Source: Alicyclobacillus acidiphilus NBRC 100859
GTDB lineage: Bacteria > Bacillota > Bacilli > Alicyclobacillales > Alicyclobacillaceae
Direction of reading: 5' to 3'
DNA length: 33,966 nucleotides
NCBI RefSeq assembly: GCF_001544355.1
Contig: NZ_BCQI01000031.1
Coordinates: 1-33,966 of the forward strand
The position numbers and the translations under genes were made by a program. Numbering within the stretch: position 1 is the first letter of the stretch; each line of letters opens with the position of its first letter. This document shows, piece after piece, positions 1-33,966 of the stretch. The notes below the pieces were generated by a model that saw only the letters and a program-made list of their open reading frames with translations, was not told the origin of the DNA and searched no databases.

Positions 1-180
1 CCTCTCAGAGCCGCTTATTTACCCGTCCCCTGGGTCCCCAGCCCGCTCGTCCCCGCCTACGCGGCCCCCAAGCCATCCATTCGCCCTCAGCCCCCGTTCC
101 CCGGCCCCCCAGCCGGTCCGCTCCCAACCATCTTCGCGATCGCGCGCGCAGCCCCGGTCGCCTGCCAGTCCTCTCTCACC
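1..180. other. C-rich intergenic DNA beginning with the tail of a palindromic repeat
   Basis: No credible gene is seen here. Bases 11-20 read GCCGCTTATT, the right arm of the hairpin unit found in the arrays at 15711-15906 and 24718-24908, so a further repeat copy probably ends at the window edge. From about 21 the plus strand is strongly C-biased with many CCC and CCCC runs. Four or more such runs fall within 21-54, so the minus strand could form a G-quadruplex. What lies upstream is outside the window. Confidence 0.5.
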
Positions 181-209
181 TATTCAAAGACGCCCTTGTC
201 CTACAAGGT

Positions 210-223
210 TTTGTCAATCTGCG
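210..223 (+). repeat. 14-bp direct repeat, left copy flanking the permease gene
   Basis: TTTGTCAATCTGCG occurs exactly here and again at 1936-1949, in the two intergenic regions that bracket the permease gene, and both copies follow a GG. About two 14-mer repeats are expected by chance in a window this size, so the placement is more notable than the match itself. It could be a target-site-like scar, a shared regulatory word or chance. Confidence 0.4.
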
Positions 224-277
224 ACACCGTCGGTGAAAAAATTCTCGCAATATACGATATATTATTGAAGTCTTGTG

Positions 278-283
278 TATAAT
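278..283 (+). promoter_or_regulatory. Candidate -10 box for the first permease gene
   Basis: A perfect TATAAT lies 40 bases before the chosen GTG start at 324. No good -35 hexamer is present at 16-18 bases upstream, so this is a weak candidate that would need an activator or an unusual -35. Confidence 0.3.
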
Positions 284-323
284 AAGTCAAAACATACTAT
301 CTCTTTTGAAGGGGGAGGGACCT

Positions 324-1910
324 GTGTCTGTTAAGCAGGGCCGATTTAAGCGAAAATTAACACTTCTTGACCTATCGCTTTTGGGCGTTGGCTCGATGAT
401 TGGGTCCGGCTGGCTGTTTGGCGCTCTGAACGGCGCGAAGGATGCCGGCAATTTGGCGTGGGTGGCTTGGTTGTTCGGGGCCGTCGTCGTCGCATTGATT
501 GGTCTTGTGTATGGTGAGTTGGGGGCGATGTTGCCTCGAGCCGGAGGATTCGTTCGATACCCACAGTACACGCACGGTTCACTCGTGGGGTGGCTCATTG
601 GGTTCTCGTCGATGCTCGCATACTCCAGTGTCGCAGGCGTCGAGACAGACGCGTTTCGTCAGTATGCGACCGGTTGGTGGGGCGGACTTGGAACGGCTTC
701 TAGCCCGACTTTTCTAGGCATTCTCGTGCAGGTCGCACTTTTGGTCGTCTTTTTCCTAATTAACTATTGGAGCGTCAACTTTTTTGGAAAAGTCAATACT
801 ATCGTCACTCTGTTCAAGTTTATCGTACCCATCATTATTATTGTGATTCTTCTGACGCACATGCATGTCTCGAACTTCTCCCAAGGCGGAGCTAACCCTG
901 GTGGAATCAAGGGAATTGAAACCGCGGTAACCGGCGCCGGTATCGTGTTTGCGTATCTGGGATTTCGGCAGGCGGTCGACTTTGGCGCGGAAGCCGCAAG
1001 GCCGCAGCGGGACATACCGCTGGCGATTCTATTTGCAATCGCCTTGAGTGCCATCATGTATCTTTTACTGCAATTCGGATTTATTGGTGCCGTTCCAGAA
1101 GCTGTCGCAAAGGGCGGCTGGGCGAATGTAAGTTTTGATCAACCTTACGTCGATATCGCGAAGGCGTTGGGCATGTTTTGGCTGGCGACCTTGGTGAACA
1201 TCGACGCGGTCATCTCCCCCTCTGGTACCGGCAACGTCTATATGTCTGGTACAGCGCGTACGATATTTGCTTGGGCGAAAAACGGTATTTTTTATTCGAT
1301 TTTCGGCAAGGTGAATCCAAAGACAGGTATTCCTCGCGGCGCCATGTGGTTGACCTTGCTTTTGTCCATCGCGTGGATCATGCCGTTCAAATTCCAGATT
1401 TGGAGTGTCCTCATCAACGCCGTTACTTCTGCAACGGTGATGACGTACATGGTCGGTCCCATTTCGATCGCGTCGTTGCGCAAGACCAGTCCCGAAATGC
1501 ATCGGCCATTTAGGCTGAAAGGCATGTCGATTATCTCACCGCTCGCATTTATCGGGGCCACGTGGATCATCTATTGGTCTGGTTGGTCGACCGATTCACT
1601 GCTGATTGGGCTGGTCATTGGATCGCTCATTCTGTATTTCGCCTTCCTGGACCGCCGCGAATCGGCCGAGAAGCTGAAGGCGCAGTGGAAATCGGGAATT
1701 TGGCTGATTGTGTATTATATCTTCATCTTTGTCATGGCCCGAATTGGATCGTTTGGACCAAGTGGTTCAAAGCCCATCATTCCGGATCCGTGGGACAGTC
1801 TGATTGTCGCTGTTGGCGCGATTATTCTCTACTATTGGGGTGTCGCCAGCAGGATGCCGGAGCCTGTGTTTGATACCGATGAAGGGGAAGAGATCGTTCC
1901 GATTCCCTGA
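324..1910 (+). CDS. APC-superfamily amino acid permease, YveA-like
   Basis: This is a 528-residue integral membrane amino acid transporter. The N-terminal hydrophobic segment with GVGSMIGSGWLFG is the first-helix substrate motif of the APC superfamily, and about 12 further hydrophobic helices follow. Segments such as LIGLVYGELGAMLPRAGG and YWSVNFFGKVN, together with the length, resemble Bacillus subtilis YveA, a proposed aspartate-proton symporter; the substrate here is inferred and not certain. The start is taken as GTG at 324 because GAAGGGGGAGG at 308-318 sits at good spacing. An in-frame TTG at 273 has no such site. The gene is monocistronic, flanked by exact 14-bp repeats at 210-223 and 1936-1949, and followed by a hairpin at 1958-2006. 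Confidence 0.85.
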   Translation: MSVKQGRFKRKLTLLDLSLLGVGSMIGSGWLFGALNGAKDAGNLAWVAWLFGAVVVALIGLVYGELGAMLPRAGGFVRYPQYTHGSLVGWLIGFSSMLAYSSVAGVETDAFRQYATGWWGGLGTASSPTFLGILVQVALLVVFFLINYWSVNFFGKVNTIVTLFKFIVPIIIIVILLTHMHVSNFSQGGANPGGIKGIETAVTGAGIVFAYLGFRQAVDFGAEAARPQRDIPLAILFAIALSAIMYLLLQFGFIGAVPEAVAKGGWANVSFDQPYVDIAKALGMFWLATLVNIDAVISPSGTGNVYMSGTARTIFAWAKNGIFYSIFGKVNPKTGIPRGAMWLTLLLSIAWIMPFKFQIWSVLINAVTSATVMTYMVGPISIASLRKTSPEMHRPFRLKGMSIISPLAFIGATWIIYWSGWSTDSLLIGLVIGSLILYFAFLDRRESAEKLKAQWKSGIWLIVYYIFIFVMARIGSFGPSGSKPIIPDPWDSLIVAVGAIILYYWGVASRMPEPVFDTDEGEEIVPIP

Positions 1911-1935
1911 ATGAAGCCGAGTCAATAGAAGCAGG

Positions 1936-1949
1936 TTTGTCAATCTGCG
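1936..1949 (+). repeat. 14-bp direct repeat, right copy flanking the permease gene
   Basis: This is the second exact copy of TTTGTCAATCTGCG, 26 bases after the permease stop codon and just before the terminator-like hairpin. See the left copy at 210-223. Confidence 0.4.
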
Positions 1950-1957
1950 TAATACGT

Positions 1958-2006
1958 GGGGCAATCCCGTCGATAGTGATACTATCGAACGGGGTTGTCC
2001 CTTTGT
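1958..2006 (+). terminator. Long hairpin after the permease gene
   Basis: A left arm at 1958-1977 (GGGGCAATCCCGTCGATAGT) pairs with a right arm at 1981-2001, with one bulged base and few mismatches, around a three-base loop (GAT). The right arm is followed by TTTGTC. The stem is long and stable but the T tract is short, so this is a likely though not canonical intrinsic terminator. The rest of the gap to 2201 shows no other gene. Confidence 0.6.
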
Positions 2007-2201
2007 CACATCGTTGCTCGCCATGGGTGTACAGGTGCTTGGAAAGCGGGCGATCGCGACGTTTGTTCTTCCTGCCAACTGTACCCATAGTATGATCCAG
2101 CCTCGTTTCGATATGATTGGAGCAGCATGGTGACTGACGTAAATTGAAGGATATACTTCGATATAAACTGGAGAACGCCGTTCTGTGGAGGTGATATGTG
2201 C

Positions 2202-3440
2202 ATGACCAGGGCATTCGATGTTCTTGTTCAAGGCGGCAAGTTGTTTCAGTCCCTTTTTCAAAACTATCCGGTCGGCATCTTTATTGTAGATTCGCAAGGG
2301 TACTGTTTGGACGCGAATCCTTTTGCATTGCATATCAGTGGGTACACCTTGGAAGAACTAGCAGAGAAACCGGTAAGAGAATTGCTTCTTGCGGAGGGTA
2401 ACAAACTTGCTGCGAGCGAATGGGACGATCAAAACGCGCCTGGTGTTCGCGAATTGGAAATCCGCCATAAACATGGGCACGCGGTGTATGTAAAGTTGAC
2501 GGAGGTTCCGGTTCAAGTCGATGCGGATACGACATGGACGCTGCTGACACTGGAGGATATTGATCAACAGAGAAAGCAGCATACAGAGCTTTTAAACATT
2601 CAAGACATGTTTTCGTTCATATCGCAGCAGTCTCAAAATGTGATTTCCGCATTTTCGGCTGATGGGACATTTACCTATATCTCGTCTTCCGTGACCGATC
2701 TGCTTGGCTATACCCCTGAAGAGGTGGTGGGAAAATCCGCCGTCCTGTTCAACCACCCGGAAGACAACAAAAATTTGGCGAAATTGAGAGACACATTGCC
2801 GCGTCACCAGAACACGGAGCGATTCACGGGGCGGGTCCGGCACAAGAATGGCGACTACCGGTGGTATGAGACAACCGTTCAATACATTCGCGACGAGTCG
2901 GGAGCAATCGTCCAGACCATTGGCGTCGGACGTGACATCACGGAGCGAAAGGAAGCAGAGGAGGGAATCGCCTATCTGGCGTATCATGATCCTCTGACCG
3001 ATTTGCCGAATCGTCGTTTGTTTAAGGAGCGATTCGATCTCGCCTTGGTTCAAGCGAAACACGCATGCCATTGCCTGATGTTGCTGGACCTGGACGGTTT
3101 TAAGCCTGTCAACGATTCTTATGGTCATCATATTGGGGACCTGTTGTTGGTTGAAGTAGCGAAACGGTTGACGCAATCCGTTCGAGATGGGGATGTCGTG
3201 GCTCGGCTCGGCGGGGATGAGTTTACGATCCTCCTGAAGAATGTGGAAAGTTTGGCTGAATGCAATGATATGATTGCGGTGATCGAAGACGCGGTTTCGC
3301 AACCGATTTTTATCGAGGAGTACCAATTGCGGATTCATGGGAGTATCGGAATTGCGTTGTATCCGGAGCATGGAGACACTGTGAGCAAACTTATGCGACA
3401 TGCCGATATGGCCATGTACTACGCCAAGAACACACGTTGA
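2202..3440 (+). CDS. PAS-PAS-GGDEF diguanylate cyclase
   Basis: The gene encodes a soluble sensor that would make cyclic di-GMP from two GTP. Two PAS domains occupy about residues 15-120 and 130-245; the second ends with a PAC-type segment (GRDITERKEAEEG). The GGDEF domain fills the rest. The catalytic GGDEF is intact at about residues 337-341, and an RDGD inhibitory site lies five residues before it, so product inhibition is expected. No membrane helix is seen. The start is ATG 2202, because GGAGGTGAT directly abuts the alternative ATG at 2196. The protein stops right after HADMAMYYAKNTR, the point where related GGDEF-EAL proteins continue into an EAL domain. It could therefore be a cyclase-only relative that lost its EAL part. 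Confidence 0.88.
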   Translation: MTRAFDVLVQGGKLFQSLFQNYPVGIFIVDSQGYCLDANPFALHISGYTLEELAEKPVRELLLAEGNKLAASEWDDQNAPGVRELEIRHKHGHAVYVKLTEVPVQVDADTTWTLLTLEDIDQQRKQHTELLNIQDMFSFISQQSQNVISAFSADGTFTYISSSVTDLLGYTPEEVVGKSAVLFNHPEDNKNLAKLRDTLPRHQNTERFTGRVRHKNGDYRWYETTVQYIRDESGAIVQTIGVGRDITERKEAEEGIAYLAYHDPLTDLPNRRLFKERFDLALVQAKHACHCLMLLDLDGFKPVNDSYGHHIGDLLLVEVAKRLTQSVRDGDVVARLGGDEFTILLKNVESLAECNDMIAVIEDAVSQPIFIEEYQLRIHGSIGIALYPEHGDTVSKLMRHADMAMYYAKNTR

Positions 3441-3575
3441 TGCCTGCCCTTCTGGTCCTCTGACACCTGCATTTCTCCTGCATGGATGTTCCACTGTTCG
3501 CCTCCCGTTTGATCCCAGTATCTACGAAGGCTTATTTGAGATTGCGATCTTTGGCAACCTACATACGGCGCAATG
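3441..3575. other. Intergenic gap without recognised gene
   Basis: There is no ORF with a ribosome binding site here and no convincing hairpin with a T tract. Promoter sequences for the next gene begin at 3576. Confidence 0.4.
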
Positions 3576-3604
3576 TTGAATTTTATTTCGAAAAGCTATA
3601 TATT
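3576..3604 (+). promoter_or_regulatory. Probable sigma-A promoter of the marR-RND operon
   Basis: TTGAAT at 3576-3581 and TATATT at 3599-3604 are separated by exactly 17 bases. Transcription would begin near 3611. AT-rich, partly symmetric DNA at about 3595-3618 (TATAT and ATATA arms) overlaps the -10 box and the expected start, a plausible place for the MarR product to bind and repress its own operon. The operator is inference. Confidence 0.6.
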
Positions 3605-3636
3605 AGTTTAGCGATATAAAATGAATTGGGGAGCAC

Positions 3637-4086
3637 GTGAGGATGGAGCAGGAATCGGTTGTGATGTTCTTTGAAAGTCTCCAACGCTTGATGAGGATGA
3701 TGAGGCAGTCCCGGCCTTGGGAAGTCGATGGACTGTCCATTACCCGTGTCCAGCGGTTTATCCTGTCGACGTTGACCACTCAAGGTCCGTGTACGATTGG
3801 CCAGTTGGCTGAACGATTGGATGTGCGGCCCAGCACCATGTCGACGATGGTGGATCGCCTGGAATTGGCCCACCTCGTCCGGCGTAAGACGTCTCCCGAC
3901 GATGCTCGGGTAAAAATTGTCGAGTTGACGGATGAGGGTAGCGCGATCGTCGAGAGCGTTCGATCCACGATCATGCGCGAGTTGGCAGACTCGTTCACGC
4001 AGTTGACGGAAGCGGAGCAACACACGTTCATCGAATTAGTTCGGAAATTGTCGGACATTCTCCAAAAGCAGCACGAAGAAAACTGA
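3637..4086 (+). CDS. MarR-family transcriptional regulator
   Basis: A 149-residue winged-helix regulator. The helix-turn-helix is at about residues 48-75 (IGQLAERLDVRPSTMSTMVDR), followed by the wing segment RRKTSPDDARVKIVELTDEG typical of MarR proteins, with dimerisation helices at both ends. It lies 32 bases before an RND-type pump gene, an arrangement in which MarR proteins usually repress the pump and are released by a drug or metabolite; the ligand is unknown. GTG 3637 is three to four bases after GGGGAGC, while ATG 3643 (MEQESVV) has better spacing, so the real start may be two codons later. Confidence 0.88.
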   Translation: MRMEQESVVMFFESLQRLMRMMRQSRPWEVDGLSITRVQRFILSTLTTQGPCTIGQLAERLDVRPSTMSTMVDRLELAHLVRRKTSPDDARVKIVELTDEGSAIVESVRSTIMRELADSFTQLTEAEQHTFIELVRKLSDILQKQHEEN

Positions 4087-4118
4087 CTCGACAAGCACGA
4101 GTGAAAGGCAGGATATCC

Positions 4119-7100
4119 ATGCGTTTTTTGACCCGATTTTCGTTACGAAATCCGGTTGCCATTATCATCTTGGTGCTGCTGGTAGTGGTGGGCGGTATTA
4201 TCTCAACGCGTTCGCTCAAGGAAGAGTTGATGCCCGACATTTCGATTCCTATCGTCACCGTCTCCACAACCTATCCTGGGGCGACTCCCAGCCAGGTGGC
4301 CGATGATGTTACGAGCCCGCTGGAAAAAGCCCTCAATGGCACACAGGATGTCCAAGTCATTACATCCAACTCGCTGGCCAATGTTTCGGAAATCGAACTC
4401 CAACTGAACATCAATGCCGATCCTGACAAGGTGGCGCAGACAGTCGAGCAAACGCTGGAGGCTGTTCAGCTGCCAAGTTCGGCAGACAAGCCGGATGTGC
4501 AGTCGTTCTCGTTGGGAAACGCTCCAGTTTTGGAATTTGCGGTCGGATCGAAGACGGTTCCCATGGAGCAGCTCAAAAATATCGTGAACAACACGGTCAT
4601 CCCCGCGATGCAGGGTATTTCCGGAGTTGCCAAGGTGACTGCGGCGGGCGCGGATGAGGACAACATTGTTGTCACATTCAATTCCGCCAAATTGAATCAA
4701 TACCATCTGACACTGCAGCAGGTGGAGCAGACGCTGCAGAGCGACAACGTGACGATGCCGCTTGGTACGGCAACGGTGTCGAATAAAGTGCAGCCTGTGC
4801 AACTGAATGCGCAGTTTCAATCCATCCAAGACATCCGCAACTTGCCGCTGACTACGCAAACGGGGACCATTGCGCTTCAGGATGTGGCCACGGTGTCAGA
4901 GCAGGCTCCTGGAGACTCAATCAACCGCACAGACGGTCAACCGAGCATTATGGTCAGCGTTTACGAAACGGATGATGCGAATACCGTCCAGGTCGTGAAA
5001 GCGGCAAGGTCGGAAATCGCCGCGCTTCACAAGCAACTGCCAAGCGGTGTCAACACCACCACCGTCTATGATTCGTCGCAGATGATTACAGGGTCTATCA
5101 ACGGACTGTTGCACGAGGCCTTGCTTGGCGCCCTGTTCGCGGTTCTTGTGATTCTGTTGTTCCTGCGCAACTGGTTGACCACGCTGATTGCGGTCGTGTC
5201 GATTCCGGTTTCCATCCTGTCCGCGATGATTCTTTTGAATCACTTTGGTGTGACGCTCAACATTATGACGCTTGGAGGTCTCGCCATTGCGACGGGGCGG
5301 GTGGTCGACGACAGTATCGTCGTGATCGAGAACATTTATCGATCCTGGAAGAGCGGGCTTGGCTACGGGAGAAAACTCGTGATGTACGCCACCGCAGAGG
5401 TCGGCAAAGCCATCTTGTCGTCGTCGCTGGCCACCATCGCGGTATTCCTGCCGCTTGCGCTGGTCAGCGGGGTGATTGGCAAAATCTTCGCCCCATTCGC
5501 GTTGACGGTGGTTTTCTCACTGATTTGTTCGCTGATTGTGGCCTTGACCATCGTGCCGTTGTTGGCGTGGATGTTCGTGGTTCGAAAGCCGCCGCGGGGC
5601 AAAGTCGCAGAATGGCTGGATGCGGCCGTGGCGGATGGGGCCGATGGCATTCTGCACCCCAGTCTCATCGATGGGGCATCGAATGAAGGGGACGATCCGT
5701 CGGCGGCACGGGTGCCCAAGTGGCGGCCGTGGCAGTTGGCCTACCGAGGAGCGCTCGATTGGTGCTTGAATCACAAGCTGTGGGTCATTCTTGGCACAGC
5801 CGTTGCGTTTGTCGCATCCATCGCGGTGCTTCCGATTGTCGGCAGCACGTTCATGCCCAATTCCACGACCCAGAATGCGACGATTTCCATCACGCTTCCG
5901 GTCGGCACGCCGCTGAACGTGACGAACAGCAAGGCTCAACAGGTCGAGCATATCCTTCGCAAAGACCAAGCGGATATTGAAACTCTGAATACCCAAGTGG
6001 GCGGGTCATCGAACGCGCTTGTTGCCGGGCCCGGTCAGACCAATACGGCGACGTTGAACATCGCGCTCAAGCCAAAGGTCGATGTCAATCAATTTTTGGA
6101 CAAGGTCCAGAAACAGACCGCATCGCTGAACCAGGGCAATACGCAGATCACGGTGGAGGGCGTGGCGGCAGGCGGGGATCAAACCGCGTTTGATATCGTC
6201 GTCACCGGACCCAACGATGGCGCGATTCAGTCCGCCGCCACGGAGATTTCCGGCCGGCTGAAGCATATCAACGGACTCACGAACATTTCGAACAACCTGT
6301 CCCAGAAGCAGCCGCAAATCAGTATTGTGCCGAATCGGCCGGCGATCGCGAAATACGGCTTGACGGCACAGATGGTGGGCAGTGTCATCAGTGAGTACGT
6401 GTCGCAGCAAAATATCGGATCGGTGAATCTGAATGGACAAGCGTATGACATGGAGGTCGCGCTCCAGCACTCGGCCATCGACACGCTGTCTGCTATCCGA
6501 AGTTTGCCGATCACGATGACGCCGACCGGACAAACGGTGGACCTTGGCGATGTGGCGAGTGTGCAAACGGTCCAGACGCCGACTTCCATTCTTCACGAAA
6601 ATGGTCATTCGTACGTGGAGATCACGGCGGACTATACGTCGAAGAACACCAACCAGACGGAGAAATCGGCGATGCAGGCGATTCAATCCATGCATTTGCC
6701 GACTGGCGTGCAGGTGCAGCAGTCCATTACCAACCAGCAGAATGCGCAGGATATGTCCAGCCTCGTCGAGGCGATCGGCGCCGCTGTCGTGATCGTCTAC
6801 ATCGTGATGTTGATCACGTTCGGCGAGTGGTCCGCCCCGTTCGCCATCCTGTTCTCGATGCCTGTCGCCTTGATTGGCGCGTTCTTCGGCTCGCTCATCG
6901 CCAAGCAGCCGATCAGCGTCTCCTCCATGATTGGCATTCTGATGTTGATGGGTATCGTCGTCACGAACGCCATCGTGCTCGTCGGACGCGTCGAGCAGCA
7001 GCGTAGCAAGGGATTCACGATCCGTGAAGCGCTGCTGGAAGCGGGTACTACGCGGCTCCGTCCGATTTTGATGACGGCTATCGCGACGGTCTGCGCGCTC

Positions 7101-7280
7101 CTGCCGCTCGCGTTCGGTTCATCGGAAGGCTTGCTGTTGTCACAAGGGCTCGCCGTGGTGGTGATTGGCGGCATTGTCACGTCGACGATTTTGACGCTGT
7201 GCATCGTGCCGCTGATGTACGAATTGCTGCACTTCCGGGCCATTCGCCGGGAACGCAGACGCCTGGCCGAAGTCGAATAA
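4119..7280 (+). CDS. RND-superfamily efflux transporter, SwrC/AcrB-like
   Basis: About 1053 residues, the normal length for HAE/HME-type RND pumps. Signature parts are the N-terminal helix after RFSLRNPVAI, the PDISIPIVTVSTTYPGATP segment, two large extracytoplasmic loops, and the proton-relay motif VVDDSIVVIEN with Asp397 and Asp398. The second half repeats the fold (TNAIVLVGRVEQQRSKG). It resembles Bacillus SwrC, which exports surfactin and other amphiphiles. As usual in Gram-positives, no membrane-fusion or outer-membrane partner gene is nearby. The start is ATG 4119, with CAGGA five bases upstream; GTG 4101 is the alternative. It is co-transcribed with marR and ends before a strong hairpin at 7307-7343. 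Confidence 0.9.
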   Translation: MRFLTRFSLRNPVAIIILVLLVVVGGIISTRSLKEELMPDISIPIVTVSTTYPGATPSQVADDVTSPLEKALNGTQDVQVITSNSLANVSEIELQLNINADPDKVAQTVEQTLEAVQLPSSADKPDVQSFSLGNAPVLEFAVGSKTVPMEQLKNIVNNTVIPAMQGISGVAKVTAAGADEDNIVVTFNSAKLNQYHLTLQQVEQTLQSDNVTMPLGTATVSNKVQPVQLNAQFQSIQDIRNLPLTTQTGTIALQDVATVSEQAPGDSINRTDGQPSIMVSVYETDDANTVQVVKAARSEIAALHKQLPSGVNTTTVYDSSQMITGSINGLLHEALLGALFAVLVILLFLRNWLTTLIAVVSIPVSILSAMILLNHFGVTLNIMTLGGLAIATGRVVDDSIVVIENIYRSWKSGLGYGRKLVMYATAEVGKAILSSSLATIAVFLPLALVSGVIGKIFAPFALTVVFSLICSLIVALTIVPLLAWMFVVRKPPRGKVAEWLDAAVADGADGILHPSLIDGASNEGDDPSAARVPKWRPWQLAYRGALDWCLNHKLWVILGTAVAFVASIAVLPIVGSTFMPNSTTQNATISITLPVGTPLNVTNSKAQQVEHILRKDQADIETLNTQVGGSSNALVAGPGQTNTATLNIALKPKVDVNQFLDKVQKQTASLNQGNTQITVEGVAAGGDQTAFDIVVTGPNDGAIQSAATEISGRLKHINGLTNISNNLSQKQPQISIVPNRPAIAKYGLTAQMVGSVISEYVSQQNIGSVNLNGQAYDMEVALQHSAIDTLSAIRSLPITMTPTGQTVDLGDVASVQTVQTPTSILHENGHSYVEITADYTSKNTNQTEKSAMQAIQSMHLPTGVQVQQSITNQQNAQDMSSLVEAIGAAVVIVYIVMLITFGEWSAPFAILFSMPVALIGAFFGSLIAKQPISVSSMIGILMLMGIVVTNAIVLVGRVEQQRSKGFTIREALLEAGTTRLRPILMTAIATVCALLPLAFGSSEGLLLSQGLAVVVIGGIVTSTILTLCIVPLMYELLHFRAIRRERRRLAEVE

Positions 7281-7306
7281 GGTTTGAAGTGAAGATGTTG
7301 CGAAGC

Positions 7307-7343
7307 CTGTCCCCCATTGCAGGTCATCTGCGGTGGGGGACAG
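7307..7343 (+). terminator. Hairpin between the RND gene and alpha-galactosidase
   Basis: CTGTCCCCCATTGCAG pairs with CTGCGGTGGGGGACAG through all 16 positions (two G-U pairs) around a GTCAT loop. The downstream bases AATTGTAAT are AT-rich but not a clean T run. It is a likely terminator or attenuating structure separating two unrelated units. Confidence 0.6.
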
Positions 7344-7357
7344 AATTGTAATGCGTG

Positions 7358-7371
7358 CGAATTCGCTTTCA
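7358..7371. promoter_or_regulatory. Candidate catabolite-responsive element before agaN
   Basis: On the minus strand this reads TGAAAGCGAATTCG, which matches the CcpA site consensus of Gram-positives except at the last position. It lies 14 bases before the alpha-galactosidase start, where CcpA binding would block expression while glucose is available. Assignment is by pattern only. Confidence 0.35.
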
Positions 7372-7385
7372 TGGGATGGTGAACG

Positions 7386-9572
7386 ATGAGTATTGTATAC
7401 GACGAACAGAGGCGAATCTTCCATCTGCAAGCACATGACACCAGTTACGTCATGGAGATTGTCAAGGACGGATTCCTGGCGCACCGCTACTACGGTAAGA
7501 AGATTTCAGAATACACAGGCGCGTCCAGGTATCCTGATTTCAGCAGGGCGTTCTCGCCAAATCCGGATCCGACGGATCCTGCCTTTTCGCTTGACACCTT
7601 GTTGCAGGAATATCCGGCGTTCGGGATGTCGGACTTTCGTTCCCCTGCCTATCAAATACAAGCTGCTGGCGGATGGACCGTTTCCGAGCTCAAATATCGA
7701 TCCCACCGCATTTCCAAAGGCAAGCCCCCGCTCGAAGGTCTGCCTGCCACGTACGTGGAGCGCGAGGACGAGGCGGAGACGCTCGAGATCGAGCTGGAGG
7801 ACGCGGTGCTTGGCCTGTGTGCCGTGCTGCGATACACCGTTTTCGAAGGATTCGACGCGATCACCCGCAATGTTCAGTTCTACAACCTGAGTGATACTGC
7901 AATCCGTCTGCAGCGAGCCCTCAGTATGAGCGTCGACTTTCCCTGCGCGGACTTTCGGATGATGCATCTTGAGGGTGCGTGGGCGCGAGAACGGCATGTC
8001 GTGACGCGGCAGTTGGTTCCCGGAATCCAGTCGATTGAGAGCCGCCGCGGAGCGAGCAGCCATCAACACAATCCGTTCGTCGCGCTGTTGGGCGACGCGG
8101 CCGATGAGCACCACGGCGACGTGTACGGGTTTAGCTTGGTGTACAGCGGCAACTTTCTCGCCCAGGTCGAAGTGGATCAATTTTCGACGGCACGGCTGTC
8201 GATGGGCATCAACCCGTTTGACTTCAGTTGGTTATTGGAGCCCGGCGAGTCGTTCCAGACGCCTGAGGTGGTCATGGTTCACTCGTCGCACGGACTGGGC
8301 GAGATGTCGAGAACGTTTCATCGCTTGTACCGATCCCGTTTGATGCGGGGTGCGTGGCGCGACAAGCCGCGGCCGATTCTGATCAACAATTGGGAAGCGA
8401 CCTATTTTCAGTTCACGGCGGACAAAATCGAGCGTCTCGCCAAAGCGGCCGCCGAAGTCGGCATTGAACTGTTTGTGCTGGACGACGGATGGTTTGGCAA
8501 GCGCGACGACGATACCACCTCGCTCGGCGACTGGTTCGTCGATAAGACGAAGCTGCCGAACGGGTTGGCCGATCTCGCCGAACGCGTCAACCGATTGGGG
8601 CTCAGTTTCGGGTTGTGGTTTGAACCCGAGATGATTTCTCGCGATAGTGAACTGTACCGCGCTCATCCCGACTGGTGCCTTCATGTTCCGGGCTACCGTC
8701 GATCCGAAGGGCGAAACCAGTTGGTCCTGGATCTCACACGTCCCGAGGTGTGCGACTACATCGTCAAAGTGGTCAGCGACGTCCTCTGTTCCGCCCCGAT
8801 TCACTATGTGAAATGGGATATGAACAGGCATATGACAGAGGTCGGATCGGCCGCCCTGCCGCCGGATCGACAGCGGGAGACAGCGCATCGATACATGCTT
8901 GGCCTGTATCGGATCATGGAGGAAATCACATCGAAGTTCCCGCACGTGCTGTTTGAGAGCTGCTCCGGAGGTGGCGGGCGTTTTGATCCCGGCATTCTTC
9001 ATTTCATGCCGCAGACCTGGACGAGCGACGACACCGACGCTGTGGAACGACTCAAAATCCAGTACGGGACGAGTATGGTCTATCCGCCGATCGCGATGGG
9101 CTGCCATGTGAGCAGCGTTCCGAACCACCAGACAGGCCGCGTAACGCCGCTCGAAACGCGAGGCGACGTCGCGATGTTCGGCAACTTTGGGTACGAACTC
9201 GACCTGACGAGCCTGTCAGCCGACGAGTTGGACGCGATCCGATTGCAGATTGAGAAATACAAAGGGTTGCGCTCGCTTGTGCAATTTGGCAACTTTTACC
9301 GATTGCGAAGTCCGTTTGCAGGGGACGACGCCGCATGGATGTACGTTTCTGAGGATCGAGGAGAGGCGTTTGTCGGATACTATCGAGTGCTGGATCGACC
9401 AGGAGATCGCGTTCGTATCCTGCGGCTTGCGGGACTGGATTCTCATCGACGGTACAAAATTGTCGAAACGGGATGGATCCACGGCGGCGACGAGTTGATG
9501 CACGCTGGGCTCACCATGCCGTATCTCCACGGGGATTTCCGCAGTTGCACGTTCAGGCTGCAGGGCTTGTAG
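7386..9572 (+). CDS. agaN: GH36 alpha-galactosidase
   Basis: A 728-residue enzyme expected to hydrolyse terminal alpha-1,6-galactose from raffinose-type sugars and galactomannan fragments. No signal peptide is seen, so it is cytosolic. The N-terminal beta-supersandwich leads into a TIM barrel with FVLDDGWFGKR, the nucleophile Asp478 in VKWDMNR and the acid/base Asp548 in TSDDTDAVERL. Those two positions coincide with the numbering I recall for the Geobacillus stearothermophilus AgaA/AgaB enzymes, whose length is nearly identical. FESCSGGGGRFDPG is also typical. The start is ATG 7386 after GGGATGGTG. No sugar transporter or LacI-type regulator is adjacent. A cre-like site lies just upstream. 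The symbol follows common Firmicutes usage and could equally be agaA. Confidence 0.92.
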   Translation: MSIVYDEQRRIFHLQAHDTSYVMEIVKDGFLAHRYYGKKISEYTGASRYPDFSRAFSPNPDPTDPAFSLDTLLQEYPAFGMSDFRSPAYQIQAAGGWTVSELKYRSHRISKGKPPLEGLPATYVEREDEAETLEIELEDAVLGLCAVLRYTVFEGFDAITRNVQFYNLSDTAIRLQRALSMSVDFPCADFRMMHLEGAWARERHVVTRQLVPGIQSIESRRGASSHQHNPFVALLGDAADEHHGDVYGFSLVYSGNFLAQVEVDQFSTARLSMGINPFDFSWLLEPGESFQTPEVVMVHSSHGLGEMSRTFHRLYRSRLMRGAWRDKPRPILINNWEATYFQFTADKIERLAKAAAEVGIELFVLDDGWFGKRDDDTTSLGDWFVDKTKLPNGLADLAERVNRLGLSFGLWFEPEMISRDSELYRAHPDWCLHVPGYRRSEGRNQLVLDLTRPEVCDYIVKVVSDVLCSAPIHYVKWDMNRHMTEVGSAALPPDRQRETAHRYMLGLYRIMEEITSKFPHVLFESCSGGGGRFDPGILHFMPQTWTSDDTDAVERLKIQYGTSMVYPPIAMGCHVSSVPNHQTGRVTPLETRGDVAMFGNFGYELDLTSLSADELDAIRLQIEKYKGLRSLVQFGNFYRLRSPFAGDDAAWMYVSEDRGEAFVGYYRVLDRPGDRVRILRLAGLDSHRRYKIVETGWIHGGDELMHAGLTMPYLHGDFRSCTFRLQGL

Positions 9573-9589
9573 ATTCGAAGTTGTGCCGC

Positions 9590-9624
9590 GATCGGAGATG
9601 GGGCCCCGCAAGGGGCCGCCGATC
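9590..9624. terminator. Bidirectional hairpin between convergent agaN and permease genes
   Basis: GATCGG (9590-9595) pairs with CCGATC (9619-9624) and GGCCCC (9602-9607) with GGGGCC (9612-9617) around a GCAA tetraloop. It lies in the 50-bp gap between converging genes and touches the permease stop codon. No T tract is present, so termination strength is uncertain. Confidence 0.5.
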
Positions 9625-11092
9625 ATACGATGTCAAAGTCACACTCTTCGAGCGGTACCACCTTCGTCTTCTTCACAAACTTATAGCTTAACCACAGCAG
9701 TACGAACAATGGGATGCCGATGTACGTGGCGATGACCCCGGTCCAATCGATCTTGCCGCCGAAAAATGCCCCGTAGTCCTGCCCCAACACGACAATCAAG
9801 CACAGAACGAGCGCGAAGATGGGCCCAAACGGGTACCACTTGGCGCGATACGTGAGCTCGCCGAGATCTCTTCCTTGCGCCACATAGGCTTTGCGGAACC
9901 GATAATGGCTGATGGCGATCCCCAGCCAGGCGATGAATCCGCTCAAGCCGACGCTGTTCAGCATCCAAGTGTACACGGCGTTCCCGTAGACGGAGGTTAG
10001 GAACGCCAAAAAGCCAATCAGCAGATTGACATACAGCGCGACGGACGGCACACCTCGACGGTTCACCCGCGCAAGTATGCGCGGCGCCTTGCCCTCCGTG
10101 GCGAGCGCCCACAGCATGCGCGTGGAAGCGTAGAGCGAAGAGTTGCCGGCGGACAGGACCGAGGTGAGAATGACAGCGTTCATCACCGCAGCCGCAAACG
10201 CCAAGCCAGCTCGGTGCAGGACGAGCGTAAAGGGGCTGATGGCGATGTGATCGACGCTGGCGTTGAGCAAGTTGGGATCCGTATAAGGTATCAACATGCC
10301 GATGATGAAAATCGCGAGCACGTAGAAGATGAGAATGCGCCAAAATACCTGGCGGATCGCCTTGGGCACATTCCGTTTCGGATTTTCACTCTCACCTGCG
10401 GCGATCCCCACGAGTTCCGTACCTTGAAAGGCGAAACCGGCGACCAACACTGTGCTGAAGATCCCCACGATACCGCCGTGGATGGGAGAACCTCCGAGCG
10501 TGAAGTTGTGAAAACCCACCGGATGTCCGTTGAGGATGCCGAAGATCATCAGGATGCCAATGACGATAAAGACCACGATGGTCGCCACTTTGATTCCCGC
10601 GAACCAATACTCTCCTTCACCGTAGCCTTTGACGCTGAAGGCGTTCAACGCAAACAACAAAGCGAGGAACAGCGCGCTCCAGAGAATGGAGGGGGTGTGC
10701 GGAAACCAGTATTTCATGACGATGTCGCCGGCAACGAGCTCGGCTGGCAGTGTGGTCGCCCAAGAATACCAGTAGTTCCATCCGAGCGCGAATCCCAGCG
10801 CGGGATCCACAAACTTCGTGGCATAGGTTTCGAACGATCCGGAGACCGGCATCGCCGTCGCCATTTCGCCAAGGCTGGTCATGATAAAGTACACCATGAT
10901 GCCGACGATGATATAGGCAATCAGGGCGCCGCCGGGCCCTGAGACGCTGATGGAGGAACCGCTTGCCACAAACAGCCCGGTTCCGATGGCTCCTCCAATC
11001 GCGATCATCGCCAAATGTCTCGCACGGAGACCTCTTTTCAAGGGCTGAGACGGACTGGTGTCCGACAGACGACTGGCAACGTATTTTTCCAA
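9623..11092 (-). CDS. APC-family amino acid permease (AAT type)
   Basis: A roughly 489-residue transporter of the amino acid transporter (AAT) branch. It has about 12 hydrophobic helices and begins with LAMIAIGGAIGTGLFVASG, the conserved unwound first helix that binds the substrate amino group. SLGEMATAMPVSGSFETYATKFVDPALGFALGWNYW, here seen as a run of shorter family motifs, is characteristic of LysP, RocE and GabP relatives; the actual substrate cannot be told. The start is taken at TTG 11092, nine bases after AAAGGAG (11108-11102). TTG 11098 is too close to that site and TTG 11143 lacks one. The gene is divergent from ktrB across about 200 bp. Confidence 0.85.
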   Translation of the reverse strand: MEKYVASRLSDTSPSQPLKRGLRARHLAMIAIGGAIGTGLFVASGSSISVSGPGGALIAYIIVGIMVYFIMTSLGEMATAMPVSGSFETYATKFVDPALGFALGWNYWYSWATTLPAELVAGDIVMKYWFPHTPSILWSALFLALLFALNAFSVKGYGEGEYWFAGIKVATIVVFIVIGILMIFGILNGHPVGFHNFTLGGSPIHGGIVGIFSTVLVAGFAFQGTELVGIAAGESENPKRNVPKAIRQVFWRILIFYVLAIFIIGMLIPYTDPNLLNASVDHIAISPFTLVLHRAGLAFAAAVMNAVILTSVLSAGNSSLYASTRMLWALATEGKAPRILARVNRRGVPSVALYVNLLIGFLAFLTSVYGNAVYTWMLNSVGLSGFIAWLGIAISHYRFRKAYVAQGRDLGELTYRAKWYPFGPIFALVLCLIVVLGQDYGAFFGGKIDWTGVIATYIGIPLFVLLWLSYKFVKKTKVVPLEECDFDIV

Positions 11093-11200
11093 AAACAATC
11101 GCTCCTTTGCTGCATGGTCGGGTACGTCCGGAGTGATTCGCAAGCCCGAGTGACCAAACTTTCATAAAGTACGATATAATCCACAAACAAAGCTTGTTGC

Positions 11201-11210
11201 TGATGCATCA
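11201..11210. promoter_or_regulatory. Palindrome in the permease/ktrB divergent region
   Basis: TGATGCATCA is a perfect 10-bp palindrome between the two divergent genes, downstream of a TATAAT on the plus strand at 11175-11180. It could be a regulator binding site for either gene. There is also a 7-bp complementary pair, CAGATAT (11243-11249) and ATATCTG (11282-11288), in the ktrB leader just before its ribosome binding site. Both are pattern-based only. Confidence 0.3.
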
Positions 11211-11304
11211 CAAATTCATTCGACGCACTGAATAATTATGCACAGATATTCAAGAAAGTTAATGGTAAATACTAACTGAGCATATCTGGCGTGGAGGTTC
11301 GTTC

Positions 11305-12621
11305 ATGAATATCCGGATTAGTCCACCTCAAAAGGTGGTCCTCGGCTATCTTTTCATCATCGTCGTCGGCACTGTGTTGTTGATGTTGCCCATCTCCAGG
11401 CACACGGGCATTTCGTTGACCGACGCGTTCTTCACCTCGACAAGCGCGCTTTGCGTGACTGGACTGAGCACCGTGACGACAGCCACGACGTGGACCCCTT
11501 TCGGCGACTTTGTGATCGCGCTGCTGATGCAGGTGGGAGGAGCCGGAATGACGCTCGTCACGACCGGCGTGTATCTGGCCTTGGGCAGAAAGATTTCATT
11601 GCGGGATCGGGTGCTCATTGCCGAGGATCGCAACTTCGGTATCCACGGGGCTGTGCGACTCATCCAAAGGATCCTGATTTTCAGCTTCGCGATTGAGGCT
11701 GCTGCTGCGTTTCTGTTCACGCTGTATTTTCACGGGGTGTATCACTACGGATGGGTTCGGGCGATTGGCATCAGTTCGTTTCACGCGATCTCGTCCTTCA
11801 ACAACGCAGGTTTCGATCTGTGGGGCAATTCCCTCGAAGGCTTTGCGACGGATCCGTTTGTCGTCATCATGACGAGCTTGCTCATCATTCTCGGCGGATT
11901 AGGGTTCATCGTCTTGGAGGAACTGTACAGTTATCCAAGAGAGCGCAAGTTGTCGCTGCATGCCAAGATTGTGCTCTTCATGACCGCACTGCTGCTTGTG
12001 CTCGGGACCGTCATCATCTACCTGCTCGAGTCGAATTACGCCTTTGCGTCGCTGTCGCAAGGAGCAAAGTGGCTGAACGCCTGGTTTGCGTCGGTGACGA
12101 CTCGAACAGCTGGCTTTGATTCGGTGCCCATCGGTAAGATGAAGGAAGTCACTTGGTTTGTCATGATTCTTTTGATGTTTATCGGGGCGTCACCGGGATC
12201 GACTGGAGGCGGCATCAAGACGACAACCTTCTTCGCATTGGTCAAAGCGACCATCTCGTCTCTGCGGGGGCGCGACGAGGTTGTGGCGTACGGGCGCTCC
12301 ATCTCCTGGGGGCTCGTGAAACGCGCCATGATGCTGTTCTTTCTCGCGACATCGGTCGTCGTGGTTGGAACGATTGTCGATTCGATTCTGGATCCGCAGA
12401 TCAGCCTGCTGCGATTCCTGTTTGAAGAGACATCCGCCTTTGGAACGGTCGGCCTGACCACGGGCATCACCGGGATCGTGGACACACCGGTGAAGTGGGT
12501 TTTGATTGCCACGATGTATATCGGGAGAGTCGGGATTTTGACCATTCTCGTCGGTATGCTGCACCGTCGAGGCTATGTCGCGCGCGTTAAGCGGCTGGAA
12601 GAGCGGATATTCATTGCATAG
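11305..12621 (+). CDS. ktrB: KtrB/TrkH-family potassium transporter subunit
   Basis: A 438-residue channel-like membrane subunit for potassium uptake, usual length for KtrB. The four pore-loop repeats each carry the selectivity-filter glycine: TSALCVTGLST, SFNNAGFDLWG, TTRTAGFDSV and AFGTVGLTTG. MQVGGAGMTL and the SPGSTGGGIKTTT loop are further family hallmarks. Full activity normally needs the cytoplasmic RCK partner KtrA, which is not in this window, so it must lie elsewhere or outside the window. The start is ATG 11305, seven bases after GGAGG at 11293-11297. The gene converges with the DedA gene with only 17 bases between stops. Confidence 0.92.
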   Translation: MNIRISPPQKVVLGYLFIIVVGTVLLMLPISRHTGISLTDAFFTSTSALCVTGLSTVTTATTWTPFGDFVIALLMQVGGAGMTLVTTGVYLALGRKISLRDRVLIAEDRNFGIHGAVRLIQRILIFSFAIEAAAAFLFTLYFHGVYHYGWVRAIGISSFHAISSFNNAGFDLWGNSLEGFATDPFVVIMTSLLIILGGLGFIVLEELYSYPRERKLSLHAKIVLFMTALLLVLGTVIIYLLESNYAFASLSQGAKWLNAWFASVTTRTAGFDSVPIGKMKEVTWFVMILLMFIGASPGSTGGGIKTTTFFALVKATISSLRGRDEVVAYGRSISWGLVKRAMMLFFLATSVVVVGTIVDSILDPQISLLRFLFEETSAFGTVGLTTGITGIVDTPVKWVLIATMYIGRVGILTILVGMLHRRGYVARVKRLEERIFIA

Positions 12622-12638
12622 CGGCGCTCACTCGTTGC

Positions 12639-13280
12639 TCATTTGTTGATGGAGATGTCGTGATTCGGCATGTCGCCGTCCCGATTGACGAAGCGGTCAA
12701 GGCGTTTGTGGAACGCGCGGTACGCAAAGACCAGGGCGGCAAGAAGCACGGCGGCAGGAATACATTCGATGCGCCAGTGGTGATAGAGTGATTGGCCAGC
12801 CTTCTCCAGGAACGATCCGGTCAACAGAAACGTGCTGGTCCAAGCCAGCGAAGCGATGAGTTGGGCCGTTAGGTAGGTGCGCATTCGGATTCGTTGAATA
12901 CCAGCCACGTATGGGACGAGATCGCGAATGACCGCGATATATTTTGTGACGATGATGGTCGGAAGTGCGCTGCGGCGAAAGAGTCTTTCCGTTTTCTGCA
13001 ACCTGGCCTCCGTCAGGAACACGTACTTCCCGTATCGCAGGATGAATGGGCGACCAACGGCGCGGCCTAGCCAATACGTCGCGATGGATCCGGCAAATGT
13101 GCCGAGCGTCGCCGCGATCACGAGAAGCCACAAATGCAGGTGAATCTTGTGCGTTTGGGCCAGGATGCCGAGCGTCGTGAGCAGCGTTTCTCCTGGGACG
13201 ATCAAAATCAGATATTCGAGGCCAAGCAGCACAAATACGCCCGTGTATCCGTACGCCATCAAGATGTGTTGGAAGCCCAC
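12639..13280 (-). CDS. DedA/SNARE-associated (VTT domain) membrane protein
   Basis: A 213-residue polytopic membrane protein of the DedA family, members of which are linked to lipid-carrier recycling (undecaprenyl phosphate flipping), membrane potential and antimicrobial resistance. Visible family features are YLILIVPGETLL near the N terminus, AGSIATYWLGRAVGR, and the RDLVPYVAGIQRIRMRTY segment that carries the conserved Arg and Pro-Gly type motif. The start is GTG 13280, nine bases after AAGGAG at 13295-13290. The open frame continues upstream to 13454, but that extension is not hydrophobic, lacks family similarity and would overlap the divergent promoter region. The gene is divergent from the two-component system. 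Confidence 0.85.
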   Translation of the reverse strand: MGFQHILMAYGYTGVFVLLGLEYLILIVPGETLLTTLGILAQTHKIHLHLWLLVIAATLGTFAGSIATYWLGRAVGRPFILRYGKYVFLTEARLQKTERLFRRSALPTIIVTKYIAVIRDLVPYVAGIQRIRMRTYLTAQLIASLAWTSTFLLTGSFLEKAGQSLYHHWRIECIPAAVLLAALVFAYRAFHKRLDRFVNRDGDMPNHDISINK

Positions 13281-13486
13281 GGCTTTCCACTCCTTATCAA
13301 TCATACCTTGTTGAACTGCGCCTATATCAAGATAGCTCGAATCGTCGGGGAAGATGTGGATTTTTGTAGGAATTTTCGCGAGCCATGCAGTTGTGGCACA
13401 GTTCATTCTACGCCGTGCAGCCAATCGCGTTATAGGCGTCCACAGCTTCTCCACGGCTTCTCCAAACGGACAAGAACGCGTTCAAA

Positions 13487-13492
13487 TATAAT
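13487..13492 (+). promoter_or_regulatory. Candidate -10 box for the two-component operon
   Basis: A perfect TATAAT lies 20 bases before the chosen GTG start of the response regulator. No recognisable -35 hexamer is found at the right distance, which would fit autoregulation by the phosphorylated regulator. Confidence 0.35.
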
Positions 13493-13511
13493 GGACGGAG
13501 AGGTGATCAAT

Positions 13512-14198
13512 GTGCCGCAGCGCATTTTGATTGTGGATGACGAGCCGAAGGTCGTGGATGTCATCAAATCATTCCTCGAAGGCGAGGGGTTTGAGGTACA
13601 CGCACTTTTCGATGGATCGTCCGTCGTGAAAACCGTGGATCAACTCAAACCTGATTTGGTGATATTGGATTGGATGCTGCCAGGGGTCAGCGGGATCGAC
13701 GTCTGCCGCGAACTTCGCTCCGCTTCGGCAATTCCCATCATCATGGTGACGGCGCGATCGGAAGAAGTGGATCGCGTATTGGGACTCGAAATGGGCGCGG
13801 ACGACTATATCGCGAAGCCGTTCGGACTTCGCGAACTCGTCGCCCGTATCCGATCCGTCCTTCGCCGGGCACAGCAGCAACCTGCGCCGGAACCTGTGTA
13901 CGTGCGGGGGAATTTGAAAATTGACGAGGCCCGTTTTCGCGTGTGGAAAAATGGCGAAGAAATCGCGTTGACTCCCGCGGAGTTTCAAATGCTCGTCACA
14001 TTGGCCGCCAAACCTGGTGTGGTCTACAGCCGCCTGCAACTCCTTCAGACCGTCATGGGCAACGCGTATATGAACTATGAACGCACGGTGGACAGCCATA
14101 TCAGCCATCTTCGCCGAAAGATCGAAGATAATCCGTCCAATCCGCGGTACATTCAAACGGTTCATGGCATGGGTTATCGCTTTGGAGACGATCTATGA
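13512..14198 (+). CDS. OmpR/PhoB-family response regulator
   Basis: A 228-residue two-domain regulator. The receiver domain has the acidic pair in ILIVDDEPKV, phospho-acceptor Asp53 in LVILDWMLPG, the switch Thr in IIMVTAR and the conserved Lys in DYIAKPFGLREL. The C-terminal winged helix (about 135-228) includes LTPAEFQMLVTLA and RTVDSHISHLRRKIEDNP. The start is GTG 13512, after GAGAGGTGATC; ATG 13491 is possible but has no ribosome binding site. The stop overlaps the kinase start by four bases (ATGA), so the two are translationally coupled partners. The signal sensed is unknown, and the divergent DedA gene is a reasonable candidate target. Confidence 0.9.
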   Translation: MPQRILIVDDEPKVVDVIKSFLEGEGFEVHALFDGSSVVKTVDQLKPDLVILDWMLPGVSGIDVCRELRSASAIPIIMVTARSEEVDRVLGLEMGADDYIAKPFGLRELVARIRSVLRRAQQQPAPEPVYVRGNLKIDEARFRVWKNGEEIALTPAEFQMLVTLAAKPGVVYSRLQLLQTVMGNAYMNYERTVDSHISHLRRKIEDNPSNPRYIQTVHGMGYRFGDDL

Positions 14199-15619
14199 GG
14201 ATCACCGTCACACGCAAAGTGTTCCTCATCATTGCGTCCCTCATCGCGTTCATGTCGGCGGCCTTTTTCACGTTGGCACACAATGAACTCGAGGGCATGT
14301 TTCGCTCTTACGCCAGCCAGGCCAGACAGCGAACGGCTGTTCAATGGGCCGATGTCATCAGCTATTTCTACCGAAGCGACGGCGGATCGTGGTCCGAGGT
14401 GGACAAGCAGTTGAAAGCGCTGATGGCAGTCCGGCCGGCGGGTAACGATTTGCCTGAGCAGTTGATTGTCGTCGATCCCAAGGGACACTTGATCCTTGAC
14501 GTCGGACGACAGCGAGGCATGCGCGCACGAAGCCTGTATTCCATCGTGCATTTGCAATCGAATGGGCGCATTCTCGGCGATTTGATGATCTACGGCGAAG
14601 GCCTGGATCCGTTTTACGAGATTGAAGAGACTGTGCTGCACACGATGACCTTGGCAACGTTGTGGGGAATCATCATATCGGGAACGCTCGCGCTCTTGTC
14701 GGGCGCCTTTATGGCGAGGCGGATGACGAGACCGCTGAAACGCATGTTGCAGGCCATCAAGGGCATCACGAAAGGCGATTTATCCACGCAAATCCCGGTG
14801 TCCTCAAACGACGAATTCGGGCAAGTCGCACTTGCGTTCAACGAAATGACCAGGCAGTTGCAAGCCACGGAGCGCGCACGCACGCATCTGGTCGCCGATG
14901 TGGCCCACGAACTTCGAATTCCGCTCACGATTATCCAAGGACAATTGGAACTCATCCAACAAGGCGTCCGCGAGCCTAAACCCGAGGATTTATTGCCAAT
15001 TCACGACGAGGTCATCCGGCTGTCCAGATTGGTCCAGGATCTGCACCAACTCTCGCAAGCGGAAGTTGGCAAATTGGCTGTGCATAAACGTCCCACCGAC
15101 GCGATCGCGTTCTTCCAACGGATCGTGGAGTATTTCGAGATTGAGGCGGCGGATAAAAAGATTCGCTTGGAGTTGGAGACCAGGGACAAAACCACGGATG
15201 ATTCTGCCGCGATGGGCGATTCTGGCACGAATGGGAACGCAGCCGCGGTGAGCGCGAAGACGCGCGAGATCTTGATCGATCCCGACAGAATGACGCAGGT
15301 GTTCGTCAACCTCCTCGGCAACGCCGTCCGTTACACGCCGGACGGCGGTGAGGTCAAGGTCGTTGTCGATCTCGCGCCGCACGAACTGCGCGTGATGGTC
15401 AAGGACACCGGTCCAGGCATCGCACAGGAGCATCTGCCGTACCTGTTCGATCGATTCTATCGGGCGGACGAGGATCGCTCCCGGAATACTGGAGGGACCG
15501 GCCTGGGCCTGGCTATCGCGAAAGAGTTCGTCGTCGCACATGGCGGCGAGATCGAAGTGATGAGCGAGGTGGGGAAAGGGACGGCGTTCGTGGTGGTGCT
15601 GCCGCTGTTGCCGACTTGA
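14195..15619 (+). CDS. Membrane sensor histidine kinase
   Basis: A 474-residue partner of the upstream regulator. There is a TM helix at about 8-28, an extracytoplasmic domain of roughly 120 residues and a second TM at about 152-175. HAMP follows (RRMTRPLKRMLQAIKGITKGDL), then the phosphorylation helix with His238 in DVAHELRIPLTI, and the ATPase domain with N box NLLGNAVRYTPDGG, G1 DTGPGIA, F box LFDRFYR and G2 GGTGLGLAIAK. The usual Thr or Ser two positions after the Leu of the H box is Ile here. A hydrophilic Ser/Gly/Ala/Thr-rich insert of about 25 residues separates the dimerisation helices from the ATPase core. The extracytoplasmic ligand is unknown. Confidence 0.9.
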   Translation: MRITVTRKVFLIIASLIAFMSAAFFTLAHNELEGMFRSYASQARQRTAVQWADVISYFYRSDGGSWSEVDKQLKALMAVRPAGNDLPEQLIVVDPKGHLILDVGRQRGMRARSLYSIVHLQSNGRILGDLMIYGEGLDPFYEIEETVLHTMTLATLWGIIISGTLALLSGAFMARRMTRPLKRMLQAIKGITKGDLSTQIPVSSNDEFGQVALAFNEMTRQLQATERARTHLVADVAHELRIPLTIIQGQLELIQQGVREPKPEDLLPIHDEVIRLSRLVQDLHQLSQAEVGKLAVHKRPTDAIAFFQRIVEYFEIEAADKKIRLELETRDKTTDDSAAMGDSGTNGNAAAVSAKTREILIDPDRMTQVFVNLLGNAVRYTPDGGEVKVVVDLAPHELRVMVKDTGPGIAQEHLPYLFDRFYRADEDRSRNTGGTGLGLAIAKEFVVAHGGEIEVMSEVGKGTAFVVVLPLLPT

Positions 15620-15710
15620 ACGGTTTCTGGCAGGGGGCGACGGCGTGGCGTGGGCGGTGGCGCGATCCCGTCCCGGCAGCCTACGTGTTCTGTCCGAGCC
15701 CGAGGCACCG
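15620..15710. other. GC-rich gap before repeat array A
   Basis: No gene and no hairpin with a T tract is seen between the kinase stop and the first repeat unit. Confidence 0.4.
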
Positions 15711-15906
15711 GAGGCGAATAAGCGGCCGCAGGCCGCTTAAGTGTGTCGAATCGCCTGAGTGGCGGCGAATAAGCGGCTCGCAGACGCTTAAATGGCCGAG
15801 CCCGACTCGTTCGGGAGGGATCGGAGGCAAATAAGCGTCCCGGAGCCGCCTATTTGCCCTTGATCCGGCCGTTTTGCCGAAATAAGCGTCCCGGGGCCGC
15901 CTATTC
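15711..15906 (+). repeat. Palindromic repeat array A (four units, spacing 51/62/51)
   Basis: Four imperfect hairpin units share the core AATAAGCG...CGCTTATT. TAAGCG starts at 15719, 15770, 15832 and 15883, giving spacings of 51, 62 and 51 bases. Unit 1 is a perfect 9-bp stem (TAAGCGGCC, loop GCA, GGCCGCTTA). Unit 3 is bounded by GGCAAATA and TATTTGCC. The spacers between units are also related to those of array B: the first 51-base period matches B at 36 of 51 positions by eye. The array lies between convergent genes, so transcription from either side could fold the hairpins. Confidence 0.8.
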
Positions 15907-16003
15907 GCGCGTGCACCGGTCGCCTGCAGCGCCCACCCTTCGTTCACCATCGCCCGTCTTGCCCGATCCCGCCACCGACAGCCCGCCACCCTTTGCCCCC
16001 CTG
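15907..16003. other. C-rich gap after array A
   Basis: No gene is seen. The plus strand is C-biased with many CCC runs, like the DNA after the repeat tail at the start of the window. Confidence 0.4.
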
Positions 16004-17833
16004 CTACGCTCCGGCGCCCGTGCTGAAGTCATGTGGAATGCCGCGCCCCTCCGTAATGGAGCGAATCACCTCAACAGGTACTTTCGGTTTTCGGTCGTAC
16101 GTCAAAAGTCCGTTGATCTCTTGTTCCACGTCCGTGAACTGGGTGTAGCAAAAGCCTTGGATCACGGGCGAATCGAACATGGGTTGAATGACGTCGAAAT
16201 AGCGCTGGACAAAGTCGGGATCGGACGCGGCGGATGAGTATCCCCATCCATCCCATCCGCTTTTTTTATAAGAGATTCCGCCCATTTCGGTAACCATGAT
16301 AGGCTCACCTTCATTGTGGTAACCTGGCGCATATATCAGATGGTGCCCGGGGGTGGCGGATACGGACGATTCCCGCGTTGCGTAGCGGGCCGAGAGGATC
16401 TCGCGAGCGCTTTCATAGTCGTGAATCGTACATAAATCCGAGTGGGTGTGCTCCCATCCATCGTTTGATATCACCAACCGCGATGGGTCGAGTGACTTGG
16501 TGAGGTAGTACAAGGCATTCAGAAACGCGCGTTGTCTTCCGTCGGAGATGAGGTTGGGTACGCCCCAGCTCTCGTTTAGCGGCACCCAAGCGATGATGCA
16601 GGGATGGTTGTAGTCGCGTGCGACGGCTTCCTGCCACTCTGCGGTCAAACGGCTGATGGCCCGCTCCGAATACTCATAGGCGTTTGCCATTTCTCCCCAC
16701 ACGATAAGGCCCAATTTGTCGCACCAGTAGAGGTAGCGGGGGTCCTCAATTTTCTGATGTTTGCGAGCGCCGTTGAAGCCGAGCGCTTTGATCAGTTCCA
16801 CATCCTGGCGAATGGCGTTGTCGCTGGGAGGCGTGAGATTACCGTCCGGAAAGTAACCTTGATCCAGGACCATGCGAAGATAGTATGGGCGGTTGTTCAG
16901 CAGAATCACGCCATTCTCGACGGCAATTTTGCGCATGCCAAAATAGCTTTGAACCGTGTCGATCACGCCTTCGGTGTCGTGAAGCGAGTACGTGATATCG
17001 TACAGGTTTGGTTCCTCCGGCGACCAGGCACGCACAGGTTGGGCTGGGTCGCTGTTGACGTATATCCGCAAGTGGAACCGCTCTTGCGCGCGCACGCGTG
17101 TTTGGGCGATAGTCTTTCCTTCGTGGCTGACCGTAACGGAGAATTCGGCTGGGATGAGATGACGGTGGAGTCCTTCGATGTGTACATCGAGATCGACAGC
17201 CCCTTCGTCCAGGTTTGGGGTCGCCTTGACAGATTCGATGTACGTTTGTGGAACCTGTTCCATCCACACGCTTTGCCAAATGCCTGTGGTTCTTGTATAG
17301 AAGATGCTCGCGGAATGTTCTTCCCAGAACTGTTTGCCTCGAGGCAAGGACAAGTCGGTGCTGAAGTCTTGTGCCCGGACGGTGAGGAGATTTGCCCCCG
17401 CGCTGACGAGGTCTGTCGCGTCTACGGTGAATGGGGTATGGCCACCCTCATGCTGTCCTGCGAACTGCCCATTGATCCAGACTTGCGCCTTGTAGTCGAC
17501 GGCGCCAAAGTGCAGCAATACGCGGGTGTCGGCTTGGTCCGTTTCCACCGAAAATTGTCGTTGGTACCAAACCACGTCGTGGAATCGCGGATCGCCTATG
17601 CCGCTCAGTTCGCTTTGGTATGCAAACGGGACGAGAATTTCTCGGGAAAATGGAGCATGGTTGTACCAATGTTCTTGGATGCCAATGTTCTCGTCGTCGA
17701 ATTCGAATTTCCACGTTCCATTCAAGCTGACAAAGTTGGGACGGTAGTACTGGGGGTTCGGATGTTCGGATCGGGGAATCGTCGTGGATTGGCCTGTTTG
17801 CCCAAGTTGTGCCAAGGACTCATCTGTACTCAT
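16004..17833 (-). CDS. GH2-family glycoside hydrolase, probable beta-galactosidase type
   Basis: A roughly 609-residue cytosolic enzyme with no signal peptide. It has an N-terminal jelly-roll sugar-binding domain (SLNGTWKFEFD, VWYQRQF, VDYKAQVWINGQFAGQHEGGHTPF), an immunoglobulin-like domain and a C-terminal TIM barrel. Counted from the upstream GTG at 17845, the acid/base is Glu425 in WVPLNESWG and the nucleophile Glu520 in MVTEMGG. It is much shorter than LacZ (about 1000 residues) and lacks the C-terminal domains. It may act on beta-galactosides, but beta-glucuronide or beta-mannoside activity cannot be excluded. The start is ATG 17833, following GGAGGAG; the GTG at 17845 overlaps that site. 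The gene is divergent from a permease gene. A 424-residue antisense ORF on the plus strand is a coding shadow. Confidence 0.85.
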   Translation of the reverse strand: MSTDESLAQLGQTGQSTTIPRSEHPNPQYYRPNFVSLNGTWKFEFDDENIGIQEHWYNHAPFSREILVPFAYQSELSGIGDPRFHDVVWYQRQFSVETDQADTRVLLHFGAVDYKAQVWINGQFAGQHEGGHTPFTVDATDLVSAGANLLTVRAQDFSTDLSLPRGKQFWEEHSASIFYTRTTGIWQSVWMEQVPQTYIESVKATPNLDEGAVDLDVHIEGLHRHLIPAEFSVTVSHEGKTIAQTRVRAQERFHLRIYVNSDPAQPVRAWSPEEPNLYDITYSLHDTEGVIDTVQSYFGMRKIAVENGVILLNNRPYYLRMVLDQGYFPDGNLTPPSDNAIRQDVELIKALGFNGARKHQKIEDPRYLYWCDKLGLIVWGEMANAYEYSERAISRLTAEWQEAVARDYNHPCIIAWVPLNESWGVPNLISDGRQRAFLNALYYLTKSLDPSRLVISNDGWEHTHSDLCTIHDYESAREILSARYATRESSVSATPGHHLIYAPGYHNEGEPIMVTEMGGISYKKSGWDGWGYSSAASDPDFVQRYFDVIQPMFDSPVIQGFCYTQFTDVEQEINGLLTYDRKPKVPVEVIRSITEGRGIPHDFSTGAGA

Positions 17834-17974
17834 GCTGATGAACACTCCTCCATCATGCGTTGGTATCTACAACCATGATCGATTGGCTCGAGATCGTCAA
17901 GGGCTTCAGGGAGGTTCTTGGCCGCTCACGCCCCATCCTTCGTGTACATATACTGTGTGCACGACATTTCAGGC

Positions 17975-17990
17975 GTGATCGCATGATCAC
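17975..17990. promoter_or_regulatory. Inverted repeat between GH2 and permease genes
   Basis: GTGATC and GATCAC form a perfect 6-bp inverted repeat around GCAT, 24 bases before the permease start. This is a candidate regulator site in the divergent region; no regulator gene is adjacent. Confidence 0.35.
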
Positions 17991-18014
17991 TCTGCCATTT
18001 GAGGGGGCGCAGAT

Positions 18015-19412
18015 GTGAGCCAGGCAAAACCCGAACACCATGTTCAATCGGGAAGTAACGACTTGCGACGCAGTTTGTCTGGCCGCCATATCAGTATGCT
18101 GGCGATTGGCGGCGTGATTGGCGTGGGCTTGTTCTATGGGGCGTCGGTCAGCGTGCAGCTAGCGGGGCCGGGCGTGTTGATTGGTTTTCTAGCGTGCGGT
18201 GTGATTGTCGCTATCGTCATGCGCGCGCTTGGCGAGATGACCGTCGAGTCTCCAACCTCAGGCTCATTTACGGAATACGCGACCAGGCATCTGGGGCGCG
18301 GCGTTGGCTTGGTCACCGCAGGCATGTGGTGGTTCTATTGGATCGCCACAGTGATGTCCGAACTTGCCGCGATTGGCAAGCTGTTGGAATACTGGTTTCC
18401 ATCGCTGCCCGCGTGGATTCCCGGACTGGCGGCGCTGATCCTGTTTACGATATCGAATTTGCTCGTCGTCCGTCTCTTCGGCGAGATCGAGTTTTGGTTC
18501 GCCGCGTTGAAAATTCTTGCGATCACGGTATTCATGGCGTTCGGTCTGCTGATCATTCTGACCGGCCTCTTCAACCATGGCCACGTGACCGGGTTAACCA
18601 ATCTCTGGGTCAATGGAGGCTTTCTGCCGCATGGCTGGTTCGGCGTGCTGATGGCGATGTCGCTTGTTGTGCAGGCATACAGCGGGATCGAGACGCTTGG
18701 CGTGGAAGCAGGCGAATCCCGCGATCCCAGGGTGACGATGAGACGGGCATTTCGCACAGTGACGGTTCGCATCGGCGTACTTTATATCGGATCGATGCTG
18801 ATCATGTTGTGCGCCTTTCCGTGGAGCTACTTGATTGGGCATTCGGGCAGTCCGTACGTGCTGATGTTTTCGAAGATTGGTATTCCGATTGCCGCAGGCC
18901 TGATCAACTTGATCATTGTGCTCTCCGGGCTCTCTTCCTGCAACACAGGAATGTACGGCGGCAGCCGGATGCTGTACAGCCTGTCGCGAAGCGGTGTCAT
19001 TCCGGATGCCATTTCGACACTCAACAAAAACCGCGTCCCCCGTCTTGCGACCTGGATCACGGCTTTCGCGATCTCGATAGGCATCCTCATCACGTATCTG
19101 GCGCCCAACAACGTCTATGTGTGGATCACGAGCGCGTCCGCGTTTGCTTCGCTCTGGACCTGGGCCATCATTTTGCTCGCGGAGATGGTCTCACGGCGGC
19201 GGGCCAATCGATCCGGTGTCCGTTTGAAGTATCCGATGCCGTTTTGGCCTGTGCTTCCGATGATTGGATGCCTGCTGTTGTTGGTGACATTCGTATCGAT
19301 TGTATGGTCTCCGTTGACGCGAATCTCCGTCTTCAGCGGCCTCGTCTGGCTCGCCCTGTTATGGATGTATTGGCTCACGCGCGGGAGAAGAAAGATGTTT
19401 GAATCGACGTGA
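18015..19412 (+). CDS. APC-family amino acid permease (AAT type), second copy
   Basis: A 465-residue transporter with about 12 helices. ISMLAIGGVIGVGLFYGASV is the first-helix substrate motif, and RALGEMTVESPTSGSFTEYATRHLG is the conserved second-helix region of the amino acid transporter branch; GIETLGVEAGESRDP is the equivalent of the conserved loop. It resembles the permease at 9623-11092 in plan but is clearly diverged, so the substrates probably differ. The start is GTG 18015, preceded by GAGGGGGCG. The ATG one base earlier is out of frame. It is divergent from the GH2 gene, but nothing suggests shared function. Confidence 0.85.
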   Translation: MSQAKPEHHVQSGSNDLRRSLSGRHISMLAIGGVIGVGLFYGASVSVQLAGPGVLIGFLACGVIVAIVMRALGEMTVESPTSGSFTEYATRHLGRGVGLVTAGMWWFYWIATVMSELAAIGKLLEYWFPSLPAWIPGLAALILFTISNLLVVRLFGEIEFWFAALKILAITVFMAFGLLIILTGLFNHGHVTGLTNLWVNGGFLPHGWFGVLMAMSLVVQAYSGIETLGVEAGESRDPRVTMRRAFRTVTVRIGVLYIGSMLIMLCAFPWSYLIGHSGSPYVLMFSKIGIPIAAGLINLIIVLSGLSSCNTGMYGGSRMLYSLSRSGVIPDAISTLNKNRVPRLATWITAFAISIGILITYLAPNNVYVWITSASAFASLWTWAIILLAEMVSRRRANRSGVRLKYPMPFWPVLPMIGCLLLLVTFVSIVWSPLTRISVFSGLVWLALLWMYWLTRGRRKMFEST

Positions 19413-19461
19413 GACAGATTGCAGCTTGAGACATGATGCAACGTCCGCCAAGGTATGCCCA

Positions 19462-19490
19462 CACATTCTTCAAGCGCTTGCATGTGATGG
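19462..19490. promoter_or_regulatory. Palindrome upstream of a small gene
   Basis: CAAGCGCTTG at 19471-19480 is a perfect 10-bp palindrome, flanked by CACAT on the left and ATGTG on the right to give a longer imperfect inverted repeat. It lies about 30 bases before the start of the 81-residue ORF and about 60 after the permease stop. It may be an operator or a weak terminator hairpin; there is no T tract. Confidence 0.35.
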
Positions 19491-19509
19491 AAGTGAGGGG
19501 GGATGCGGC

Positions 19510-19755
19510 ATGGTTGTCGTCTTGAACGCGAGGGAGACTGGGAGCGCGGAGATTGTTGTGACAGCAGGAAGCAGTTCCGATCCGGACGTCGTGATCGCAA
19601 ACTTTTTGGGGCGCACGATAGGCGACGTATTGCGGATCTTGGAGCAGCGGGGATACGTGCTCTCGTTCGTCACCCAAAACTCGTTTGTATGCACGAAGCC
19701 TGTCTTGGCAGGGCGGCGTGGGAATGATGCGAAGCGGTCGCACAAGGCGCGCTGA
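19510..19755 (+). CDS. Small hypothetical protein (81 residues)
   Basis: I do not recognise the family. The frame begins at ATG 19510, nine bases after a very purine-rich GAGGGGGG site, which is good evidence for translation. The N-terminal half is mixed alpha/beta with many small residues. The middle segment VVIANFLGRTIGDVLRILEQRGYVLS (positions about 28-53) reads like a helix-strand element, and the tail is basic (RRGNDAKRSHKAR). There is one Cys, and no signal peptide or membrane helix. The tail could bind nucleic acid, but that is speculation. It converges with a small membrane protein gene. Confidence 0.55.
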   Translation: MVVVLNARETGSAEIVVTAGSSSDPDVVIANFLGRTIGDVLRILEQRGYVLSFVTQNSFVCTKPVLAGRRGNDAKRSHKAR

Positions 19756-19799
19756 CCGGGAGCGTCGAGAGGCGGATCGTGCGGCGTCGGTCGCAGCGC

Positions 19800-20009
19800 C
19801 TATCTCTTCGATTGATTGCTCCATTTGCGAACTCGCTTCCAGATCCACTTCACGATGTCAGATATCCAGATATAGAATCCGATTTTCCCAAGCAACTGTA
19901 GAATGGGCTGAACCGTGCTGAACGCCGCGAACAGCAAGAATGCGATGAAACCAAGAATCACCACGAGGATGGCGACGAGCACGATCAGGACGATCACCAA
20001 CGTATGCAT
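19800..20009 (-). CDS. Small membrane protein (69 residues)
   Basis: The first 40 residues after MHTL form one or two very hydrophobic segments made of Val, Ile, Leu, Ala and Phe (VIVLIVLVAILVVILGFIAF). An aromatic and basic tail follows (WIWKRVRKWSNQSKR), giving a positive-inside cytoplasmic end. ATG 20009 is chosen because AAGGAGG precedes it by six bases; two earlier in-frame starts overlap or precede that site. No family is recognised. Size and layout fit a membrane-modulating or stress peptide, which is only a guess. Confidence 0.6.
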   Translation of the reverse strand: MHTLVIVLIVLVAILVVILGFIAFLLFAAFSTVQPILQLLGKIGFYIWISDIVKWIWKRVRKWSNQSKR

Positions 20010-20033
20010 TGCCATCCTCCTTCGTCCGTCCAT

Positions 20034-20198
20034 GTACCTATGTATTGTACATCGAAACGCGGGGGACTGGGGACGATAACGGACAAATTGACGATTTGCC
20101 CATCGCCCCTAATTGCGTCCACCGACTTCGATGTCTGGCGCTCCAAGTGAAACAGTAGGTTAAATTCGAGGATTAAACTCGAAAGTTCAAACAGAAGG
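20034..20198. other. Intergenic gap with a small hairpin downstream of the NlpC/P60 gene
   Basis: TTCGAG (20165-20170) and CTCGAA (20178-20183) pair around GATTAAA, and GGTTAAA is repeated on both sides. On the minus strand this could be a weak terminator of the NlpC/P60 gene. No ORF with a ribosome binding site is seen. Confidence 0.35.
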
Positions 20199-20765
20199 TT
20201 AAAACATTCGTTTGACGCCAGTTAGATGGTTGTGCCAGTACCATCCAGGACCGATGTTCATGTAGGCGACTTTTCCTTTGCCGCCGCCCTCCTGGATCAT
20301 TGTATTGTTGCCGATGTAGATGCCTACATGTTTTCCGTTGTCGAAAATCAGCAGATCTCCTGGACGCATGTCCTTGATGGGAACGCGCCAACCGACAGAA
20401 GTAGCCTGCTTCTTCGAAGCGGTCGTAAATTGGTATCCCAGCGCATGGTGATAAACGTATTCCGTGTAGTTAGAGCAATCGAAGCCATACTGGCCTCGGT
20501 CCTCATTGTGTCCCCAGATATACGGGGTGCCAAGTTTGCTTCTAGCTACACGCAACACGGCGTCGTACTTGTATGTCCAAGATGCGGACAAGGCTGCGCT
20601 TCCGGATGTTTTTACGTGATGAACGCCTGGGGGCAAGTGACCTGCCTTCGCGACCGTTTTGCGTACTGCTGCGTTTGCTGTGGCGGGACTGATCCAAGTC
20701 ACTGCGCCAAATGCGGCCGTGATGATCATGGCGGTCGAGATGGCTCGGCTGATCTGTCTCGTCAA
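20199..20765 (-). CDS. Secreted NlpC/P60 cell-wall hydrolase
   Basis: A 188-residue precursor. The signal peptide runs to about residue 31 (hydrophobic STAMIITAAFGAVTWI, then ATANAA cleavage site). The mature C-terminal domain (about 66-185) is NlpC/P60: catalytic Cys97 in YGFDCSNYTEYVY, catalytic His146 in NGKHVGIYIG, and MRPGDLLIF before it. The family cleaves gamma-D-Glu-diaminopimelate bonds of peptidoglycan stem peptides. There are no LysM or SH3 wall-binding domains, so it may act free or during growth or sporulation. The start is TTG 20765, six bases after AAAGGGGAG, the only good ribosome binding site. Confidence 0.88.
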   Translation of the reverse strand: MTRQISRAISTAMIITAAFGAVTWISPATANAAVRKTVAKAGHLPPGVHHVKTSGSAALSASWTYKYDAVLRVARSKLGTPYIWGHNEDRGQYGFDCSNYTEYVYHHALGYQFTTASKKQATSVGWRVPIKDMRPGDLLIFDNGKHVGIYIGNNTMIQEGGGKGKVAYMNIGPGWYWHNHLTGVKRMF

Positions 20766-20912
20766 TAGAATCTCCCCTTTCTGTAAACCAATAGGATAAG
20801 CGTAACAGAGTGGGACACAGGGTTGAACGCGTAAATCTTGGATGTCGCACGGCTGCGGATGGGCGATGACCGCCTCTTGCGGCGCCAGACAAGGTTTTGA
20901 AGTAAATTGACG

Positions 20913-20941
20913 TTGACGTAAACTTCGTGTTCCGCTAACAT
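20913..20941 (+). promoter_or_regulatory. Probable sigma-A promoter of the merR-MFS operon
   Basis: TTGACG at 20913-20918 and TAACAT at 20936-20941 are 17 bases apart. TTGACG also occurs at 20907-20912, so the -35 region is a tandem TTGACGTTGACG. ACGT repeats with dyad symmetry around it are a natural binding site for the MerR product. Confidence 0.55.
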
Positions 20942-21004
20942 GATCACTTGGGAGTTCTTGTCGATTTTGGTCTGAAATTTTTCGTTTCGAAGAAGAGGTG
21001 GTGA

Positions 21005-21472
21005 GTGGATTTGGATGGTCAAATTGGCGACACCATTGGCGTAGACGCAGTCGTACGCGAACTCGGAATCACGTCGCGCACACTGCGGTACTACGAAGAG
21101 ATTGGACTTCTGACGCCTGTTGCGCGTACGCCTGGAGGCCATCGCCTATACGATCAATCGGCGATCGAACGTTTGAAAAATGTCATACGTCTCAAGGAGA
21201 ATCTGGGCTTTTCCCTGCAAGAGATTCGCAATGTCATGGAAGCGGAACAGGAGCTTGAGGCGTTGCGCAAGAACTTTCGCGAGTCCAAGGCGGCTGGGGA
21301 TGAAGAGGACAAGCGGCACGCTTTGGACTCATACATACGCATCCTCGAGGATCTGGTTGCGACGATGGACAGCAAAATTCAGAGTTTGACTTCGATGAGA
21401 CAAGCGTATCAAGAGCGGTTGGAGCGATCGATCCGATTTCGAAGCGAGAAATTCAAGACTGAGGAGAGTTGA
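21005..21472 (+). CDS. MerR-family transcriptional regulator
   Basis: A 155-residue regulator with an N-terminal winged helix (about 10-75: VVRELGITSRTLRYYEEIGLL, then RTPGGHRLYDQSAIERL). A long predicted coiled coil to the C terminus follows and would mediate dimerisation. The C-terminal region has no cysteine, so metal or redox sensing of the classic kind is unlikely; a small organic ligand is more plausible. It lies three bases before a multidrug-type MFS gene, the standard layout in which the regulator controls its own pump. The start is GTG 21005, four bases after GAGGTG. Confidence 0.9.
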   Translation: MDLDGQIGDTIGVDAVVRELGITSRTLRYYEEIGLLTPVARTPGGHRLYDQSAIERLKNVIRLKENLGFSLQEIRNVMEAEQELEALRKNFRESKAAGDEEDKRHALDSYIRILEDLVATMDSKIQSLTSMRQAYQERLERSIRFRSEKFKTEES

Positions 21473-21475
21473 CAG

Positions 21476-23200
21476 ATGGCTGAAGGGTCAACGCACAACC
21501 AACACTACAAGTGGATCGCCTTGTCCAACACCACACTCGGCGTATTGATGGCGACCATCAACCAGTCCATCCTGATCATCGCGCTGCCGGTGATTTTCAA
21601 CGGTCTGAAAGTGAATCCGTTGGCCAGCAACCAAACGGGGCTGTTGCTATGGGTTCTCTTAGGGTTTAACGTAGCGACCACCGTGTTGCTCGTTCTCTTT
21701 GGACGGCTGTCGGACATGTTTGGCCGCGTGCGTTTGTACAACCTGGGGTTCCTCGTGTTTACGCTGGGTTCGGTGCTGGCGTCACTGACGTGGAGCCAAG
21801 GTACGGCAGGCGAAGTCGAGTTGATTATCTTCCGCATCGTGCAGGGGATCGGCGGCGGGTTCTTGTTCTCGAACAGCGCCGCGATTCTCACGGACGCCTT
21901 TCCGCAAAATCAACGAGGGCTGGCGCTCGGTCTCAACCAGGTGGCGGCGATCGGCGGCGGTATCATTGGCTTGCTTGTCGGCGGCGCGCTTGCCGCGACG
22001 GGTCACTGGCGCTGGGTATTTCTCGTCAACGTTCCGGTGGGCATCTTCGGCACGATTTGGGCGTTTGTCGCGTTGAAGGAAGTTTCTCGCCGTCCCTCGA
22101 ACCAACGATTGGACATTCTCGGCAACGTCACCCTCACGCTGGGATTGCTGGGGATTATGCTTGGTCTGACGTATGGCATCATGCCGTATGGCAGCCACAG
22201 CATGGGCTGGAGCAACCCGCGCGTGATTGGCGAACTCATTGGCGGATTCGTTTTCCTCATCGTGTTCGTCATTGTCGAGACGTTTACCGAACAACCGCTG
22301 TTCAATCTGCGATTGTTTGGCATTTGGCCGTTTACCGCAGGGAATTTGAGCGGACTCTTGGCCTCGCTCGCCCGCGGCGGTCTGCAGTTTATGCTGATCA
22401 TTTGGCTGCAGGGAATCTACCTGCCTTTGCACGGCATTTCCTACGCAAATACGCCGCTCATTGCGGGGCTCTACACGCTGCCGCAGATGCTCGGTTTCCT
22501 CGTCGCCGGACCCATCAGCGGAACCTTGTCGGATCGTTTCGGAGCGAGAACGTTCGCGACCGCCGGCATGGTCGTGACGGCGCTTGGCTTCTACCTCTTG
22601 GGATCGCTTCCGGTCGACTTCAATCACTGGCTGTTTTGGATCTATCTCTTCGTGATTGGCGCAGGAATGGGCCTGTTCGCTTCACCGAACAGCGCCGCGA
22701 TTATGAACTCGCTGCCGGCGCGGTACCGCGGCGTCGGGTCCGGGATGCGTTCGACCTTCACCAACGCGGGATCGATGCTCAGCATGGGGATCTTTTTCTC
22801 CATCATGATTGCAGGGCTTGCGCAGAAGTTGCCGGGCACACTGTACTCGGGCTTAACCCAGCACGGCATACCAGCGGCAGGGGCTGCCGAAATCTCGAAA
22901 TTGCCGCCGACCTCATCACTGTTCGCCGCGCTGCTCGGGTATAATCCATTGAAAAATTTGCTGCAAGAGTTCGGTTTGCTGTCCCACATCCCAGCGGCGC
23001 AAGCGCGCTACCTGACGGGTCACACCTATTTCCCAACGCTGATTGGTCCACCGTTCATGCATGGTCTCAAACTCGCATTCCTGGTGTCGTTGATCATGTC
23101 CCTGGTCGCGGCCGTGGTTTCTTTCTTCCGAGGGAAACGCTATGTGCATGTGGAAGATTCGTCGGAGGCTGTCGTTCCTGCGCCGAATTCTACGAAGTAG
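21476..23200 (+). CDS. MFS drug exporter, DHA2 (14-helix, EmrB/QacA) family
   Basis: A 574-residue proton-coupled exporter, the length and hydrophobic pattern expected for 14 transmembrane helices. Motif A is seen as GRLSDMFGRVRLY and the antiporter motif C as LNQVAAIGGGIIGLLVGGALA. The N-terminal ATINQSILIIALPVI helix is typical of the DHA2 group. Substrates would be lipophilic or cationic compounds, but which ones cannot be read from sequence. It starts at ATG 21476 with GAGGAGAG upstream, inside the end of merR, so the two genes form one operon. It is followed by a hairpin at 23281-23303. Confidence 0.9.
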   Translation: MAEGSTHNQHYKWIALSNTTLGVLMATINQSILIIALPVIFNGLKVNPLASNQTGLLLWVLLGFNVATTVLLVLFGRLSDMFGRVRLYNLGFLVFTLGSVLASLTWSQGTAGEVELIIFRIVQGIGGGFLFSNSAAILTDAFPQNQRGLALGLNQVAAIGGGIIGLLVGGALAATGHWRWVFLVNVPVGIFGTIWAFVALKEVSRRPSNQRLDILGNVTLTLGLLGIMLGLTYGIMPYGSHSMGWSNPRVIGELIGGFVFLIVFVIVETFTEQPLFNLRLFGIWPFTAGNLSGLLASLARGGLQFMLIIWLQGIYLPLHGISYANTPLIAGLYTLPQMLGFLVAGPISGTLSDRFGARTFATAGMVVTALGFYLLGSLPVDFNHWLFWIYLFVIGAGMGLFASPNSAAIMNSLPARYRGVGSGMRSTFTNAGSMLSMGIFFSIMIAGLAQKLPGTLYSGLTQHGIPAAGAAEISKLPPTSSLFAALLGYNPLKNLLQEFGLLSHIPAAQARYLTGHTYFPTLIGPPFMHGLKLAFLVSLIMSLVAAVVSFFRGKRYVHVEDSSEAVVPAPNSTK

Positions 23201-23280
23201 GTCACGCAATACGGCGATTATTCAGCGATCGCGTTTTCGGTTCGCGATCTCAGTCATTCCATCTCGATCCACACTTTCGT

Positions 23281-23303
23281 TCGGGCCGCCTTGGGCGGCC
23301 CGA
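23281..23303. terminator. Bidirectional hairpin between MFS and hpnB genes
   Basis: TCGGGCCGCC pairs perfectly with GGCGGCCCGA (10 bp) around a TTG loop, seven bases before the stop of the converging hpnB gene. T tracts are weak on both sides. Confidence 0.6.
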
Positions 23304-23310
23304 CACACGT

Positions 23311-24573
23311 TTAGAGGGGCTTGGCGCTGTGATACCGGCGATACGGCCTGCCTTTCCATGCATCCTCCTTCCCAAGCCAAAAACGGCGGGCGGAGTCGAT
23401 GGTCATGAGGGTATAGAGCAGTCCAGACAATGGAATCCACATGGCTTTCCAGCGTGACACTCGGTACCAAGCGAGCATCGGCATAAAACTGGCCGTCATC
23501 AGCACCCACGCGAGTCCATTGACAATGAGACCCATCGTTTCGCTTGGAGTCGGTTCGTTGGTCGCGAGAAGCGCGATCGAGACAAGAGCCAGGACGACCG
23601 GATACAAATACAACAGAGCCATGCCAACCACCGTACCGACGAGCAGAATGAAGGAATACTTGAGTTGGACGTAGGCGGAGCGGGCCACCATGTTCCAGAT
23701 GCTTTGCAGATTGGCCGCTTCGCGCAGACTCGCCACGTCGTCGCCAAGGCCGAGCCAGAGCGTTCCGCCGCGGCTCTGGACGAGTTTCGCAAGCGCGCAG
23801 TCGTCGATGAGCGCGTCCGCCATCGGGGCCAGCCCCCCGTCTCTCGCCACGAGCTTGCGCCGCACGAGAATGCTTCCGCCAGCGGCTGCAGCCGTTCGCC
23901 GACGAGGATTCGCCACCCATTGAAACGGATAGAGCATCGCAAAGAAATAGACGAATGCGGGAATCAGAATCGATGCCCAAAATCCCTGAATGTCGAGGCG
24001 AACCATGAGGGAAACGAGATCGGCCCGCGTGTTTGCCGCCTGCCTGACCAACGTCTGCAACGAGTTCGGCGGATGCAAGATGTCCGCGTCCGTAAACAGC
24101 ACGTACTCTGCGTCGGCAGGAGCATGCTGAAGCCCCGTCTGCTGGGCGAACACCTTGCCTGTCCACCCCTCGGGCAGCGCCGGTGAAGAGATGACGGTCA
24201 GGCGCTCGGCAGCACCGCTCTGCTGTGCAATCTCGACGGCGGTCCGGGCGGTGCTGTCTTCACTGTGATCGTCCACGATCACGACGGAATATTTTCCATC
24301 GTACTGTTGACTCAATAAAGCCGGAAGCGTCTTCGGCAGCATGTCGGCCTCATTGCGGGCGGGTACGATCACGCACACGCTGGGCCACGCTTTGTCGTCG
24401 GTATGGTTGCCTGCGCGATTGTCCGCACGGGACGGAATCTGAGCCGAGCCAGGCATCGTCGCGGGAGCGGATCCCAAATGCATCGTCGTGCGCCAGTAGC
24501 CGCCCCGAAAGAGCATCAACCAAATCCAGGCTAAGAGAACGAGTCCACCAATGACGTCCACCAGCCACCACAT
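23311..24573 (-). CDS. hpnB: Hopene-associated glycosyltransferase HpnB
   Basis: A 420-residue membrane GT2-type glycosyltransferase. An N-terminal helix (residues 1-22) anchors it. The catalytic domain has PARNEAD (71-77), VDDHS (100-104) and the metal-binding TDAD (161-164). AAAAGGS and ALIDDCALA then lead to three or four C-terminal helices. The combination with LIPAFVYFFAMLYPFQWV is characteristic of HpnB, found with hopanoid biosynthesis genes; hopanoids are known from Alicyclobacillus. The exact reaction of HpnB is not firmly established. No squalene-hopene cyclase or other hpn gene lies in the window. The start is ATG 24573 after GAGGTGAT; an upstream frame to 24606 lacks a site. Its 5' region carries a G-rich repeat. 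Confidence 0.85.
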   Translation of the reverse strand: MWWLVDVIGGLVLLAWIWLMLFRGGYWRTTMHLGSAPATMPGSAQIPSRADNRAGNHTDDKAWPSVCVIVPARNEADMLPKTLPALLSQQYDGKYSVVIVDDHSEDSTARTAVEIAQQSGAAERLTVISSPALPEGWTGKVFAQQTGLQHAPADAEYVLFTDADILHPPNSLQTLVRQAANTRADLVSLMVRLDIQGFWASILIPAFVYFFAMLYPFQWVANPRRRTAAAAGGSILVRRKLVARDGGLAPMADALIDDCALAKLVQSRGGTLWLGLGDDVASLREAANLQSIWNMVARSAYVQLKYSFILLVGTVVGMALLYLYPVVLALVSIALLATNEPTPSETMGLIVNGLAWVLMTASFMPMLAWYRVSRWKAMWIPLSGLLYTLMTIDSARRFWLGKEDAWKGRPYRRYHSAKPL

Positions 24574-24655
24574 GCTTATCACCTCGCGATGGTCGTGATA
24601 TGTCAACTATATCCGATCGCGCGTCCGCAAGGCGATGGGCTTGCGCGGGTGGAGC

Positions 24656-24704
24656 GGGAAGGGAGTGGGAAGGGAGTGGGAAGGGAGTGGGAAGGGAGTG
24701 GGAA
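24656..24704 (+). repeat. 11-bp G-rich tandem repeat, quadruplex-prone
   Basis: The unit GGGAAGGGAGT is repeated 4.4 times without a mismatch, giving nine GGG runs separated by only two or three bases. Such spacing strongly favours a G-quadruplex on the plus strand. It lies 83-131 bases before the hpnB start, where promoter elements of that minus-strand gene would be. Perfect identity between copies points to recent slippage or selection. Confidence 0.9.
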
Positions 24705-24717
24705 CGAAAATTCGGGC

Positions 24718-24908
24718 GGATAAGCGTCCGTGGGCCGCTTATCCTTGTCGAATCATCTGATTTTGGTGGAATAAGCGGCCGAGGGCCGCTTAATCGACCT
24801 GTGATCGCCTCGATCCGGCGGATATGGAGTGAATAAGCGTTTGTGGGCCGCTAAAATCGGCGGGATCGAGCGAGTTTGGTGGAATAAGCAGCCCGGGGCC
24901 GCTTATTC
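24718..24908 (+). repeat. Palindromic repeat array B (four units, spacing 51/62/51)
   Basis: TAAGC cores start at 24721, 24772, 24834 and 24885, giving spacings of 51, 62 and 51, identical to array A. Unit 1 is GGATAAGCG/CGCTTATCC (9 bp, 9-base loop). Unit 2 is TAAGCGGCC, loop GAG, GGCCGCTTA, the same stem as unit 1 of array A. Unit 3 is degraded on its right arm. Unit 4 is GAATAAGC/GCTTATTC. The array sits between the 5' end of hpnB and a plus-strand pseudogene, so it is not placed as a terminator. Confidence 0.8.
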
Positions 24909-24961
24909 GGCTTCGCGTTCTCCCGCGCCGCCCGCGCCTTCCCCCCGCGCCAGATCTTCAC

Positions 24962-24967
24962 TATAAT
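24962..24967 (+). promoter_or_regulatory. Candidate -10 box before the VOC fragment
   Basis: TATAAT lies 54 bases before the ATG of the glyoxalase-like fragment. No good -35 is seen in the GC-rich DNA upstream. Confidence 0.3.
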
Positions 24968-25020
24968 GGGCTCAGCTTCTTTTGTTGGCACTGGCACGTT
25001 TCGTTGTCGAGTCGCGGGGA

Positions 25021-25299
25021 ATGGGCGTAAGGGGCATTCGCAAGATCGGCCAGGTCTCGATCACGGTGGAGGACACAGCCAAAGCGGTTTCGTTCTATCG
25101 CGACGCGTTGGGACTTTCGTACATATGGGAGACCAATGGGATGGCTTTTTTCCCGCGATTCGGAAGGGAATTGGATGGCGATTCAATCGGAGATACCTGT
25201 AAACTGAGTAATTCTGAGAGACGTTTGGAGTTGGTGGATCTTGAAACAGCATCGGATCATCGTCGCTGGATGCGGCGGGATGTCCAACACTTGGTTTGA
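25021..25299 (+). pseudogene. Truncated VOC/glyoxalase-family gene
   Basis: The first 40 or so residues (MGVRGIRKIGQVSITVEDTA, then a helix with AVSFYRDALGL and NGMAFF) match the first beta-alpha-beta module of vicinal-oxygen-chelate proteins such as glyoxalases and extradiol dioxygenases. After about 25150 the reading frame stays open to 25299 but no longer resembles the family and runs over the start of the next gene. The rest of the fold, including the second module and metal ligands, is missing. I read it as a remnant left by deletion. A very short functional protein is less likely. Confidence 0.6.
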
Positions 25300-26257
25300 T
25301 TACGTCGCACAGCGGGACGATGCGGAGATCGTTGGTTTGGTGGATATCTACATCGACAGCGCCATCGCGATGGCGAACCGACGGGGACTGTCGGCACCTG
25401 CATTCAGCAGCTTGGAGCAAGCGCTTTCTGAAACGGATGCGAATCTTGTGTTCGATGTCACGATTCCTGAGAGTCATCGGGAGATTGTGACCACCGCGTT
25501 GACGGCTGGCTGCAATGTGTTCGGTGAAAAGCCGATGGGCGTGTCGATGGAGGATGCGAAGGCGATGCTGCGGGCGGCGGAGTCGACTGGCAAACGCTAT
25601 GCGGTCATGCAGAATCGCCGCTATCAAAAGCAGCTTCGCGCGCTGCGGGCGAGCGTGCAAAACGGGGCGATCGGGCGCGTCGGCTCCATCCACGCCGATT
25701 TCTTTATTGGCGCGCACTTCGGTGGATTTCGCGACGCGATGGAGCATCCGCTGATTCTCGACATGGCGATTCACACGTTCGATCAAGCGCGATGCATCTC
25801 TGGCGCGGACGCGGTGTCGGTGTATTGCCACGAGTTCAATCCGCCTGGATCGTGGTATTAGGGAAACGCGTCGGCTATCTGTATTTTCGAGATGAGCGAC
25901 GGATCGACATTCTGCTACCGAGGCTCCTGGTGCGCGGAGGGCATGAATACGTCGTGGGAGTCGTCGTGGCGCATCACGGGCGAGCGGGGGACGTTGATGT
26001 GGGACGGCGCGAACGATCCCGTCGGAGCCGTGGTCGACGAATCGCAGGCGCCGGCTTTCATTCGTCCTACGAAGCCGCTTTCGGTGCCGCTGGAGTGGGA
26101 CGGGCGCGAAGGCCATTGGGGCTGCCTCGACGAAATGTTTGCGTCGATCGCGGAGGGACGAGCTGCCGAAACGGACTGTCACGACAACATCAAGAGTGTC
26201 GCCATGGTGTTTGGCGCCATCGAGAGCGCCAAGTCGGGCCGGAAGGTGATGCTGTAA
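25241..26257 (+). pseudogene. Gfo/Idh/MocA oxidoreductase interrupted by an in-frame TAG
   Basis: The full frame of 339 codons reads as one Gfo/Idh/MocA-type NAD(P)-dependent sugar or inositol dehydrogenase. It has an N-terminal Rossmann fold (IIVAGCGGMSNTWFD), the EKPMG motif (about residues 92-96), and an active-site-like helix (DMAIHTFDQAR). Codon 207 at 25859-25861 is TAG, yet the same frame continues with strong family similarity (FEMSDGSTFCYRGSWCAEG) to the TAA at 26255-26257. No frameshift is needed. The TTG start at 25241 follows GGTGG closely and GGAG at 25227-25230. The second half has only a weak site before ATG 25892. It could be a nonsense-mutated gene, a sequencing error or readthrough. 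Confidence 0.75.
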
Positions 26258-26303
26258 GGCTGACACTCCAAAGGTGACCCTGCAATAGCGTGGATGCGTG
26301 AAT

Positions 26304-26350
26304 GGGACTCTGGACAGGCCGGCGGGCTCGCCTGTCCGGGGTCCTTTCTC
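26304..26350. terminator. Hairpin between the oxidoreductase and the pduL-ackA fusion
   Basis: GGACAGGC (26312-26319) pairs with GCCTGTCC (26330-26337), extended outward by GGAC and GTCC, and is followed on the plus strand by TTTCTCCTT. It separates convergent genes and probably stops transcription from both sides. Confidence 0.6.
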
Positions 26351-26358
26351 CTTGGGCG

Positions 26359-28107
26359 TTACGCGTGTGCGACGGCTGCCGTTTCGATCCGCCGGCTGTG
26401 ATCAGCGATGGACAACCAGTACGTGTCGCGGGCCATGATGATCTCTTCATTGGTCGGAATCACCAAGACTTTGACCGGAGAGTAGCGGCTAGACACGATG
26501 TGCTCGCCCTGGTTTGCGGTCTGGTTCAACGCTGGATCGAGATAGACGCCGGCGTATTCGAGACCTTGGCAAATCCGCTCGCGAATCTCAGCGCTGTGTT
26601 CCCCGATCCCCGCCGTGAAGATCATGGCGTCCGCTCCATTCATTCGCGCCATGCACAGTCCGATGTAGTCGTGGATCTTGCTCACGAAGATCTCGAGGGC
26701 CACCTGCGCGCGCCGGTGCCCATTTGCCGCGGCCTGCAGCAGGACACGGACGTCGTTGCTCAGCCCGGAGACGCCGAGGAGGCCGCTCTCGTGATTGAGC
26801 TTCTCGATCACCTGCTCGGTCGTCAGATGCTCGAGCTGTTCGAGCATCGGGATGATGGCGGGATCGATATTGCCGCTGCGCGTGCCCATCGCGACGCCAG
26901 CGAGCGGCGTGAGGCCCATGGATGTGGCGTATGACTCGCCGTTCTTAATCGCGGTGACACTGACGCCGTTGCCGATGTGGCAACTGATCAGGCGGAGTCG
27001 CTCCTTGGGCGTCTCGAGAAGCTGTTCCGCGCGTTCCATCACGTAACGATGGCTGCTGCCGTGAAAGCCGTATTTGCGAATCTTGTGTTTTTCGTAGTAC
27101 TCATAAGGTATCGGGTACAGGAACGAGGTTTCGGGCATCGTCTGATGAAAACTCGTGTCAAACACGGCCACGTGCGGCACGTCTGGATAGAAGCGCTGGG
27201 CCAACCGGATCCCTTCGGCGTTGAATGGATTGTGCAAGGGCGCAAGGTAGCCGAGCCGCTCAATTTGTTCGATCACGTCGTTGTCGAGCAAGGCCGACGC
27301 TTGGAACAAATCGCCGCCGTGGACGACACGATGCCCGACAGCGTCGATGTCGCTGCCGACTCGTTCGGCAATTTGCGAGACAGCGTTCGTCAACGACTCT
27401 CCATCCGCACGGGGAAGGTTACCTTCATCCAATTGGACTTCACCCGGCATGTCGTAGACTTTGTATTTCACCGAACTGCTTCCGCAATTGAGTACGAGAA
27501 CGCGTTTGGGTGTAAAGGTTTGAATTTCATGAATCGCGTCGATCTGGATGACGCTCACGATGTCTCCCGTCGACAGGCCGGACGCGTTCGCTTCGTCGGT
27601 GTCGATGTGAAACTCGAGCTGGTAGTTTGGATTCACGCGGCAGAGCACCTGTTCGAGAATGACTCGGCGCTCGCCTTTCGTCATCACGGCGACAAGGTCC
27701 TTGTCATGGACGCCGAGTTCCATGGCGTCTGTCGGGTGCAGATGCAGGTGGCGCTTCGCCAGTATGACACCGCGATCCAGCACAACAGAACCGTTCGGGC
27801 CAATCACTTCGATGCCAGGCGTCCCATCGATGTCGCCGGAGTCTCTCACGGGAGGGCGCAGCCCGAGCACATAGCTGTCGGTTTTCGAGATTTCGACTTG
27901 TGAGTACGGCCGCACTGGTCCGAGTACGCGCACGTTTGGGATCATGCCCTTGGGCCCCTTCAGCGTGACGGTTTCCTGACAAGCATACTGCCCAGGCTGT
28001 TTGAGTGGTTTGAGGACCTGAAACTCGTGGTTTTGACCAAACAGCTGATGTGCGTGTTCCTGCGTCAAGTGAATATGTCGATTGGATACGCCTACAGGTA
28101 CGTGCAT
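26359..28107 (-). CDS. Fused phosphotransacylase (PduL) and acetate kinase (AckA)
   Basis: A 582-residue protein joining two enzymes of the acetate pathway. Residues 1 to about 190 are a complete PduL-type phosphotransacylase: SNRHIHL (His11, His13) and KRHLHLH (His120, His122) are the zinc-site motifs, and HIDTDEAN is at 167-174. Residues 201-582 are acetate kinase with Asn207 (LNCGSSS), Arg260 (GHRVVHGG), Asp317 (FDTSFH), His349 (YGFHGSSH), Arg410 (GTRSGNIDP) and the ATP-site NEE at 553-555, all matching catalytic positions. Acetyl-CoA plus phosphate would give acetyl phosphate, then acetate and ATP. No microcompartment-targeting extension is seen. The start is ATG 28107 after AGGAGGG. The gene is divergent from kbl-tdh, which makes acetyl-CoA. 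Confidence 0.93.
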   Translation of the reverse strand: MHVPVGVSNRHIHLTQEHAHQLFGQNHEFQVLKPLKQPGQYACQETVTLKGPKGMIPNVRVLGPVRPYSQVEISKTDSYVLGLRPPVRDSGDIDGTPGIEVIGPNGSVVLDRGVILAKRHLHLHPTDAMELGVHDKDLVAVMTKGERRVILEQVLCRVNPNYQLEFHIDTDEANASGLSTGDIVSVIQIDAIHEIQTFTPKRVLVLNCGSSSVKYKVYDMPGEVQLDEGNLPRADGESLTNAVSQIAERVGSDIDAVGHRVVHGGDLFQASALLDNDVIEQIERLGYLAPLHNPFNAEGIRLAQRFYPDVPHVAVFDTSFHQTMPETSFLYPIPYEYYEKHKIRKYGFHGSSHRYVMERAEQLLETPKERLRLISCHIGNGVSVTAIKNGESYATSMGLTPLAGVAMGTRSGNIDPAIIPMLEQLEHLTTEQVIEKLNHESGLLGVSGLSNDVRVLLQAAANGHRRAQVALEIFVSKIHDYIGLCMARMNGADAMIFTAGIGEHSAEIRERICQGLEYAGVYLDPALNQTANQGEHIVSSRYSPVKVLVIPTNEEIIMARDTYWLSIADHSRRIETAAVAHA

Positions 28108-28153
28108 AGGGCAACCCTCCTGGTGAGTCTGTGATTCGGCATCTCATGCTCCC

Positions 28154-28171
28154 ATTGTCGCGGCGGACAAT
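28154..28171. promoter_or_regulatory. Inverted repeat upstream of pduL-ackA
   Basis: ATTGTC and GACAAT form a perfect 6-bp inverted repeat around GCGGCG in the divergent region. GACAATCG occurs again near 28247, so a regulator shared by the divergent units is possible. Confidence 0.35.
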
Positions 28172-28303
28172 CGAAGCGGAAAGGAACATTCGGATGGTTT
28201 TGTATCGTCCATTTGAACTAGTCCGGGGGCGTTGGCCGACAGCCTGCTGACAATCGGAAGAAGATCGATACGCTGCGGCATGGAGGCTTCGCCTCGGATG
28301 GCG

Positions 28304-28309
28304 TATGAT
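28304..28309 (+). promoter_or_regulatory. Candidate -10 box for kbl-tdh
   Basis: TATGAT lies 41 bases before the kbl start. A small hairpin (GAGGC, TTC, GCCTC at 28283-28295) occupies the -10 to -35 interval, and no good -35 is present. Confidence 0.3.
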
Positions 28310-28349
28310 AGATTCGTGATCCGGATTTCATGGACCGAGGAGGGCGCCT

Positions 28350-29540
28350 ATGGCGAACCAAAGTTTACAGTCATTTCTCGAGGCAAACTTGGGTGAATTG
28401 AAGGCGAATGGACTCTACAATGAGATTGAGCCGCTGCAGAGCGCGAACGGCCCCGTGATCGACATCAACGGCCGATCACTCATCAATCTCTCTTCGAATA
28501 ATTACTTTGGCCTTGCGACGGACAAACGGTTGATTCAGGCGGCTGTCGAGGCGACCGAGAAATACGGCGTTGGCGCAGGCGCCGTGCGAACCATCAATGG
28601 AACGCTCGACATTCATGTCGAGTTGGAGCGCAAAATCGCCGAGTTCAAGCACACCGAAGCGGCTATCGTGTTCCAGTCCGGCTTCAATTGCAATATGGGC
28701 GCGATTTCCGCAGTCATGGACGCCAACGACGCCATTTTGTCGGACGAGTTGAACCACGCGTCGATCATCGACGGCTGTCGTCTCTCCAGAGCGAAGATCA
28801 TCCGCGTCAAGCACTCCGACATGGACGATTTGCGCGCCAAGGCGAAAGAAGCCAAGGAGTCCGGACAGTACAACAAGGTAATGGTCATTACGGACGGCGT
28901 CTTCTCGATGGACGGAGATGTGGCAAAACTGCCTGAGATCGCCGAGATCGCCAAGGAGTTCGATCTTATCACCTACGTGGACGACGCGCACGGTTCGGGC
29001 GTGATGGGCAACGGCGCCGGCACTGTGAAGCATTTTGGCCTGTCCGACCAGATCGATTTCCAAATTGGCACCTTGTCGAAGGCGATTGGCGTCGTGGGCG
29101 GATATGTCGCCGGCCGCCAGGAGCTGATAGACTGGCTGAAGGTTCGGGCCCGGCCGTTTTTGTTCTCGACTTCGATGACACCTGGGGCCGCTGCGGCATG
29201 CATCGTCGCCATCGACATCTTGATGGACAGTTCCGATCTGCAGGAGCGGTTGTGGGAGAATGGCCGTTACCTGAAAGAGGGACTGAAGAAGCTTGGATTT
29301 GACATTGGCCACAGCGAGACCCCGATCACGCCGTGCATCATTGGCGACGAAACCGCGACGCAAGCGTTCAGCAAACGCCTGTACGCGGAAGGAGTCTACG
29401 CGAAGTCCGTCGTATTTCCGACTGTGCCCAAAGGAACAGGGCGCATCCGCAACATGCCGACTGCGGCTCATACGAAAGACATGTTGGATCAAGCGCTCGC
29501 AATCTACGAACGTGCGGGCAAGGACATGAACATCATTTGA
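28350..29540 (+). CDS. kbl: Glycine C-acetyltransferase (2-amino-3-ketobutyrate CoA ligase)
   Basis: A 396-residue PLP enzyme of the alpha-oxoamine synthase family, standard length. It cleaves 2-amino-3-oxobutyrate with CoA to glycine and acetyl-CoA. Visible marks are [15 protein letters not shown] near the N terminus, [24 protein letters not shown] with the cofactor Asp, and the Schiff-base Lys244 in [13 protein letters not shown]. The pairing with tdh 30 bases downstream distinguishes it from BioF or HemA relatives. The start is ATG 28350, seven bases after GAGGAGGG. It forms one operon with tdh for threonine breakdown. Confidence 0.95.
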
Positions 29541-29570
29541 CGTGTTCGGATGGATTCAGGAGGTTCTCAC

Positions 29571-30536
29571 GTGAAACGTATCTTAGTTACCGGCGCGCTT
29601 GGGCAAATCGGTTCGGAACTCGTCGCCCGCCTGAGGCAGGATTATGGAGCGGACAACGTCATTGAAACCGACATTCACGCGCCGACGCAAACCAGTGACA
29701 GTCCAACGGGCGGCTCCGGTCCATTCGAATTGCTCGATGTCACCGACGGTCAGCGCATGGCGGAACTGGTCGACAAGCATCAAGTTGACACCATCATCCA
29801 CTTGGCGGCATTGTTGTCCGTCACGGCTGAAAAGAATCCGTTGTTGGCCTGGAACCTCAACATGGGCGGCCTCATGAACGCGCTTGAAGTCGCCAGACAA
29901 TTTGGCTGTCAGGTGTTTTATCCGAGTTCCATCGCGGCGTTCGGTCCCCTGACGCCGAGGTTTCAGACGCCGCAGGACACCATCCAGCGGCCGACGACGA
30001 TGTACGGCATCAACAAAGTCGCTGGGGAATTGCTTTGTGACTATTACTTTCGGAAGTACGGCGTCGACGCGCGCGGCGTGCGCTTTCCAGGCCTCATCTC
30101 GCACAAGACGCCGCCCGGCGGCGGAACGACCGATTACGCGGTCGAGATTTATTACGAGGCGGTCCGGACAGGCAGGTACGTATGCCCCATCGCGAAAGGG
30201 ACCTACATGGACATGATGTACATGGAGGATGCCATCACGGCCGTGATCGACCTGATGGAGGCGGACGGCAGCCGATTGAAGCACCGCAATGCATTCAATA
30301 TCTCCGCCATGAGTGTGGATCCGGAGATGATCCGCTCGGCGATCCAGACCTGGATCCCGACGTTTGAGATGGCGTACGAGGTCGATAGTGAAAAGCAGTC
30401 GATTGCGGACAGTTGGCCGGATGCCATCGACTCCAGCGCGGCCCATGAGGAATGGGGCTTCCGCGCAAGGTACAATCTCGATGCCACCACGCGCGAAATG
30501 ATTGTCCATTTGCGAAAAAAGTTTGCGGTGATATAA
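29571..30536 (+). CDS. tdh: L-threonine 3-dehydrogenase, short-chain (epimerase-like) type
   Basis: A 321-residue NAD-dependent dehydrogenase of the GalE-like extended SDR group, which oxidises L-threonine to 2-amino-3-oxobutyrate for Kbl. The Rossmann motif is VTGALGQIGSEL at the N terminus, and the catalytic pair is Tyr145 and Lys149 in MYGINK. It is unrelated to the zinc-dependent threonine dehydrogenase of E. coli. The start is GTG 29571 because AGGAGG sits six bases upstream; ATG 29550 would precede that site. The final codons and stop also form the terminator hairpin shared with sdaAB, whose stop is only nine bases away on the other strand. Confidence 0.92.
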   Translation: MKRILVTGALGQIGSELVARLRQDYGADNVIETDIHAPTQTSDSPTGGSGPFELLDVTDGQRMAELVDKHQVDTIIHLAALLSVTAEKNPLLAWNLNMGGLMNALEVARQFGCQVFYPSSIAAFGPLTPRFQTPQDTIQRPTTMYGINKVAGELLCDYYFRKYGVDARGVRFPGLISHKTPPGGGTTDYAVEIYYEAVRTGRYVCPIAKGTYMDMMYMEDAITAVIDLMEADGSRLKHRNAFNISAMSVDPEMIRSAIQTWIPTFEMAYEVDSEKQSIADSWPDAIDSSAAHEEWGFRARYNLDATTREMIVHLRKKFAVI

Positions 30537-30547
30537 CACCGCAAACT
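30514..30547 (-). terminator. Intrinsic terminator of the sda operon, overlapping the tdh end
   Basis: AGTTTGCGGTG (30520-30530) and CACCGCAAACT (30537-30547) form a perfect 11-bp stem with a six-base loop that contains the tdh stop codon. Read on the minus strand, the stem is followed by a TTTTTT run (the AAAAAA at 30515-30520), so it is a canonical terminator for sdaAB whose left half and T tract are tdh codons. Confidence 0.8.
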
Positions 30548-31214
30548 ACTCGGCATGGACGACGCGAACGTCCATCAATTGCTTGACCTCGGCGCGGAGC
30601 GTTTGCAGCAGCGCTTCGTCAAACGGTTCGTCGATTTCGCAGACGGTGACGGCCGATCCGCCGCGCGTCCATCGTTCCAAACTCAAACGGGCGATATTGT
30701 ACCCTCTCGCGTCGAGCAAGTGGGACACCTTTGCCAAAAAACCGCGCGTATCGGTGTGGTACAAGATCAACGTGGTCCGCTCACCCGTGAATTTGATGGG
30801 CAATCCGTCCAACTCCTGGACCTCGACCTTGCCGCCGCCGAGCGAACTCGCGACGACCGTGGTGGAACGATGGTTCCCTCGGATGTCGATAGCTACGGTA
30901 TTGGGGTGAAAGTAGCCGACGTGGCCGGGTTGAAAGTGGTACTCGAGACCAGCCTCGAGTGCCGCCTTGTCCGCTTCCGGAATGCGGGGATCGTCCGTCG
31001 CCATCCCGAGTACGCCAGCCAACAAGGCCACATCGGTGCCGTGTCCTTCGTAGGTTTGCGCGAACGAGCCCATGAGCCGAAACGACACCTGCTTAGGTTC
31101 TTCGCCGAGCACTTGCCGGGCCAAGTTTCCGATTCGTACGGCGCCAGCCGTGTGTGAGCTGGATGGCCCCACCATGATGGGGCCGATAATATCGAACACG
31201 CTGTTGTATTTCAC
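30546..31214 (-). CDS. sdaAB: L-serine dehydratase, beta subunit
   Basis: A 222-residue subunit of the iron-sulfur L-serine dehydratase (serine to pyruvate and ammonia). The N-terminal part starts with SVFDIIGPIMVGPSSSHTAG, the serine dehydratase beta signature, and contains the expected FRLMGSFAQTYEGHGTD region (about 45-62). The C-terminal part (about 145-215) is an ACT domain (TTLILYHTDTRGFLAKVSHL), a regulatory amino-acid-binding fold. The start is GTG 31214 following GAGGTGAC, six bases after the alpha-subunit stop, so translation is coupled. It is second in the operon, the reverse of the order I recall for Bacillus subtilis. Confidence 0.93.
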   Translation of the reverse strand: MKYNSVFDIIGPIMVGPSSSHTAGAVRIGNLARQVLGEEPKQVSFRLMGSFAQTYEGHGTDVALLAGVLGMATDDPRIPEADKAALEAGLEYHFQPGHVGYFHPNTVAIDIRGNHRSTTVVASSLGGGKVEVQELDGLPIKFTGERTTLILYHTDTRGFLAKVSHLLDARGYNIARLSLERWTRGGSAVTVCEIDEPFDEALLQTLRAEVKQLMDVRVVHAE

Positions 31215-31220
31215 GCATCG

Positions 31221-32111
31221 TCACCTCGATTCGCAAGGCTTGCCAAATACCTGTTCGCGCAGGGCTTTTCCGCGGGGCGTCGCGGCCAGCCCCCCAAGTC
31301 CCGTCTCGCGCAGGGATTCCGGCATCGCGTTGCCGATCTCGTACATCGCCTGAATCACTTCGTCCGGCGGAATGATGCTCTTTACGCCTGCCAACGCCAT
31401 ATCGGCTGCCGCGAGCGCAGTGACCGCATGCAGTCCGTTGCGGATAATGCAAGGGATTTCCACCAGACCGCCGACCGGATCGCACACGAGCCCGAGCGAA
31501 TTCTTCAGCGCCAGGCCCACCGCGTGACCGACTTGCTCAGGTGTTCCGCCGGCGATCTCGACCACTGCTCCAGCCGCCATCGCAGTCGCCGATCCAATCT
31601 CCGCCTGACAGCCGCCAGCTGCCCCCGAGATGGAAGCGGAGTTGGCGATGACCAGTCCCAGCGCGGCCGCCGTCAACAGCGACATGACGATGGACTCGCG
31701 CGGATATTTGCCCGTTTCGAGAATCGAGATCAGAACCCCAGGCAATATGCCGGCCGATCCCGCCGTTGGCGTCGCCACAATCCTTCCCATGCCCGCATTC
31801 ACTTCGTTGACGGACAAAGCGTACGCCATCGCCTGGAGCGCCGCCGGATGCAGAAACGATCGGCCGGTCTTCAGATACTCCTGGACCAGGTACGCGTCCC
31901 CGCCAGTCAGTCCCGTACGGGATCGAATCGGCTCGCGCGTTCCCTTGTGCGCCGCTTCCTCCATCACTTCGAACTGGCGATTCATAAGCTGGATGATCTC
32001 GTCTTTGGATCGCCCAGATTGTTCACATTCGACTTCGAGCATGACGTTCGCGATCGACGTGTTCTTCGTCTCGGCGAGTTTGATTAAATCGTGCAAATGG
32101 ACGAACGCCAT
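31221..32111 (-). CDS. sdaAA: L-serine dehydratase, alpha subunit
   Basis: A 296-residue catalytic subunit that binds an oxygen-sensitive [4Fe-4S] cluster and deaminates L-serine to pyruvate. The cluster ligands expected for the family are present: Cys168 (GGCQAEIGSA), Cys210 (LVCDPVGG) and Cys221 (EIPCIIRN). IVATPTAGSAGILPG is the substrate-site motif. The start is ATG 32111, six bases after GAGGAGG. It leads the sda operon. Glycine from Tdh/Kbl could feed it only via serine hydroxymethyltransferase, which is not in the window. Confidence 0.94.
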   Translation of the reverse strand: MAFVHLHDLIKLAETKNTSIANVMLEVECEQSGRSKDEIIQLMNRQFEVMEEAAHKGTREPIRSRTGLTGGDAYLVQEYLKTGRSFLHPAALQAMAYALSVNEVNAGMGRIVATPTAGSAGILPGVLISILETGKYPRESIVMSLLTAAALGLVIANSASISGAAGGCQAEIGSATAMAAGAVVEIAGGTPEQVGHAVGLALKNSLGLVCDPVGGLVEIPCIIRNGLHAVTALAAADMALAGVKSIIPPDEVIQAMYEIGNAMPESLRETGLGGLAATPRGKALREQVFGKPCESR

Positions 32112-32201
32112 CCGACATCCTCCTCACACATGTCTAGTGCCGCACTCGCTATTTTCGAGGACATACGTACATTCGGTCCAGTGATCTTGTGCTTCACTTT
32201 G

Positions 32202-32207
32202 ATTATA
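32202..32207 (-). promoter_or_regulatory. Candidate -10 box of the sda operon
   Basis: TATAAT on the minus strand, about 90 bases before sdaAA. No good -35 is seen at standard spacing; an activator site could replace it, and two inverted repeats lie just upstream. Confidence 0.35.
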
Positions 32208-32231
32208 CGCGAATTGCCGCAGCGGGTGATA

Positions 32232-32275
32232 TCCATCGAGCGTAGGCGATGGACACGTGGCATGGCAAGCCATGC
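32232..32275. promoter_or_regulatory. Two inverted repeats between sdaAA and a small gene
   Basis: TCCATCG (32232-32238) and CGATGGA (32247-32253) form one perfect repeat. GCATGGC, AA, GCCATGC (32260-32275) form another, a 16-bp near-continuous palindrome. Both lie upstream of the sda -10 and of the small gene at 32323, the usual place for operators of divergent units. Confidence 0.4.
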
Positions 32276-32322
32276 AATATTTCCTGTCAGCAAGAGGATA
32301 CTAGCAAGCAGGAGGTGGACAC

Positions 32323-32442
32323 GTGACCAAGGAGCACAAGAAGCCGGCGCACAACGACGCCAACAAGACGTTGCCACTCGAAGAACACGAAGAACGCGTG
32401 CAGGGCGAGACGCAGAGATCGAAAAACAGAAAGCGCAAGTAG
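32323..32442 (+). CDS. Small highly charged protein (39 residues)
   Basis: A GTG start six bases after AGGAGGTGG, one of the strongest ribosome binding sites in the window, opens a 39-codon frame ending at TAG 32442. The peptide is almost entirely polar: it begins MTKEHKKPAHNDANK, continues LEEHEERVQGE, and ends in a basic cluster SKNRKRK. There is no hydrophobic segment and no Cys. I do not recognise the family. Such peptides resemble small acid-soluble or nucleic-acid-binding proteins of spore-formers only in general composition. A strong terminator follows at 32570-32599, which supports an independent transcript. Confidence 0.6.
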   Translation: MTKEHKKPAHNDANKTLPLEEHEERVQGETQRSKNRKRK

Positions 32443-32569
32443 CCGAGTGGGAAGCGGGTGGCGCCGATGGCCGGGTAAGGCGGACGGGAAACGGAGGAGG
32501 ATGTCCTCCAGTACATCAGCCTCCCGCGCGAAGGCACGAACAGGTTCGATACATGGAAGACGCACGAAG

Positions 32570-32599
32570 GCCACACCATGATTGGTGTGGCCGTTTTTC
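32570..32599 (+). terminator. Intrinsic terminator after the small charged ORF
   Basis: GGCCACACCA pairs perfectly with TGGTGTGGCC (10 bp, TGAT loop) and is followed by GTTTTTC. It is canonical on the plus strand and may also serve the converging fibronectin-domain gene. Confidence 0.85.
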
Positions 32600-32654
32600 A
32601 GCGGCGTTCCGTTTCCCGGTGCCAGTTCGTTTGCTGGCCCATTCGCCCTGCCGA

Positions 32655-33809
32655 TCACGACAGCGTCGTTACGGTATATGTGTTCGATTGAGTCAGTTGC
32701 GTGTCCGCTGAATTATACGCCACCACGCGAATCGTGTAGCGTTTGCCAGCGGATTGGTTGGCAAACGTATAGGATGTGCCAGTTACGTTGGTGGCAGCAC
32801 GGTAACCGTTGACGTAGATGTCATAATAACTTGCGCCGGAGACCGGTGTCCACTGAAGTACCCAGCCTGAGTTGGTAATTTGGCTGGCCGATACCGAGAT
32901 CGGCGTTGTGACGGTCAATGCCGTGGATTGCGCGCTCTCGGTGTTGTTCGATCCCACCGCGCTCACCGTCACATCGTACGTCGTCCCTGGCGTCTCATTC
33001 TGGAATGTGTAGGACGTGCTTGTGACATTGCTTGCTACGAGTGTGCCATTTAGGTAGACGTCATAGGATGTCGCGTTCGCGACAGGGCTCCATGTGACAG
33101 TCCAACTCGTCGACTGAAGATTCCGAACTTGGAGCTTGGACGGTGCTGTCAACGTCGTGGTGACTTGCTGACCTTGGTTGAGGGCGATCCACTCCTTCGT
33201 ATAGGCAATTGCCACGCCTTGCAAATTCAGAATCGACTGTTGCAAGGTCTTCAAAGTACTGTTGATCGATCCTCGTTTCAATTCCTTCTGTTCATTTTGC
33301 AGCGTAGACAGTCGCTTGTTGAGTTGGGTCAAAGTCGATTCGTCTGAGTGCCATTGTTGCAAGGCTTGCGACCAGGTTCCCGAACTGCTGCCGCTCTTTC
33401 CATGTCCGGATTGCTTGCCCCGGGCAACGGTGTAGGTGTGCCATTCTTGGTTAATCTGCTTGATCAGCGATTGGCGCTGTTGCTGCAGAGACTTGACTTG
33501 CTGTTGAACACTCGTAGCGCTGGCGCTCACAGACAGGGACGAGTCGGACGCCAGAGTTTGTTCGACGCTGTACAGACTTGCCACTTCGGCATTGATACTC
33601 TGCACGGCGTTGCTCAATGTCTGTTCTTGCGTGTTGCTGACCGGTGTCGCTTGAGCGGTCTTCAACAAAGATTCCTCTACTGAGGTGTTGCTTTGATATT
33701 GTGCTTGAAATGATGTGGTCGTGTCAGCGTGAGCAATCGCTGGCGCGAGCATGGGCAATGCGGCGACGACACTAAGGATACTAAGCTGTTTCAAAGATCG
33801 TTTTGTCAT
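32655..33809 (-). CDS. Secreted coiled-coil protein with two fibronectin type III domains
   Basis: A 384-residue exported protein. The signal peptide is at 1-28 (SILSVVAALPMLAPAIAHA, cleavage before DTTT). Residues about 35-210 are Gln-, Ser- and Leu-rich with heptad-like stretches (QQQVKSLQQQRQSLIKQINQ; LNKRLSTLQNEQKEL) interrupted by a Gly/Ser linker, so probably helical bundles. Two fibronectin III domains follow at about 218-302 and 303-384, with paired TSYDVYLNG/SYYDIYVNG and TSTSYTFQN/TGTSYTFAN motifs. No catalytic domain, sortase motif or S-layer homology domain is seen. A role in surface binding or matrix is possible but inferred. The start is ATG 33809 after GGGGGAG. Confidence 0.85.
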   Translation of the reverse strand: MTKRSLKQLSILSVVAALPMLAPAIAHADTTTSFQAQYQSNTSVEESLLKTAQATPVSNTQEQTLSNAVQSINAEVASLYSVEQTLASDSSLSVSASATSVQQQVKSLQQQRQSLIKQINQEWHTYTVARGKQSGHGKSGSSSGTWSQALQQWHSDESTLTQLNKRLSTLQNEQKELKRGSINSTLKTLQQSILNLQGVAIAYTKEWIALNQGQQVTTTLTAPSKLQVRNLQSTSWTVTWSPVANATSYDVYLNGTLVASNVTSTSYTFQNETPGTTYDVTVSAVGSNNTESAQSTALTVTTPISVSASQITNSGWVLQWTPVSGASYYDIYVNGYRAATNVTGTSYTFANQSAGKRYTIRVVAYNSADTQLTQSNTYTVTTLS

Positions 33810-33966
33810 GTCGTTACTCCCCCTCTAGGTGATTTGCCCCTGTCATAAGGCTACGAACCTCAGTCCGATTTTGTGGGGGAAGTCGAGAAAAAATCGTTCG
33901 ACATCGCCGGACGTGATCGCCGAATGACCAGCTGCGGAGGAGGTGCGATCGCGGGCAGCGGAGGAG
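33810..33966. other. Leader region of the fibronectin-domain gene, to window end
   Basis: No ORF with a ribosome binding site is seen. On the minus strand, GGCGAT is repeated and followed by GATTTTTTC near 33895, which could be the end of a weak terminator for a gene outside the window. No riboswitch was recognised. Confidence 0.3.

Follow-up and report, generated by a model that had tools for sequence, protein, structure and literature searches.

The contig of Alicyclobacillus acidiphilus NBRC 100859 analysed here (the window, 33,966 nucleotides) carries an open reading frame in which a PduL-type phosphotransacylase appears to be joined to an acetate kinase, raising the question of whether the two have truly become a single enzyme and, if so, what the union provides to the cell. 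Judging from the sequence, the product is very probably a bifunctional phosphotransacylase-acetate kinase that does the work of Pta and AckA in the cytosol, in a bacterium that has no microcompartments. The PduL half would interconvert acetyl-CoA and Pi with acetyl phosphate and CoA, the kinase half would interconvert acetyl phosphate and ADP with acetate and ATP, and ATP would be gained in the acetate-forming direction. We infer enzymatic activity, a preference for acetyl over propionyl groups and the direction of flux for the fusion.

The initial annotation had placed PduL and AckA in one polypeptide, and both domain profiles indeed match the 582-aa frame, which opens with ATG and, upon translation, contains no internal stop (Table 1). 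The accompanying doubt, that a frameshift or stop might separate the domains, is dispelled by this uninterrupted frame and by stop-free fusions in 19 genomes. No Met, GTG or TTG codon was read near the start of the kinase (residues 196-203), so that there is no obvious internal translation start, and a separate internal start for the kinase was rejected on this ground. Together with the good ribosome-binding site at the ATG, this makes one chain the likely product, presumably a single, unprocessed one. A promoter scan returned 0 sites, and terminator-like sites numbered 3 against 2.0 expected, a difference that carries no information.

Table 1. Features of the fusion gene and its neighbourhood, in window coordinates
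Feature	Position	Strand	Basis or remark
PduL-acetate kinase fusion	26359..28107	-	582 aa, single open frame
Shine-Dalgarno-like AGGAGG	28116..28121	-	8 nt 5' of ATG (read from sequence)
PTAC/PduL domain, residues 4-178	27574..28098	-	profile match; both RHxH motifs
Linker joining the domains, about residues 188-201	27505..27546	-	sequence, alignment
Compact acetate kinase domain, residues 202-566	26410..27504	-	profiles, alignments, model
Site of ~28-30 canonical residues absent here	27388..27423 (approximate)	-	spacing count, alignments, model
kbl-type gene	28350..29540	+	profile match; flanks fusion, divergent
Epimerase-family dehydrogenase gene	29550..30536	+	profile match
Serine dehydratase genes, both subunits	30546..32111	-	profile match

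The PduL half was annotated as complete, with its zinc residues present, and this description holds. The PTAC profile (PF06130, Pfam) matches residues 4-178 with 257.7 bits against a cut-off of 25, covering positions 1-175 of 176, and the phosphate propanoyltransferase model PRK15070 (NCBIfam) also scores above its cut-off; the two RHxH motifs correspond to H11/H13 and H120/H122. The zinc- and phosphate-binding residues reported for rPduL, namely, His48, His50, Glu109, His157, His159, His204, Arg103 and Ser127 (Erbilgin et al., 2016; PMC4784909), fall at a constant offset of 37 on H11, H13, E72, H120, H122, H167, R66 and S90, a mapping which rests on the phmmer match of residues 2-187 to residues 7-192 of 5cuo_A, two segments of equal length, consistent with the absence of a gap. 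All eight residues are invariant across 18 aligned fusions. A phosphotransacylase with a two-zinc site is the likeliest identity of this half, as predicted from sequence. Its structure was poorly modelled, with 12 of the first 19 ten-residue blocks below pLDDT 50 and only 3 PduL rows in the alignment used for the model.

The stand-alone microcompartment enzyme (rPduL, 5cuo) shares its zinc ligands and phosphate-binding residues with the fusion. Microcompartment PduLs differ, however, in carrying an N-terminal extension and in adjoining shell genes, as does the 259-aa PduL of L038 (genome G221), which starts about 60 residues before the core, in what is presumably an encapsulation peptide, and lies beside a PF00936 shell gene. 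By contrast, the fusion protein starts MHVPVGVSNRHIH, directly at its PduL half and with no N-terminal extension, and the source genome yielded 0 matches to PF00936, in line with the original remark that no microcompartment signal was present. A role as metabolosome core enzyme was rejected, since the protein lacks a targeting extension and its genome shows no shell genes.

The second half belongs to the acetate kinase family, as a compact subgroup of it. It matches PF00871 (Pfam) with 448.1 bits (cut-off 22; residues 247-560, profile positions 76-392 of 392) and ackA (TIGR00016, NCBIfam) with 450.4 (cut-off 293.4). The residues which we take to be the catalytic positions of the Methanosarcina thermophila enzyme (1g99), N7, R91, H123, D148, H180, N211, R241 and E384, align to N207, R260, H292, D317, H349, N380, R410 and E554. 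Canonical AckA (1g99, 2iir) and TdcD/PduW have the same fold and the same catalytic residues but, in the sampled canonical records, an N-terminal stretch longer by about 28-30 residues. The difference is apparent in the spacing of the NxGSSS and HRVVHG motifs: 52 residues separate them in the window protein, versus 80-90 in 78 canonical records (of 99; the other 21 have variant motifs and were not scored), and each of the 33 scored records of fused or compact kinases, representing 30 distinct genes, has 52-53; L024, which fell outside the motif filter, has 53 by eye. The earlier description of a complete acetate kinase therefore needs qualification: the catalytic residues are in place, whereas ~28-30 residues are missing near the N-terminus and the profile match begins at position 76. 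Compactness is a clade-wide trait rather than damage, and the motifs retained on both sides of the gap identify a compact subgroup, not a non-member, of the family. In the model, where most of the kinase half has pLDDT > 90, the third strand (224-232) leads directly into the first helix (237-250), and a Foldseek search ranked acetate kinases first (rank 1, 9a4d_A; 1g99_A, TMt 0.82). The mycobacterial AckA 4dq8_A (phmmer; query 200-561 to chain 10-384) shows a smaller length gap, and since some mycobacterial enzymes are thus closer in length, compactness may have arisen more than once and may not be unique to this group. Not every fused kinase keeps all of these catalytic residues: L018-L023, which are six of the 18 aligned fusions and come from family f23 throughout, carry Ser where the window protein has N380.

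Does the fusion stand alone in its genome? The initial annotation proposed a check for separate pta and ackA genes, and none was found. Profile searches of the source genome (3.86 Mb, 99.96% complete) returned one match each for PF00871 and PF06130 and, for PF01515, a single sub-cut-off match of 21 bits, which falls in an ORF of 332 aa that has VVDAMGGDYAP among its first residues and is presumably PlsX; the PF01515 search thus uncovered no convincing Pta.

Beyond this genome, the fusion is present in 19 of the 398 sampled genomes of the class Bacilli, spanning seven families and eight genera, and all 19 were confirmed by translation as stop-free frames. Full-length relatives occur in 18 other genomes, 17 of them at 53-71% identity, with L024 as the remaining one. 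Within its own family, the fusion is confined to 4 of 41 genomes, all among the 15 of its own genus; in addition, G037 encodes a lone PduL, and in G038 part of the kinase is matched weakly. Among 299 genomes sampled across the phylum, a match spanning both halves was obtained in the source genome only, the next best (414 bits) covering the kinase alone. Of the 80 loci listed from a separate scan of genome contigs, a list from which close relatives may be missing, none carries a PduL-Ack fusion and three have both genes separately, which does not argue for absence elsewhere.

A strong Pta/Ptb match is absent from 16 of the 19 fusion genomes. One of the other three, G129, matches Pta strongly (302 bits), whereas the matches near 150 bits in G197 and G178 are probably Ptb, given a butyrate-kinase-like match ~2 kb away in each. 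Four of the 16, from the genus of the source organism, give weak PF01515 matches of 21-24 bits, of which three narrowly exceed the Pfam cut-off; equivalent matches of 26-27 bits in the four fusion-free genomes of the same genus that were searched indicate that these do not track the fusion, and they are read as PlsX, the ORF having been inspected in the source genome. A second acetate kinase is missing from 12 of the 19, including G178 with its butyrate-kinase-like match, and a canonical one accompanies the fusion in the other seven (G149, G169, G197, G173, G109, G143 and G352), so that some genomes have an alternative to the fusion. Shell genes (PF00936) are found in seven of the 19. The fusion presents PduL in a setting away from microcompartments, apparently substituting for Pta.

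The architecture itself is already known. PF06130 has been noted in multidomain proteins mostly annotated as Acks and devoid of encapsulation peptides, in which PduL may replace Pta and channelling may be the reason why the fusion evolved (Erbilgin et al., 2016; PMC4784909). This answers the question, left undecided at first, of whether such proteins had been described: the architecture was published in 2016, together with the idea of channelling. The likeness to the window protein lies in the two domains sharing one chain and in the lack of an encapsulation peptide; the portions of that article available to us devote two sentences to these proteins, without organisms or accessions, and make no mention of a compact kinase or of domain loss, and the available portions of PMC4207490 do not describe a PduL-Ack chain. 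A literature search, with most subscription journals outside its reach, yielded no further paper pointing to the fusion. The fusion opens no new kind of system; what is added here is the compact kinase, the single clade of fused and compact kinases, and an unfused kinase at the same locus.

A second route to a similar protein is provided by L194:611-2866 (+) of G450, from another family of the phylum, a real Pta-AckA fusion of 752 aa (PF01515 and PF00871). Like the window protein, it has the phosphotransacylase N-terminal to the acetate kinase in one frame; unlike it, the phosphotransacylase is Pta, unrelated to PduL, and the kinase is full-length, which, judging from these family assignments, suggests an independent fusion. 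Open frames of 736-759 aa in several genomes had suggested Pta-Ack fusions, and of eight that were inspected only L194 proved truly fused: L188 comprises two separate genes, and in L191-L193 and L195-L197 the kinase occupies a frame of 404-411 aa. A long reported open frame is, accordingly, no proof of fusion.

Phylogenetic analysis placed the fused and compact kinases in a single group apart from the canonical ones, with support of 100 and 100/100 in two trees. Twelve compact kinases are unfused, all from genus g43 of family f23 and an uncultured Brevibacillus record (L087), and they nest within the fused group beside fused kinases of the same family (support 99, and 99/98, the latter in a tree that took in six of the twelve). 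Fused kinases were held apart from unfused ones in 0% of 200 bootstrap trees, and keeping the fused kinases together was not rejected by the AU test (p 0.141). The loci themselves correspond: all six loci compared (fused L178, L179, L180 and L185; unfused L182 and L183; family names taken from the L178 copies) have a VanZ-like gene on the upstream side and, on the downstream side, an S1-domain gene close by and an alpha/beta-hydrolase gene at a greater distance, and the fused locus L177 has the S1-domain and alpha/beta-hydrolase genes in common with the other six. Brevibacillus-type genomes carry an unfused compact kinase at the locus where relatives carry the fusion. The two such genomes examined for shell genes, G221 and G294, possess them, with a separate PduL adjoining the shell genes. 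The simplest reading is in-place loss of the PduL half, a reading that draws on the tree and the shared neighbours rather than on the AU test; the alternatives, that the fused relatives joined the two genes anew or that the ancestor was unfused, are less simple, given that every outer branch carries the fusion. The fusion with a compact kinase looks like an old event in Bacilli, which at least one lineage has probably reversed by shedding its PduL half. Loss of the other half is suggested for G037, whose lone PduL (L008:1501-2115, G037:C27) falls inside the fused PduL group, alongside the source organism's genus (fork support 100/100, eight rows; AU p 0.036 with the long branch of L008 in play).

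These apparent losses bear on the alternative that the fusion exists for channelling, in which acetyl phosphate would pass from the PduL site straight to that of the kinase instead of acting as a phosphodonor. We regard this as rather unlikely. Consecutive steps are joined in one chain and have been kept so across seven families, and channelling has been put forward as a possibility in print (Erbilgin et al., 2016; PMC4784909). Against it, Brevibacillus-type genomes have a compact kinase without PduL at the same locus, which suggests, though not decisively (AU p 0.141), that the linkage can be given up, as does the PduL-only gene of G037 nested among fused ones (AU p 0.036, long branch). If the PduL half was indeed lost, the two enzymes can be parted again, which counts against a channel that the cell could not do without; a channel would then be at most advantageous, not required. 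The canonical acetate kinases encoded in addition to the fusion in seven of 19 genomes likewise argue against a necessary channel. Moreover, no confident two-domain model was obtained, and an inter-domain distance is therefore not claimed. Any kinetic gain of the bifunctional enzyme would more likely stem from proximity and fixed 1:1 dosage than from a sealed channel. The matched fused and unfused compact kinases offer material for testing the effect of fusion on acetyl-phosphate release.

An unlikely alternative concerns the direction of the pathway: the enzyme might serve mainly in acetate assimilation (acetate and ATP to acetyl-CoA), or be linked, by way of the divergent kbl and dehydrogenase genes, to the breakdown of threonine/glycine, instead of serving overflow excretion of acetate. 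Kbl yields acetyl-CoA, the adjacent epimerase-family dehydrogenase may be a threonine dehydrogenase, and these genes flank the fusion together with those for serine dehydratase. Yet the direction cannot be read from the sequence, and a tblastn comparison with stretches of 13.5-17 kb around 17 other fusions (the 18 less G109) found none of the four neighbours, and they were likewise not found at two unfused-kinase loci or near the lone PduL of G037; since they are not conserved, the context does not fix the role. As it stands in the window, the stretch 28350..32111 forms an amino-acid breakdown cluster adjoining the fusion. A response regulator and histidine kinase pair is encoded at 13518..15610 (+), about 11 kb from the fusion, and in L167 close relatives of this pair (72% and 60% identity) lie at a distance of about 4 kb from the fusion; the L168 stretch around the fusion contains them too.

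A more elaborate scenario, which we consider improbable, is that by shedding its N-terminal insertion the compact kinase gained a surface on which PduL docks, giving an integrated enzyme with direct handover of acetyl phosphate, and that in Brevibacillus-type lineages the PduL half later dropped out and the kinase took a microcompartment PduL as its new partner. Were this scenario true, these lineages would constitute a natural before-and-after test of channelling.

Finally, that the fusion is an artefact, be it a frameshift, an assembly join or a chimera of two neighbouring genes, can be virtually dismissed, for although pduL and ackA do occur elsewhere as adjacent separate genes in both orders, the stop-free fusion recurs with matching boundaries in nineteen genomes of seven families. 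Such adjacent pairs were observed as pduL-ackA in L142 and L086 (Desulforamulus putei and a Clostridia MAG) and as ackA-pduL in L099 and L074 (Caldalkalibacillus mannanilyticus and G058), and are plausible forerunners of the fusion.
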